Below are positions 1 through 64,000 of a DNA stretch of 64,000 bases, one piece after another; the stretch's first letter is position 1; every line of letters begins with the position of its first letter. Origin of the DNA: Thiomicrospira sp. (lineage in GTDB: Bacteria; Pseudomonadota; Gammaproteobacteria; Thiomicrospirales; Thiomicrospiraceae); contig NZ_JACUTY010000004.1 of the NCBI RefSeq assembly GCF_014859555.1, positions 1 through 64,000 on the forward strand, in the 5' to 3' direction. A program made the translations under genes and the position numbers. The notes below the pieces were generated by a model. The model was given only the letters and a program-made list of their open reading frames with translations, was not told the DNA's origin and made no database searches.

Positions 1-15
1 ATCGCCAAGCTCCAT
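1..15 (+). rRNA. rrf: probable 3' end of 5S rRNA (truncated by window edge)
   Basis: First bases atcgccaagctcc resemble the 3' terminal strand of gammaproteobacterial 5S rRNA (...AGGTCATCGCCAAGC...) and are followed directly by a strong terminator. Confidence 0.55.
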
Positions 16-22
16 ACATCTA

Positions 23-51
23 AAAACCCCTCGCATGAGGGGTTTTTTTTT
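23..51 (+). terminator. Rho-independent terminator
   Basis: aaaACCCCTCgcatGAGGGGTtttttttt stem-loop plus T tract. Confidence 0.9.
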
Positions 52-166
52 GCCTTAATTTTCCATTTTTATATCTTGTCATTAACTAGTGGCTTATCAT
101 TAGACTTCTCTGGCTTTTAAGCTTTAACTTCTTTAAAATGTAAAAAGAATTATTTGGATAAAAGAG

Positions 167-1516
167 ATGTATAGAGCTTTTTTTGATTTGTCTGATTTGC
201 CATTTCGATCTACCCCTGATTTAGATTATTTTTACAAAGATGCTGATCGTGAAGAAGTAGTGTCGGCTATTTTGTATTCGTTAGACAGGGGCGATGGCAT
301 TATAAAAGTAGTCGGTGAGGTTGGTAGCGGTAAAACGACTATTTTACGCAGGCTAAGCCAGAAATTGTCGGTTGATTATCAGATTGTTTATATCAACTCT
401 CCTAACCTGTTACCGCATGATATTTTATTTTTTATCTGCCATGAATTTGGTATTAACGTTCATGAAAATGAGCAAAAATTTTTTTTGATTTCCAAGTTAC
501 GCGATTTTTTTATCCAACAGCATGCCTTGGGGCGTCAACCTTTGATTTTAATTGATGAAGCTCAAGCTATGCCGATTGAAACCTTGGAGGAAGTTAGGCT
601 ATTGCTCAACTTGGAAACCGAACAACACAAACTTGTACAGATTGTGTTGTTTGGTCAGCCAGAGTTGGATACGGTTTTATCTAGGCCCGAAATTCGACAA
701 TTTCAAAGTCGAATTTCGCATGCCATATATTTACCTGCATTTGGTGTTTCGGATGTTAAGTCTTATTTAAATTTTCGTATGCGTAAAGCCGGTTATCAGG
801 GGCAGGATTTATTTAGTGTAAAAGTTGCTAAACTTATTTCTAAGTTATCTAAAGGTTTACCTAGGGATATTCATGTTTTAGCGGATCGTGCTTTATTGGC
901 GGCCTATTCTGAAGGAACGAAGTTTATAAAGCCTAGTCATATATCTAAAACAGGTTTTTTAATAAAACCAATTTGGGCAGGGCTAGTATTCGTAGTTAGT
1001 ATTTTTATAGTCGCTTGGATGGTGTTTTATTTTAAGGCTTCCCCGCTTAATCACGAAGATGTTATTAATGTTCCTGAGACTAACGCACTAACATTGAAAC
1101 TAGAAGAGTTTCAATCAACTACGGTGGTCAACTTAGATGTGAAAAACTTGAGTTCTATATCTAAATATAACGCTGTTATTGAGTCAAATATTAGCTTAAT
1201 ACAGTCTAATTCGACCATGCTTTATAGTGTGCAGTTGATGACAGCAGAACTGGCTAGTTTAGATGGTACGCTTAAAACAATGCAAACTTATGATTGGATT
1301 GATCCTGACCAACTATTTTATTCAATCAATCCTAAACGCGGTCAGTTCACTCTATACTATGGTTTTTACAGCGGTTATAGCTTGGCTATAAAGTTTATTG
1401 AGTCTTTGCCAAATTATATTTTGTCAAGCCAACCATTTATCGTGTCAAAATCTCAGGTATTAAGTTATTTATCAGAATCAATACAAACCGATCAAAAACC
1501 AAATAACCAACTTTAA
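167..1516 (+). CDS. mshM: MshM/ExeA-like AAA ATPase, MSHA pilus biogenesis
   Basis: MYRAFFDLSDLPFRSTPDLDYFY start, Walker A GEVGSGKTT, Walker B LILIDEAQ; TM segment then periplasmic C-terminus. Confidence 0.8.
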   Translation: MYRAFFDLSDLPFRSTPDLDYFYKDADREEVVSAILYSLDRGDGIIKVVGEVGSGKTTILRRLSQKLSVDYQIVYINSPNLLPHDILFFICHEFGINVHENEQKFFLISKLRDFFIQQHALGRQPLILIDEAQAMPIETLEEVRLLLNLETEQHKLVQIVLFGQPELDTVLSRPEIRQFQSRISHAIYLPAFGVSDVKSYLNFRMRKAGYQGQDLFSVKVAKLISKLSKGLPRDIHVLADRALLAAYSEGTKFIKPSHISKTGFLIKPIWAGLVFVVSIFIVAWMVFYFKASPLNHEDVINVPETNALTLKLEEFQSTTVVNLDVKNLSSISKYNAVIESNISLIQSNSTMLYSVQLMTAELASLDGTLKTMQTYDWIDPDQLFYSINPKRGQFTLYYGFYSGYSLAIKFIESLPNYILSSQPFIVSKSQVLSYLSESIQTDQKPNNQL

Positions 1517-1519
1517 GAG

Positions 1520-3262
1520 GTGAGTGTGAAAAACTTCCGAGTACATCTAGTCATTCTGTTAAGTTTGTTGTTTGGTTTAGTTGCATGCTCTGGTCAGCCT
1601 GTAAACAACAATGATCGGGGTTTGGAAACGGCTAATAAGCCATCGGTCACGGATGGGCATTTAACAGCTCAGTCACGCCCAATAGAGTCCATTTCGGACT
1701 CAAGCGTTCCTAGTATTGTTAGTGCAAGAGCTTATAACATTCCACCGAAACCAGAAGTTTCATTACCTAGCTATAGCCTAACGGCCTTTGATGCGCCAGT
1801 GCATGAAATTATTTATCGGCTCTCTGAGATGTCTGGTTATGAAGTCGATATCTGGCCGGGTGTTGAGGGGAAATTAACCATTAATGCGATTAATCAGCCA
1901 TTAAAGTCGATCTTAAAAAGAATATCGGATCAGTTGGATTTGATCGTGGATGTCGATAAAGATTTGATTCAGGTTAAGCCGGATAAAGCGTATTGGAAAC
2001 ATTATCGTATTGATTATGTAAACATCAAACGTTCAAGTCGTGATTCTATCGTGATGAATATGACGGTGGGTGGTTCGGTTAATCCAACCCAAGGCGGGCA
2101 GTCTACAGGCAGTCGATCAAGTGTTGAAGTGGCGTCTGTACATGACTTTTGGTCAACGCTACGTTCAAGTTTATTAAGTATGACTTATGATCGAACCACC
2201 AGGCCTGGTGGTTCCAGTATTACAGCTGGTCAAGCCAATGTATTAAATGTGGCTCAATCTCCAGATTTAACGGGCTCATTCGACTCAGGTTCTAATGTTA
2301 ATCCAAATCGTTCTATACAAAATAACAGCAGTACGGTCGTAATTAATCCAGAAGCTGGCCTGGTATTGGTGTATGCCACTAATAAACGTCATCACCAAGT
2401 TCAGCATTATATTGACTCTATAACTCAGCGTTCTGAACGTCAGGTGATGATAGAAGCTTCGGTGGTTGAGGTGGTGTTATCTGAAAACCATCAATCTGGA
2501 ATTGACTGGTCCACGTCTGGATTTAGAAACTTGTCAAACCGTGAGGCTTTAATGGCGTTACCGGGGGCTGAGCCAATGGCTGACAATGTTTTTACGGCCA
2601 CCCTGGGGAATGATGTGGGTTTAGATTTAAATGTCGGCTTAAAAGCACTCGAAGAATATGGCGATGTTCAAGTGTTATCGAGTCCAAAGATAATGGCGGT
2701 GAATAACCAAACCGCCTTATTGAAGGTGGTGGACAACCAAGTTTATTTCACTATTGATGTTTCTCGATCTACAAGCACGGCCGGTACGGACGTGACCTAT
2801 TCAACCAGTGTTCATACTGTGCCGGTTGGCTTTATGATGAGTATGACACCGTTTGTGAGTGATCAGCGCGAAGTGTCTTTAAATATTAGACCCACTATTT
2901 CAAGAATTATAGGCCGGGTTAATGATCCCAATCCTGATTTATTTGAAGTGGGCGCGGTAAGTTCGATACCGATTGTGCAAGAGCGTGAGATGGAAACGGT
3001 GCTAAAGTTGCGTGATATGCAGACGGCGGTAATTGGTGGATTAATTGAAGATCGCCAAGATAATTTGGAGTCAGGTTTACCGTGGTTATCTCGCATTCCT
3101 ATTTTTGGCAATTTATTATTTGGTTATTCTGAGCGTAAAACATCGAAGACCGAATTGGTTATTTTTATTCGCCCTATTATTGTGGATCGCCCTGACATTG
3201 AATCGGGTGATTTAAAGTCGTTCCGTAGCTTGCTTGAAAAACGCACGGGAGCGTCTGAATGA
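1520..3262 (+). CDS. mshL: MshL-like secretin (lipoprotein, MSHA/type II secretin family)
   Basis: Lipobox LVAC, secretin domain VLSSPKIMAVNNQTALLKV ... ELVIFIRPIIV. Confidence 0.88.
   Translation: MSVKNFRVHLVILLSLLFGLVACSGQPVNNNDRGLETANKPSVTDGHLTAQSRPIESISDSSVPSIVSARAYNIPPKPEVSLPSYSLTAFDAPVHEIIYRLSEMSGYEVDIWPGVEGKLTINAINQPLKSILKRISDQLDLIVDVDKDLIQVKPDKAYWKHYRIDYVNIKRSSRDSIVMNMTVGGSVNPTQGGQSTGSRSSVEVASVHDFWSTLRSSLLSMTYDRTTRPGGSSITAGQANVLNVAQSPDLTGSFDSGSNVNPNRSIQNNSSTVVINPEAGLVLVYATNKRHHQVQHYIDSITQRSERQVMIEASVVEVVLSENHQSGIDWSTSGFRNLSNREALMALPGAEPMADNVFTATLGNDVGLDLNVGLKALEEYGDVQVLSSPKIMAVNNQTALLKVVDNQVYFTIDVSRSTSTAGTDVTYSTSVHTVPVGFMMSMTPFVSDQREVSLNIRPTISRIIGRVNDPNPDLFEVGAVSSIPIVQEREMETVLKLRDMQTAVIGGLIEDRQDNLESGLPWLSRIPIFGNLLFGYSERKTSKTELVIFIRPIIVDRPDIESGDLKSFRSLLEKRTGASE
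2199..2208. repeat. dispersed palindrome, in mshL (frame TRPG)
   Basis: within 22 bp perfect palindrome GAACCACCAGGCCTGGTGGTTC (2193-2214). Confidence 0.9.
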
Positions 3263-4923
3263 GTGTCTTATTAGACGCACTTAAAAAAGCCGCGGCCGAA
3301 AAGAAAGCCAAGCAAGAAGGTAAGAGTCAAGTTGAAAAAGATGTGGACATCAGTAATGCTGCAATCTTGGCAGATTCTGAGGGTTTTTGTTCCGAAGCGA
3401 AAGCGAAAGCGGAATTAGAGGCAAGAGTGTTAGCTTTCGCTGAGGCTTCAACAAGCCAAGCGCTTGCCGAACCAACTAAAACGGATCCTAATCCAGAAAG
3501 TCGAACGGGAGGTCAAGGTTCGTTTCAGGCCGATTCTAGCTCGGTTTCTGCTGTGCCAAGCCCCGAACCCGTCACTAAGGCGTCAAAACCGATTTCAACA
3601 GCGTCTAAATTTAAATTGGCTGAGTCAGAGGTGGCATCGGCTCCATCCTATCCGTCTGCTTCCTCAAAAATTATGGATGTATTAAGTGATATCCCAGATT
3701 TGCCTGGAGTCGCTGAAAAACATGGCCAATCCGTTAAAACGCTTAATTCCGATTCTGAACCATCGGTGCCAAAGATGGCGGATCAACCGAAAACCAACCA
3801 AGGGCAAAACGCCAGTAGCAAACAGTCGGAGCTGGAAGCCTTGTTTAAACCGGGCAACCAGGTCTCATCTGCGCAGCGGGCATTGCAGTCCAAGCAGGTA
3901 AAAAAACTATTTTCACCAGCTTTAACCACAACATTAAAACCGCTTAAATCCTCAATAACGCGCAAGATTTATATTTATTTTATGGTGATTAGCGCCTTTG
4001 TAGCGGTACTAATATATTTCGCGCTGTTTATTTTTCAAGACTTGGAACGTAAATATGACCAACAGTTGGTTCAGTTTACATCAAGCATAGAAAAACCGAT
4101 TATACCCACACAAGACAAGACACAAAACGTATTTGAAAATGTCAGTGCTTCACCAAAATCCGAAGTAGATATTTATAATCGGCTGGATGATAAGCAATCC
4201 AAGCAGGTTGACGATTTGAATGCGGAACCTCAAACGACCCAACCCAACAGAACTAGATCGACAGCGGCGCCTAAAGAAAGGCTTAGTCCGCAGCAAACCA
4301 CCAGGCCTGGTGCAAATATAGAACTGAATCGAATAGAAAAGCTGGCTGAAAATGAATTGGCCTATCAGGCTTATTTAAGGTCGGATTTTGACAAGGCGGA
4401 AATCCATTATCGAAGAGGCCTGGCGGATAACCCTAATAGTAAGAACAGCCAAATTGGTTTGGCCGCGGTAGCGGCTCAGCGACAGGACTATGAGCAAGCG
4501 ATGTCTTTTTATTATAGAGTTCTGCAACAACATCCAGAGGATGTAGACGCCCTGCAAGGCATTGCGTCTATCGCGGCCGAACTTGGAAACCAGGAAGCCA
4601 CACTTAATGATTTGATTGGTTTGGCCAGACGTTATCCTGACTCGGCTACTTTGCAGTTTGCCTTGGGTAATCAGTATGCGCAGCGCCAAGATTGGTTTAA
4701 AGCACAGCAACATTATTTTGATAGCGTACGTTTAGAGCAAAATAATCCGGATTACCGATTAAATTTAGCCGTTAGTTTGGATCATCTTGGGCAGCTAGAG
4801 CAGGCGTTAGAACACTATAAGCACAGCTTGGCGTTAGCGGGAAATGACTCGTCTGCCCAGTTTAATAGCGTAGCTGTTTACCAGCGGGTTAAGCTGCTGC
4901 AAACTTTTATGGAACAGGATTAA
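3259..4923 (+). CDS. mshN: MshN-like TPR protein
   Basis: N-terminal MSVLLDALKKAAAEKK, single TM, C-terminal TPR repeats; overlaps mshL and abuts mshE. Confidence 0.75.
   Translation: MSVLLDALKKAAAEKKAKQEGKSQVEKDVDISNAAILADSEGFCSEAKAKAELEARVLAFAEASTSQALAEPTKTDPNPESRTGGQGSFQADSSSVSAVPSPEPVTKASKPISTASKFKLAESEVASAPSYPSASSKIMDVLSDIPDLPGVAEKHGQSVKTLNSDSEPSVPKMADQPKTNQGQNASSKQSELEALFKPGNQVSSAQRALQSKQVKKLFSPALTTTLKPLKSSITRKIYIYFMVISAFVAVLIYFALFIFQDLERKYDQQLVQFTSSIEKPIIPTQDKTQNVFENVSASPKSEVDIYNRLDDKQSKQVDDLNAEPQTTQPNRTRSTAAPKERLSPQQTTRPGANIELNRIEKLAENELAYQAYLRSDFDKAEIHYRRGLADNPNSKNSQIGLAAVAAQRQDYEQAMSFYYRVLQQHPEDVDALQGIASIAAELGNQEATLNDLIGLARRYPDSATLQFALGNQYAQRQDWFKAQQHYFDSVRLEQNNPDYRLNLAVSLDHLGQLEQALEHYKHSLALAGNDSSAQFNSVAVYQRVKLLQTFMEQD
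4301..4310. repeat. dispersed palindrome, in mshN (TRPG)
   Basis: AACCACCAGGCCTGGTGCA. Confidence 0.9.
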
Positions 4924-4925
4924 AC

Positions 4926-6611
4926 ATGGCTCAACCAATGCGCTTAGGTGACAAACTGATTCACGAAGGTTATATCAATGCCGATCAGCTAAGAATTGCT
5001 TTAACCGAACAACGCCGAACCGGTAAAAAACTCGGCGAGATTTTTGTTTACCTTGGGTTTATGACCGAAGAGCAGTCGCGTGAAGCGGTGGGTGAGTCAA
5101 CCGGTTATGACTCTATGAGCATTAAAGGCATCGTACCAGATTTAAGTGCATTAGCCACTCTAACCGAAACGTTTGCGCGCGCTAACCAGATATTACCAAT
5201 TAGTTTACGCGATGATCTACTTAAACTGGCGATGAGTAACCCAGAAGACATTTTGTTGCTGGATAAAGTTCGTCGAAATTTAAAACGCTCCGATTTACGA
5301 TTGCAGCCGGTGCTGGTGGCTGAGTCAGAAATTCAATTCGCGATTGATCATTATTATGGTTACGAGTTATCAATTGATGGCATTCTAAACGAACTGGAAA
5401 CGGGTCAAGTCGATATTCATGCCTTGTCGGAAACCGACGAATATTCGCAGCCCATGGTGCGTTTGGTCGATAGTTTATTGACCGACGCGGTTAAGCGCGA
5501 GGCCTCTGACATTCATTTTGAACCCGAAGAATACTATGTGCGTGTTCGTTATCGAATTGATGGGGTGCTGCAAGAAGTTCGCCTGCTTCATAAGTCACTT
5601 TGGTCGGGCCTGGTGGTGCGATTAAAAGTTATATCAAGCCTAGATTTGACCGATCAACGTTTGCCTCAAGATGGTCACATGGATTTAGTAGTCATGGGGC
5701 GCCGCATCGATTTTAGGGTTTCATCCTTACCCGGTACACAAGGTGAAAACTTTGTGTTGCGTATTTTGGATCGCGAAAAAGGTATCGTGCCTTTGGATGC
5801 TTTGGGTTTAGATCCGGATGCGTATCAAGAAGTAAAAATAATGATGAGTCGACCAAATGGCATTTTCTTGGTTACGGGGCCGACTGGTTCAGGTAAAACC
5901 ACCACCTTATATTCGATTTTAAATGAAGTGAATGATGTCGGGGTTAATATTATGACCCTGGAAGACCCAGTGGAATACCCCATGTCGTTAATTCGTCAAA
6001 CGGCCGTGAATGACGATATCGGTTTGACGTTTGCGCGCGGTATTCGAGCTTTATTACGTCAAGATCCGGATATTATTTTAATTGGTGAAATACGTGATAC
6101 CGAAACCGCTGAAATGGCTTTTCGTGCAGCGATGACCGGTCACCAGGTTTTTGCGACCCTGCATACAAACTCGGCACTTGGAACGATTCCGCGTTTGTTG
6201 GATATTGGCGTACCTTCGACCGTGTTGGCTGGCAATATTATTGGTATTGTGGCTCAACGTTTGGCGCGAAAACTTTGCCCTCATTGTAAACAACCTTATA
6301 CCCCCGATGCATTTGAAGCCCAGCTGGTCGGCTTAGAGGACAATGAGCATGCCGTGTTATACAAAGCCGTGGGTTGCGACAAGTGTAATGACATAGGTTA
6401 TAAAGGGCGGCTTGCGATTTTGGAAACCTTACGCTTTACCAATGAAATTGATGATTTATTGTTGGATGAAGCGCCCACCCATGTCTTGCTGAAACAAGCC
6501 AAAAAACAGGGCTTCAGAACCTTGACTGAGAGTGCGGTGAGTTGGGTGCGGCGAGGTGAAACCACACTAGATGAAATCAGCCGCGTGGTTAACTTAACCG
6601 AGTTGATATAA
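4926..6611 (+). CDS. mshE: MshE/GspE-type assembly ATPase with N-terminal MshEN-like domain
   Basis: RLGDKLIHEGYINADQLRIALTEQ, Walker A GPTGSGKTTTLY, tetracysteine CPHC..CDKC. Confidence 0.9.
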   Translation: MAQPMRLGDKLIHEGYINADQLRIALTEQRRTGKKLGEIFVYLGFMTEEQSREAVGESTGYDSMSIKGIVPDLSALATLTETFARANQILPISLRDDLLKLAMSNPEDILLLDKVRRNLKRSDLRLQPVLVAESEIQFAIDHYYGYELSIDGILNELETGQVDIHALSETDEYSQPMVRLVDSLLTDAVKREASDIHFEPEEYYVRVRYRIDGVLQEVRLLHKSLWSGLVVRLKVISSLDLTDQRLPQDGHMDLVVMGRRIDFRVSSLPGTQGENFVLRILDREKGIVPLDALGLDPDAYQEVKIMMSRPNGIFLVTGPTGSGKTTTLYSILNEVNDVGVNIMTLEDPVEYPMSLIRQTAVNDDIGLTFARGIRALLRQDPDIILIGEIRDTETAEMAFRAAMTGHQVFATLHTNSALGTIPRLLDIGVPSTVLAGNIIGIVAQRLARKLCPHCKQPYTPDAFEAQLVGLEDNEHAVLYKAVGCDKCNDIGYKGRLAILETLRFTNEIDDLLLDEAPTHVLLKQAKKQGFRTLTESAVSWVRRGETTLDEISRVVNLTELI

Positions 6612-6620
6612 GGGCTGAGT

Positions 6621-7826
6621 ATGCAAATATATCAATTTTCCGGCATTAATCGCTATGGTGAAAGGGTTCGCGGCCAAATCGAAGGTAAGAATCAAGCCGA
6701 AGTTGAGCAAAAACTTCAAGCCTCTAAAATTGATATTTTGAGTCTTAAACCCAAGGGTCGAGGGCTAAAACTGTTTAAACAGACGAAAATAACACGTAAA
6801 GAAATCATTGCGATTACCTTTCAGTTTGAACAGCTTTTACGCGCAGGTGTACCCTTAATGGAGATTCTGGCCGATTTACGCGATTCATTCGAGAATCATG
6901 CAGTAAAAGAAATGCTCGATTTTATTTATCAATCCATGGAAGGTGGTGAAACCTTTTCACATGCCTTGCAAAGTTATCGTGATGTGTTTGGCGATGTGTA
7001 TATTTCTTTGGTATCAGTCGGCGAACAAACCGGCCAATTGGAAGTCATTTTAGCCGACTTGGCCAATATGTTGAAGTGGGAAGATGAGCTGTTGGCTAAA
7101 GCCAAAAAAGTCATGATCTACCCCGCCATTGTGAGTCTTGTTGTGCTGGGTGTGGTGTTATTGATGATGGTGTTTGTGGTGCCCGAGTTGCTGGGTTTTA
7201 TCAGTCAAATGGGTGGTGAATTAGGCGCCTCAACGCGCGCATTAATTGCGACATCGAGCTTTATTCAAAATAACATTTTATTTTTGTTAGCGGCCCCCTT
7301 TGTATTGGTTTTTATATTTAAAGCTTGGTTGAAACGTTCTGAAATGTTTCGGATTCAGTTTGATAAAGCCAAGTTTAAAATTAAGATTATTGGCCCGGTA
7401 CTTTATAAATTGAAAATTGCGCGTTTAGCCAATTCATTGGCGGTTATGTACAGCGCGGGCATGAGTTTTACTGAAAGCATGAAGTTGGCCTCAAAAGTCG
7501 TGGATAACACTTATATGGAAAAAAATGTACTGATGGCGATTCGTTTGATTAAAGAAGGCGAACCGATTCATCAAGCCTTTGCGACGGCCAACGTATTTCC
7601 ACCACTTGGGGTACGCATGGTTAAGGTAGGCGAACGCAGTGGTCAAATGGACGAGTCGTTAAAAAATGTGAGTTATTTTTATGATCGCGAAGCCAAAGAA
7701 AGTATTGAGAAGATAGAACCCGCGATAGAGCCGTTATTAACCATAATTATGGCGGTGATAGTAGGCTGGGTTATGATGGCCGTGCTTGGGCCAGTTTACG
7801 ATACGATTACTCAGGTTCAATTTTAA
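6621..7826 (+). CDS. mshG: MshG/GspF-type inner membrane platform protein
   Basis: T2SSF domain layout (FQFEQLLRAGVPLMEIL, duplicated domain), C-terminal TM. Confidence 0.88.
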   Translation: MQIYQFSGINRYGERVRGQIEGKNQAEVEQKLQASKIDILSLKPKGRGLKLFKQTKITRKEIIAITFQFEQLLRAGVPLMEILADLRDSFENHAVKEMLDFIYQSMEGGETFSHALQSYRDVFGDVYISLVSVGEQTGQLEVILADLANMLKWEDELLAKAKKVMIYPAIVSLVVLGVVLLMMVFVVPELLGFISQMGGELGASTRALIATSSFIQNNILFLLAAPFVLVFIFKAWLKRSEMFRIQFDKAKFKIKIIGPVLYKLKIARLANSLAVMYSAGMSFTESMKLASKVVDNTYMEKNVLMAIRLIKEGEPIHQAFATANVFPPLGVRMVKVGERSGQMDESLKNVSYFYDREAKESIEKIEPAIEPLLTIIMAVIVGWVMMAVLGPVYDTITQVQF

Positions 7827-7835
7827 GGTCAGCTT

Positions 7836-9395
7836 ATGCGTTATGTACTTTATGCAATGGATCATCACTTAGAAGCGTTTCAATTTCGAGGAAAACGCAT
7901 CGTTGGTCATAAGTCGTTTAACTGGCCAGACGTGTCGGAGTTTGTATCCAGTTTAGCGCTAAACGCACAAATTAGTGTCATTCTGGATGTAGTTGATGAG
8001 GATCTTCAGGTTGAGTTCATGCCTAGACTTTTGCCTTGGGAAAAGTGGGCGTTACAAACGCGTTTAGCTACTAAGTCACGTCAAAAAGGCGCCAGCGTGC
8101 AACGCTTTATTTGGACTGGACAACGTCAAACCAATGAAGATAACCGTGCAGAGGAAATGTTGTTGACAGTCGCACTTTATTCTTCTAATGCCGTTTCAAA
8201 TCTGATGAGTCAATTAAGCGAATCAAATTATATTTGGACGAGTTTGCATTCCTCCGCTTTCTTGCTAAAACGCTTGTTGCGATCTTATATGAAAGGTCAG
8301 CTTAAGCTAACCGCTAACCAAACCAAGGCACCTATTTTATTAGTGGTTAGAATGTCAGAGCGCCATTATCGTCAATGCTTTTTTCTAAATGGCCATCTGC
8401 GTTTAACGCGGATTGTGGAGATCAAAAAAGATCAGGAAACCGATTTGTCGAAAGTTGAATTTTTGGCACAAGAGTCTAAGTTGGCAACCCGATTTATTTA
8501 CAGTCAAAAAATTCTGCCGCAAGGTGCGCCTTTTAATTACATTATAGTTGATCATGTTGATGAAAGTTTGGTGGAAAACTTTTGGTCAATTTTTGAAAAG
8601 GCCGGTGTCATCTCACCACGCTGGGATAAAGCGTTGCATTTCTTTGATGTCGTCAACCTAGTTAACCGAGTTAGCATGCCCACGGATGATTTATGTTATG
8701 GCAATGCGGTGTTGGCGCAATCATTGCAAGCAGGTTGGGTGCCATCTTTCTTTTCAAACCCGGCGATAAAGAAGGTGAATCGATTTCGATACGCTGGCTT
8801 TGCACTTAAGATATTGGCCGGTTTAGTCGTGATTGCGATCGGATTTGGGGTAGTAAAGTCCAGTTTAGAGGACCGTTTTTTGGATCGCCAGCAGGACTTA
8901 TTTCAGCAGGTCGAGCAGTCACTACAGATTCAAAAAAAACATCTAATTGCTGAGCTCGAAGGTCAGGTGAAATCGCAAGATATGCAAGCCGCGGTTCAGT
9001 TTTCAGATCAGTTGAATAAAATGACGACGGCACAGCCTTACGGACTCGACTTGGTTGCATTGGCTGAATTATTGAGTCGCCATCCAAAAATTAAAATTGA
9101 ACAGATTCGCTGGCAGCCGCTTAATCAATTTGATGATAATCAACTTAAAGTCACGGTCCGAGGCCAGGTGCACCCATTTGACGGTCAATATAAGCCCATT
9201 ACACAAGCTTTAAATGCACTAGAATCTGATTTGACTGACCACCCCAGTATTGATCAAATCGTGTTTTTACAAAAGCCATTTAGTGAAGATCAGTCGCAAG
9301 GCCAGAGTCTACAGGTTGGGCGAGATACGCGTGCTTTGCCGTTTAGCTTAGAGTGGGTTATGCACGCGCGACAAACGCTGAAGGATACGCCATGA
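7836..9395 (+). CDS. MSHA biogenesis protein MshI-like (PilM/GspL-like)
   Basis: Position in locus; cytoplasmic domain, one TM, PilN-like C-terminus. Confidence 0.55.
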   Translation: MRYVLYAMDHHLEAFQFRGKRIVGHKSFNWPDVSEFVSSLALNAQISVILDVVDEDLQVEFMPRLLPWEKWALQTRLATKSRQKGASVQRFIWTGQRQTNEDNRAEEMLLTVALYSSNAVSNLMSQLSESNYIWTSLHSSAFLLKRLLRSYMKGQLKLTANQTKAPILLVVRMSERHYRQCFFLNGHLRLTRIVEIKKDQETDLSKVEFLAQESKLATRFIYSQKILPQGAPFNYIIVDHVDESLVENFWSIFEKAGVISPRWDKALHFFDVVNLVNRVSMPTDDLCYGNAVLAQSLQAGWVPSFFSNPAIKKVNRFRYAGFALKILAGLVVIAIGFGVVKSSLEDRFLDRQQDLFQQVEQSLQIQKKHLIAELEGQVKSQDMQAAVQFSDQLNKMTTAQPYGLDLVALAELLSRHPKIKIEQIRWQPLNQFDDNQLKVTVRGQVHPFDGQYKPITQALNALESDLTDHPSIDQIVFLQKPFSEDQSQGQSLQVGRDTRALPFSLEWVMHARQTLKDTP

Positions 9396-10051
9396 AGAAG
9401 CTAGACCTGGGTTTTAGTACTCAATATTTTCAGCGCTTAATACTCTGGCCGTTTTTAGGGTTGGTTTTTTCCTTGATTTTAAGTTGGGTTGTGTATGACC
9501 AGTTTCTTAAGCGAGTCAGTTTACAAACTCAGCAGGTCTATCTTCAAGAGCAGCAGGTTAATCAGTTGATGCGACAGGTTGGGCAGTTAAAACAAGAGGT
9601 GAGTGTTAAGCAAGCACACCAGCTGCGTTTTGAGGCCATTAAACAGCAGGGCTTTGACCAACCTATTGATCGCGTGCTTTGGACCGATAGCTTAAATCAG
9701 GTCAGCCAGGCCTGGTTGTTAAGCGGTTTGAGTGTACAGTTTGAAGCCGAAAAGCGTTTGAATGCTTCAGATGTTAAGCAGCTTCCAGTATCTCGGCCGA
9801 TTTTTTATAGCCATAAAATGATGCTTAATTTGAGATTGCAAACCGATGCGGACTATTTAAAATTAATGGATTGGTTACGTCAAAATGTAAGCCCATTTTT
9901 TTTAGTTGAGCATTGTGATATTCAGCTTCAGCGTACCGGCGTTGGGGTTGAAATGAGCTTAAAACCGGAGCAGGGTAATGTGGTAATGCGTTGTGGTTTA
10001 CAACTGTTGCGAGCTGAACCGGCTAGTTTTGATCCTAAGGAATGGCGTTAA
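9392..10051 (+). CDS. MshJ/PilO-like protein
   Basis: Single N-terminal TM plus coiled coil; ATG at 9392 preferred over ORF start 9353. Confidence 0.5.
   Translation: MKKLDLGFSTQYFQRLILWPFLGLVFSLILSWVVYDQFLKRVSLQTQQVYLQEQQVNQLMRQVGQLKQEVSVKQAHQLRFEAIKQQGFDQPIDRVLWTDSLNQVSQAWLLSGLSVQFEAEKRLNASDVKQLPVSRPIFYSHKMMLNLRLQTDADYLKLMDWLRQNVSPFFLVEHCDIQLQRTGVGVEMSLKPEQGNVVMRCGLQLLRAEPASFDPKEWR
9706..9715. repeat. dispersed palindrome, in mshJ-like (QAW)
   Basis: CAGCCAGGCCTGGTTG. Confidence 0.8.
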
Positions 10052-10542
10052 TTATGTGGGTTGATCAAAAGAAAGCCAGTTTCAACTTAAAAAAACAAAC
10101 ATTTAAAATCCATATGGTTCGACTGATTGTTCTCATGAGTTTGTGTGTGTCGGCGCCGATTCAAGCTCAAATTGCCAGTTTGTTAATGACGCCTGAGCAG
10201 CGTCAATTGATAGATTTTGAACGCCAAGCCTATTTAACCAAACCCATCGTAAAAAAAGATGATAAAACACCCGAAAAAATTGAAGCACCAGGCCTGGTGA
10301 TGGAAGGGGGAACGCTTTTTGTCAGCGCTATTTTGCAACAGAATGGCCATAAACGTGTCCAAATCAACGGCGTGATTTATAAAGCCCCCGAGTCTAAATT
10401 GGGTGTTCAGGTCCATCGGATTGACGATCAAAGCGTTACCCTAACAACAAATGGCAAGTGGGGTCGAGCCAAAATTGGTGTGTTATATGATTTAAATGAT
10501 TGGCCGAACCCGCCAGAGAGCAAAATTAAAACCCGACGCTGA
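10042..10542 (+). CDS. MshK-like small periplasmic protein
   Basis: Signal-like N-terminus, ...GTLFVSAILQQNGHKRVQINGVIYKAPE; end of msh cluster. Confidence 0.5.
   Translation: MALIMWVDQKKASFNLKKQTFKIHMVRLIVLMSLCVSAPIQAQIASLLMTPEQRQLIDFERQAYLTKPIVKKDDKTPEKIEAPGLVMEGGTLFVSAILQQNGHKRVQINGVIYKAPESKLGVQVHRIDDQSVTLTTNGKWGRAKIGVLYDLNDWPNPPESKIKTRR
10288..10297. repeat. dispersed palindrome, in mshK-like (PGLV)
   Basis: AAGCACCAGGCCTGGTGATG. Confidence 0.9.
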
Positions 10543-10706
10543 GTCCGTCTAACCAGCGAGATGAATATATCTAGAGGAGTCTTGGGTTTGAGATAAAAAC
10601 TTCTTATAAGTGTTTGGTTATATTCTATTAAAATCGGCTTGCAATTTGCGAGCAAACACGTCAGAATTACCAACGCTAGAGAGGCAAAACCTATTTGGAG
10701 TATTCA

Positions 10707-11087
10707 ATGAAACAATTAACTCTTAAAGCTTTGTTTCTGTCAGGTGTTGCGGCATTCTCAATGAATGTTCATGCTGCTTCTGTCTATGATCAGTGTGTTG
10801 GTGATGCACAAAAGCTAATTGCAGCGGGTATCGAGGGTGGTAACACAGCGGCACGTGAAGTGCAGCAGTCTACTACTATTGATCAGTGCAAAGCCGCATT
10901 AACTGAGATCGAAGCTAAGTATGAAAGCCAGTATAAATATGAAAAAGACGGTAAGCAGTACGTACGTGCTCCTTATTCAGTCATGACGGCAGCTGATCGT
11001 GAAAAGTGGGCAACCCTTTTCAACGCGATCGACACCAAAAATTTCATGGGCGTTCGTTACCTGATGGCTGTTTACTATCGTCAATAA
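10707..11087 (+). CDS. small secreted protein of unknown function
   Basis: ggag RBS then ATG at 10707; signal peptide MKQLTLKALFLSGVAAFSMNVHA. Confidence 0.7.
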   Translation: MKQLTLKALFLSGVAAFSMNVHAASVYDQCVGDAQKLIAAGIEGGNTAAREVQQSTTIDQCKAALTEIEAKYESQYKYEKDGKQYVRAPYSVMTAADREKWATLFNAIDTKNFMGVRYLMAVYYRQ

Positions 11088-11123
11088 AATCCCTTCTATT
11101 GACAATAGGTGATGCTATCTCGA

Positions 11124-11152
11124 AAAGCCGGTTTAATAACCGGCTTTTTTTA
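11124..11152 (+). terminator. Rho-independent terminator
   Basis: aaaGCCGGTTtaatAACCGGCttttttt. Confidence 0.9.
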
Positions 11153-11184
11153 TGCCAAAAATAATCCTAAAATATGGATGTGTT

Positions 11185-12015
11185 GTGACTACTAAAAACC
11201 TCTTCGCACAAGTCTATGAATGTTTAATGTGTTCCGAACTGGATCACAAAGTACGTTTGTTGGATGGACTGTTAGTTGACTGGACCGAACAGCGTTTTAA
11301 TTTTGAGCCACACGATAAAGTCGAACGGATTAAGGATCCAGGGCGTCCGCCCAAGCCCAAGTTAGTCGCGCCCAAGCAATTATTGCGCCGTCGAATAGGT
11401 TCGCCAGAAGGCCATGCGGCCTTGATGCATGCGATTGCTCATATCGAGTTTAATGCCATTAACTTAGCCTTGGATGCGGTCTATCGTTTTCAGGATATGC
11501 CACGTGATTATTATGCCGACTGGCTTGGTGTGGCGGGAGAGGAGGCTTATCACTTTCAAATGATCCGAGAACATTTGTTTAATTTAGGCTGTGAATATGG
11601 CGATTTGAGCGCTCATAACGGACTTTGGCTAACCACTTACGAAACCGATCATGATGTGTTGGTACGTATGGCGATGGTGCCACGTACGCTAGAAGCGCGG
11701 GGTTTGGATGTAACGCCCGATATGATTAAACGCTTGCGTGCGATTGGCGACCATCGAGGGGTGGAAATTTTAAAAATTTTATTACGCGATGAAATCGGCC
11801 ACGTAGCGGTCGGTACACGTTGGTATCGTTATGTGTGTGACCAGCGTGGCTTAAACCCATTTGACGAATTTCAGACAATTTTAACGACTTTTTTTCATGG
11901 AGATATTCGTGGGCCATTTAACTACGAGGCACGACAGCAAGCCGGTTTTTCAGAACAAGAGATTGCTTGGCTAAAATCCATGGAAGCGCAAACCTTTGAG
12001 AAAGTCGATGGCTGA
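11185..12015 (+). CDS. DUF455 ferritin-like protein
   Basis: HAIAHIEFNAINLALDAVYRF, E/H-rich ferritin-like motifs; likely GTG start at 11185. Confidence 0.75.
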   Translation: MTTKNLFAQVYECLMCSELDHKVRLLDGLLVDWTEQRFNFEPHDKVERIKDPGRPPKPKLVAPKQLLRRRIGSPEGHAALMHAIAHIEFNAINLALDAVYRFQDMPRDYYADWLGVAGEEAYHFQMIREHLFNLGCEYGDLSAHNGLWLTTYETDHDVLVRMAMVPRTLEARGLDVTPDMIKRLRAIGDHRGVEILKILLRDEIGHVAVGTRWYRYVCDQRGLNPFDEFQTILTTFFHGDIRGPFNYEARQQAGFSEQEIAWLKSMEAQTFEKVDG

Positions 12016-12682
12016 GTTACCTCCTATTCGGCTGTCGGAAGCACAGCGCACACGTATTCAATTGCGCCATAAAGCCTCAATTGAACGTTTTGGTTATCAT
12101 CCTCAAGCCCTGTTTTGGTCAGATCAAGACGTGCAAAAAATGCGCTTTGAGGTGTTGGCAAATTTAATACCATCGGTTGAAAAATCCAACCACCAGGCCT
12201 GGTCTATACTGGATGTTGGCTGCGGATTTGCAGACTTTTACGCCTATTTAAATCAAGCCGGTTATCGCATAAATTACACGGGTGTGGATGTATCACCGGA
12301 CATGATTTACAGTGCCGGTTGTTTGCATCCAGACATCCAGTTATTTGAAGGTGAGCTGGCGGATCAAGGGTTTGAAAAGAATTCATTCGATTTCGTATTC
12401 TTGTCGGGCGCTTTAAATGAAGTGGTGGACGAAACCGGTGCTTATGCCAAATCGGTAATTCGAGATTTATACCGAATTGCGCGTTTGGGTGTGGGGTTTA
12501 ATTTGTTAAATAAACACAATTCTTGGATTCAATCACGAGCGGATTTACAAAGTTTTTATCCCGCGTCGATTGCGGCTTTTTGTGAGCGATTTGCGTATAA
12601 AGTGGATTGGCGTTCAGACTACTTAGCCAATGACTTTAGTGTGTTTTTAAGAAAAAAAGTGGACGTTAAATCATGCGTTTAG
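12008..12682 (+). CDS. class I SAM-dependent methyltransferase
   Basis: ILDVGCGFADFYAYL motif; ATG at 12008 overlaps upstream gene. Confidence 0.75.
   Translation: MAELPPIRLSEAQRTRIQLRHKASIERFGYHPQALFWSDQDVQKMRFEVLANLIPSVEKSNHQAWSILDVGCGFADFYAYLNQAGYRINYTGVDVSPDMIYSAGCLHPDIQLFEGELADQGFEKNSFDFVFLSGALNEVVDETGAYAKSVIRDLYRIARLGVGFNLLNKHNSWIQSRADLQSFYPASIAAFCERFAYKVDWRSDYLANDFSVFLRKKVDVKSCV
12193..12202. repeat. dispersed palindrome, in methyltransferase (HQAW)
   Basis: AACCACCAGGCCTGGTCTA. Confidence 0.9.
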
Positions 12683-13575
12683 GGATCGATTTAGGCGGCA
12701 CAAAAATTGAAATTGTGGCATTAGATGCGCATAACGAAATTTGTCTACGCGAACGAGTGATGGCACCAAAAGGTTGTTATGTCGATACTTTAGAGGCCAT
12801 GGTTACTCTAGTGCATCAAGCTGAACATGCGCTTGGTCAAACCGGAAGTGTTGGAGTGGGTATTCCCGGTGCGATTTCGGCTAAAACCGGTCGGGTTAAA
12901 AATGCTAACTCAACCTGGTTAATTGGCGAAGACTTGCGGGGCGATTTGCAAACTCGCTTAGGGCGTGAAGTACGGATTGCCAACGATGCCAATTGCTTTG
13001 CACTTTCAGAGGCTTCGCAAGGCGCCGCCCAGCAAGCGCAAAGCGTATTTGGTGTGATAGTCGGAACTGGCTGTGGCGGTGGCCTGGTGGTAAATGGACA
13101 GATCTTGGCGGGTGCGAATGCGATAGCCGGTGAGTGGGGGCATAATCCTTTGCCTTGGTCTACAGAACAAGACGTGAATGTGGCGTGTTATTGTGGTCAA
13201 CAAAATTGCATCGAAACCTTTTTATCAGGAACAGGCTTAGCCCAGCGTTATGCAGGTTATACGGGCGAACAATGCACGGCGCAGCAAATTGTCGGTTTAA
13301 TGCGAGAAGGTTATTCACCTGCGGTGCAGATGATGGATCGCTATTATAATTGGATGGCGAAAGGTTTAGCCTCAGTGATAAATGTGTTTGACCCTGAAGT
13401 GATTGTGCTGGGCGGCGGATTAAGCCAGGTCAATGAACTTTACGCCGAAGTACCCAAACGCTGGGCACAATGGGTATTTAGCGATCAGGTTGTGACCGAA
13501 TTAAAACCCCCGATGTTCGGGGATTCAAGTGGTGTGATGGGCGCCGCTTGGTTATGGGGACAAGGGGAGGAATAA
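12673..13575 (+). CDS. ROK family sugar kinase
   Basis: MRLGIDLGGTKIEIVAL; GEWGHNPL; CYCGQQNCIETFLSG ROK zinc motif. Confidence 0.88.
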   Translation: MRLGIDLGGTKIEIVALDAHNEICLRERVMAPKGCYVDTLEAMVTLVHQAEHALGQTGSVGVGIPGAISAKTGRVKNANSTWLIGEDLRGDLQTRLGREVRIANDANCFALSEASQGAAQQAQSVFGVIVGTGCGGGLVVNGQILAGANAIAGEWGHNPLPWSTEQDVNVACYCGQQNCIETFLSGTGLAQRYAGYTGEQCTAQQIVGLMREGYSPAVQMMDRYYNWMAKGLASVINVFDPEVIVLGGGLSQVNELYAEVPKRWAQWVFSDQVVTELKPPMFGDSSGVMGAAWLWGQGEE

Positions 13576-13579
13576 AAAC

Positions 13580-13918
13580 ATGAAAACATTGGTTGAGTTA
13601 GAAGAGTTGGAACAGTTGATTAACCAACAACCAGGCCTGGTGGTGTTGTTTGGTGGCGAGCATTGCAGCGTTTGTCAGGTGATTAAACCCAAGCTTGAAA
13701 CGATGTTAGCAGAGCGTTATCCTTTGTTGCAAGTGGTGTATATTGATTGTCAGCAGAGTCAAACCTTGTGTGCGCAAAAGTCGGTATTTAGCTTGCCGGT
13801 GGTGCAGGTGTATTTTGATCGTCAGCGTTTTATTGAAAAGGCGCGCAGCTTTAGCTTAGCGGCTTTACTGGATGAAATTCAACGCCCATATGAGTTATTG
13901 TTCAATATTTCAGAATAA
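13580..13918 (+). CDS. thioredoxin-like protein
   Basis: GEHCSVCQVIKPKLE CxxC motif; cis-Pro region FSLPVVQVY. Confidence 0.75.
   Translation: MKTLVELEELEQLINQQPGLVVLFGGEHCSVCQVIKPKLETMLAERYPLLQVVYIDCQQSQTLCAQKSVFSLPVVQVYFDRQRFIEKARSFSLAALLDEIQRPYELLFNISE
13631..13640. repeat. dispersed palindrome, in thioredoxin-like gene (PGLV)
   Basis: CAACAACCAGGCCTGGTGGTG. Confidence 0.9.
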
Positions 13919-13946
13919 CCTAAAGCACCAGGCTTGGTGCTTTAGG
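13919..13946. terminator. 28 bp near-perfect hairpin between convergent genes; degenerate copy of the dispersed palindrome
   Basis: CCTAAAGCACCAGG/CTTGGTGCTTTAGG, one G-T wobble at core. Confidence 0.7.
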
Positions 13947-13961
13947 TTTGCAGTTTAAAAA

Positions 13962-14237
13962 TCAATAAAATTGATAATGTTTTAGCACCGCTTGTTTGAC
14001 CTGCCACTGGCAATTCAAATCCGCCGGAAAAGTCACTAGATCACCCGCTTTAATCAGTACAGCTTTGCCTTGTTCAGGGGTGACTAACACTTCGCCTTTA
14101 ATTAAATAACACACTTCGGTGGCGTCATAATGCCAATCAAATTCGGATGGCTGTTTTTGCCAGGTTGGCCAGTGCTGAACGCCCAGTTTATCAAGTTCAA
14201 TTTGACTGGGTTGTGATTGAATAACAATGGGTGACAT
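13962..14237 (-). CDS. cupin domain protein
   Basis: DWHYDATEVCYLIKGEVLVTPEQG. Confidence 0.8.
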   Translation of the reverse strand: MSPIVIQSQPSQIELDKLGVQHWPTWQKQPSEFDWHYDATEVCYLIKGEVLVTPEQGKAVLIKAGDLVTFPADLNCQWQVKQAVLKHYQFY

Positions 14238-14318
14238 AATTGTTTCCTTGGGTTTTGCGCAGATTGGCCGTTATTCTAGCAAACACTTGATAAAAATTAC
14301 TAAGAAAAGGCGGTCGCT

Positions 14319-14951
14319 ATGTTTGTGGTTTATAGTCCAGAAGGGCGCAATTTTATAGGCGCGGAGCCTACCAATAAGGCCGCCAAGGTTAATCCGGTTA
14401 CACCAGTGGAATTTAATGAAACCATGCTGGAGTTGGATAAGGATTATCCGGGAGAAGCGCAGCGTCATCAACGCGCCAATTATGCGTTAGGTCAATATCA
14501 AAAACAGCTTGAAACCATGACGGATCGGCATGTTGTGGTGACGGTATCCGAGATCATGTCCAGTTCGGTGATCAGTTTGCCGCCAACGGCGACCTTAACG
14601 GAGGTCTGGAATATTATGCAGCAACGAAAAATTCAACATATTCCCGTAGTGGATGGCGAGAGACTGGTGGGTATCTGTTCATCACAGGAGCTGTTACGTC
14701 ATGTGATTGTGAATCAGTCGAACCAAATTGAAACGCCGGCGGATCGAGCAATTATGGAAATTGCTAATCCAGAAGTGGTGACGACCTTAGCAAATGTGGA
14801 TGTACGACGAGTGGCGTTTATTATGAGCCAGTATCGGATAGGTTCTTTACCCGTGATGTCGGAAGATGGATATAAAATGATTGGTATCATTACGCGTACA
14901 GATTTAATCAAGCGGCTGGCTAAACTGCCACCGCTTGAAATATACGCTTAA
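14319..14951 (+). CDS. CBS-domain protein
   Basis: Two CBS repeats (MSSSVISLPPTATLTEVWNIM..., ...MIGIITRTDLIKRL). Confidence 0.85.
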   Translation: MFVVYSPEGRNFIGAEPTNKAAKVNPVTPVEFNETMLELDKDYPGEAQRHQRANYALGQYQKQLETMTDRHVVVTVSEIMSSSVISLPPTATLTEVWNIMQQRKIQHIPVVDGERLVGICSSQELLRHVIVNQSNQIETPADRAIMEIANPEVVTTLANVDVRRVAFIMSQYRIGSLPVMSEDGYKMIGIITRTDLIKRLAKLPPLEIYA

Positions 14952-14967
14952 GTAGGTGTTGAATTAA

Positions 14968-15345
14968 TTATTCAGCGCTGTCGGCTTGTTGGGATTTAGC
15001 CACGTCTTCGTGAACTTTTTGCATGTCTAAACCGCGCAACTGTTCAATGGCTTCTTCAAGGTTGCTGGCAGGAATCGCACCCGGATTGGCATAAACCACG
15101 ACTTTTTCACGCATTAAGGCGATAGTCGGAATCGAACGAACCTGAAACATGCCCGCTAACTCTTGTTCTTCTTCTACATTAATTTTAGCAAACACAATAT
15201 CAGGGTGTTTTTCAGAAACTTCTTCAAAAACCGGACCAAACTGTTTGCATGGACCACACCATTCCGCCCAAAAGTCTAAAATAACCATGTCGTTATTATT
15301 AATGGTTTCGTCAAATTGGGCTAAGGTAAGATTGATTACGGCCAT
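14968..15345 (-). CDS. thioredoxin
   Basis: VILDFWAEWCGPCKQFGPVFEE. Confidence 0.9.
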   Translation of the reverse strand: MAVINLTLAQFDETINNNDMVILDFWAEWCGPCKQFGPVFEEVSEKHPDIVFAKINVEEEQELAGMFQVRSIPTIALMREKVVVYANPGAIPASNLEEAIEQLRGLDMQKVHEDVAKSQQADSAE

Positions 15346-15385
15346 GGGGTTTCCTTTCTTTCGTTTATAAATTTTGAGTCGGTTT

Positions 15386-16771
15386 TTACACCAAAGGGGT
15401 GCCGCCTTGCGTGAGCTTGGCTGGATCTAAATAACCTAATAACGTGGCTTCATCCAAATCCGTCATTTCTAAGGCCACTTCAAGCACAGGGCGTGCGCTA
15501 CGGTAAGCTTCCTTGGCAATCGCGGCCCCTTTTTCATAGCCTACCACAGTATTTAAAGCGGTGACTAGGATTGGATTAACGTCTAAGGCTTTTTTAAGTT
15601 GGGCTTGATTGACCTCAAATCCGGCGATGGCTTGATCGGCCAGTTGTCTAGCGGCATTGCTGGCCAAGTTTAAACTGCTGAGTAAATTATCCGCGATCAT
15701 GGGTAACATCACATTAAGTTGGAAGTTGCCCGACTGCGCCCCAATCGTGATCGCGGTATGGTTGCCGGTCATTTGGGCGGCCACCATCGCCACGGCCTCC
15801 GGAATGACCGGGTTGACTTTGCCTGGCATAATCGAACTGCCCGGCTGTAACGCTGGTAATTGAATTTCACCTAAACCAGCTAAGGGGCCTGAGTTCATCC
15901 AGCGTAAATCGTTTGCAATTTTCATCAGGCTCGCGGCGAGTACATTCAGCTGTCCACTCAGCTCAAGTGCCGTATCTTGAGAGCTTAAACCAACAAATAA
16001 GTTGGCCATAGGTGAAAAGGTTTGCTGGGTTAAAAACGACAGTTTTTCACAAAAAAGTTTTGAAAATTCAGGGTGAGCGTTAATGCCTGTGCCTACCGCC
16101 GTGCCACCTTGTGGCAAGGCCAATAAACGTACTTGCGTGCTTTCAAGACGTGCAATATTGTCGGTTATTTGGGCTCGCCAAGCGGATAATTCTTGGCTAA
16201 AGCGAATCGGCATCGCATCCATTAAATGGGTGCGGCCGGTCTTCACTACGTCTTGAAGTTGATCTTCACGTGTTTTAATCGTGCCAACCAAATGCTTTAA
16301 ACTCGGAATCAATTGTTGGTTTAAAACTAACGCTGCGCTAACGTGAATGCTGCTTGGAATAACATCGTTCGAGCTTTGGCTCATATTGACATCATCATTC
16401 GGGTGAATCTTAACCTGGGTGAGTTGATAGGCTAAATTCGCAATCACCTCATTTATGTTCATATTGGTACTAGTACCTGAACCGGTTTGAAACACATCGA
16501 CCGGAAACTGCTGGTCATGCTGGCCGCTTAAAATTTGCTTGACGGCTTGTTCAATCGCATCTACTTTAGTTTTATCAAGTTGCTTTAACGCTAGATTGGC
16601 TTGTGCGCAGGCAAGTTTGATATAGGCAAGGGCGTGAATAAAAGCCGGTGAAAGCCCACGCCCACTAATAGGAAAGTTATTGATTGCGCGCTGAGTTTGT
16701 GCGCCATAAAGTGCGTTGACGGGAACTTCAAGTTTTCCCATGCTGTCTTGTTCAATGCGTGTATTTGACAT
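15386..16771 (-). CDS. fumC: class II fumarate hydratase
   Basis: GSSIMPGKVNPV signature; GSGTSTNMNINEVIAN. Confidence 0.93.
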   Translation of the reverse strand: MSNTRIEQDSMGKLEVPVNALYGAQTQRAINNFPISGRGLSPAFIHALAYIKLACAQANLALKQLDKTKVDAIEQAVKQILSGQHDQQFPVDVFQTGSGTSTNMNINEVIANLAYQLTQVKIHPNDDVNMSQSSNDVIPSSIHVSAALVLNQQLIPSLKHLVGTIKTREDQLQDVVKTGRTHLMDAMPIRFSQELSAWRAQITDNIARLESTQVRLLALPQGGTAVGTGINAHPEFSKLFCEKLSFLTQQTFSPMANLFVGLSSQDTALELSGQLNVLAASLMKIANDLRWMNSGPLAGLGEIQLPALQPGSSIMPGKVNPVIPEAVAMVAAQMTGNHTAITIGAQSGNFQLNVMLPMIADNLLSSLNLASNAARQLADQAIAGFEVNQAQLKKALDVNPILVTALNTVVGYEKGAAIAKEAYRSARPVLEVALEMTDLDEATLLGYLDPAKLTQGGTPLV

Positions 16772-16860
16772 GTAAACGTTCTTTTTGAATTAATTAAGTT
16801 TAAGTTGAATCAAGCTTTTGAGCGAGCCTTTGTTGATCTCGTCCTAGGCGATTTAAAATA

Positions 16861-18444
16861 TTGGTATCATTTTACGCATCTTTCATTCAAAAACCCATAG
16901 GTTGCACCGTGAAGCGCAAAAAACTGTTAAAAAAATGCGAAAAACAAACCAAAAAAAGTCAGCGGTTAGCTAAACAGTTAGCCGAATCGCAAGCTTTAAA
17001 CCAGTTTTATGCCATGTGGACACACGAATTGCGTTCACCTTTAAGTGTGGTCGAATCCACGCTAGCTCAATTAAAAGCGCAATCCCTGCAACTGAACAAG
17101 GAGGCCGCCGACCACCAGGCCTGGTGGTTGTTGGAAACGGCGGTGCAACACATGTCGATGTCGGTGAATGACTTATTGGGTTTGGCGCAAGTGTCGCATC
17201 AGCGATTAACCATTCAATCACAATCTTTCGATTTGCAAACCCTGCTGCGTGAACTAGAGGCCATGTCGGTTAGGTTGGTAGGAAAAAAACCGATTGAATT
17301 GGACGTTAGTTTGCCTCAAGAGTCGGTTTGGTTGAAAGGCGATGCGTTTCGCTTAAAACAGGTGTTGCTCAACTTGTTAGCTAATGCACTTAAGTTTACT
17401 CAGCAAGGTCAGGTTAGGCTGGATTGGCAAGCTTATGATAGCGGTATCGAATTTCGCATAAAGGATAGCGGGCCAGGTTTGGCGGCATCTGAATTGGGTA
17501 AATTGTTTCAACCCTTTAATCAGTTGGTGCAAACCCAGGCCGGTGAAACCATCGGTTCAGGCTTGGGTTTGTTTATTGTCCAGTCATTGGTGGCCGCGAT
17601 GCAGGGAAAAATCCGGGTTGAGTCCGAACTCGGTCAAGGCACGAGTTTTATTGTGTGGCTACCCGTTTTAACGAATCCGTTAGCGCAGCCAGACGTGTTT
17701 GATGATCGGCCTAAAAAACATCAAAAGCCTGAGGTGAGGCCATCCAAACTTCGAGTGTTATTAGCCGATGATTCAGAGTTAAGCCGAGCTTTGTTAGTCA
17801 GTCAATTAACTCAGCCTGAACTTGAGTGGGTAGAGACGCAAGATGGTGAGCAAGCGCTACAGTGGCTAGAAAATAGTGAATTTGATTACGTGGTTCTGGA
17901 TAGATTTATGCCTAAGCTGGACGGCGAGCAGCTGTGTCAAAAAATTAGGCAGCTACAAATGGCTGGTCAGCAGGTAAATTTAAAAGGTGTATATTTAATT
18001 AGCGCCGAACCCTCCTTGGTGGATCAGTTAAATCCTTGTTTTGATTGTTGTTTTATTAAGCCAGTTGATCCTTTGCAATTAATCAAACGATTCGGATTAT
18101 CAAACCATTCCCAATTAAATAATCCGAAAAAAGACGACTGTAAAAATTTTATACATGATAAAATACCTAGTGATTTAACCGAAATGCTTCCTAAATTCAT
18201 TAAGGAAGTCGATTACCTACTAGGTGAAGTAGAGCAGTGTGTAAAAGCATCTCAGTATCAAAATTGTCGCGATTGGATGCATCGCTTAAAAGGCAGTTTT
18301 ATGCTGTTTCAACAAGATACTTGGCTGGTTGATTTGGAAGGGTTGGAAACCGCGATTCAGCATGAATCGGTACAAGACTCTTTAGAAAGGTTACATAAAA
18401 TTCGTTCACAAGTTCTTAAATTACAGGCCACTTGTGAACTTTAA
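16861..18444 (+). CDS. hybrid sensor histidine kinase (HisKA-HATPase-REC-HPt), no obvious TM
   Basis: THELRSPLSVVES H-box, GSGLGLFIVQ, REC DRFMPKLDG, C-terminal HPt WMHRLKGSF; true start may be downstream. Confidence 0.82.
   Translation: MVSFYASFIQKPIGCTVKRKKLLKKCEKQTKKSQRLAKQLAESQALNQFYAMWTHELRSPLSVVESTLAQLKAQSLQLNKEAADHQAWWLLETAVQHMSMSVNDLLGLAQVSHQRLTIQSQSFDLQTLLRELEAMSVRLVGKKPIELDVSLPQESVWLKGDAFRLKQVLLNLLANALKFTQQGQVRLDWQAYDSGIEFRIKDSGPGLAASELGKLFQPFNQLVQTQAGETIGSGLGLFIVQSLVAAMQGKIRVESELGQGTSFIVWLPVLTNPLAQPDVFDDRPKKHQKPEVRPSKLRVLLADDSELSRALLVSQLTQPELEWVETQDGEQALQWLENSEFDYVVLDRFMPKLDGEQLCQKIRQLQMAGQQVNLKGVYLISAEPSLVDQLNPCFDCCFIKPVDPLQLIKRFGLSNHSQLNNPKKDDCKNFIHDKIPSDLTEMLPKFIKEVDYLLGEVEQCVKASQYQNCRDWMHRLKGSFMLFQQDTWLVDLEGLETAIQHESVQDSLERLHKIRSQVLKLQATCEL
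17115..17124. repeat. dispersed palindrome, in hybrid kinase (HQAW)
   Basis: CGACCACCAGGCCTGGTGGTTG. Confidence 0.9.
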
Positions 18445-18470
18445 AAAATTATTATTAGGGGTGTTTTATC

Positions 18471-19142
18471 ATGGCTAAGAAAATCAATTTATTATTAGCG
18501 GAAGACCATGACTTGGTTCGTGCCGCATTAAAGTCACTGATTGAATCGGATGACGGTTTTAAAGTAGTGGCTGAAGCCGAAGACGGCATTACTTGCTTGG
18601 AGCAAGTGCGTGCTAAGTCACCGGATATCGTTATTTTAGATTTGGCGATGCCAAAGTTAAATGGTTTAAACACTATTTCGCAATTGAAGCGTCGCCATCA
18701 AGAAACGAAGATTGTAGTGTTAACGGCGGCTGAAACGCCAAGTGTTTGGCAGGAAGCGTTAGAGCTGGGCATTCATGGTATTGCGACTAAATCAATCAGC
18801 AAAAAAGAACTGTTGGATGGTTTGCGTAAAGTGATGGATGGCGAACGTTTTGTTGATACTAAGATACAGCCGAGTGTGGTGAATTTCTTAGACGACGATA
18901 TGTCGATGAAGAAAAAACGTGGTATGCGTAAGCTGTCGGTTCGTGAGAAGCAGGTTACTAAGCTGATTGCGGAAGGTTACAAGACCAAAGATATCGCTGA
19001 AATGTTGGAAATCAGTGATCGTACCGTATCTAAGCATCGTGAAAACTTAATGACTAAGCTAGGTGCCACTTCACCGGCTGAAATCACACATTATGCAAAT
19101 GATACCGGTTTAACCAAGGTTAAATTGCTTGAAATTGAGTGA
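18471..19142 (+). CDS. NarL/LuxR-family response regulator
   Basis: REC domain LLLAEDHDLVRAALKSLI ... ILDLAMPKLNG; LuxR HTH LSVREKQVTKLIAEGYKTKDIAEML. Confidence 0.9.
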   Translation: MAKKINLLLAEDHDLVRAALKSLIESDDGFKVVAEAEDGITCLEQVRAKSPDIVILDLAMPKLNGLNTISQLKRRHQETKIVVLTAAETPSVWQEALELGIHGIATKSISKKELLDGLRKVMDGERFVDTKIQPSVVNFLDDDMSMKKKRGMRKLSVREKQVTKLIAEGYKTKDIAEMLEISDRTVSKHRENLMTKLGATSPAEITHYANDTGLTKVKLLEIE

Positions 19143-19175
19143 TTTATCGAGCCTAGAGGTTGACTAAGCTTCAAT

Positions 19176-19207
19176 AAAAAAAGCCGCGATTAATTCGCGG
19201 CTTTTTT
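19176..19207. terminator. bidirectional terminator
   Basis: aaaaaaaGCCGCGAttaaTTCGCGGCtttttt between convergent genes. Confidence 0.9.
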
Positions 19208-19228
19208 GTATCTAAAGTAAATATTAAC

Positions 19229-19711
19229 TTATTGAATTTTCAGGTAAGCATAACCTTCGCTTTGTAAGATCGCGATATCAAATACGCCGGACTCTACCAG
19301 CTCAATACCATCGTAAATTTTGGCTGGATCTAGATTGATTTCATTACGTGTGTGGTCGCAAAGTTTGACCGTAACCCCGCGTGAGTTCATAAGCGCATCT
19401 AAACGGCCTTTAAGTTCATCGCGACGCTCAAGCATAGCGGCATCATGCTCATAAGGCGTACCTTTAAGTGCGTCATCGGTTGTAAAACGCAGGCCGTGAC
19501 CAACAAATACCAATTGTACATCGGCATTCATTAGTTGGTTTTCGTAAGCATTCATAATGTTATTGATTGAGGTAAGCGTGGCTGAATAACGTGTGACATC
19601 ACTAAAGTCAACGTGGTAGACCACTTTTGCGCCATCATCTGCCGCTTGAAGAGGGGCGCTGAACATAACGAACATTAAAGCGACTAGGCTGAATAGGTTA
19701 AGTTTTTTCAT
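19229..19711 (-). CDS. DsrE-like periplasmic protein
   Basis: Signal peptide; KVVYHVDFSDVTRYSATLTSINNIMNAY, DsrE-like fold motifs. Confidence 0.7.
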   Translation of the reverse strand: MKKLNLFSLVALMFVMFSAPLQAADDGAKVVYHVDFSDVTRYSATLTSINNIMNAYENQLMNADVQLVFVGHGLRFTTDDALKGTPYEHDAAMLERRDELKGRLDALMNSRGVTVKLCDHTRNEINLDPAKIYDGIELVESGVFDIAILQSEGYAYLKIQ

Positions 19712-19740
19712 GCTGTATCCTTTGATCTTAAGATCTATTG

Positions 19741-20673
19741 TTAGAGGGTTTTAGTTATTTCGCGACTGGTGCGCAGTTCGCGAATCGCGTCGTTTACTCG
19801 GTTAAATAAAGTGCGGCTGTCTTCGTCGGGTTGACGTAGTTCAGTCACACCGGCTTGGCTGGTTAAGCAGGTAACCGTGTTTTCATCCAAACGGATTTTG
19901 TAGCTGGAAATTTTCTCCTGCGTCAGTTTGGCGATGCGGAATGCATCCACGGCTTTGACTTCCGGCAATACAATCATAAATTGGTCGCAGCTTAAACGGC
20001 CAACATGACCTAGGTTTCCGACAGTTTGCTGGATGGCATGGGCGGCATTTAAAATTGCCTTGTCACCCAGTTCATGACCATACCCATCGGTTATATTTTT
20101 AAAACAATCTAAATCAATTTTGATTAAGGATAATGGCTGCTTATTTAGCTTAGCCGTGTTAATTAACTCGTCTGCTAAGTCCAAAAAGAAGTCACGGTTA
20201 TAAAAGTTGGTGAGTGCATCGTTTTTCGATAAGTGCTCAATTTGCTCTTCCATGTGTTTGCGCGAGCTAATATTGATTGCCAGCCAAATTACCGCTGGCT
20301 GACCATACACATCAGTTTTCAGTGGGTAAACACGAGCTTCATACCACTGGCCGCCTTGTGGGCCAGTTGGGTCAATGCCTTGGACTTCATCGTTAGCCAG
20401 TTGGTATTCAATTTCTTGCAAACGCTGCGTTTTAATGGCTTTTTGCACCAGATTTAAAAACCGCATCGCCATTTTTTCCGGCAAGACTTCAGCATAGGTT
20501 TTGCCGATTAGGGTGTGGCCGTCTGCATAAAGTGAGCGTTCTTGACCACCGATCATGTCTAAGTAAGTACCGTCTTCGCCCATAATGAAAATTGGGTCAG
20601 GCATCGCGTTGGCAATCGCTTCAATGTGTGAGTGTAACGTTTGATCTGTTTGCGGCATTGCAGGATGCTCCAA
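19741..20673 (-). CDS. PAS + GGDEF-family protein with degenerate active-site motif
   Basis: PAS IFIMGEDGTYLDMIG; GGDEF domain core NDALTNFYNRDFF...; GGDEF replaced by SCDQF. Confidence 0.82.
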   Translation of the reverse strand: MEHPAMPQTDQTLHSHIEAIANAMPDPIFIMGEDGTYLDMIGGQERSLYADGHTLIGKTYAEVLPEKMAMRFLNLVQKAIKTQRLQEIEYQLANDEVQGIDPTGPQGGQWYEARVYPLKTDVYGQPAVIWLAINISSRKHMEEQIEHLSKNDALTNFYNRDFFLDLADELINTAKLNKQPLSLIKIDLDCFKNITDGYGHELGDKAILNAAHAIQQTVGNLGHVGRLSCDQFMIVLPEVKAVDAFRIAKLTQEKISSYKIRLDENTVTCLTSQAGVTELRQPDEDSRTLFNRVNDAIRELRTSREITKTL

Positions 20674-20678
20674 ATTCG

Positions 20679-22367
20679 TTAATTCTTAATAATTGGCTTG
20701 TACTTGATGCGATGCGGTTGAGCCGCATCGGCGCCTTTGCGTCGTTTGTAGTCGGCTTCGTAGTCAGAGAAGTTGCCTTCAAACCATTCCACATGCGAGT
20801 CACCTTCAAACGCGAGCATGTGCGTCGCGATACGGTCAAGGAACCAACGGTCGTGCGAGATCACCACCGCACAGCCAGCAAACTCGAGCAGGGCATCTTC
20901 AAGCGCACGTAAAGTTTCAACGTCCAAATCGTTAGTGGGTTCATCAAGCAGCAATACATTGCCGCCCTTACGTAGGGTTTTGGCTAAATGCACACGGTTG
21001 CGTTCGCCACCGGATAATTCGCCAATGCGTTTTTGTTGGTCGCCGCCTTTAAAGTTAAAGCGTGAGCAATAAGCGCGCGAGTTCACTTCAAAGTTACCTA
21101 CCATAAAGACTTCGTCGCCACCGGAAATTTCTTCCCAAATGGTTTTGCTGTCATCCAATGCGTCGCGGCTTTGATCGACATAAGATAGTTGGACGGTTTC
21201 ACCAAATACGATGTCACCTGAATCGGCTTTTTCCTGGCCTGTGAGCATTTTAAACAGGGTGGATTTACCCGCGCCATTGGGCCCGATAATGCCCACTATG
21301 CCACCTTGTGGAAGTTTGAAGTTTAAGTCGTCAATTAATAAACGATCACCAAACCCTTTGGAGATATGGTTAACTTCAATCACCTTTTCGCCTAAACGTT
21401 CCGCCACCGGAATAAATATTTCATTGGTTTCGTTACGTTTTTGGGTTTCGATACTGCTGAGTTCGTCAAATCGAGCCATACGGGCTTTTGATTTAGCGTG
21501 ACGGCCTTTCGCATTGGAGCGAACCCATTCAAGTTCGTGTTTAATCGTGCGTAAACGGGCGACCTCCTGCTTGGATTCTTGCTCCAGACGCTTTTCTTTT
21601 TGCTCTAACCAAGAAGAATAGTTACCTTCATAAGGAATACCTTGGCCACGATCCAGCTCCAAAATCCACTGGGCCGCATTGTCGAGGAAGTAACGGTCGT
21701 GGGTAATCGCGACTACCGTGCCGGGGAATTCGAGTAGGAAACGTTCTAACCAAGCAATCGATTCGGCATCCAAATGGTTGGTCGGTTCGTCAAGCAATAA
21801 CATGTCGGGTTTTGATAATAACAAACGGCATAAAGCCACACGGCGACGTTCACCACCGGATAATTTGGTCACATCCGCATCCCAGGCCGGTAAACGTAAG
21901 GCATCCGCCGCTATTTCCAGCGTGCGATCTAGGTTATGGCCATCCATGGCCTGGATAATGTCTTCAATTTCAGCTTGCTTTTGCGCGAGCTTATCAAAGT
22001 CAGCATCGGGTTCGGCATAAGCGGCATAAATTTGGTCTAATTTAGCCATTGCTTGTTTGACTTCGGCGACCGCTTCTTCAACATTACCACGCACATCCTT
22101 AGTTGGATCAAGCTGCGGTTCTTGCGGAAGATAACCGATTTTAATACCAGGCTGCGGGCGGGCTTCACCAATAATGTCGGTATCTAAACCCGCCATGATT
22201 TTTAATAAGGTGGATTTACCCGAACCATTTAAACCCAATACGCCAATTTTAGCGCCCGGGAAAAACGACAAAGAGATGTCTTTTAAAATGTGTTTTGACG
22301 GTGGAACCACTTTTCCAACGCGGTTCATGGTGTAAACAAATTGTGCCATAGGGTTTTCAGTATCCAT
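20679..22367 (-). CDS. ettA: ABC-F energy-dependent translational throttle protein
   Basis: Two ABC domains, LSGGERRRVALCRLLLSKPDMLLLDEPTNHLDAESIAWLE. Confidence 0.92.
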   Translation of the reverse strand: MDTENPMAQFVYTMNRVGKVVPPSKHILKDISLSFFPGAKIGVLGLNGSGKSTLLKIMAGLDTDIIGEARPQPGIKIGYLPQEPQLDPTKDVRGNVEEAVAEVKQAMAKLDQIYAAYAEPDADFDKLAQKQAEIEDIIQAMDGHNLDRTLEIAADALRLPAWDADVTKLSGGERRRVALCRLLLSKPDMLLLDEPTNHLDAESIAWLERFLLEFPGTVVAITHDRYFLDNAAQWILELDRGQGIPYEGNYSSWLEQKEKRLEQESKQEVARLRTIKHELEWVRSNAKGRHAKSKARMARFDELSSIETQKRNETNEIFIPVAERLGEKVIEVNHISKGFGDRLLIDDLNFKLPQGGIVGIIGPNGAGKSTLFKMLTGQEKADSGDIVFGETVQLSYVDQSRDALDDSKTIWEEISGGDEVFMVGNFEVNSRAYCSRFNFKGGDQQKRIGELSGGERNRVHLAKTLRKGGNVLLLDEPTNDLDVETLRALEDALLEFAGCAVVISHDRWFLDRIATHMLAFEGDSHVEWFEGNFSDYEADYKRRKGADAAQPHRIKYKPIIKN

Positions 22368-22452
22368 TCAATAGAAATAAAGTTACTCAACACTTTACCG
22401 AAATTTGCGGCTTTTATAAAGATGTTAACGGTATTTAGCATGGTGATTTTTT

Positions 22453-22481
22453 TTGACAGCTGTTAAAATCACCTCTTACCT
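22453..22481 (+). promoter_or_regulatory. candidate sigma70 promoter for glyA
   Basis: TTGACA followed 17 bp later by TTACCT; alternative -10 TAAAAT nearby. Confidence 0.35.
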
Positions 22482-22519
22482 AAAACTATCCCTATTTTTT
22501 ACCGATTTGGAGTCCTTGC

Positions 22520-23791
22520 ATGTTTAATAAAACCATGACCATTGCTGGCTATGACGATGATATTGCTAATGCGATCGCTGCAGAAGCGAAACGTCAAGAA
22601 GATCACATTGAATTGATCGCATCTGAAAACTACACCAGCCCGCGCATTTTAGAAGCTCAGGGGTCTGTTTTAACCAATAAATATGCAGAAGGTTACCCAT
22701 ACAAACGTTATTACGGCGGCTGTGAACACGTTGATGTGATTGAGGCTTTGGCGATTGAGCGGGCTAAAAAATTGTTTGGTGCTGACTATGCCAACGTGCA
22801 ACCTCACTCAGGCTCGCAGGCCAATGCACCGGTTTTTATGGCGTTGTTAGAGCCGGGTGATACCGTTTTGGGCATGAGTTTGGCACACGGTGGGCATTTA
22901 ACGCATGGTTCAAAAGTGAACTTTTCAGGCAAAATTTACAATGCGGTGCAGTATGGTTTAAACGCGGAAACCGGCGAAATTGATTATGAAGAAGTCGCGG
23001 CCTTAGCGAAAGAACATAAACCTAAGTTGATCATAGCCGGCTTCTCGGCTTATTCGCAAATAGTGGATTGGCAACGTTTCCGTGACATCGCCGACAGTGT
23101 GGGTGCGTATTTGTTAGTGGATATGGCGCACGTAGCTGGTTTGGTGGCGGCGGGCCTTTATCCTAACCCGGTGCAAATTGCAGACGTGACCACTACCACC
23201 ACACATAAAACCTTGCGTGGCCCACGTGGTGGGCTGATTTTGGCAAAAGCCAACCCAGAAATCGAAAAGAAACTGAATTCGCTCGTCTTCCCGGGTACTC
23301 AGGGCGGGCCATTAATGCACGTGATTGCGGCCAAAGCGATCGCGTTCAAAGAAGCGATGGAACCGGAGTTTAAAGTCTATGCACAAAACGTGATTAAAAA
23401 TGCTCAGGCCATGGCCGAAGTATTTATGCAGCGCGGCTTGGATGTAGTGTCTGGTGGCACCAAGAATCATTTATTTTTAGTGAGTTTAATTGATAAAAAG
23501 CTAACCGGTAAGTTGGTGGATGCCGCATTGGGTGACGCACACATTACCATTAACAAAAACTCCGTACCCAATGATCCAATGTCGCCATTTGTAACCAGCG
23601 GTATTCGTGTTGGAACCGCCGCCGCAACCACTCGTGGCTTTAATGAGCAAGACTGTCGTGAGCTAGCTGGCTGGATGTGTGATGTCATTGATGCATGTGA
23701 TCAAACCAACGAAACTTGGGATGCGAACGTGATTGCCGGTGTGCGCGAGAAGGTTAAAGCCTTATGTGCCGCATACCCTGTTTATAAGTAA
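22520..23791 (+). CDS. glyA: serine hydroxymethyltransferase
   Basis: [40 protein letters not shown]. Confidence 0.96.
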
Positions 23792-23810
23792 TCTAATTTT
23801 TCCTTAAAAC

Positions 23811-23836
23811 AACAAGCACCAGGCCTGGTGCTTGTT
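23811..23836. repeat. dispersed palindrome extended to 26 bp, intergenic glyA-nrdR
   Basis: AACAAGCACCAGGCCTGGTGCTTGTT, perfect. Confidence 0.92.
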
Positions 23837-23849
23837 TGTTGGAGCTTCT

Positions 23850-24326
23850 ATGCATTGTCCTTTCTGTAATGCCCCAGATACAAAAGTTGTCGATTCACGC
23901 TTGGCAACCGAAGGGGTTCAAGTACGTCGTCGTCGAGAATGTCTGGAGTGTGGCGAACGTTTTACCACCTACGAAAGTGCCGAGCTATCTTTGCCACGAG
24001 TGGTTAAGTCAGATGGTAATCGTGAGCGGTTTGAGGAAGAAAAAGTTCGTCGGGGTTTGATAAAAGCACTCGAAAAACGCCCGGTGGCAAGCGAACGCAT
24101 AGATGAAATGGTTAACCATATTAGTAAGTTGATGATGGCGGAAGGCTCGCGTGAGATTCCATCTTCACAAATCGGTGAATGGGTCATGCAGGCTTTGCGT
24201 GAACTAGATCAAGTGGCTTATGTTCGGTTTGCATCGGTCTATCGGTCTTTCCAGGATGTGAACGCATTCCGTGAAGAAATCGAAAAACTGGTGCAAGCTA
24301 CCGCCGCCAAAACGGACCGGGGTTAG
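23850..24326 (+). CDS. nrdR: transcriptional repressor NrdR
   Basis: [17 protein letters not shown] zinc ribbon and ATP-cone; ATG at 23850. Confidence 0.95.
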
Positions 24327-24384
24327 ATTTGTTCGGATTGGCTTGCTTCCAATATGGTGTTAAGGATTTGAGCAGGGTGTTGGT

Positions 24385-25521
24385 ATGACTCATAACCACC
24401 AGGCCTGGATGACGCGTGCGATAGAACTGGCTAAGCAAGGCTTGTTTAGCACACGCCCTAATCCGGCGGTAGGTTGTGTGATTGTAAAACACGGAAAGCT
24501 GATTGCCGAAGGTTGGCATGTAAAAGCCGGTCAACCGCATGCCGAAGTGGTGGCGTTACAAGCGGCAGGTGATCAAGCAAAAGGCGCAACGGTTTATGTG
24601 ACTTTAGAGCCGTGTTCGCATTTTGGTAAAACGCCGCCTTGCGCTGATGCTTTAATAGCCGCCGGCGTTAAGCAAGTGGTGGTGGCAATGCAAGACCCGA
24701 ATCCGCTAGTGGCGGGGCAAGGTTTAGCGCGTCTGCAAGCGGCAGGGATTAAGGTTGAAGTAGGTATTCAAGCTGCGCAAGCGGCACAATTAAATCAAGG
24801 GTTTATTAAACGTATGCAAGCAAAACGTCCTTTTGTGCGCCTAAAATTGGCCAGCAGTGTGGATGGTCGTACAGCGATGGCATCCGGTGAAAGTGTGTGG
24901 ATTACCGGCGAAGCCGCGCGTGAGTCCGTGCATAAATTACGCGCACGTCATGGCGCAATCATTACCGGTATTGGTACCGTATTGGCCGACGATCCGAGTT
25001 TAAACGTGCGGTTGGCGCCTGAAACTCAAGCCAAGCTTGGCTTGGATGACGTGTTATGTCATCCGATTCGGGTGGTGTTGGATCCTAATTTAAGCATGCC
25101 GTTAGAAGCCAAAATGTTGAGTTTGCCGGGTCGCACTTTAGTGATGACCAGTCAAGCGACGGCACAAAACAATAAATCGGTGGTTGAAACTTTATTGGCG
25201 CAAGGTGCCGAAATTGTCGCGGTACAGGCACAGGATGATCGTCTAGATTTAGATAGCGTGTTGGATTACTTGGCGCAAGAAGAGCAGGTCAGCGATGTGA
25301 TGGTCGAATCCGGTGCGATTGTCGCCGGTGCATTTATCGAGGCCGGATTAGTGGACGAACTGCATTGGTTTGTTGCGCCGCATTTAATGGGACATCAAGG
25401 CAAACCGCTGCTAATGTTACCAGGCCTGGTGACGATGCAAGATCGCATAAGTTTAAAAGCCAAATCGGTTGAAGCGGTCGGTGATGATTGGCATTTTGTG
25501 TTTGGATTCGCGGCTCAATAA
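24385..25521 (+). CDS. ribD: bifunctional riboflavin deaminase/reductase
   Basis: HAEVVALQAAG ... TLEPCSHFGKTPPCADALI. Confidence 0.95.
   Translation: MTHNHQAWMTRAIELAKQGLFSTRPNPAVGCVIVKHGKLIAEGWHVKAGQPHAEVVALQAAGDQAKGATVYVTLEPCSHFGKTPPCADALIAAGVKQVVVAMQDPNPLVAGQGLARLQAAGIKVEVGIQAAQAAQLNQGFIKRMQAKRPFVRLKLASSVDGRTAMASGESVWITGEAARESVHKLRARHGAIITGIGTVLADDPSLNVRLAPETQAKLGLDDVLCHPIRVVLDPNLSMPLEAKMLSLPGRTLVMTSQATAQNNKSVVETLLAQGAEIVAVQAQDDRLDLDSVLDYLAQEEQVSDVMVESGAIVAGAFIEAGLVDELHWFVAPHLMGHQGKPLLMLPGLVTMQDRISLKAKSVEAVGDDWHFVFGFAAQ
24399..24408. repeat. dispersed palindrome, at ribD 5' end (HQAW)
   Basis: ATAACCACCAGGCCTGGATG. Confidence 0.85.
25420..25429. repeat. dispersed palindrome, at ribD 3' end (PGLV)
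   Basis: GTTACCAGGCCTGGTGAC. Confidence 0.9.
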
Positions 25522-25561
25522 TTCGACTAGCTAACCCCACTCAAACAACAGAAGGCACGAC

Positions 25562-26215
25562 ATGTTTACAGGGATTATTCAAGCGCAAGGCCAAATTCGC
25601 CGTATTGAAACCCGCCAGGGTGATTGGCGTTTAAGTGTGGATGTGGGCGATTTAGATATGTCTGATGTTCAACTGGGTGACAGCATCGCCACCAACGGTG
25701 TTTGTTTGACCGCGATTGAGTTTGATCATACCTCGTTTGTGGCGGATGTGTCCGCCGAAAGCTTAAAGGTAACGACCTTAGGCCACTTAAAAACCGGCTC
25801 AAAAGTTAACCTTGAAAAAGCGCTGCGTTTGCAAGACCGACTTGGTGGTCATTTAGTCAGTGGTCATGTTGATGGCGTCGGCACGGTCAAATCGATAGAA
25901 GCTGATGCGCGTTCATGGCGCTATAAAATTGAATCGCCGCGCGCGATTGCGCGTTATATTGCCCAAAAAGGCTCGGTGTGTATTAATGGCATAAGTTTGA
26001 CGGTGAATGGCGTTGAAGATTGTGTATTTGATGTCAATATTGTTCCGCATACTCGATCCGAAACCAATATTATCGAATGGCAAGTTGGTAGCCAAGTTAA
26101 CTTGGAAGTAGATTTGTTAGCGCGTTATTTAGAGCGCCTATTAACTGGCCCACAAGCAGAGTCGGCTAAATCTTTAACACCTGAATTTTTAGCAAGCCAT
26201 GGCTTTATGTCATAA
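25562..26215 (+). CDS. ribE: riboflavin synthase alpha subunit
   Basis: MFTGIIQAQGQIRRIE ... GGHLVSGHVDGVG. Confidence 0.95.
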   Translation: MFTGIIQAQGQIRRIETRQGDWRLSVDVGDLDMSDVQLGDSIATNGVCLTAIEFDHTSFVADVSAESLKVTTLGHLKTGSKVNLEKALRLQDRLGGHLVSGHVDGVGTVKSIEADARSWRYKIESPRAIARYIAQKGSVCINGISLTVNGVEDCVFDVNIVPHTRSETNIIEWQVGSQVNLEVDLLARYLERLLTGPQAESAKSLTPEFLASHGFMS

Positions 26216-26307
26216 TTTAGGTGCCCTTTAGTTAAATTGGATTAAGCCATGCGTTATTTTACACACGCAAACACTCGCACGGAAGGTGTGAGCAAAAAAG
26301 GATAAAC

Positions 26308-27423
26308 ATGCAGTTAAGTTCGATAGAAGAAATTTTAGAAGATTATCGCCAAGGCAAAATGGTGATTATTATGGACGATGAAGATCGCGAAAATGAAGGC
26401 GATCTGCTGATTCCAGCATCGGCTGTAACCGCAAGCGATATTAATTTTATGGCGCGTTATGGGCGTGGTTTGATTTGTCTGACTTTAACTAAAGAACGTT
26501 GCCAGCAGCTGCATTTGCCTTTAATGGTGCGTGATAATCAAGATCCACATGGCACCAACTTTACGGTTTCAATTGAAGCCGCGAAAGGCGTTTCAACTGG
26601 CATCTCGGCTTCTGATCGCGCGGTTACGATTCAAGCGGCGGTGAAAGCCGATGCCACCCCGGCTGATATCATTACGCCCGGCCATATTTTCCCACTGATG
26701 GCGCAACCAGGTGGCGTGTTAACTCGAGCCGGCCATACCGAAGCCGGTTGCGATATGGCGCGATTAGCTGGGTTTGAACCCGCGTCCGTGATCGTTGAAA
26801 TCATGAATGAAGATGGCACCATGGCGCGTCGTGATGATCTGGAAGCCTTTGCAGAACAGCATGGTTTAAAATTGGGTACGATTGCGGATTTAATTGAATA
26901 TCGCCTAAAGAACGAAAAAACCGTTGAACGTGTGTCGGAATGCGCCTTACCGACCGATTTTGGTGAATTTAAACTGATTGCTTATGAAGACGCGTTAGAT
27001 CACAAAGCGCATTTTGCGTTGGTCTATGGCAAAATCGATCCAACTCAACCCACCTTAGTGCGAGTTCATATGCAGGACACGCTGTGTGATTTATTAGGTG
27101 CACAACGCCAAGAATGCGGTTGGCCTTTACGCTCGGCGATGGCGCAAGTTGCGAAGGCAGGATCAGGTGTCATTGTGCTATTACGTAAACACGAAGAAGC
27201 CAGCGAGTTACTAGACAGAATTGCGCACTATCAGCTGTCGGATCGCGGGATTAATGTGCCAGAAGCGGCGGCCGAAGACGATGCCAAAACTTTCGGCTTG
27301 GGCGCGCAGATTTTAGCCGACCTAGAGCTCAAACAATTGCGTGTGATTGGTTCCGCCTGGAAACTAAACGCCTTAAGTGGCTTTGGTTTAGAAGTGACCG
27401 AATATATTGAAAAACAAGGATAA
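26308..27423 (+). CDS. ribBA: RibBA-type DHBP synthase / GTP cyclohydrolase II-like
   Basis: [15 protein letters not shown] ... [14 protein letters not shown]. Confidence 0.92.
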
Positions 27424-27427
27424 AAAC

Positions 27428-27889
27428 ATGAAAGTAATTGCCGGAAATGTAACCGCCCAAAATATGAAAGTTGGCCTATTAGTGGGGCGTTTTAACAGCT
27501 TTGTAGTAGAACATTTAGTGCAAGGTGCGGTGGATGCCATTGTGCGTCACGGTGGCAGTGCGGATGCGATTGAGCAAGTGTATGTGCCAGGGGCGTTTGA
27601 AATGCCGATTGCGGCACAAAAAATGGCCGCGTCCGGCAAGTACGATGCGATTATTGCATTGGGTGCGGTGATTCGTGGCGGCACGCCACACTTTGAATAT
27701 GTGGCAGGTGAATGCACCAAAGGCTTAAGCCAGGTGATGTTGAACCATAACATTCCAGTGGCCTTTGGTGTGTTAACGGTTGACTCAATTGAGCAAGCAA
27801 TTGAACGTGCTGGCACCAAGGCAGGCAACAAAGGAGCAGAAGCGGCACTATCTGCAATTGAAATGGTTAATGTATTGAAGCAGATATAA
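27428..27889 (+). CDS. ribH: lumazine synthase
   Basis: [15 protein letters not shown] ... [17 protein letters not shown] at 27428. Confidence 0.95.
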
Positions 27890-28380
27890 TGAACGATCCA
27901 AAAGAACTAGCGGACTTAATAAAGCAACCTTCACAAGAAGTCGAAGAGCAAGAAGCTCAGGCTAGCCCGCGCACACAGGCGCGTCGTGTTGCGCTGCAGG
28001 CGTTGTATCAGTGGCAGGTGAATCAAGAAGAGGTTTATCTAATTGAGAAACAGTTTTTTGAAGATGGCCTACTGTCTAATTTAGACCGCGAGTGGTTTAG
28101 AGAATTGTTGGCGCAGGTTTCAGCTGAATCCGAGCAGTTGGACGAGGCCTATGTGCAATTTATAGACCGTTCCGCTAAGTTGATTAACCCAGTTGAACGC
28201 ACAATTTTGCGTATGGCGACTTATGAATTGCAAACCCAAATGCAAATTCCTTATAAGGTTGTGATTAATGAAGCCGTGGAGTTAACCAAGCGATTTGGTG
28301 CCGAAGATGCACATAAATATATCAATGGTGTATTAGACAAGGTTGCGAAAAAACTGCGCCCGGTCGAATTTTCAGTTTAA
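27889..28380 (+). CDS. nusB: transcription antitermination factor NusB
   Basis: ARRVALQALYQWQ ... INEAVELTKRFGAEDAHKYINGVLD. Confidence 0.94.
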   Translation: MNDPKELADLIKQPSQEVEEQEAQASPRTQARRVALQALYQWQVNQEEVYLIEKQFFEDGLLSNLDREWFRELLAQVSAESEQLDEAYVQFIDRSAKLINPVERTILRMATYELQTQMQIPYKVVINEAVELTKRFGAEDAHKYINGVLDKVAKKLRPVEFSV

Positions 28381-28393
28381 GCATTTTTAACCC

Positions 28394-28460
28394 ACAAGCC
28401 CACGCCAACTGACTGGATGATTAAGTTTATAAATCATTCTGCTAATTGGCGTGGGCTTGT
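28394..28460. repeat. 15 bp perfect inverted repeat between nusB and thiL
   Basis: ACAAGCCCACGCCAA (28394-28408) / TTGGCGTGGGCTTGT (28446-28460). Confidence 0.85.
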
Positions 28461-28479
28461 TGCTTTTGGCAGGCCTTGC

Positions 28480-29421
28480 ATGGAATTTGATTTAATAGAG
28501 CAATATTTTAAACCTCTAAGCCAAACCACCAGGCCTGGTGACTTGGCGATAGGGGATGACGGTGCACTCATTACGCCGCCAGAAAATTCGCAACTGGTAG
28601 TGGTGACGGATACCTTAGTGAGCGGTGTGCATTTTTTAGCGCAGGCCAACCCTTACGATATTGGTTGGAAATCCTTAGCCGTTAATTTAAGTGATTTGGC
28701 CGCAATGGGCGCACAGCCCGCGTTTTATTCGCTTGCGCTGACCTTACCCAGCGCTGATCCGCCATGGTTAGAAGCATTTAGTCGAGGTTTGCATGATTGT
28801 GCCAAACCTTATGCCATGCCACTGATAGGCGGGGATACTACACGGGGTCCTTTATGTATTAGCGTTACCGCGCAAGCTTGGGTGCCAAAGGGTGAAGCTT
28901 TGTTAAGAAGCCGCGCTAAGTTGGGCGATGACATTTATGTCAGCGGTGCAATTGGTGAGGCGGGTTTGGGTTTGATGTTGGCGAAGGCGGGCGGTTTAAC
29001 CAGTAGCACGCAAGAAGATTATGCATTAACACGACTCAATCGTCCACAAGCCAGAGTATCGCTCGGCTTGGCGTTGCGTAACCTAGCGAGCAGTGCGATT
29101 GATGTGTCGGATGGTTTGTTAGCGGATTTAAATCATATTTTACAGGCATCTAATTTAGGCGCGCAATTATACTTGGCCGATATTCCACTCAGCGACGCGG
29201 TAAAAAACTGGGCGCAAGCGAATCCGATTCAGGCTTTAAATGCGGGGGACGACTATGAGTTATGTTTTACTGCGAATCCAAACCAACGTCAGGTGATAAA
29301 GGATTTGTCAGGTTTATTGGGTTTGCCGATTCATCGAATTGGTAAGATCCGTCAAGCACCAGGCCTGGTGGTCGAAGGTTTAGTCGGCGATAAGGATGTG
29401 CGCGGGTATGAGCACTTTTAA
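28480..29421 (+). CDS. thiL: thiamine-monophosphate kinase
   Basis: MEFDLIEQYFKP...IGDDGALI, VVTDTLVSGVHF; ATG 28480. Confidence 0.94.
   Translation: MEFDLIEQYFKPLSQTTRPGDLAIGDDGALITPPENSQLVVVTDTLVSGVHFLAQANPYDIGWKSLAVNLSDLAAMGAQPAFYSLALTLPSADPPWLEAFSRGLHDCAKPYAMPLIGGDTTRGPLCISVTAQAWVPKGEALLRSRAKLGDDIYVSGAIGEAGLGLMLAKAGGLTSSTQEDYALTRLNRPQARVSLGLALRNLASSAIDVSDGLLADLNHILQASNLGAQLYLADIPLSDAVKNWAQANPIQALNAGDDYELCFTANPNQRQVIKDLSGLLGLPIHRIGKIRQAPGLVVEGLVGDKDVRGYEHF
28529..28538. repeat. dispersed palindrome, at thiL 5' end (TRPG)
   Basis: AAACCACCAGGCCTGGTGACT. Confidence 0.9.
29359..29368. repeat. dispersed palindrome, at thiL 3' end (PGLV)
   Basis: CAAGCACCAGGCCTGGTGGTC. Confidence 0.9.
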
Positions 29422-29453
29422 GATTCGCACCGCACGGAGATTCGAGCAGTGCT

Positions 29454-29486
29454 AGGTTTAGCTAGGCTTTAAAAGCCGCTAAACCT
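29454..29486. terminator. hairpin between convergent thiL and DAHP synthase
   Basis: AGGTTTAGC ... GGCTTTaAAAGCC ... GCTAAACCT nested inverted repeat; weak T tract. Confidence 0.55.
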
Positions 29487-30547
29487 TATTTTTTACGGCG
29501 TGCTTGAACACCTTGTGCCAAGGTTTCGAGCAGTTTCACACTGCTATTCCAGTCAATACAGGCATCGGTGATACTTTGTCCGTAAATTAAGTCTTGATCA
29601 GGGATCACATCCTGGCGACCACCTACTAAATGACTTTCTACCATCGCGCCCATAATGTGCTGAGAGCCACGTGCTAATTGGTCGGCAATCGACTGAGCAA
29701 CAATCATTTGGCGTTCGTGATTTTTACTGCTATTGGCATGGCTGCAATCAATCATTAAACGAGATTGAACTTCGGCCGCTTTAAGTTGATTGACCGCATC
29801 AGCGACAAATTCTGGCTCATAATTTGGGCCAGAATTACCACCACGTAAAATAACGTGGCAATCTTGATTGCCGGTGGTGGAGAAGATCGCCGAATGACCG
29901 GTTTTGGTTAGAGATAAAAAAATGTGGGGTTTGTTTGCGGCACGAATTGCATCCACTGCGACTTTAAAACCACCGTCTGTGCCATTTTTAAAACCGACAG
30001 GGCAAGATAAGCCAGAAGCCAGTTCACGATGACCTTGGCTTTCGGTTGTGCGTGCGCCAATCGCGCCCCAACTAATCAAATCTGACACATATTGTGGTGA
30101 GATTAAATCTAAAAACTCGGTCGCGGCGGGCACACCTAAGTTATTCACGTCGACTAAAAAGCCGCGTGCCCATTCCAAGCCCTTGTTGATTTGAAAGGTT
30201 TCATTTAAGTCCGGATCGTTAATTAAGCCTTTCCAGCCTACGGTGGTGCGTGGTTTTTCAAAATACACCCGCATCACAATTAACAGGTCTTTTTCAAAAA
30301 AATCGATTTGCTGTTTTAGGCGCTGGGCGTATTCCATGCCGGCTTTTGTGTCGTGGATTGAGCAAGGCCCTATCACGACTAATAAACGATCATCTTCACC
30401 CAGCAGAATCTTGTGAATTTGTTGGCGCGTTTCATGCACGGTTTTTGAAGCGGTTTCGGATAATGGAAACTTCTCGTGAAGATCAATTGGCGGGCGCACT
30501 TCTGTAATGTGGTTAATGCGAAGGTCGTCAGTTTGATATTGCGTCAT
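29486..30547 (-). CDS. 3-deoxy-7-phosphoheptulonate (DAHP) synthase class I
   Basis: VVIGPCSIHDTKAGMEYA ... YFEKPRTTVGWKGLINDP. Confidence 0.94.
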   Translation of the reverse strand: MTQYQTDDLRINHITEVRPPIDLHEKFPLSETASKTVHETRQQIHKILLGEDDRLLVVIGPCSIHDTKAGMEYAQRLKQQIDFFEKDLLIVMRVYFEKPRTTVGWKGLINDPDLNETFQINKGLEWARGFLVDVNNLGVPAATEFLDLISPQYVSDLISWGAIGARTTESQGHRELASGLSCPVGFKNGTDGGFKVAVDAIRAANKPHIFLSLTKTGHSAIFSTTGNQDCHVILRGGNSGPNYEPEFVADAVNQLKAAEVQSRLMIDCSHANSSKNHERQMIVAQSIADQLARGSQHIMGAMVESHLVGGRQDVIPDQDLIYGQSITDACIDWNSSVKLLETLAQGVQARRKK

Positions 30548-30794
30548 CGTTATTCAGTATCCTGCGTTTTTGGGCGGCATAAAAATCGGTTTATTATAAG
30601 CCAAATCGCCATCTGACTCCTACCAAAAACAGGTTGAATTTAATGGATTCGCATAATTTATCGCCATTTTTGAACTTCGATAGCCTAGAACAATGGGGTT
30701 TTTAATAAATTAAATGGCTTCAACGGTATTAAAAAAAAATTACTATGCTAAAATTTGCTCCAATTAAATTGATTCAAAAAGAAGTGGTAAAGTC

Positions 30795-31094
30795 TTGGCC
30801 CAACACTGCAAATACATTATTGAAGGTATGACCGAAGATGGTCGTAAATTCCGTCCGAGTGACTGGATTGACCGCATTTCATCGATGATGGCATCCTATG
30901 GCAAATCCCATCGTTTAGTTTACTCGGAACTCTTACACCCAGAGCTCTATAATGGTGCTAAATGCTTAATTATTGATACTGAGCTTGAGATAAAAAATCC
31001 CAGTATGTTTGAGTATGTGATGCACTTTGCAAAAAGTAATAATCTCAAAACGTCTAAGGTGTGTGACTTGGAAGAGGCAAAGCTCGGTGCTTAA
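30795..31094 (+). CDS. DUF3579 family small protein
   Basis: YIIEGMTEDGRKFRPSDWIDRISSMM; TTG start plausible. Confidence 0.7.
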   Translation: MAQHCKYIIEGMTEDGRKFRPSDWIDRISSMMASYGKSHRLVYSELLHPELYNGAKCLIIDTELEIKNPSMFEYVMHFAKSNNLKTSKVCDLEEAKLGA

Positions 31095-31133
31095 CGGCTA
31101 GAGCAGCCTTTATCTAGAAGGTTAAATGCTTTT

Positions 31134-31163
31134 CCCGAAACCACCAGGCCTGGTGGTTTCGGG
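31134..31163. terminator. 30 bp perfect palindrome between convergent genes (extended copy of dispersed motif)
   Basis: CCCGAAACCACCAGGCCTGGTGGTTTCGGG. Confidence 0.8.
31144..31153. repeat. dispersed palindrome core inside 30 bp hairpin
   Basis: core of 31134-31163. Confidence 0.92.
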
Positions 31164-31200
31164 TTATTGTGTTACGATTAGACAACCCCGCATAGTGGCT

Positions 31201-31983
31201 CTAAAGCAACCATTCAACTAAAGCTTGCTCACCCACAAATAACTGAACCGCGCCACCAACGGCGAGAAATGGGCCGAAGGCCATTTGGCTTTGCCAAGCT
31301 TGTTTACGCGAGATAATTAAGAAAATAGCAATCACAAGGCTGCTGATAGCCGCAATCACAATAATTTGCGGTAACGCACTAACGCCAAACCAAGCGCCCA
31401 GCGCGGCGGCTAATTTAAAATCGCCGTAACCCATACCGTGTTTGCCCGTCAAACGAAAGTGTATTTGATAGATTAGCCAAAGAACCCCATAACCCAATAC
31501 CGCCCCTAAAATCGCTTGTTGTGGATCGGTAAACTGACCAAATGCATTAAGTAATAGCCCGAGCCAAAGCAGCGGAAGACTGAGGTTGTCGAGAATTAAG
31601 TGGTGCTCTAAATCAATCACGCTGATGGTTAACAGCCATAACAAAAACAGTGCACCAATTAGCCCATTCCAATTAAAGCCAAATTGCCAAACCGCCAGAA
31701 GAGCTAAGGCGGTCGCGCTGATTTCGATAAGCGGGTAACGCCAAGAAATGGATTGATTACAAGTTTGGCAGCGGCCTAAACTAAACAGCCAGCTCAACAA
31801 GGGAATGAGTTGATACCAGGCAAGCGGTGTTTCGCACTTGGGGCATTGTGAACCACCCAGGCTGATAGCTTTAAGTTGTTCGTCTGCGGGGTTAAGCATC
31901 ACACGCGGTAAACGCCAGCTTAGCATCGAGATAAAACTACCAAATACTAGGCCTAAAAGGGCGGTAATAAATAAGTCAATCAT
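31201..31983 (-). CDS. pilD: prepilin peptidase
   Basis: CPKCETPLAWYQLIP, CQTC, GYGDFKLAAALGAW. Confidence 0.93.
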   Translation of the reverse strand: MIDLFITALLGLVFGSFISMLSWRLPRVMLNPADEQLKAISLGGSQCPKCETPLAWYQLIPLLSWLFSLGRCQTCNQSISWRYPLIEISATALALLAVWQFGFNWNGLIGALFLLWLLTISVIDLEHHLILDNLSLPLLWLGLLLNAFGQFTDPQQAILGAVLGYGVLWLIYQIHFRLTGKHGMGYGDFKLAAALGAWFGVSALPQIIVIAAISSLVIAIFLIISRKQAWQSQMAFGPFLAVGGAVQLFVGEQALVEWLL

Positions 31984-31986
31984 GCA

Positions 31987-32280
31987 TTAAGCCATGTTGA
32001 AAAGCTGTTTGAATCGCACCACTTCAAATGTTTTCTGAATCTCTTGAGACATGTTTTTGATGGTGATGTTGCTGGCATCTTGCCCCATGCGATCGCGCAT
32101 TTGCAACAACATGCCCAATCCGCCACTGTCGATATGTTTGCATTGCAATAGGTCGATAATAATATGGTCGAGTTGTTTTTGAACATAAGCACTTTCAAAT
32201 TCTTTAAATATATCAACGGTTAACGCACCAATTACTTGTAAATGAAGGGTTTTGTTTTCTACGTGACTACTTATGCTCAT
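31987..32280 (-). CDS. STAS domain protein (anti-sigma factor antagonist-like)
   Basis: HIIIDLLQCKHIDSGGLGMLLQMRDRM. Confidence 0.8.
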   Translation of the reverse strand: MSISSHVENKTLHLQVIGALTVDIFKEFESAYVQKQLDHIIIDLLQCKHIDSGGLGMLLQMRDRMGQDASNITIKNMSQEIQKTFEVVRFKQLFNMA

Positions 32281-32294
32281 AAGGCTCTTCCAAT

Positions 32295-32672
32295 TTATTC
32301 AGAATAGGTAACGCAGTTTCGATCATTTTCCCAAACCGTGAGGCTGTGCATTTTGACATCATCAGTTTCAATGCGTTTAGCAATTTCAGTGTAAAGGTAT
32401 TGTGCAATGTGTTCAGCCGTCGGGTTGAGGCGTTGAAAGTGTGGGTGATCATTTAAAAAGGTGTGATCCAGTTCTTTTACCGCTTGTTTGGCGTGTTGTT
32501 TAATTTTTTTAAAGTCAATTAACATACCAATATCATTAAGTCTGTTGCCGCTTACCTCTACTTCGACCTTCCAGTTGTGGCCATGCAATTTTGCACAATC
32601 GCCATCATAGCCGCGTAAGCTGTGAGCGGCGGCAAAGTCGAGTAGGGTTTTAAGGGTAAATTGTTGTGCCAT
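32295..32672 (-). CDS. queD: 6-carboxytetrahydropterin synthase QueD
   Basis: DFAAAHSLRGYDGDCAKLHGHNWKVEVEV; start MAQQF at 32672. Confidence 0.9.
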   Translation of the reverse strand: MAQQFTLKTLLDFAAAHSLRGYDGDCAKLHGHNWKVEVEVSGNRLNDIGMLIDFKKIKQHAKQAVKELDHTFLNDHPHFQRLNPTAEHIAQYLYTEIAKRIETDDVKMHSLTVWENDRNCVTYSE

Positions 32673-32777
32673 AAAATTCAGTCTTTTGCTAATAAGTTGC
32701 GTGAAATCAACGTGTTGCTCTGCGCGGATTAAGCACGGGATGCCAAATGCATCCATAAAGAAATAATTATAACGAAA

Positions 32778-33656
32778 TTAGTGTTGGCGCTGGGCAATAA
32801 AGTTAATTAAATCATGCAGAAATGCGCTTTGAAAGGGTAATTTTTGATGCTGTTTATGCGCCAGATCAATTGTTTGATCACGTAAGGTTTTGGCCGCTTG
32901 CATTCCCATTAGGCTTGGAAAGGTGGATTTGTTGAGTTGTTGATCTCGGCCTTGGGTTTTGCCAAGCGTGGCGGTATTGCTTTCAATGTCAATAATGTCA
33001 TCCTGAATTTGAAAGGCTAATCCGAGGGCTTCACCGAGTTTTGATAAAGTCGGCTGGTACTGGTCAAAATTCGCATGGGTTACGGCACCGAGTAACAATG
33101 CAGCTTTAATTAGAGCACCCGTTTTCATTTGATGGAGTTGTGTGAGTTTAGCTAAATCGAGTTTTTTATTTTCGCTGATGATGTCTAATATCTGTCCGCC
33201 AATCATGCCATTGGGTCCGCTGGCCTGACATAAAATATTTAAACTTTTAACAATTGCGTCAGCCGAAAGTTTTGGTGCACGGGTGATGATTTCAAAAGCC
33301 AGGGTTTGCTGAGCGTCCCCCACTAGGATCGCGGTGGCCTCGTCAAATTGTTTGTGGCAAGTGGGTTGGCCGCGTCGTAAATCATCATCATCCATCGCCG
33401 GTAGGTCGTCGTGGACAAGCGAGTAGCTGTGAATCAACTCAATCGCGCAGGCGGCTGGTTCAAGTTGTTGGCGTTCAATTCCGAGCCCTTCACCAATCGC
33501 AAATACTAAAGCAGGGCGAATGCGTTTGCCCGGGCTTAAGCTGGCATAACGGATCGCTTGATTTAAGGGTTCGGGTGTGGTTTTTAGGTATTGATCTAGG
33601 GTTTGGTTTAATACCGCTTCTAAATGTTGTTGATAGGCTAGTAATTGGGTGTTCAC
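32778..33656 (-). CDS. ispA: polyprenyl (farnesyl/geranyl) diphosphate synthase
   Basis: LVHDDLPAMDDDDLRRGQPTCHKQF; likely GTG start near 33656. Confidence 0.9.
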   Translation of the reverse strand: MNTQLLAYQQHLEAVLNQTLDQYLKTTPEPLNQAIRYASLSPGKRIRPALVFAIGEGLGIERQQLEPAACAIELIHSYSLVHDDLPAMDDDDLRRGQPTCHKQFDEATAILVGDAQQTLAFEIITRAPKLSADAIVKSLNILCQASGPNGMIGGQILDIISENKKLDLAKLTQLHQMKTGALIKAALLLGAVTHANFDQYQPTLSKLGEALGLAFQIQDDIIDIESNTATLGKTQGRDQQLNKSTFPSLMGMQAAKTLRDQTIDLAHKQHQKLPFQSAFLHDLINFIAQRQH

Positions 33657-33710
33657 AAGGCGCTCTTTTTTTACTTTAAGGTTTACAGCGTTTAATGGAT
33701 TCAGATTATA

Positions 33711-33720
33711 CCAGGCCTGG
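33711..33720. repeat. dispersed palindrome, ispA-SDR intergenic
   Basis: TATACCAGGCCTGGTTTTT. Confidence 0.88.
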
Positions 33721-33723
33721 TTT

Positions 33724-34635
33724 TTAACGACGCCCATCTCCACCGGCTTTCGCTAGCACCCAGTCGAGTGCGTGCGTCGGTAAAAGACGTTTTAGAAAAG
33801 CGAAAACTTTGGTTGGTAGGGTAACGCGATAGCGAGCCTTGGGGCGTTTTGATTGCAGCGCGTGTAATAACACCTTGCAAACTGCTTCTGGCCCTAAAGT
33901 GAATGGCGCGGAAGCTTCGGTGCTAGCCAAACGTTTAATCATGGACTGATAGTTTGTTTGGTGAACCGAGTCGTGGGCTTGAGGTTTGACCCAGTGATTA
34001 AATTCGTGATAAGCGTTGGCTCTAAATTGAGACAGAATTGGCCCGGGTTCAATTAAGCTGATTTGAATCGGGTCGTGCTTTAATTCCACTCTTAAGGTGT
34101 CGGCTAACCCCTCAATCGCATATTTGCTTGCGTTATAAGCCCCTCGATAAGCCATGGCGGCAAACCCCAGTACCGAGCTATTGTAAATAATCCGACCATG
34201 ACCTTGGTGACGCATGTGCTTAATCGCCAGGTTCGTGAGTTGTTGAGTGCCAAATACATTGGTAGCAAATTGATGTTCGAGTGCCGCACGGCTTAAGTCT
34301 TCAACTGCACCGGGTAAGCCAAATGCCGCATTGTTAAATAAAGCATCAATCTGGCCATTGCTGATCTCAAGCACTTCAGTCCAAGCCTGTTCAACAGAGG
34401 CTGGGTCGGCTAGATCCAGTTGAATTACATGTAGGCCTTCTTCGCGTAAACGCTCTAGATCTTGGGCTTGGCGCACACAAGCAATTATCCGATAACCCAA
34501 GTTTTGTAGGGCATGAGCACTGTGGTGACCAATGCCGCTTGAGCAACCGGTTATTAAAATGGTTTGCGGGGGCATGATTGGGGTTGGCATGATTAAAGTC
34601 CTAATCGTTTTCAAGGTCAGCTGAATTCGCAACAA
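33724..34635 (-). CDS. short-chain dehydrogenase/reductase
   Basis: ILITGCSSGIGHHSAHAL ... YNASKYAIEGLADTLR. Confidence 0.9.
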   Translation of the reverse strand: MLRIQLTLKTIRTLIMPTPIMPPQTILITGCSSGIGHHSAHALQNLGYRIIACVRQAQDLERLREEGLHVIQLDLADPASVEQAWTEVLEISNGQIDALFNNAAFGLPGAVEDLSRAALEHQFATNVFGTQQLTNLAIKHMRHQGHGRIIYNSSVLGFAAMAYRGAYNASKYAIEGLADTLRVELKHDPIQISLIEPGPILSQFRANAYHEFNHWVKPQAHDSVHQTNYQSMIKRLASTEASAPFTLGPEAVCKVLLHALQSKRPKARYRVTLPTKVFAFLKRLLPTHALDWVLAKAGGDGRR

Positions 34636-34750
34636 ATTAACATGAAAACGGCTTTAATCGCTAGCAATTGTTTGAATAATCTCACAAGGATTGGTGTCGC
34701 ATGGCGTTTCGTTTCAGGTATAATGTGGAGCTTAATTTTGTGGGGTGGTT

Positions 34751-35443
34751 ATGGGGTTATTGAAGCGCTATTTTGTTGCAGGCCTTTTAGTTTTACTTCC
34801 CTTATGGATCACCTTTGAGGCCTTGCGTTTCTTAATTGGTCTATTTGATCGTAGCCTGTTATTGCTGCCTGCTAAATACCAACCGGATGTGCTGTTGGGT
34901 TTTGATATCCCGGGGTTTGGCATTGTCGTGTCGGTGAGTATTATTTTACTGACAGGGATGTTGGTCGCGAATATTTTAGGCCATCGAATCGTCAGTTGGT
35001 GGGAGCGCTTTTTATCCAAAATCCCATTGGTTCGTTCCATATATAGTGCGGTTAAACAAATTGCCGAAGCCTTATTTGGTTCGGGGGATCAAACCTTTCA
35101 AAAAGTGTATTTGATTCAGTATCCGCGCCCGGGTTTATGGACTTTGGCGTTTCAGACCAGTAAAAGTCGAGGTGAAGCCCAGGTTAAAACTGGTGTGGTT
35201 GCGACTATAAACTTGTTTGTGCCTACGACACCTAACCCGACTTCTGGTTTTTTTATAATCGCGTCTTTACATGAAGTCGTTGAGCTTGATATGTCGGTAG
35301 ATGATGCGTTAAAAATGGTGATTTCCGGTGGGGTTGTGGTGCCGCCTTGGCCTCCGATAACTACCGAGCCAACAATCAAGGCGATTATGGCTCAAGATCC
35401 ATACACTACAACAAATAATATAGATCCGGTTATTAGAAAATAA
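34751..35443 (+). CDS. DUF502 family membrane protein
   Basis: LKRYFVAGLLVLLPLWITF ... IPLVRSIYSAVKQIAEALFG. Confidence 0.88.
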   Translation: MGLLKRYFVAGLLVLLPLWITFEALRFLIGLFDRSLLLLPAKYQPDVLLGFDIPGFGIVVSVSIILLTGMLVANILGHRIVSWWERFLSKIPLVRSIYSAVKQIAEALFGSGDQTFQKVYLIQYPRPGLWTLAFQTSKSRGEAQVKTGVVATINLFVPTTPNPTSGFFIIASLHEVVELDMSVDDALKMVISGGVVVPPWPPITTEPTIKAIMAQDPYTTTNNIDPVIRK

Positions 35444-35534
35444 ATCGAACAATTAAGAATAATTTTAAAAGGGGGTTGGCGCTGCATTTTGCCAAGCGTT
35501 GATGCCCATTATGTTGAATGAGAAAGGAAAAATA

Positions 35535-37319
35535 ATGCGTACACACTACTGTGGTCAAGTTACAGAAGCTTTAATTGGTGAAACGGTTAGCGTCGCGGGA
35601 TGGGTTCACCGTCGTCGTGACCACGGTGGTGTAATCTTTATTGATTTGCGTGATCGTGAAGGTATGTTGCAAGTGGTGGTTGATCCAGATACGGCTGAAA
35701 TTTTTGCTAAAGCGGAACATTTGCGTGCCGAATGTGTGTTGACTATTACCGGCCGTATCCGTGAGCGCCCAGAAGGCACAACCAATCCTAACTTACCAAC
35801 CGGTATGGTTGAAATGTTGGCGAAAGACCTAGACGTTTTGAGCATGGCCGAGCCGATTCCTTTCCAGTTAGACGACAAGCAAGTTAGCGAAGAAGTGCGT
35901 TTAAAGTATCGTTATATCGACCTACGTCGTGATGAAATGCAAAAAACCTTAATGCTGCGCTATAAAGTCACGCGATCAATGCGTAACTATTTGGATAATA
36001 ACGGTTTTATTGATATCGAAACACCGATTTTGACCAAGTCGACACCAGAAGGTGCGCGTGATTATTTGGTGCCAAGCCGTACCCACGAAAACAAGTTTTT
36101 TGCTTTGCCTCAGTCGCCGCAGTTGTTTAAACAATTGTTGATGATGTCGGGCTTTGATCGTTATTACCAAATTACACGTTGTTTCCGTGACGAAGATTTG
36201 CGTGCGGATCGCCAGCCTGAGTTTACCCAGCTCGATATTGAAACTTCATTTATGTCTGAGGCCGATGTAATGGGCATGATGGAAGGGCTAACCAAAACCA
36301 TCTTTAAAGACGGAATTGGGGTCGATTTTGATTATGACTTTCCGCGTATGACTTATGCCGACGCGGTTAAAAAATACGGCATTGACCGCCCAGACTTACG
36401 TATTCCGCTAGAATTAGTGGATGTGGCGGACTTATTGCAAGATATTGATTTTAAAGTGTTTGCTGGCCCAGCAAAAGATCCAAATGGTCGCGTTGCCGCT
36501 TTATGTGTGCCAGGTGCGGGCGATATGTCGCGTAAAGAAATTGACGATTACACCAAGTTTGTCGGCATTTACGGTGCGAAAGGGTTGGCTTACATTAAGA
36601 TTAACGATATGTCCGCCGGAATTGATGGCTTGCAATCGCCAATTGTGAAGTTCTTCCCCGATCAAGTGATGCAGATTCTTGAACGTGTCGGTGCCAAAGA
36701 TGGCGATATCGTGTTCTTTGGGGCGGATAAAGCCAAGATAGTGAACGAAGCCTTAGGCGCGTTACGTGTCAAAATTGGCGAAGATCGCAAACTCTTTACC
36801 GAGGCCTGGAAACCAGTCTGGGTGGTTGATTTCCCGATGTTTGAAGTCGATGAAAAAACCGCGCGTGTGGCCGCCATGCACCATCCGTTTACTCAACCAA
36901 AAGCGACGACAGAAGAAATCCTTAGCAGCCAAGCACCAGGTCAAATGATTGCACGTGCTTACGACTTGGTGATCAACGGTATTGAAGTTGGGGGTGGTTC
37001 GGTGCGTATTCACGAAACCAAAATGCAAGCGGCGGTATTCAAATTGTTGGGTATTTCAGACGAAGATGCGCAAGATAAATTTGGTTTCTTACTAAACGCC
37101 CTGAAATATGGTTGCCCACCCCATGCCGGTATGGCGTTTGGTTTGGATCGTCTAATTATGTTGATGGCTGAACGTGACTCAATTCGTGACGTGATCGCCT
37201 TCCCGAAAACACAATCAGCCGCTTGTTTGCTAACCGAAGCACCAGGCCTGGTGGATATGGCTCAGTTACGTGAGTTAAACCTGCGTTTAAATAAAAAGGT
37301 CGCAGACGCGCCAAAGTAG
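35535..37319 (+). CDS. aspS: aspartyl-tRNA synthetase
   Basis: [43 protein letters not shown]. Confidence 0.97.
37242..37251. repeat. dispersed palindrome, in aspS 3' end (PGLV)
   Basis: GAAGCACCAGGCCTGGTGGAT. Confidence 0.9.
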
Positions 37320-37325
37320 TCGCCT

Positions 37326-38393
37326 ATGAGCCACTTACAAAACGAAATTCCGCTCCAACTTGTGTCTCGTATAAACGAGTTGGCGGCGGATGCGCAACCA
37401 GCAAAAGTATTGAATGCGGAAGATAAAGCCGCATTAATTACACGCATCAAAAAGCTCTTGAAACAGCGTAATGCGCAGATTGTGGCGCACTATTATGTCG
37501 ATGCCGATCTTCAAGCTTTGGCTGAAGAAACCGGTGGCATAGTGGCGGATTCGTTGGAAATGGCTAATTTTGGTGCGCAGTCCGATGCGGATGTATTGGT
37601 GGTGTGTGGTGTGCGTTTTATGGGCGAAACCGCCAAGCTGCTAAGCCCAGAAAAGACCGTAATCATGCCGGACCTTAATGCAACCTGCTCTTTAGATGTG
37701 GGTTGTCCGGCGGATGAATTTGCCGCGTTTTGCGCGCAACACCCTGATTACACGGTAGTGGTGTATGCCAATACCAGTGTGGCGGTAAAAGCGATAGCCG
37801 ATTGGGTGGTAACATCCGGTAATGCGTTGCAGATAGTCAACCACTTAAAAGCCAAGGGTGAAAAAATTATCTGGGCGCCAGACCAGCATTTGGGTAACTG
37901 GATTGAAAAAGAAACCGGTATAGAAATGCTGCGTTGGATGGGGCATTGTATTGTTCACGACGAGTTTAAAGCGTTTGAACTTGAGCAATTAAAACGCGAA
38001 CATCCCGAAGCCAAACTATTGGTGCATCCAGAGTCATCCGAAGCCGTGGTCGCCTTGGCGGATGTGGTCGGTTCAACGAAGGTTTTAATTAATGCCGTGC
38101 AAACCCTGCCGGATGAAAGCTTTATTGTGGCCACAGATCACGGCATCTTTTATAAGATGCGCCAACTCGCCCCGCATAAAAAATTAATTGTGGCGCCGAC
38201 TGATTCAAAAACCACGCAGTGCATCAGTTGTGCACATTGTCCGTGGATGGCCATGAACGGCCTACAGAATTTGGCGGATAGCTTAGAAAAACTCGACCAA
38301 ACCATCGAGATAGAAGAATCGATCCGCCAGAAAGCGTTAAGTTCTTTGGATCGGATGTTAGCCTACTCACGTCAGATTGGTTTGGTTAAATAG
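37326..38393 (+). CDS. nadA: quinolinate synthase A
   Basis: [20 protein letters not shown] ... [15 protein letters not shown]. Confidence 0.95.
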
Positions 38394-38411
38394 AAAATTT
38401 AAGAGGAAAGC

Positions 38412-39167
38412 ATGGCAGGACATAGTAAATGGGCAAACATTAAACACCGCAAAGCACGCCAAGATGCCAAAAAAGGCAAGGTGTTTACTAAACTGATTCG
38501 TGAGCTAGTAGTGGCGGCGAAAGCCGGCGGGCCTTACCCGGAAGATAATCCACGTTTGCGTGCGGCGGTTGATAAGGCCTTACGCGAAAACATGAAGCGT
38601 GACACCATTGATAAAGCCATTGCGCGTGGCGCAGGCAATCAAGAAGGTGACGATTATGAAGAAATTCGCTATGAAGGTTATGCGCCAGCTGGGGTTGCCG
38701 TGATGGTGGATTGTTTGACCGATAATCGGAATCGTACCGTATCAGAAGTGCGTCATGCCTTTAGTAAAAAAGGCGGCAACTTGGGCACAGACGGTTCGGT
38801 TTCTTATATGTTTAATAAACAAGGCGTGATTAGTTTTGAGCCAGGTTTAGATGAAAATTCCGTAATGGAAGCCGCGATTGAGGCGGGTGCGGATGATGTG
38901 GTTGTTAATGATGACAGCAGTATTGATGTTGTTACGCCGCCAGAAGACTTTCATACTGTGACCGATGAGTTGGTTAAAGCCGGCTACCAACCCAGTGAAG
39001 CCGATGTGCATATGGAGTCTGATATCAAAGTTAGTTTAGACTTTGATGATGCCCAAAAGGTGATGGAGCTAATTGATATGCTTGAAGATTTAGACGATGT
39101 GCAGCGAGTCTATAGCAATATGGAATTGTCGGACGAAGTCATGGCGCAATTAATGGCGGCCGACTAA
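38412..39167 (+). CDS. YebC/PmpR family regulator
   Basis: [32 protein letters not shown]. Confidence 0.96.
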
Positions 39168-39183
39168 ACGTGAGGCACCACGC

Positions 39184-39705
39184 TTGAAAGTCACCCAGCG
39201 CATATTAGGCATTGATCCGGGCTCACGTAAAACTGGGTTTGGTTTAATTGAATCCGGGCGATATCATCCCACCTATGTTGTTAGCGGTGTGATCCGGGTT
39301 GAAAAATTCAGTGGCGCAGAACGCTTAAAGAATATATTTGAATCGGTTGGCCAATTGATTGATCAATATCAGCCCTCTATGATGGCGATCGAAAAAGTCT
39401 TTGTACACAAAAACCCTAGCTCGGCGATTAAATTAGGCCAAGCTCGTGGCGTGATTTTGTGTGCGGCGGCGATTAAAAATATACCCATAATTGAATATAC
39501 GCCGACCCAGATTAAAAGTACCGTCGTAGGACAAGGCCATGCGGGAAAAGAAGCGGTGCAATTTATGGTCAAGCAATTATTACGCTTAACCGAAGTGCCG
39601 CAAGAAGATGCGGCGGATGCGCTGGCTTGTGCCTTGTGTCATGACCGTTATTTAAGTTTGGGCATTGACCCACAAAGCCTGTCAAAAGGCACCCACTTTA
39701 GTTAA
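39184..39705 (+). CDS. ruvC: Holliday junction endonuclease RuvC
   Basis: RILGIDPGSRKTGFGLIE ... AADALACALCH. Confidence 0.95.
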   Translation: MKVTQRILGIDPGSRKTGFGLIESGRYHPTYVVSGVIRVEKFSGAERLKNIFESVGQLIDQYQPSMMAIEKVFVHKNPSSAIKLGQARGVILCAAAIKNIPIIEYTPTQIKSTVVGQGHAGKEAVQFMVKQLLRLTEVPQEDAADALACALCHDRYLSLGIDPQSLSKGTHFS

Positions 39706-39750
39706 TCGTCCAAACGTGAGAAAATCACCAATGACAATGAGGTACAAGGC

Positions 39751-40356
39751 ATGATCGGGTTTTTACGCGGCCAATTGGTGGTTAAACAGCCGCCTTTATT
39801 AGTTATTGATGTGAACGGTGTAGGCTATGAAGTTGAAGCGCCGATGTCGAGCTTTTATGCGCTAAAAGAAATTGGTTCCGAAGTGCAAATTTTAACCCAT
39901 ATGCATGTACGTGAAGACGCGATGTTGTTGTTTGGGTTTGTAACCGAGCAAGAGCGGGCTTTATTCCGTGAGCTGATTAAAGTCAGTGGAATTGGCGCTA
40001 AAATGGCACTGGGGATTTTATCTAGTCAAGCCGTTGATGAATTTTGCGCACATGTAAATGCCGCCGACACCGCCGCCTTGTCAAAAGTACCGGGGATCGG
40101 CAAAAAAACCGCCGAACGTTTAGTTATCGAAATGCGAGATCGTTTAAAAAGTTGGCAAATGGCGAATCCTCAAACTAATTCAACTAGCAAGTCATCACCA
40201 GGCCTGGTCACATCATATTCACATTCTGCGGTATCGGCTCTGGTATCCTTAGGCTACAAAGAATCACAAGCCGAATCCTTAATTCAAAGTGTTTATGAAG
40301 AAGGCCTGAGTCTAGAAGTGTTGATTAAACGCGCATTACAACAGGTGAAAATATGA
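39751..40356 (+). CDS. ruvA: Holliday junction helicase subunit RuvA
   Basis: [31 protein letters not shown]. Confidence 0.95.
40198..40207. repeat. dispersed palindrome, in ruvA linker (PGLV)
   Basis: CATCACCAGGCCTGGTCACA. Confidence 0.9.
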
Positions 40357-41363
40357 TCGAAACCGATCGCATAATCGGCAATCAGGAGCAGGATGATGAC
40401 TTATACGTGCTGCCCAAAATTCGCCCACAGGTTATGCAGGACTACATTGGTCAAGTGGCGGTGCGCGAACAGTTAAATATGTTTATGAATGCCGCTAAAA
40501 TGCGTCAGGAACATTTAGATCATGTATTGCTTTACGGGCCACCAGGCCTGGGTAAAACCACTTTGGCGAATATTGTGGCTCAAGAAATGGGGGCGACCTT
40601 GCGCCAAACGTCGGGTCCTGTGTTAGATAAACCCGGTGATTTGGCCGCAATTTTGACACGCTTAGAGCCCAATGATGTGTTGTTTGTGGATGAAATTCAT
40701 CGCTTAAGTCCGATTGTCGAAGAAATCCTATATCCAGCAATGGAAGACTTCCAGTTGGATATTTTAATCGGTGAAGGTCCGGCTGCACATAGTGTAAAGA
40801 TTGATTTGCCACCCTTTACTTTAGTGGGGGCGACCACGCGTGCAGGTTTATTGACATCCCCCTTGCGGGATCGTTTTGGTATAGTGCAGCGTTTGGAATT
40901 TTATTCAGTGGACGAGTTGACCCAAATCGTCAGTCGATCGGCTAATATTTTAGGCATTGCCTCAGATGAACAAGGTGCGCGTGAAGTTGCACAACGTTCA
41001 AGAGGCACACCACGTATTGCCAATCGTTTATTACGTCGAGTACGTGATTTCGCTCAGGTTGAAGGCCGTGGTGTGATCGACAAAAAGATTGCAAATGCGG
41101 CTCTGAATTTGCTTGAAGTTGACCTATTAGGGCTTGATAAAATGGATCGCCGTTTACTCGAAACGATCATTAGCCATTTTGATGGTGGGCCAGTCGGAAT
41201 AGACAGTATGGCCACTTCGGTGGGTGAGGAGCGTGGCACAATCGAAGATGTCATCGAACCGTTTTTGGTTCAACAAGGATTTTTAATGAGAACCCCGAGA
41301 GGACGTATTGCCACCAAACGTGCATACGAACATTTGGGTTTGGATTACACAGAAAAGGAATAA
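40353..41363 (+). CDS. ruvB: Holliday junction helicase RuvB
   Basis: [22 protein letters not shown]. Confidence 0.97.
40542..40551. repeat. core palindrome in ruvB Walker A (PPGLGKT), possibly coincidental
   Basis: GGCCACCAGGCCTGGGTAAA. Confidence 0.6.
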
Positions 41364-41367
41364 TAAG

Positions 41368-42051
41368 ATGTACGATCAGTCGATGCTTGATTTAGTGTTA
41401 ATGGCAAGCCCTATTGTGCAGGCCGTGATGGCGATATTGGTATTTATGTCGCTCTTGGCTTGGTCAGTAGCGATCGCCAAATCTTATGAGATACATAAGG
41501 CGAATGCCCTAGTTAAACAATTTCAAGAAGATTTTTGGGAGTCGGAAGACCTTAGCCGCATGTATAACGACATGGGGCGTTATGGGGATGACAATTCACG
41601 AGGTTTAAATGCGATTTTTGATGCCGGGTTTCAAGAGTTTGCACGATTGAAAAACCAAGGTGTAAAAGAAGCATCGGATTTGGTATCGGCTTCGCAGCGT
41701 ACGATGCGCATCGCGTTCAATAAAGAAGTTGATAGATTAGAAAATCGACTAGCTTATTTAGCCACCGTTGGTTCTTCTGCACCCTATATTGGTTTATTTG
41801 GTACGGTTATTGGTGTAATGCATGCTTTTCAGGGCTTAGGTGATACGCCGAACGCCACTTTGTCGGTTGTTGCGCCGGGTATTGCCGAAGCGTTATTAGC
41901 GACAGGCATCGGTTTGTTTGCGGCTATACCAGCGGTTATTTTTTATAATAACTTAACCAATAAAGTCGATAGACTATTGAGTCGTTATGAAAGTTTTGCC
42001 GATGAGTTTTTAACGATTTTGCAGCGCCAAGCGCATGTGTCGACTAAATAA
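41368..42051 (+). CDS. tolQ: TolQ
   Basis: MotA/TolQ/ExbB motifs GSSAPYIGLFGTVIGVMHAF. Confidence 0.93.
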   Translation: MYDQSMLDLVLMASPIVQAVMAILVFMSLLAWSVAIAKSYEIHKANALVKQFQEDFWESEDLSRMYNDMGRYGDDNSRGLNAIFDAGFQEFARLKNQGVKEASDLVSASQRTMRIAFNKEVDRLENRLAYLATVGSSAPYIGLFGTVIGVMHAFQGLGDTPNATLSVVAPGIAEALLATGIGLFAAIPAVIFYNNLTNKVDRLLSRYESFADEFLTILQRQAHVSTK

Positions 42052-42102
42052 AATGCGCAATGACTTGAATCACAAAGCTCAACAAGGACAAGGGTAGGTT
42101 TT

Positions 42103-42555
42103 ATGCAGCAAGGATTTCGAACCGCACGAGATAAACGGCGCTTAATGGCCGAAATTAATGTTGTGCCTTATATTGATGTCACCCTGGTTTTGTTGATTAT
42201 TTTTATGGTCACCGCACCGATTGTGCAGCAGGCGGTGACGGTTGAGTTGCCGCAAGCGCCAGAAGTAACAACATCGGCTGAAAGCGTTCAGCCAGTGACA
42301 CCTTTTGTAATTACGATTACCAAAGAGGGGCAGTATAAAACCAGTGAAGCACCAGAGGTGGTGCTAACTCAATCAGAAGTTGGGGATTTGGTGGCCGAAG
42401 TGGTGGCACGAGCTCAAATTGATGAACACTTACCTGTGTATTTGCAGGGTGATCGTGAAGCACCTTATGGCCGAGTTGTGCATTTGTTTGTGGTGCTTAA
42501 AAATAATGGTGTGCCGAATGTTTCATTGATAACCCAGCCAGAGGAACGCAAATGA
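42103..42555 (+). CDS. tolR: TolR
   Basis: AEINVVPYIDVTLVLLIIFMVTAP. Confidence 0.94.
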   Translation: MQQGFRTARDKRRLMAEINVVPYIDVTLVLLIIFMVTAPIVQQAVTVELPQAPEVTTSAESVQPVTPFVITITKEGQYKTSEAPEVVLTQSEVGDLVAEVVARAQIDEHLPVYLQGDREAPYGRVVHLFVVLKNNGVPNVSLITQPEERK

Positions 42556-43607
42556 TTTTATTCATTAAACGTCACCCTATTGCTGTTTCGTTAGCGGTGG
42601 TACTGCATTTGACATTGGGGGTATTGATTACCAATGACTGGTTTAAACAAGCCGATGCCATAAAGGTTAATATGTCGTCCGATGGGCCATCCCAAATTGA
42701 TGAAGTCGTTCAGCGTCAGCCTTTGCAAACGTTTGCGGTCGATCAACAAGTTGTTCAAGCACAGGTTGAGCGAATCAAAGCTGAACAAGAGGCGCGTCGA
42801 AAAGAACAGGAACGTTTAGCGGCTGAAGCACAGCGTAACGAACAGCGTTTAACCCAGTTACGTCGTGACCAGGAAACAGAAACACGTCGTGCAGAAGAGG
42901 CGCGTCGTCAAGCCGATATTGAACGTCAGCGCCAAGAAGCCGAACGTCAGCGTACTGCGGAAGCGCAGCGCCAAGCCGAGCAAGCGCGCAAGACGGCTTT
43001 AGAAGCGGAGCAGCGTCGTCAACAAGCTGAAAAACAAGCACGTGAAATCGCGCAAGCGGCTGCAAAACAACGTGAATCAGAAGAGAAACGTTTAAAAGAA
43101 CTGGAAGCCTTGCAACGTCAAGCGCAAGAGCAAGCCGCAAAAGAACGTGCACGTCAACAAACGATTACCGAAGAGGTTAAGCAACAAGAGGCTCAAAAGC
43201 GCCAATTGGAAGCCGAAGCACTTGCCGCGCGCTTAATGCGCGAGCAATTGGAACAAGAATCCTTAGTTAAACGCTTGGCCGAAGAAGAGGCCTCTAAGCA
43301 GCGCGAAGCCGCACGTCAACGCGAAATGTTAAGTTTACGTGAAACCTATATTTCGTCTATTTCGGCAAAAGTACGTGAAAACTGGCGTACGCCAGCGAAT
43401 ATTTCGCCGCAAGCACAGTGTGAATTAGTCATCACCCAAACGCCAAGTGGAAATGTATCGAGTGTCCGAACAGAAAATTGTAATGAACAGGCCACACCCC
43501 AGTTTAAACAGGCGGCTGAAAGTGCGGTACTGCGTGCTCAACCTTTACCAAGGCCACCTGTAGAAGAATTGTTTGAGCGTAATATACGCTTTGTTTTTAA
43601 ACCCTAA
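42552..43607 (+). CDS. tolA: TolA
   Basis: N-terminal TM, long E/A/R/Q-rich helix, C-terminal TonB/TolA-like domain. Confidence 0.92.
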   Translation: MILFIKRHPIAVSLAVVLHLTLGVLITNDWFKQADAIKVNMSSDGPSQIDEVVQRQPLQTFAVDQQVVQAQVERIKAEQEARRKEQERLAAEAQRNEQRLTQLRRDQETETRRAEEARRQADIERQRQEAERQRTAEAQRQAEQARKTALEAEQRRQQAEKQAREIAQAAAKQRESEEKRLKELEALQRQAQEQAAKERARQQTITEEVKQQEAQKRQLEAEALAARLMREQLEQESLVKRLAEEEASKQREAARQREMLSLRETYISSISAKVRENWRTPANISPQAQCELVITQTPSGNVSSVRTENCNEQATPQFKQAAESAVLRAQPLPRPPVEELFERNIRFVFKP

Positions 43608-43625
43608 ACGTAAGCCAGGTTAATT

Positions 43626-44951
43626 ATGAAACCAGTATTTCAAGTCAAAAGTAAAATCCTAACCTTGTTGTTCTTTACATCGGGGCTAATGTTAAGTACC
43701 GCGCAGGCCAATTTAGTTATTGAAATTAGTGAGGGTTATGAAAACGCACTACCTATCGCGGTGATTCCTTTTCAGGTAGAGGGGGTGGTAGCGGTTCCGG
43801 AGGATATTTCCGGTATTGTGAGTCACAACCTACGCCGAAGTGGTCGTTTTGCGCCTTTAGCCAACAACGCGTTACCCTCTAGACCCGCGCAACTTGAGAA
43901 TATCGTGTTTGAACAGTGGCGATCACAAGATATTGATCATTTGATTATGGGCAGTGTTACACCACGCCCGAATGATCGTTATGATGTTGAGATGCGCTTG
44001 GTTGATGTACTGCGTCGCCAGCAGGTTATAGGCAAACGTTGGCGTGATGTGCCTCGACAGCAATTACGCCAAGTAGCACACCAAATGTCAGATGAAATTT
44101 ATCTTGAGTTAACCGGTGTTCCCGGCGCTTTTAATACACGTTTAGCTTATGTGACAATGAAAATACGTGATGGAGAACGTAATTACACTTTGGAAGTGTC
44201 TGATTCTGATGGACATAATCCTCAGCCATTATTACGTTCGAAGATGCCGATCATGTCGCCCAGTTGGTCACCAGATGGGACTAAACTGGCATATGTATCG
44301 TTTGAAACTGGGCGTTCAAATGTTGTGGTACAGAACTTAGATGGCACAAATAGAGAAGTTGTGGCGGATTTTCCAGGAATTAATAGTGCGCCATCTTGGT
44401 CACCGGATGGTAAAAGCCTAGCCATGACCTTGTCAAAAGACGGCAATGCGGATATTTATATCATGAATTTGCAAACCAAGGCTTTGCGTAAAGTGACTCG
44501 TCATTGGGCGATAGAAACCGAAGCGGCTTGGTCGGTGGATGGCAAGTCGATTTATTTCAACTCTGATCGTCGCGGTCAACCGCAGATATTTAAAATGGAG
44601 TTGGATTCCGGCAATGTATCGCGCATTTCATTTCAAGGTAATTACAATGCCAATCCAGAGGTTTCGCCAAATGGTCGTTATTTAGCCATGGTGCATTCTA
44701 ATAATGGATTTAATATTGGTTTATTAGATTTATATACAAATGAATTTAATATTGTCACCGATGCATTTTTAGGTGAGTCGCCCAGTTTTGCACCTAATAG
44801 CGATATGATTGTGTATGCCATGAACCGCGATAATAAAGGCCAACTCGCCGTTGTTTCGGTTGATGGTCGGGCTTCTCAGATTCTAAGTGTGGCAGATGGA
44901 CAAGTTAGGGAGCCGGCTTGGGGTCCTTATCGTGTGCAACCAAATAAATAA
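43626..44951 (+). CDS. tolB: TolB
   Basis: WD40-like beta propeller SPSWSPDGTKLAYVSFETGRS. Confidence 0.95.
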   Translation: MKPVFQVKSKILTLLFFTSGLMLSTAQANLVIEISEGYENALPIAVIPFQVEGVVAVPEDISGIVSHNLRRSGRFAPLANNALPSRPAQLENIVFEQWRSQDIDHLIMGSVTPRPNDRYDVEMRLVDVLRRQQVIGKRWRDVPRQQLRQVAHQMSDEIYLELTGVPGAFNTRLAYVTMKIRDGERNYTLEVSDSDGHNPQPLLRSKMPIMSPSWSPDGTKLAYVSFETGRSNVVVQNLDGTNREVVADFPGINSAPSWSPDGKSLAMTLSKDGNADIYIMNLQTKALRKVTRHWAIETEAAWSVDGKSIYFNSDRRGQPQIFKMELDSGNVSRISFQGNYNANPEVSPNGRYLAMVHSNNGFNIGLLDLYTNEFNIVTDAFLGESPSFAPNSDMIVYAMNRDNKGQLAVVSVDGRASQILSVADGQVREPAWGPYRVQPNK

Positions 44952-44990
44952 TCAAACTCAATGAACTTGTATTTAAAAAGGATGTAGAAA

Positions 44991-45569
44991 ATGCGCTTAA
45001 CTAAGATTGTGCTGACAGGATTGTTGCTGGGCTCGTTAACCGCTTGTAGTACGATGCCTGGAGTTGACGGTTCTACAGCTGAAGATCGTCGTACGGCTGA
45101 AGCTGGTTTATTGGATCGAAATAAACAGGCAGCCGAACAGGGTGTAGAGGTCTTGTCCTTAAGTGACACCCAAGGTTTGCAAGGTGAAACCCTTATTCAG
45201 GGAGAAATTGGTGGTTTATTAGACGATGAAGCCATTCGTGATTTTTCGCCCGTGATTTACTTTGGTTATGATCAATTTTCAGTTGATGAAAAATCCACGA
45301 AAATATTGAAGCATTATGCTGATCAAATGCTTGAAAACCCAAGGTTAATGCTGAAATTAGAAGGCCATACGGACGAGCGTGGCAGCCCATCCTATAACTT
45401 AGCACTTGGCGAAAAACGAGCGAAAGCAGCGGCGGAAGTGATGATGCTGTATGGCGTAAGTACCGACCGTATTACGGTGATTAGCTTCGGTGAAGAACAA
45501 CCGGCGGAGTTGGGTCATAATGAAGCGGCCTGGGATAAAAACCGCCGTGTAGAATTGCGTTTTAATTAA
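44991..45569 (+). CDS. pal: Peptidoglycan-associated lipoprotein Pal
   Basis: Lipobox LTAC; OmpA-like LEGHTDERGSPSYNLALGEKRA. Confidence 0.95.
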   Translation: MRLTKIVLTGLLLGSLTACSTMPGVDGSTAEDRRTAEAGLLDRNKQAAEQGVEVLSLSDTQGLQGETLIQGEIGGLLDDEAIRDFSPVIYFGYDQFSVDEKSTKILKHYADQMLENPRLMLKLEGHTDERGSPSYNLALGEKRAKAAAEVMMLYGVSTDRITVISFGEEQPAELGHNEAAWDKNRRVELRFN

Positions 45570-45577
45570 GGTTTAAA

Positions 45578-46369
45578 GTGATCACAATGCAAACGATTAA
45601 ACATAAAATCAAGTTTTCAATGGTGACCTTCGTCGGATTGGTCGTGTTTAGTTCGGCAAGCTTTGCTCAGACTTTAGAGCAACGTATTGAACGTTTAGAA
45701 CGTATCTCGAGTAATCCGGTATTACTACAACATTCACAGCGGATGAACGATCAACAACGTGAAATTCAGACACTTTATGATCAGGTAGATCGTTTAGTAC
45801 GCCAGGTACAAAACCTGGAAGCGAAATTAAATCAAACCTACGAGGACATGGACGGGCGCTTAAATGAACTTGAAACACGCCCAAAACAAGCGGTTTCACC
45901 GCAACTAACCCCGCAAGTGGATGCGACCGCTGTTGGCTCCGTTCAGGCGAGCCGTCCAGCGGTGGTGGCCACTGAGTCATCACAGACCGATCCCAAAGAC
46001 GCTTATGATAAAGCCTTTGGTTTGTTAAGAGAGGGCAAATATGATGAATCCATTCAAGCATTAAGCCAATTCGTAAAAGATCATCCCAATACAAGCTTAA
46101 CCAGTAATGGATATTATTGGTTAGGGGAGGCCTATTTAATCAAACAAGAATTTGCGAAAGCTTACGCCGCATTTGATACGGTTTTGAAACAACACACCAA
46201 TAGCAATAAAATCGAAGACTCTATGTTGCGTGGCGCGGATAGTTTGGTGGGGCTTAATCGTTTAGACGAGGCTAAAAAACTTTATGAAGCACTGGTTAAG
46301 CAGGCGCCAGAATCACGCGCGGCTAAAAGTGCGGTGCGCCGTTTAGAGCGCTTTAATACGGGTAGTTAG
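45578..46369 (+). CDS. cpoB: CpoB/YbgF
   Basis: Coiled coil plus [27 protein letters not shown]. Confidence 0.92.
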
Positions 46370-46370
46370 A

Positions 46371-47048
46371 ATGAGTCAGCTGCGAGCCGTTATATTATTG
46401 TCCGGTGGTTTGGACTCGGTTACTGTATTGGCGCATGCTCATGCGCAAGGCTTTGAGTGCCATACACTGAGTTTTGACTATGGTCAGCGCCACCAGGTTG
46501 AGTTGCAAGCTGCCGAACGGCTGGCGGCTCAATACGGGGCTAAAACGCATCGAGTTATGCAAATGAATATGGCGGCGATAGGCGGCTCAGCCTTAACCGA
46601 TAATCGGATTGATGTGCCAGTTAGTGGGGTAGGATCGGATATTCCGGTCACCTATGTACCGGCACGTAATACGATTTTCCTGTCTTATGCGCTTGGTTTG
46701 GCTGAAGTACTCGAAGCCCAGCACATTTTTATTGGTGTTAATTCGGTTGATTATTCGGGTTACCCGGATTGTCGTCCTGAATATATCGCGGCGTATGAGA
46801 AGATGGCTAATCTCGCCACCAAAACCGCGGTTGAAGGTCACTTAATCAAAATTGAAACACCGCTGATGAGTCTTAGCAAAGCCGAGATTATTCATATGGG
46901 TTTGAATTTGGGAGTGGATTACTCACTTACGGTGTCTTGTTATCAGGCCGATAATGAAGGTCGCGCTTGTGGTCAATGTGATTCTTGTCGTCTACGCCAA
47001 CAAGGTTTTGCTGAGGCGGGTGTGATTGATCCGACTCATTATTGTTAA
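46371..47048 (+). CDS. queC: 7-cyano-7-deazaguanine synthase
   Basis: [17 protein letters not shown] ... [10 protein letters not shown]. Confidence 0.95.
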
Positions 47049-47193
47049 ATTTGTAAATTCCTTTTGCCTTAATTTTTCTATTCAGCTTCTAATAAACGAT
47101 TAAGTTTCATAGGTTTATGTTGACCTGCTTGTTTGCGTGTTTGGCCAGTCAGATTAGATGGCTAAAAAAAACTAAAAAAAATCATCAAAGGGC

Positions 47194-47221
47194 TTGCCAA
47201 GCCGCTCCAGCTCTGTATAAT
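47194..47221 (+). promoter_or_regulatory. sigma70-like promoter for tRNA-Lys
   Basis: TTGCCA - 16 bp - TATAAT, 17 bp upstream of tRNA. Confidence 0.75.
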
Positions 47222-47238
47222 ACGCCGCATATCAACGA

Positions 47239-47314
47239 GGGTCGTTAGCTCAGTTGGTAGAGCAGTTGGCTTTTAACCAATTGGTCGTGCGTTCGAGTCG
47301 CACACGACCCACCA
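47239..47314 (+). tRNA. tRNA-Lys (anticodon TTT)
   Basis: 76 nt; GGGTCGT...ACGACCC acceptor, cuUUUaa anticodon loop, TTCGAGTC T-loop, encoded CCA. Confidence 0.95.
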
Positions 47315-47322
47315 TATATGGA

Positions 47323-47356
47323 AACCCTGTTAAGTTTACTTAACAGGGTTTTTTTA
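47323..47356 (+). terminator. Rho-independent terminator after tRNA-Lys
   Basis: aaACCCTGTTAAgtttacTTAACAGGGTttttttt. Confidence 0.9.
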
Positions 47357-47474
47357 TGCCCGGAATTTAAAAAGCGCTATTCGTTTTAGGCTTTGTCTGC
47401 TATATTTCGATTTTTTATTACCAAGCAAACGCGCGGTCATCGCAAGGTCATCTTTTTAAAGAAGGACGCCTTTA

Positions 47475-48923
47475 ATGTTAATTAGTTTTACATTTTTATA
47501 TTTACTGGTTTCGATAGGTTTGGGCCTGTATGCCGCCACTAAAGTTAAAAATATGGCTGACTATGTATCGGCGGGCCGAAGTCTACCGATTTGGGTGGTT
47601 ATGGCGATGGTATTCGCTACCTGGTTTGGTGCTGAAACCGTGCTGGGTATTCCGGCGGAGTTTTTGGAGGGCGACCTAGGTTCGTTGATCGCCGATCCTT
47701 TTGGTGCGGCGTTATGTTTGATTTTGTTTGGCTTATTTTTAGCCCGCAAGCTTTATCGAATGAACTTACTCACGCTAGGCGACTTCTACCGAGTACGTTT
47801 TGACCGCCGTACCGAGCTGGTTGCGTCCGTTGCGATTGCGATCTCTTATTTAGGTTGGGTTTCCGCCCAAATCATGGCGTTAGGTATTGTGTTTAATGTC
47901 TTGTCAGATGGCTATATCAGCCAGTTTAATGGCATCCTATTAGGCACTTCAGTAGTCTTGGTATATACCTTATTTGGTGGCATGTGGTCGGTAGCGGTCA
48001 CCACCTTTGTGCAGATGATTGTGATTGTGTTTGGTTTATTGTTTATTGCTTGGTATTTGTCAGGCATGACTGGCGGGGTAATGCCGGTTATCGAACATGC
48101 CGCCCAAGCCGATAAGTTTAACTTTTTACCGGATTTTAATGCGATTGCGATGTTGGCGTTTATGTCGGCCTTATTAACCATGGGGTTGGGGTCGCTAGCC
48201 CAGCAAGATGTGTTTCAGCGGGCCAACACGGCAAAAAATGAAAACGTGGCTGTTTGGGCCACTGTAGGCGGCGGTGTGCTGTATTTATTGTTTGCGGCGG
48301 TGCCGATCTTTTTAGGTTATTCAGCTTATTTGATAAACCCAGATCTGGTCAGTCAATTTATGCAAATTGATAGCCAGCAGGTTTTGCCGCAACTGGTTAA
48401 ACAACATTTGCCTTTATTTGCCCAGGTGATTTTTTATGGCGCGCTTTTATCGGTGATTATGTCCACTGCATCGGCGACCATGTTAGCGCCCTCGGTGATT
48501 ATTTCTGAAAACATCTTAAAAGGCTTTGTCACTGGGTTAAGTGATCGTTATTTATTGATGATGACACGCGCAGTGGTGGTTGCGTTTGCGTTATTGGTGG
48601 CGATTTATACGCTTTGGTCTTTAGAGCAAGAAACGTCGATTCATAAAATGGTGGAGAACGCCTATAAAATTACCTTGGTAGTGGCGTTTGTGCCGTTGGT
48701 GGCTGGGCTTTACTGGAAGCGTGCGAGTTCAGCAGGTGCCTATCTAGGGATTTCGCTGGGTGTACTGGTATGGTTAGCGCTGGAGGTGTTAGTACCGTCA
48801 TTAGAAGACAGTTTGCCAGCGCACTTCATTGGGTTTTTTGCTGCGATTATTGGCATGGTTATTGGCTCTTTACGTTGGCCAAATAACAAGGGGCTAGAGC
48901 CCCAAGCTTCGGTGGTTTCTTAA
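47475..48923 (+). CDS. sodium:solute symporter family protein
   Basis: SSS family layout, multiple TMs, NMADYVSAGRSLPIWVVMAMVFATWFGAETVLG. Confidence 0.85.
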   Translation: MLISFTFLYLLVSIGLGLYAATKVKNMADYVSAGRSLPIWVVMAMVFATWFGAETVLGIPAEFLEGDLGSLIADPFGAALCLILFGLFLARKLYRMNLLTLGDFYRVRFDRRTELVASVAIAISYLGWVSAQIMALGIVFNVLSDGYISQFNGILLGTSVVLVYTLFGGMWSVAVTTFVQMIVIVFGLLFIAWYLSGMTGGVMPVIEHAAQADKFNFLPDFNAIAMLAFMSALLTMGLGSLAQQDVFQRANTAKNENVAVWATVGGGVLYLLFAAVPIFLGYSAYLINPDLVSQFMQIDSQQVLPQLVKQHLPLFAQVIFYGALLSVIMSTASATMLAPSVIISENILKGFVTGLSDRYLLMMTRAVVVAFALLVAIYTLWSLEQETSIHKMVENAYKITLVVAFVPLVAGLYWKRASSAGAYLGISLGVLVWLALEVLVPSLEDSLPAHFIGFFAAIIGMVIGSLRWPNNKGLEPQASVVS

Positions 48924-48926
48924 GCA

Positions 48927-48936
48927 CCAGGCCTGG
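48927..48936. repeat. dispersed palindrome, just after symporter stop codon
   Basis: TAAGCACCAGGCCTGGTTTTG. Confidence 0.9.
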
Positions 48937-49031
48937 TTTTGGCTATGAGGCGTTTTTAATCTTGTTTAAGCCTTGCGTTTATAACAGGTGGTTCGCATAA
49001 TGGGCAGCCTTATATAAAATGCGATGTTGGG

Positions 49032-50513
49032 ATGAACTCTGGTTATCAAATTGGCGCACATGAAGCGACGCCTGAACAGGTGTTGATTATTGAAGCCGCT
49101 TTACGCGGCGAAAGCTTTAAAGTACCGGCGTTTGCAGGCGCATCAAAAACCACCACACTTAAAGGGGTGGCGGAGCAGCTGACCTATAAGCGCATTTTGT
49201 ACTTGGCGTTTAACAAAGCGATTGCGGATGAGGCACGTCAACTGTTTCCTAATTGGGTCGAATGTCGCACGGCGCACAGTTTGGCTTATCGTTTTATGAT
49301 GGCGTCTCAGCCAAGTTATAAAGATAAACTCCAACGCGGCGGGGCGTTTTTACCCTATCAAGACTTAGAAACCCATTCGGGTAAACCGGAACATTGGCGA
49401 CCGTTTCGTCGATCGCGTTTTCAAGTGAATATTGCGATTGGTGAAACCCTTGCTCAGTATTTCAACTCGGCCGATCTGCGAGTGATGGAAACCCATATTC
49501 CAGAAGCGGTGATGCACTGGGGAAAATCGGCGCGTCCTCAAGAACTGGCATTGTTTGTGGCGCAACTCATTGATATAACCCAGCAGCTCGCCGATAACAT
49601 GCTGGATTCGGCTTGTGATTGTGCAATGACGCACGATGCCTACCTTAAAGCGTTTCAATTGCGTCAGCCAAAGCTGGCTTATGATGTAATTTTGCTGGAT
49701 GAAGCCCAAGATACCAATCCAGTTTTGCAGGCGATTATGCGCAACCAGGCCTGTCAGAAAATCCTAGTCGGCGATCGGCATCAAGAAATTTACGCTTGGC
49801 GAAATGCGGTGAATACCATGGAAGGTTTGGCGTTAAAAGAATATGCTTTAACCCATTCATTTCGGTTTGGCGAACATATTTCAGAGCTGGCAAATCGGTT
49901 GCTGCAAAAGGTTTCGGAAACCCGCAAAATTGTCGGTTTAGGTCAGGATCAACAGATTAACCAAGGGTTTGATAAACATCAACCTTATGCGGTAATGTGC
50001 CGAACCAATGCAAAAGTGTTTGAGGTCGCAGAATTTTGCCTAACTCGCGGCATTCCCTATAGTATTAACGGCGGACTAGAGCAGATTACACGTTTAATTG
50101 CCTCAGCTTATGGCTTGTATCAGGGCGATCGAAAAGCGCCCAGATCGCCAGAGTTAAGTCTGTTCAGTTCGTGGCAAGAATTTAATGAGGTGGCTGAGGA
50201 GCTGAACAAATCCGAATGGAAAACCATTATTAAATTCGTCGAAACCCATAAAGAAAAAACCCTCAATAAAATTCAACAACTAGGCAAACACGCGTTTCCT
50301 TATGCGGCGCAAGCGCATGTCTTTATCAGTACGGTGCATAAAGCAAAAGGTTTAGGGTTTGACCAAGTGGTATTGGCCTCGGATTTTGAATGGCCGGATC
50401 CAAAGCAACCGAGTTTTCGGGAAGGTTTAAATGTAATTTATGTCGCGATTACACGCGCTAAGCGAGTATTGGTTTTGCCAAAGAGTTTGCGGCAAGCCTT
50501 GAATATAACCTAG
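49032..50513 (+). CDS. SF1 (UvrD/Rep-like, FBH1-like) helicase
   Basis: FAGASKTTTLKGVAEQL Walker A, ILLDEAQDTNPV Walker B, STVHKAKGLGFDQVVLASDF, NVIYVAITRAKRVLVL. Confidence 0.85.
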   Translation: MNSGYQIGAHEATPEQVLIIEAALRGESFKVPAFAGASKTTTLKGVAEQLTYKRILYLAFNKAIADEARQLFPNWVECRTAHSLAYRFMMASQPSYKDKLQRGGAFLPYQDLETHSGKPEHWRPFRRSRFQVNIAIGETLAQYFNSADLRVMETHIPEAVMHWGKSARPQELALFVAQLIDITQQLADNMLDSACDCAMTHDAYLKAFQLRQPKLAYDVILLDEAQDTNPVLQAIMRNQACQKILVGDRHQEIYAWRNAVNTMEGLALKEYALTHSFRFGEHISELANRLLQKVSETRKIVGLGQDQQINQGFDKHQPYAVMCRTNAKVFEVAEFCLTRGIPYSINGGLEQITRLIASAYGLYQGDRKAPRSPELSLFSSWQEFNEVAEELNKSEWKTIIKFVETHKEKTLNKIQQLGKHAFPYAAQAHVFISTVHKAKGLGFDQVVLASDFEWPDPKQPSFREGLNVIYVAITRAKRVLVLPKSLRQALNIT

Positions 50514-50529
50514 CCTGGTATTAAAAGCA

Positions 50530-50539
50530 CCAGGCCTGG
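50530..50539. repeat. dispersed palindrome between convergent helicase and ygfZ
   Basis: AAAAGCACCAGGCCTGGTGGTC. Confidence 0.9.
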
Positions 50540-50550
50540 TGGTCAATAAA

Positions 50551-51618
50551 TTAATCTTCGTCGGTGATTAAATAGGGTAAAGGTTCAACTTTAACCAGTC
50601 CACCGTTTAAAGTATGTAGGTTGCCTTCTACTTTTTCCAGCGCACGCACACTGCCGATGACCAGACATAAAGTGCCTTCAAAGATATCCGGGTTGGATAA
50701 CACGACATCTAGTTTGTGAATTTTTTCGTTCGAGTCGATGACTTCTAGCACCTCACCAGTCTTCAAATCCAACACTTCATCTAAGTGTAAACGCAACATA
50801 CGTTTGGCCGCTTTGCCACGATAATGTAAACGTGCAATGACTTCTTGCCCTGGAAAACAACCTTTTTTAAAGTTGATCACTTGGGTTTTGTCTAAATTAA
50901 GAAATTGCGCAATATGCTTACCGCTGTTGGCGGCGGTGACTTCAGCTAAACCGGAAGCAATGTTGAGCAAACGCCAGTCGTAACTGTTGGTTACATCACC
51001 GTTTGCGCTCAGTTTTGTCCAAGCTTCAATCGCTTGTTCAGCCGGTGCAAATAATTCGTAACGGTGAAAAGGGCCAGGCACTTTGATAATCCGAACCGAT
51101 TCTAAGCCGGGCTCTTTAGACGCCATGGAGACAAATTCTTTTTTGATTTTAGTGTCTAAACGACGCTGAATATCTAGGTCGGCAAACTGACCGGCAAAAC
51201 CAAAACGCACCCAAGTGTCAGATATTTCTTCTAACGTCACTTTCGAGCGCATCACAAACATTTGTAAACGTTTTAGAATCGGTTCACGTAATGAGCCGTC
51301 AAAACTTAAGAAATAGTCACCATCGTGCATAAAAATTAAAAATAAAGCCAACACTTGGCCTTGTGGATCGTTATAAGATGAAAACTGCGCGGCTTCTTCA
51401 TTTACCTGGCTAATGTCATTACTTAACTGGCCTTGTAAAAAAGCTTGTGCTTCTTCGCCAGATACACGTATTAAGGCTTGATGGGCTAAGCTGGTCATCA
51501 CTGGGCCATGTTTGATCAGTACACGTTCTAATTCGGGAAATTCAAACTGACTGACGGCACCTGTGTCATCAAACTGGGCTTTTTGTTCTGTCAAAAAATC
51601 GTGCCATAAACTATTCAT
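50551..51618 (-). CDS. ygfZ: YgfZ/GcvT folate-binding protein
   Basis: KGCFPGQEVIARLHYRGKAAKR signature. Confidence 0.92.
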   Translation of the reverse strand: MNSLWHDFLTEQKAQFDDTGAVSQFEFPELERVLIKHGPVMTSLAHQALIRVSGEEAQAFLQGQLSNDISQVNEEAAQFSSYNDPQGQVLALFLIFMHDGDYFLSFDGSLREPILKRLQMFVMRSKVTLEEISDTWVRFGFAGQFADLDIQRRLDTKIKKEFVSMASKEPGLESVRIIKVPGPFHRYELFAPAEQAIEAWTKLSANGDVTNSYDWRLLNIASGLAEVTAANSGKHIAQFLNLDKTQVINFKKGCFPGQEVIARLHYRGKAAKRMLRLHLDEVLDLKTGEVLEVIDSNEKIHKLDVVLSNPDIFEGTLCLVIGSVRALEKVEGNLHTLNGGLVKVEPLPYLITDED

Positions 51619-51782
51619 GACGGTTATTCCTTTCGAATCCTGATGGTTTGGGCCTCAAATCATACCCTAGTATGTTGCGGGGTTAAATGCCCCATGTTGG
51701 AATCTGATTGAAATTTTTCGGGTAGCCCAGTATATTAGCGACTATATTAGCTTCTAAAATAAGTAAACACTGGGAGTAACTG

Positions 51783-52325
51783 GTGACCACGAACAAGAAA
51801 GAGTTTTTAACCTTTGAGTTAGGTAAAGAAGAATACGCGGTAGAAATTTTGCGTGTGCAAGAAATTCGCGGCTGGGAAAACCCAGATCCTTTGCCAAATG
51901 TACCTAGCTATGTAAAGGGCGTCGTCGATTTACGTGGCACAATTGTGCCGATTATTGATTTACGTGAAAAGTTTAAGCTAAAGGTGTCTTATGATGTCAC
52001 CACCGTCGTTGTCGTGGTACATGTTTTGACCAACCAAGGCGAACGTATCATGGGCTTAGTGGTGGATTCGGTTTCAGATGTACAGCAATTTGACTTGGCT
52101 AATCTACAACCAGCGCCAGATATTTCAGCTTCCATTGATAGTCAATTCATTTTAGGCTTAACCACCGTGTTTAACTCTAGCGCGTCTCAAAAAGATCAGC
52201 AAGAAGGTGGCATGCCTAAAAAAGGCCGCATGGTGATTGTGATTGATATTGATAAATTGGCAAGTGAAGGCTTAATTGAAGATATTGAAGCGGCGGATGC
52301 GCATACCATTCGGGGCAATGGCTAA
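51783..52325 (+). CDS. cheW: CheW-like coupling protein
   Basis: FLTFELGKEEYAVEILRVQEIRGW ... PSYVKGVVDLRGTIVPIIDLREKF. Confidence 0.92.
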   Translation: MTTNKKEFLTFELGKEEYAVEILRVQEIRGWENPDPLPNVPSYVKGVVDLRGTIVPIIDLREKFKLKVSYDVTTVVVVVHVLTNQGERIMGLVVDSVSDVQQFDLANLQPAPDISASIDSQFILGLTTVFNSSASQKDQQEGGMPKKGRMVIVIDIDKLASEGLIEDIEAADAHTIRGNG

Positions 52326-52364
52326 GATCGTTAGATTAAAAATATTCGAAGTTAAAACCACTAC

Positions 52365-52390
52365 ACCCAAGCTATTTAGCTTGGGTTTTT
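52365..52390. terminator. terminator overlapping 3' end of nadB
   Basis: ACCCAAGCTatttAGCTTGGGTtttt. Confidence 0.88.
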
Positions 52391-53982
52391 TGTTTTTTGG
52401 GTTTTAAAATAGTGGGTTTAGAACGACTTTTAGTTTTGGGGTAATCCAGGTTGTAATGCAAGCCGCGGCTTTCTTTGCGTTTTTGCGCGCTGGTGACCAT
52501 TAATTGCGAAACCAGCGCTAAATTACGCAGCTCAAGCAGATCGCTGTCTAACGTGTGTTGGTAATAAAATTCATCAATTTCTTTTTGCAAATTACGAATG
52601 CGTTGTGCGGCGCGTTTTAGGCGTTTATCTGTGCGAACTATGCCAACATAATCCCACATCACACGCCTTAATTCGTCCCAATCGTGGGCGACTAGAACTC
52701 TTTCACTGGCTTCACTGACTCGACTGCTGTCCCAATCAGGAATCTGTTCTGGCATTGGAATGCTATTAATATCGCTGGCTTCAATGCTTTGACGCGCGGC
52801 TTCGGCAAACACCAAACCTTCTAATAACGAATTACTCGCTAATCGGTTAGCGCCGTGTAAACCGGTAAAAGCGGTTTCACCAATGGCATATAAACCCGCG
52901 AGATCCGTTTCGCCTTTTAAATTAGTGACGATGCCGCCGCAAGTGTAATGAGCCGCCGGCACTACCGGAATCGGTTCCTGTGTGATATCAATGCCCAGCT
53001 TTTTACAGCGGCCATAGATAGTAGGAAAGTGCTGTTTTAAAAAGTCTTTAGATTTATGTGTAATATCTAAAAACACGCAGTCAATACCGTGAATTTTCAT
53101 TTCTTGGTCAATCGCCCTTGCCACTATGTCGCGAGGGGCTAAATCGGCGCGTTCATCGTATTTCGCCATAAACGCGTCACCATTGGGCAAACGTAAAATT
53201 CCGCCTTCACCACGCACGGCTTCGCTGATTAAAAACGAACGATCTTTCGGGTGAAATAAACAGGTCGGGTGAAACTGATTAAACTCCATATTACCCACCC
53301 GACAACCCGCGCGCCAAGCCATCGCAATGCCATCACCAGTAGAGGTGTCAGGATTGCTGGTGTAAAGATAGGCTTTACTTGCGCCACCGGTGGCCAAAAC
53401 CGTAAAGGGCGCTTGAACGCTATAAATGTTTCGGCTTTTTTTGTTTAAAATATACGCCCCTACACAACGGGTTTTGTCGTCGTTGGTAACTAGGTTAACG
53501 GTCATGTGATTGGGTAAAAGTTTGATGTTGGGGTGTTGCTTAACCTGTTTGATCAAGGTTGATAAAACTGACTGCCCAGTATGATCCGCAGCATGAATTA
53601 CACGTCGATGGCTGTGGCCGCCTTCTTGAGTTAAATGAAACGGATAGTCGGCTAGATTGTTTTCCGCGGGACTAAAAGGCACACCAAATTCAATTAATTC
53701 TTCGATGGATTTAGAGGCGTTTTCGGCTACATAACGTACCGCTTCAGGGTCGCACAAACCTGCGCCCGCGTTGAGTGTGTCATTAATATGTGCTTCAACC
53801 GAATCAAACGGGTCCAGTACCGCCGCAATCCCACCTTGGGCGTACATGGTGCTGCCTTCAGATAGAGAAGATTTCGCTAATACAACGACGTTAAGATGGC
53901 GTGCAAGCTTTAAGGCCAGGGATAAACCGGCGATACCGCTGCCGATGATTAAAACATCGGTCTTCAGATTATGGTTTGACAC
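52372..53982 (-). CDS. nadB: L-aspartate oxidase
   Basis: DVLIIGSGIAGLSLALKLA ... HPTCLF ... HGANRLASNSLLEGLVFA. Confidence 0.95.
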   Translation of the reverse strand: MSNHNLKTDVLIIGSGIAGLSLALKLARHLNVVVLAKSSLSEGSTMYAQGGIAAVLDPFDSVEAHINDTLNAGAGLCDPEAVRYVAENASKSIEELIEFGVPFSPAENNLADYPFHLTQEGGHSHRRVIHAADHTGQSVLSTLIKQVKQHPNIKLLPNHMTVNLVTNDDKTRCVGAYILNKKSRNIYSVQAPFTVLATGGASKAYLYTSNPDTSTGDGIAMAWRAGCRVGNMEFNQFHPTCLFHPKDRSFLISEAVRGEGGILRLPNGDAFMAKYDERADLAPRDIVARAIDQEMKIHGIDCVFLDITHKSKDFLKQHFPTIYGRCKKLGIDITQEPIPVVPAAHYTCGGIVTNLKGETDLAGLYAIGETAFTGLHGANRLASNSLLEGLVFAEAARQSIEASDINSIPMPEQIPDWDSSRVSEASERVLVAHDWDELRRVMWDYVGIVRTDKRLKRAAQRIRNLQKEIDEFYYQHTLDSDLLELRNLALVSQLMVTSAQKRKESRGLHYNLDYPKTKSRSKPTILKPKKQKTQAK

Positions 53983-54080
53983 AAAAAACTCGCTCTACCC
54001 TTGAATAATTCGACTAATAGTAGCATATTGTTTTAACATTTAGGCTTGATAACAGCGCTTTAAAAGCGAAAAGGAATGGG

Positions 54081-54530
54081 ATGAGTTCGAGTGAAACCTT
54101 ATTGGCTTATGGTCAGGTTGAAGAGGTGTCCGGGGCGTTTGCTTATATCCGAACCCAACGAGAATCCGGTTGCGGAGGCTGTCAATCGGAACAAACCTGT
54201 GGCACCAGTACATTGGCTCGGTTGTTTTCAATGGGAACCCAGCCCTTATTAAGGCTCCCTAATGACATTAAAGCCAGGCCTGGTGATCAGGTTGAATTGT
54301 CGCTTGAAGGTCATGGTTTGGTTAGTCAAGCCTTTATGGCTTATGGTTTGCCACTGGTGGGCTTGTTTATAGGTGCTTTATTAGGCTTGTGGTTATGGCC
54401 GGCGGGCGGTGATGTAGCAACCATTATCGGCAGTTTACTTGGTTTATTCATCGCTTGGTGGTGGGTAAAGCGTTATCATCAACCGTTGCAGCCTAAATTG
54501 GTTCGTGTTGTTTTAAACAAAAATGTTTAA
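54081..54530 (+). CDS. rseC: SoxR-reducing system/RseC family protein
   Basis: GCGGCQSEQTCGTSTLARLF, two TMs. Confidence 0.88.
   Translation: MSSSETLLAYGQVEEVSGAFAYIRTQRESGCGGCQSEQTCGTSTLARLFSMGTQPLLRLPNDIKARPGDQVELSLEGHGLVSQAFMAYGLPLVGLFIGALLGLWLWPAGGDVATIIGSLLGLFIAWWWVKRYHQPLQPKLVRVVLNKNV
54274..54283. repeat. dispersed palindrome, in rseC (RPG)
   Basis: AAAGCCAGGCCTGGTGATC. Confidence 0.85.
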
Positions 54531-54548
54531 CGGAGAAGAGAGCAAGTT

Positions 54549-55952
54549 ATGAAAAAACAAACACTTAGTTGGTTTGCTTGGATGGCATTAGCGATTCCAG
54601 TATTAAGCGTGGCTACCCCAGCAGGCTTACCCGATTTTACTCAACTGGTGGAGCAGAATTATCAGGCTGTGGTCAATATCAGCACAACACGAACAGAAGT
54701 AGCCTCAGGAGGCCGTGAATCTTTGCCGCCTCAGTTTAGAGGATTGCCAGATGATTTTTTACGACATTTTTTTGGTATCGATCCGCAACAGGGTAAGCGC
54801 GCACCCGAGCGTCGTTCTCAATCCGTCGGTTCGGGCTTTATCATCAGTGAAGACGGTTATATTTTAACCAATCACCATGTGATTGCGGAGGCCGACCAGG
54901 TAACCGTCAGATTAAATGATCGGCAGGAATATAAAGCTGAGATTGTGGGTAGCGACCCGCGCACCGATGTTGCCTTGCTTAAGGTGGCGGCCAACAACTT
55001 ACCTGTGGTAAGAACCGGTAGCAGTGATGATTTAAAAGTCGGTGAATGGGTGTTGGCGATTGGTGCGCCTTTCGGACTGGATTACACCGTAACGGCGGGT
55101 ATCGTGAGTGCTAAAGGTCGTAGTTTACCGGATGATACTTACGTGCCATTTATTCAAACTGATGTCGCGATTAACCCGGGTAACTCGGGTGGCCCACTGA
55201 TTAACCTTAATGGTGATGTGGTCGGAATTAATGCCCAAATCTTTACCCGAAGCGGTGGCTTTATGGGCTTATCCTTCGCGATTCCGATTGAAATCGCGAT
55301 GAATGTGGTGGATCAGTTAAGAAATACTGGCAAAGTGGAACGTGGGTTCTTGGGCGTGCAAGTGCAAGAAGTCACCAGCGATTTAGCGCGTTCTTTTAAC
55401 ATGGAAAAGCCACAGGGCGCCTTGGTAGCCCAAGCTTATCCTGATACACCCGCTGAAAAAGCCGGCTTGGAATCAGGTGATATTATTTTGAGCTTTAATG
55501 GCACGGTGATTGAAAAGTCGACCGATTTGCCGCCTGCGGTTGGCATTACGCCGCTTGGAAAAACCGTTGAGATCGTGGTTTTACGTCAAGGCAAACGCAT
55601 GGCATTAAAGACCACCTTGGCGGTATTGGATGAATCGAGTCCGGCGGGCGCACCTCAGAAATCGAGCATGACACGCAGTACACATTTAAATGCCCAGCTA
55701 GAAGAAATCAGCGCAGAAGATCTCAAAAGCTTGAACTTACCTTTCGGTGTAGGCGTGGCTGAAGTAGGCGATGGTCTGGCTAAGAAAAACGGTATTTTAG
55801 AAGGGGATGTATTGGTCAGCATTAACTTCCAGCCCATTCGTAGTGTTAAAGATGTGGACGATGTCTTGTCTAAAGCTAAAAAAGGCCAATCACTGCCTGT
55901 CAGAGTTGTGCGAGGCGGGCGTTCAATCTTTTTAGCTTTGGTTATGGAATAG
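54549..55952 (+). CDS. mucD: Do-family periplasmic serine protease
   Basis: GSGFIISEDGYILTNHHVI, DVALLKV, NPGNSGGPLINL, two PDZ domains. Confidence 0.93.
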   Translation: MKKQTLSWFAWMALAIPVLSVATPAGLPDFTQLVEQNYQAVVNISTTRTEVASGGRESLPPQFRGLPDDFLRHFFGIDPQQGKRAPERRSQSVGSGFIISEDGYILTNHHVIAEADQVTVRLNDRQEYKAEIVGSDPRTDVALLKVAANNLPVVRTGSSDDLKVGEWVLAIGAPFGLDYTVTAGIVSAKGRSLPDDTYVPFIQTDVAINPGNSGGPLINLNGDVVGINAQIFTRSGGFMGLSFAIPIEIAMNVVDQLRNTGKVERGFLGVQVQEVTSDLARSFNMEKPQGALVAQAYPDTPAEKAGLESGDIILSFNGTVIEKSTDLPPAVGITPLGKTVEIVVLRQGKRMALKTTLAVLDESSPAGAPQKSSMTRSTHLNAQLEEISAEDLKSLNLPFGVGVAEVGDGLAKKNGILEGDVLVSINFQPIRSVKDVDDVLSKAKKGQSLPVRVVRGGRSIFLALVME

Positions 55953-56138
55953 GGGCGCTCGAATAACCCCAGCTTAATTTGGCTAAGTCCAGCATATTCA
56001 ATCTGGGGTTAATTGCCGCTGTATTAGTCTGCATCTATCTGGTACGAGCTTTAGAATTAGCGTAAAATACACGCAATTTTAAAGTCGAGCGGCACGAGTG
56101 TCACTCAGTGGACTAACTCAGAACACGATACAATCTTT

Positions 56139-56165
56139 AAAAGGGTGCGGATGCACCCTTTTTTC
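56139..56165 (+). terminator. Rho-independent terminator
   Basis: aaAAGGGTGCggatGCACCCTTttttc. Confidence 0.9.
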
Positions 56166-56219
56166 TTGTTAATTTTTTTAAATTAATTGATCCGACACCT
56201 GGCTGTTTTTGGAGTATGC

Positions 56220-58031
56220 ATGTCACAACCAATAAAACATATTCGTAATTTCTCAATTATTGCGCATATTGATCACGGAAAATCGACGATAGCTGATCGT
56301 TTTATCCATCTTTGCGGTGGGTTGACAGACCGTGAAATGGAAATGCAAGTTTTAGATTCCATGGATATTGAACGTGAACGTGGCATTACGATTAAAGCTC
56401 AGAGTGTAACTTTGCAATTTCCGTCAGAGGATGGCAACACCTATCAGCTAAATTTCATTGATACGCCAGGGCACGTCGACTTTTCTTACGAAGTATCGCG
56501 CTCGTTGGCCGCATGTGAAGGTGCATTATTGGTAGTGGACGCCTCACAAGGCGTTGAAGCTCAAACCGTGGCCAACTGTTATACCGCGATTGAGCAAGGG
56601 CTGGAAGTTATTCCGGTGCTTAATAAAATCGATTTACCGGCGGCCGAACCTGAGCGTGTTAAAGTCGAGATTGAAGAAATTATCGGTATCGAAGCTGGCG
56701 ATGCAATCAACGCCAGTGCCAAAGCCGGTATCGGTATTAAAGAAACTTTAGAGCAAATTGTGGCGCGTGTACCCCCACCAATTGGTGATCTTGATGGCCC
56801 ATTAAAAGCGTTGATTATTGATTCCTGGTTCGACAGTTATTTAGGTGTGGTTTCGTTAGTGCGTGTGTTAGATGGCAAAATAACAAAAAAAATGAAAATG
56901 CGTGTGATGTCGACCGGGGAAGATCATGAAGTAGGTGATGTCGGAATTTTCACACCAAAACGTACATCACGAGACTCACTGAGTGCGGGTGAAGTAGGCT
57001 ATGTTGTCGCCGGTATTAAAGATATTGACGGTGCGCCAGTGGGCGATACCTTAACTGATTCTAAAAACCCAGCTAAAGATCGCATGCCAGGCTTTAAACC
57101 AGTACAGCCTCGTGTTTTTGCCGGCTTGTTTCCAATCAGTTCAGAAGATTACGAAAACCTCCGTGAAGCCCTGCGTAAATTACGTTTGAATGATGCGGCA
57201 CTGCATTTTGAACCCGAAACCTCTGAGGCGTTAGGTTTTGGTTTCCGTTGTGGTTTCTTGGGTATGCTGCATATGGAAATTGTCCAAGAACGCTTAGAGC
57301 GTGAATATAACTTGGATATGATTAGCACCGCGCCTACCGTGATTTATGAGCTAAAGACCAAAAAAGGTGAAATTCTCAGAATTGATAACCCGTCCGAATT
57401 ACCAGAGGTCAGTTTGATAGAGGAGATTCGTGAACCCATTATTCAAGCCAATATTTTAGTGCCGCAAGAACATATCGGAGCGGTAATGAAGCTTTGTATT
57501 GACAAACGTGGCGTGCAAAAAAATATGAGTTATGCGGGTAATCAGGTTTCGATCAGCTTTGAAATGCCGCTGAATGAAGTGGTGTTGGATTTCTTTGATC
57601 GATTAAAGTCGACCAGTCGCGGTTATGCCTCAATGGATTATGAGTTTAAACGTTTCCAGGCGGATGACTTGGTACGAGTCGACTTTTTGATTAATGGTGA
57701 ACCAGTGGATGCCTTAGCGATGATTACTCACCGTTCGGTGGCGGCGTCTCGTGGTAAGGAAATGATCGAAAAATTGAAAGATATTATTCCGCGCCAAATG
57801 TTTGAAGTCGCAATTCAGGCTGCGATTGGTGGCAAAATTATCGGACGAACCAACGTCAAAGCCATGCGTAAAAATGTATTGGCCAAGTGTTACGGTGGTG
57901 ACGTCTCGCGTAAAAAGAAACTATTAGAAAAGCAAAAAGCAGGCAAAAAACGCATGAAAACCATCGGGCGTGTTGAACTGCCGCAAGAGGCCTTTATGGC
58001 TATACTCAATACCGGAGGATCGGATAAGTGA
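56220..58031 (+). CDS. lepA: elongation factor 4
   Basis: [29 protein letters not shown]. Confidence 0.97.
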
Positions 58032-58798
58032 ATTTTGAATTAATTTTGGTCATCATTACCGCGGTGACGGGGGTGATTGTCTTTGTTGATAAGTTGGTTT
58101 GGCGTCAAAAACGTTTAGAATCCGCCACCACCCAAAAAGAGCCGATGTTGATTGAATATTCGCGTTCTTTGTTTCCGGTGTTTTTAATTGTTTTGGTTTT
58201 ACGCTCGTTTATTATTGAGCCTTTTCGCATTCCATCTGGTTCTATGTACCCAACCTTAGAAATTGGCGATTTTATTGTCGTAAATAAGTTTGCTTATGGT
58301 ATTCGTTTGCCAGTGATTCAAAACAAACTGATTCCGCTGGGTGAACCGAAACGTGGTGATGTAGCAGTGTTTCGTTACCCACTGGATCCGAATGTAGATT
58401 ATATAAAGCGGATTGTAGGGTTGCCGGGCGATGAAATTAGTTATATCGATAAAAAACTCTATGTAAACGGTAAATTGGCTAATCAAACGCCGATTGGGCG
58501 TTATGTTGGGAACGATTCTGGTTCGGTAATGACGGGTGCGGTATTGTTAAAAGAGCAGCTAACAGATGACCTGACACATGAGATTTTGATTGACCCTGAT
58601 CGCACTGGACAAATACTCACAACCGTAGTGGTACCCGAGGGACATTATTTTGCGATGGGCGATAATCGTGATCACAGTGCCGACAGCCGTAGCTGGGGTT
58701 TTGTGCCGGATGCAAACTTAAAAGGCCGCGCTTTTGGTATTTGGATGAACTGGGATGATGGTATTCACTTTAATCGCATTGGCAAGGGGATCAACTGA
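58028..58798 (+). CDS. lepB: signal peptidase I
   Basis: [26 protein letters not shown] ... [15 protein letters not shown]. Confidence 0.96.
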
Positions 58799-59493
58799 TG
58801 CCATTGGATGTTGAAAGAGAAGCCAAGCTTAAGGCGTTATCAAATAAACTTGGTTACCAGTTTAGCGATTCAAGTTGGTTAAACTTGTCGCTAACCCACC
58901 GTAGCTTGGGGGCTAAAAACAATGAGCGGCTTGAGTTTTTAGGTGACAGTTTAGTTAACTTTATGGTCGCCGATATTTTGTTCCACCAATTTACCAAATT
59001 ACCAGAGGGCGATTTAAGCCGTATTCGCGCGCACTTAGTTAAAGGCGAAACCTTGGCTGAAATTGGGCGTGAATACGATTTAAGTCTTTATCTAAGCTTG
59101 GGGCCGGGCGAACTAAAAAGTGGCGGTTATCGACGCGATTCAATCATTGCGGACTCGGTTGAAGCCATCATTGCCGCGATCTATAAGGACGGTGGCTTAG
59201 ATGCTTGCCGCAGTTTTGTTCAGCGTATTTATGCAAGTCGGTTGCATGCGTTGGATCCTAGCAAGGTTGGCAAAGACCCTAAAACACGTTTGCAAGAATG
59301 GTTGCAGTCACGTCAAGAACCCTTGCCGGAATACAGTATTATTAGTGTAAATGGCGCGGCTCACGCCCAACATTTTACCGTGGCTTGTTATGTGTCGAAG
59401 CTCAATACCAAATTTGAAGCCACCGACACCAGTCGACGTAAAGCCGAACAACAAGCCGCTGAATATGCGTTAGCCGCATTGGGACAATTATGA
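58798..59493 (+). CDS. rnc: ribonuclease III
   Basis: NERLEFLGDSLVNFMVADILF plus dsRBD. Confidence 0.96.
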   Translation: MPLDVEREAKLKALSNKLGYQFSDSSWLNLSLTHRSLGAKNNERLEFLGDSLVNFMVADILFHQFTKLPEGDLSRIRAHLVKGETLAEIGREYDLSLYLSLGPGELKSGGYRRDSIIADSVEAIIAAIYKDGGLDACRSFVQRIYASRLHALDPSKVGKDPKTRLQEWLQSRQEPLPEYSIISVNGAAHAQHFTVACYVSKLNTKFEATDTSRRKAEQQAAEYALAALGQL

Positions 59494-60473
59494 GTGACCA
59501 AACACCAAATAATGAGCATGAAATGACAGAACAAAACACTACCACTCCAGAAATGGAAATGCAGGCGGACGATTATAAAGCCGGCTTTGCGGCGGTGATT
59601 GGTCGCCCAAATGTAGGTAAATCGACCTTAATGAATGAGTTATTAGGTCAGAAGTTAAGCATTACGTCACATAAACCACAAACTACGCGTCACCGAATTC
59701 ACGGTATTTTTACCACCCCCCAACACCAAATTGTATATGTCGATACACCGGGTATGCATTTGGGTGGTCAAAAGTCGATTAACCGTTATATGAATCGTAC
59801 CGCAAAAAGTGCGTTTTCTGGTGTTGACGTGATTTTGTTTGTGGTCGAAGCCGGTCGTTGGACCAAAGAAGACCAAGCGGTAGCCGATCAATTGCGCGGG
59901 GTTGAAGCGCCGGTGGTGTTATTGGTGAATAAGGTCGACAAGTTTAAGCAAAAAACGGACTTGCTGCCTTATTTGCAAAACTTAAATGGCAAAGTAGATT
60001 TCCATGCTGTGATTCCGGTATCCGCATTTAAAAAAAGCGGCTTAGACCTGATTCAAAAAGAAGTCGTGAATGCTTTGCCAAGCCAGCCCGCTATTTTCCC
60101 AGAAGACTATATTACGGATCGTTCGACCAAATTTTTAATCTCAGAAATTGTGCGTGAAAAATTGATGCGTAGCCTCGGCGATGAAGTGCCTTATGGCGCG
60201 ACGGTCGAAATTGAACGTTTTGAGCAAGACCCGGAAACGGGCCGTTGGGAAGTCAATGCGCGTATTCTGGTCGAACGCGAAGGCCAAAAACGTATTATTA
60301 TTGGCGACAAAGGCGAAAAGATTAAACAAATGGGCACCGACGCACGCAAAGACATGATTGCATTGCTCGAAAACCGAGTGCATCTCGAACTTTGGGTAAA
60401 AGTCAAAGAAAACTGGTCGGATGATGATCGCGCTTTAGCCAGCTTGGGTTATACCGATTCTATTTACGATTAA
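59490..60473 (+). CDS. era: GTPase Era
   Basis: GRPNVGKSTLMNELLGQKLSITSHKPQTTRHRI; KH domain. Confidence 0.96.
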   Translation: MSDQTPNNEHEMTEQNTTTPEMEMQADDYKAGFAAVIGRPNVGKSTLMNELLGQKLSITSHKPQTTRHRIHGIFTTPQHQIVYVDTPGMHLGGQKSINRYMNRTAKSAFSGVDVILFVVEAGRWTKEDQAVADQLRGVEAPVVLLVNKVDKFKQKTDLLPYLQNLNGKVDFHAVIPVSAFKKSGLDLIQKEVVNALPSQPAIFPEDYITDRSTKFLISEIVREKLMRSLGDEVPYGATVEIERFEQDPETGRWEVNARILVEREGQKRIIIGDKGEKIKQMGTDARKDMIALLENRVHLELWVKVKENWSDDDRALASLGYTDSIYD

Positions 60474-60497
60474 ATCTGAAATCGCGGGTGCGTATCC

Positions 60498-61226
60498 ATG
60501 ATTTATCAGCAACCGGCGTTTGTTTTACATAGTCGACCTTATCGTGAAACCAGCGTGATGTTAACCCTGTTTACACCCGAGTTTGGTAAATTAAATGCGA
60601 CGGTGCGTGGGGTTCGGTCTGGTGGTAAAGCCGCAGTACAAAAGCAGGCCTGGTTGCAACCATTCCAGGCTTTGCAAATTCAGTGGCGGGGCGCTGAAAA
60701 CCAGGTAAGTGAATGGATTCACCCGCAGGGCTTTGAACCGCATGGTGTAGCCATCGGCTTAAAGGGCGAAGCCAGTTTATGTGGTTTGTATCTAAATGAG
60801 TTGTTGTATCGTTTACTGCAAACCTGCGCGCCGATGGAAGCGTTATTTTTACACTATCAACAAACCTTACAGCTTCTGCATCAAGCCGATACCCGAGACC
60901 ACCAGGCCTGGTGCTTACGTCAGTTTGAGTTGGCGTTATTATCTGAGCTGGGTTATGAGCTGGATTTGGTACAAGACCATCAAAGCCAGCCAATATTAGA
61001 TTCTATTTTCTATACTTACCGACCTGAGTTAGGTTTCATCGCCTTACACCCCAATTATGCAAACTCGTCTGAGTGGAGTATGGCTGGTGAGTGTTTGATT
61101 AAGCTGGCACAAAAAGAATTTTGTAAAGATTGTTTACCAGCCTGGAAGCAATTAATGCGTCGCGTGTTGCATCCGCATTTAGGCCCTAAACCCTTGGCTA
61201 CACGCCAATTGTTTAAATCGTTTTAA
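60498..61226 (+). CDS. recO: DNA repair protein RecO
   Basis: PAFVLHSRPYRETSVMLTLFTPEFGK. Confidence 0.93.
   Translation: MIYQQPAFVLHSRPYRETSVMLTLFTPEFGKLNATVRGVRSGGKAAVQKQAWLQPFQALQIQWRGAENQVSEWIHPQGFEPHGVAIGLKGEASLCGLYLNELLYRLLQTCAPMEALFLHYQQTLQLLHQADTRDHQAWCLRQFELALLSELGYELDLVQDHQSQPILDSIFYTYRPELGFIALHPNYANSSEWSMAGECLIKLAQKEFCKDCLPAWKQLMRRVLHPHLGPKPLATRQLFKSF
60902..60911. repeat. dispersed palindrome, in recO (HQAW)
   Basis: GAGACCACCAGGCCTGGTGCTT. Confidence 0.9.
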
Positions 61227-61303
61227 ACCCAGTTATAAACTTACGCGGTTTCAAGTAATAATTATTTTCGTACTTAATTTAGCTTATTTAAGGTAAAGCC
61301 ATG

Positions 61304-62053
61304 ATGAACCCAATTTTTCTAGGATTAAACATTGATCACGTTGCCACACTTCGCCAAGCACGCGGCACACGTTACCCAGACCCGATTAAAGCGGCGCTGG
61401 ATGCCGAAATGGCAGGGGCGGATAGCATTACTTTGCATTTGCGCGAAGACCGCCGTCATATTCAAGATGCCGATGTTTATCGCTTAATGGAATGCTATCA
61501 AACCAAAGTAAACCTAGAAATGGCCGTCACCGAAGAAATGCTGACAATTGCCTGTAAAACCCAACCTGAAGATGTGTGTTTAGTGCCGGAAAAACGCGAA
61601 GAGCTCACCACCGAAGGCGGTTTGGATGTCGCCGGACAACAGGAATGGATGACCCAAGCTTGCGCGCGTTTAAAGGCCGCTGGTTGTCGGGTGTCGTTAT
61701 TTATTGACCCAGACGAAACTCAAATTCGTGCCGCCAAAGCGGTGGGCGCACCGGTGATTGAATTGCATACCGGCACTTACGCTGAACTGACCAAACCAGC
61801 TGAGGTTGCAGCTGAACTGCAACGCATCCGTAAAGCGGCTGAATTAGCACACAGTTTGGGTTTGGTGGTGAATGCGGGTCATGGATTGCATTATCACAAT
61901 GTACAAGCCATCGCCGCGATTAAAGTGATCGAAGAACTCAACATCGGCCATGCGATTGTGGCACAAGCGGTATATTCTGGATTACCTGACGCGGTGCGTG
62001 AAATGAAGCGTTTGATGGTCGAAGCTCGCCAGCAAGCTTATTTGCAGGATTAA
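61304..62053 (+). CDS. pdxJ: pyridoxine 5'-phosphate synthase
   Basis: [26 protein letters not shown]. Confidence 0.96.
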
Positions 62054-62055
62054 CA

Positions 62056-62436
62056 ATGGTTATTGGAATCGGTACGGATATTGTTGATGTCGAGCGCATT
62101 GCCGGGCTTTGGCGTCGTCAAGGTGCGCGTTTTGCCGAGCGTTTGTTAAGTGTGTCGGAGTTAGTAGAATTAGCAGAGAAAGCCTATCCAGAGCGTTTTT
62201 TAGCCAAACGTTGGGCGGCTAAAGAAGCGATTAGTAAAGCTTTGGGCACCGGTATTTCACAAGGTGTAAGTTTTCACGACATTAGCATTGGGCATACCGA
62301 ATTGGGCCAGCCCTTGGTTGAGTTGACTGGTGTCGCCTTACAAATCGCGCAAAATCTAGGTATTCGGTCTTGGCGTTTGTCGATTAGCGATGAGAAAAAT
62401 CATGCAGTCGCGTTTGTCATTGCGCAAGCCGATTGA
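62056..62436 (+). CDS. acpS: holo-ACP synthase
   Basis: GIGTDIVDVERIAGLWRR ... FLAKRWAAKEAISKALGTGI. Confidence 0.95.
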   Translation: MVIGIGTDIVDVERIAGLWRRQGARFAERLLSVSELVELAEKAYPERFLAKRWAAKEAISKALGTGISQGVSFHDISIGHTELGQPLVELTGVALQIAQNLGIRSWRLSISDEKNHAVAFVIAQAD

Positions 62437-62492
62437 TTAGTTAGAAAGTTTGAGGGATACGTTGGAGCTACCAACAGGTTTTATCTAAATTA

Positions 62493-62524
62493 AAACCGGA
62501 TTAACTTTGGCAAGTTATCCGGTT
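62493..62524. terminator. imperfect hairpin between convergent acpS and sppA
   Basis: AACCGGATTAACTT/AAGTTATCCGGTT with one-base bulge; weak T tract. Confidence 0.5.
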
Positions 62525-62563
62525 CTAAGTCGTTTTTTAAATTGTTCTTAAGTCGTTAGCGTG

Positions 62564-63547
62564 TTATTTCCACTGGTGGCTCAGTGTTTGACTGAGTTTA
62601 AGCGCGGTTTCCGATACCAAATCCCCCATCAAATGTTCCATTAAGGTTTTTTCTTTTTCATAGGTACGCAAGCGTGTAATCCCAATTAGATCGCGTGCGA
62701 CAAACCCAATGTCACCTAAACCATCAATTAAACCCAATTCGACCGCTTCATCACCCAGCCAGACTAGCCCCGTAAATAAGTCTTTATTTTCTTGCAAACG
62801 ATCACCACGTCCTTGTTTAACCACCTCAATAAACTGCTGATGGGTGCGTTCTAAAATGCGTGTTTGGAAAAATTCTTTAGCCGACGCATCTTCTTCACCA
62901 AATGGATTAATAAAGCTTTTGTGTTCTCCAGCCGTCATAGAACGGTTTTCTACCCCCATTTTTTGCATAAGTTCAGTAAAACCAAAGGTATCAAAACGCA
63001 CACCGATCGAACCGATAATGGAGCCTTGGTTGGCATAAATTTCATCAGCGGCGGCGGCAATGTAATAACAGCCGGAAGCACATAAGTCTTGGGCGACGAC
63101 GTAAACCGGTTTGTTGTGGAGTTTTTTGAGTCGGGTGATTTCGTCATTAATTAAGGCCGATTGCACAGGGCTGCCACCCGGTGAATTCATCGATAATAAA
63201 ACCGCACGTGAGTTTTTGGCTTCAAACGCGTCACGTAACACCGAGTTAAGGGATTCCGCGCTGTTGTTCGTGCCGGCCATAATTGAACCATTTATTTTGA
63301 CAACCGCAATGTGTTCGCTGCCTGCTTGTTTGGTTTCGTCTTTGGAGAATAAACCGGCAAACATTAACATCGAAAATACAATATAAACCAGTACCATCAC
63401 TTTTAAAATATTGGTCCAACGACGTGACCAACGTTCTTGTTTAACGTAAGCATCCGCCGCATCCGCTAGACGGTCTAGCGGAGCCGATTTTTGAGTTGGT
63501 GTTTGGCTGACAGCTTGATTATCTGTCCAAGGGTTGTTTTGTTCCAT
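62564..63547 (-). CDS. sppA: S49 family signal peptide peptidase
   Basis: SMNSPGGSPVQSALINDEI ... DLCASGCYYIAAAADEIYAN. Confidence 0.9.
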   Translation of the reverse strand: MEQNNPWTDNQAVSQTPTQKSAPLDRLADAADAYVKQERWSRRWTNILKVMVLVYIVFSMLMFAGLFSKDETKQAGSEHIAVVKINGSIMAGTNNSAESLNSVLRDAFEAKNSRAVLLSMNSPGGSPVQSALINDEITRLKKLHNKPVYVVAQDLCASGCYYIAAAADEIYANQGSIIGSIGVRFDTFGFTELMQKMGVENRSMTAGEHKSFINPFGEEDASAKEFFQTRILERTHQQFIEVVKQGRGDRLQENKDLFTGLVWLGDEAVELGLIDGLGDIGFVARDLIGITRLRTYEKEKTLMEHLMGDLVSETALKLSQTLSHQWK

Positions 63548-63608
63548 TCATGCTTCCTGTGGATATGGCCTATAATAGTGGCCTAATTTTAACCGCTTTG
63601 GATATAAG

Positions 63609-64000
63609 ATGTCGCAGGATTTTGAGTTTGATTTAAAGGCGTTTCTGGCTAACTTAACCGAGCGTCCTGGCGTGTATCAAATGTTGAACGCACAGGGCGT
63701 GGTGATTTATGTGGGTAAAGCCAAAAATCTAAAGCGCCGTGTATCGAGTTATTTTGTAAAAAATCAGCAAGCCATTAAAACCCAGGCGATGGTTGAACAG
63801 GTCGCACGTATAGAAGTGACGGTGACCGATACTGAATCGGAAGCCTTAATCCTCGAAAACACTTTAATTAAACGCCTGACGCCTCGTTATAACGTGTTGT
63901 TTCGTGATGATAAGTCTTACCCCTATGTGTTTGTTTCTACAGGAAAAGAATATCCAGCTTTAAGTTTTCACCGTGGTGCCAAACGCAAAGTAGGGCGCTA
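63609..64000 (+). CDS. uvrC: excinuclease ABC subunit C, N-terminal part (cut by window edge)
   Basis: Translation MSQDFEFDLKAFLANLTERPGVYQMLNAQGVVIYVGKAKNLKRRVSSYF. Confidence 0.93.
   Translation, partial: MSQDFEFDLKAFLANLTERPGVYQMLNAQGVVIYVGKAKNLKRRVSSYFVKNQQAIKTQAMVEQVARIEVTVTDTESEALILENTLIKRLTPRYNVLFRDDKSYPYVFVSTGKEYPALSFHRGAKRKVGR

Follow-up and report, generated by a model that had tools for sequence, protein, structure and literature searches.

Repeated genomic words of two usually separate kinds are known, i.e., uptake sequences with a second role as terminators, and the highly iterated palindromes (HIPs) of cyanobacteria, whose function is unknown. In paired uptake-sequence terminators of Neisseria and the Pasteurellaceae, a non-palindromic word pairs with an inverted copy of itself, and uptake sequences form 17-55% of the terminators in these bacteria (Kingsford et al., 2007, PMC1852404). 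According to Elhai (2015, PMC4390886), HIP1 and the alternate HIPs of cyanobacteria are motifs tied to methyltransferases. The locus described here, from a Thiomicrospira genome, bridges both kinds by means of a palindromic 10-mer, CCAGGCCTGG. This word is under strong maintenance, with no cognate methyltransferase recognised in a search of three families; close relatives use different dialects of it, and its copies at gene ends are elaborated. As the family is cultivable and non-pathogenic, the reason for such genome-wide motifs could be tested.

In common with the terminators built from uptake sequences (DUS/USS), a short and highly repeated genomic word forms the hairpin stem at gene ends, with other copies residing within genes. 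Nevertheless, the DUS/USS word is non-palindromic and two inverted copies of it are needed, whereas a single palindrome CCAGGCCTGG suffices here for each hairpin; moreover, uptake specificity is known for DUS/USS and would be putative for CCAGGCCTGG. The analogy to paired uptake sequences drawn by a first-pass annotation of this DNA thus stands as a loose likeness, since one self-complementary motif, not two inverted words, forms both arms. With HIPs, the motif shares the GC-rich palindromic build, the abundance of hundreds of copies per Mb or somewhat fewer, the mainly coding location as well as the patchy loss and the swap for a different palindrome in some relatives (Elhai, 2015, PMC4390886). 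HIPs generally accompany a cognate methyltransferase, in contrast to this genome, which is devoid of matches to PF00145, PF01555 and PF02086, and the enrichment at convergent gene ends found here is not among the HIP features consulted (Elhai, 2015, PMC4390886).

The first-pass annotation of the window, meaning the whole 64-kb stretch of DNA that was analysed, had described a perfect 30-bp palindrome built around the motif in the gap between the DUF3579 gene and pilD. The palindrome is real, the core motif forms its centre and both neighbours were identified correctly, as Pfam matches revealed (Table 1). Its two arms of 15 nt feature 100% complementarity without any spacer, and it is separated from the DUF3579 stop codon by 39 nt and from the pilD end by 37 nt. 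No perfect palindrome of the window is longer, and 20 random sequences generated with the dinucleotide composition of the window (Markov-1) gave a longest arm of 9 nt vs 15 nt at this site. Among the five perfect palindromes of the window with an arm of at least 8 nt, four carry CCAGGCCTGG in their centre. An Rfam search at the palindrome site yielded no known RNA family, and a phage or viral origin was rejected, the 16-mer CCACCAGGCCTGGTGG being found in just one viral contig. Taken alone, the single copy at 31134-31163 is a fairly ordinary gene-end hairpin.

Table 1. Features of the palindrome and its flanking genes (positions in the window).
Feature	Position	Strand	Remark
DUF3579 gene (PF12112), E 9.4e-30	30795..31094	+	hairpin downstream
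30-bp perfect palindrome CCCGAAACCACCAGGCCTGGTGGTTTCGGG	31134..31163	.	RNA: 13-bp stem with GGCC loop, -23.3 kcal/mol when folded alone
Core motif copy CCAGGCCTGG	31144..31153	.	789 copies in the genome
Extended motif ACCAGGCCTGGT	31143..31154	.	flanking A/T in 94% of sampled own-genome copies
Left arm extension CCCGAAACCA	31134..31143	.	beyond motif consensus, specific to this copy; outer part not kept in sister genome G001
Right arm extension TGGTTTCGGG	31154..31163	.	pairs with left extension
Moderate U-tail TTATTGTGTT	31164..31173	+	for transcripts from the DUF3579 gene
pilD-side tail AAAAGCATTT	31124..31133	-	stem-adjacent U-tract absent
Prepilin peptidase gene pilD (Peptidase_A24; PF06750, PF01478), E 4.5e-25	31201..31983	-	convergent with DUF3579 gene

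The core motif is by no means restricted to this gap. Exact CCAGGCCTGG occurs 21 times in the window, e.g., at 2199, 9706, 17115, 23819, 31144, and 60902, and 25 sites vs 1.0 expected are found if up to one mismatch is allowed. The 2.1-Mb genome holds the copies listed in Table 1 at a density of ~370 per Mb, whereas the reversed word, used as a control, is absent (0 copies). In a 774-kb sample drawn from the own genome and that of its sister G001 (~0.77 Mb, corresponding to ~18% of the former and 19% of the latter), 302 exact copies stand against 0.38 expected, while other palindromes of the same composition reach 0 to 2 copies each. Apart from the genome-wide counts, the statistics on the motif are based on the window together with such sampled stretches. 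Most of the sampled copies (222/301; about 72-75% across genomes) lie in coding sequence, so that the strong genome-wide over-representation, mostly within genes, by which HIPs are recognised applies to CCAGGCCTGG as well. Forms with one mismatch are rare beside the exact copies, except for GCAGGCCTGG, in which the first position is changed from C to G and which is itself over-represented in the 774 kb (53 vs 0.8 expected; e.g., 60644-60653, L076-L084). In alignments between the own genome and the sister (79 kb, 81.5% identity), the motif is intact at 27 of 32 sites (84%), compared to 12-17% for control 10-mers. The copies in coding sequence write PGL (102), QAW (97) or RPG (23) into the encoded proteins, which points to a pressure acting on the DNA and not on the protein.

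Several possibilities were considered and rejected. The genome was searched for the methyltransferase families PF00145, PF01555, and PF02086 with no match to any of them, and a cognate cytosine or adenine methyltransferase was thus discarded as the driver. Very short patch repair of the Dcm type, acting on the two CCWGG halves, was rejected on account of the missing match to C5 methyltransferases (PF00145) and of the alternate palindrome ACCGGCCGGT of a relative, which does not contain CCWGG. Even spacing of the copies was rejected as well, their distribution being near random (CV 0.91 vs 0.99, not significant). In the open literature, to which the search was confined with subscription papers outside its coverage, no published description of CCAGGCCTGG was found, and in a text search for the 10-mer the papers listed were all unrelated.

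Investigation of 63 genomes of the order revealed more than 100 copies of CCAGGCCTGG in 27 of them and almost none in most others. The motif-rich genomes comprise all nine of Thiomicrospira (g1), 7/12 of Hydrogenovibrio (g6), 10/32 of Thiomicrorhabdus (g3) and the only member of group g4 (1/1). Within single genera, the counts were seen to split between hundreds and near zero. The flanks of the motif vary by lineage, and in one genome of the Thiomicrorhabdus group (G029) CCAGGCCTGG is absent (0 copies) while the alternate palindrome ACCGGCCGGT occurs 1025 times, compared to 0 to 15 copies of the latter in other genomes. The copies of ACCGGCCGGT in this relative are accompanied by AT-tract flanks (L031-L034), and a search of its genome for PF00145 and PF01555 gave no match. 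In a further relative (G031), another repeated word, TCATCCTGA / TCAGGATGA, is over-represented beside the motif dialect (L039-L042). A loss of competence genes was rejected as the cause of motif absence, as ComEC (34/36 relatives) and DprA (63/63) are present irrespective of the motif count; for the same reason, gene content does not discriminate an uptake role. As a tentative interpretation, to which we assign somewhat less than even odds, CCAGGCCTGG and its counterparts (ACCGGCCGGT in the one Thiomicrorhabdus relative and the lineage-specific flanks) may constitute a dialect-forming, genome-wide palindromic recognition system of the Thiomicrospiraceae, in which a dimeric protein, either DNA-binding or active in DNA uptake, would be the reader instead of a methyltransferase and gene-end copies would secondarily serve as terminators.

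The distribution of the motif relative to genes was determined with a simple ORF scorer instead of a curated annotation, which renders the location classes approximate. On this basis, each 10 kb of coding sequence in the sampled stretches holds 3.2 copies of CCAGGCCTGG in the own genome and 3.1 in the sister. The corresponding densities are 2.6 and 3.1 for divergent gaps (two and three sites, respectively), 12.8 and 11.1 for tandem gaps, and 28.5 and 23.9 for convergent gaps. Convergent gaps are hence 8-9x richer in the motif than either genes or divergent gaps. The copies in convergent gaps are distinguished by their arms, too. Their mean extension beyond the core is 4.5 vs 2.2 if the right flanks are shuffled among sites, a value of 4.5 being reached in 0/2000 shuffles, while the corresponding means in coding sequence are 1.57 and 1.46. 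Extensions of at least 6 occur at 17/73 tandem or convergent sites vs 7/227 coding or divergent sites (Fisher p 6e-7), and those of at least 10 at 4/25 convergent-gap copies, the one described here included, vs 0/276 elsewhere, with about 1e-4 per copy expected from a mismatched-flank null. The data thus support that copies at gene ends have been elaborated into hairpins, and the recruitment of the motif at gene ends suggested by the first-pass annotation is borne out statistically by the density and the long arms in convergent gaps, in contrast to the bidirectionality that it had assigned to this copy. Still, gene-end hairpins are a minority use of the motif, and the coding majority of its copies argues against termination as its main role.

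The same gap was compared among relatives. In the sister genome G001, the motif lies 52 nt after the stop codon vs 49 nt here and is embedded in a 22-bp palindrome, whose outer arms have diverged while the core and its position are kept; the resulting hairpin has a weaker stem (-13.4 kcal/mol) and is not followed by a U-tract. Conservation of the arms without the core, which had been named beforehand as an observation against recruitment, is thus not seen between the two closest genomes, with G004 as a partial exception, where a one-mismatch core is combined with paired arms. An exact motif copy is absent from this gap in 6/9 Thiomicrospira genomes, and a Hydrogenovibrio relative (G020) features a 20-bp version of the palindrome. 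Many motif-poor relatives hold an ordinary hairpin terminator with a T-tract in the syntenic gap, which identifies the gap as a natural terminator position. The same arrangement was also found at some loci with the motif in the flanks.

With regard to termination at this copy, the 106 nt surrounding the palindrome fold better than shuffled sequences on both strands. The tail on the + side contains five T within its first 8 nt (TTATTGTG), though no run of T, and matches a permissive terminator scan, whereas the tail on the pilD side features a single T within its first 8 nt and does not form a U-rich tract; the scan made no call for this hairpin on the - strand. Across all convergent motif sites, T-tails (mean maximum of 8) score 4.2 and are thereby barely above random convergent-gap positions (3.75), and among tandem sites T is no more abundant in sense tails than in antisense tails. 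On these results, a + strand terminator for DUF3579 transcripts is plausible, and the bidirectional terminator proposed by the first-pass annotation finds no support at this copy.

The reading that we favour, with a probability of roughly 0.6, is that of a motif copy which is kept by a pressure other than termination, has been arm-lengthened at a gene end and most likely acts as an intrinsic terminator for DUF3579. The word (A)CCAGGCCTGG(T), spread over the whole Thiomicrospira genome, would be upheld by a genome-wide pressure unrelated to termination. Since the motif is self-complementary, each transcribed copy would represent a ready-made hairpin seed, and at the 3' ends of genes, above all in convergent gaps, copies may have been preferentially retained and their arms grown into stable stems. 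Here, where the stem has grown to 13 bp and a moderate U-tract adjoins it towards pilD, transcripts coming from DUF3579 would most likely be terminated intrinsically. For the opposing pilD transcripts, the hairpin would be a weak terminator at most, or a structure protecting the 3' end after Rho-dependent termination. Observed are the motif and its maintenance, the enrichment at gene ends, the long arms and the unequal tails, from which termination, the direction in which it acts and protection of RNA 3' ends are inferred.

A true bidirectional intrinsic terminator serving DUF3579 and pilD equally is unlikely in our view. The convergent setting, the position near mid-gap and the perfectly symmetric stem agree with it, and two other motif copies (L074 at 7704, L087 at 11908), flanked by A-tracts and T-tracts on both sides, resemble textbook bidirectional terminators; however, the pilD-side tail with its single T and the scan match confined to the + strand argue against equal function at this copy. 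With bidirectional intrinsic (Rho-independent) terminators between convergent genes, the palindrome has in common a stable GC-containing stem midway between two converging 3' ends and one moderately U-rich side, but the U-tail is confined to that one side and the stem is built on a motif repeated throughout the genome.

Termination by Rho and subsequent exonuclease trimming back to a stem is a generally known mechanism. The palindrome might correspondingly represent a block at the 3' end and no terminator, with transcripts of one or both strands being stopped by Rho downstream and trimmed back to the stem, a possibility that we regard as about equally improbable as the bidirectional one. It would account for elaborated arms without elaborated tails and is consistent with the strong stem with weak tails and with the absence of a U-tract at most motif-bearing convergent copies, but fits less well with the moderate U-tail on the + side of this copy. 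Least probable is a mere genome-wide motif copy without any role in RNA, its long arms being due to chance or to an extended site of a dimeric protein, for although most copies are located in genes and the core is preserved in the sister genome while the outer arms differ there, arms of this length are confined to convergent gaps and hardly expected by chance, and the lack of enrichment in divergent gaps speaks against a binding site situated between genes as the explanation.

Two further sites of the window may be mentioned beside this hairpin. A second long perfect motif palindrome (arm 13) is located at 23811-23836, which is 27 nt past a gene on the + strand and 3 nt before the next gene. 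At 13917-13951, a one-mismatch copy of the motif, CCAGGCTTGG, lies within a long paired stem (AAACCTAAAGCA...TGCTTTAGGTTT), by its look another gene-end hairpin.
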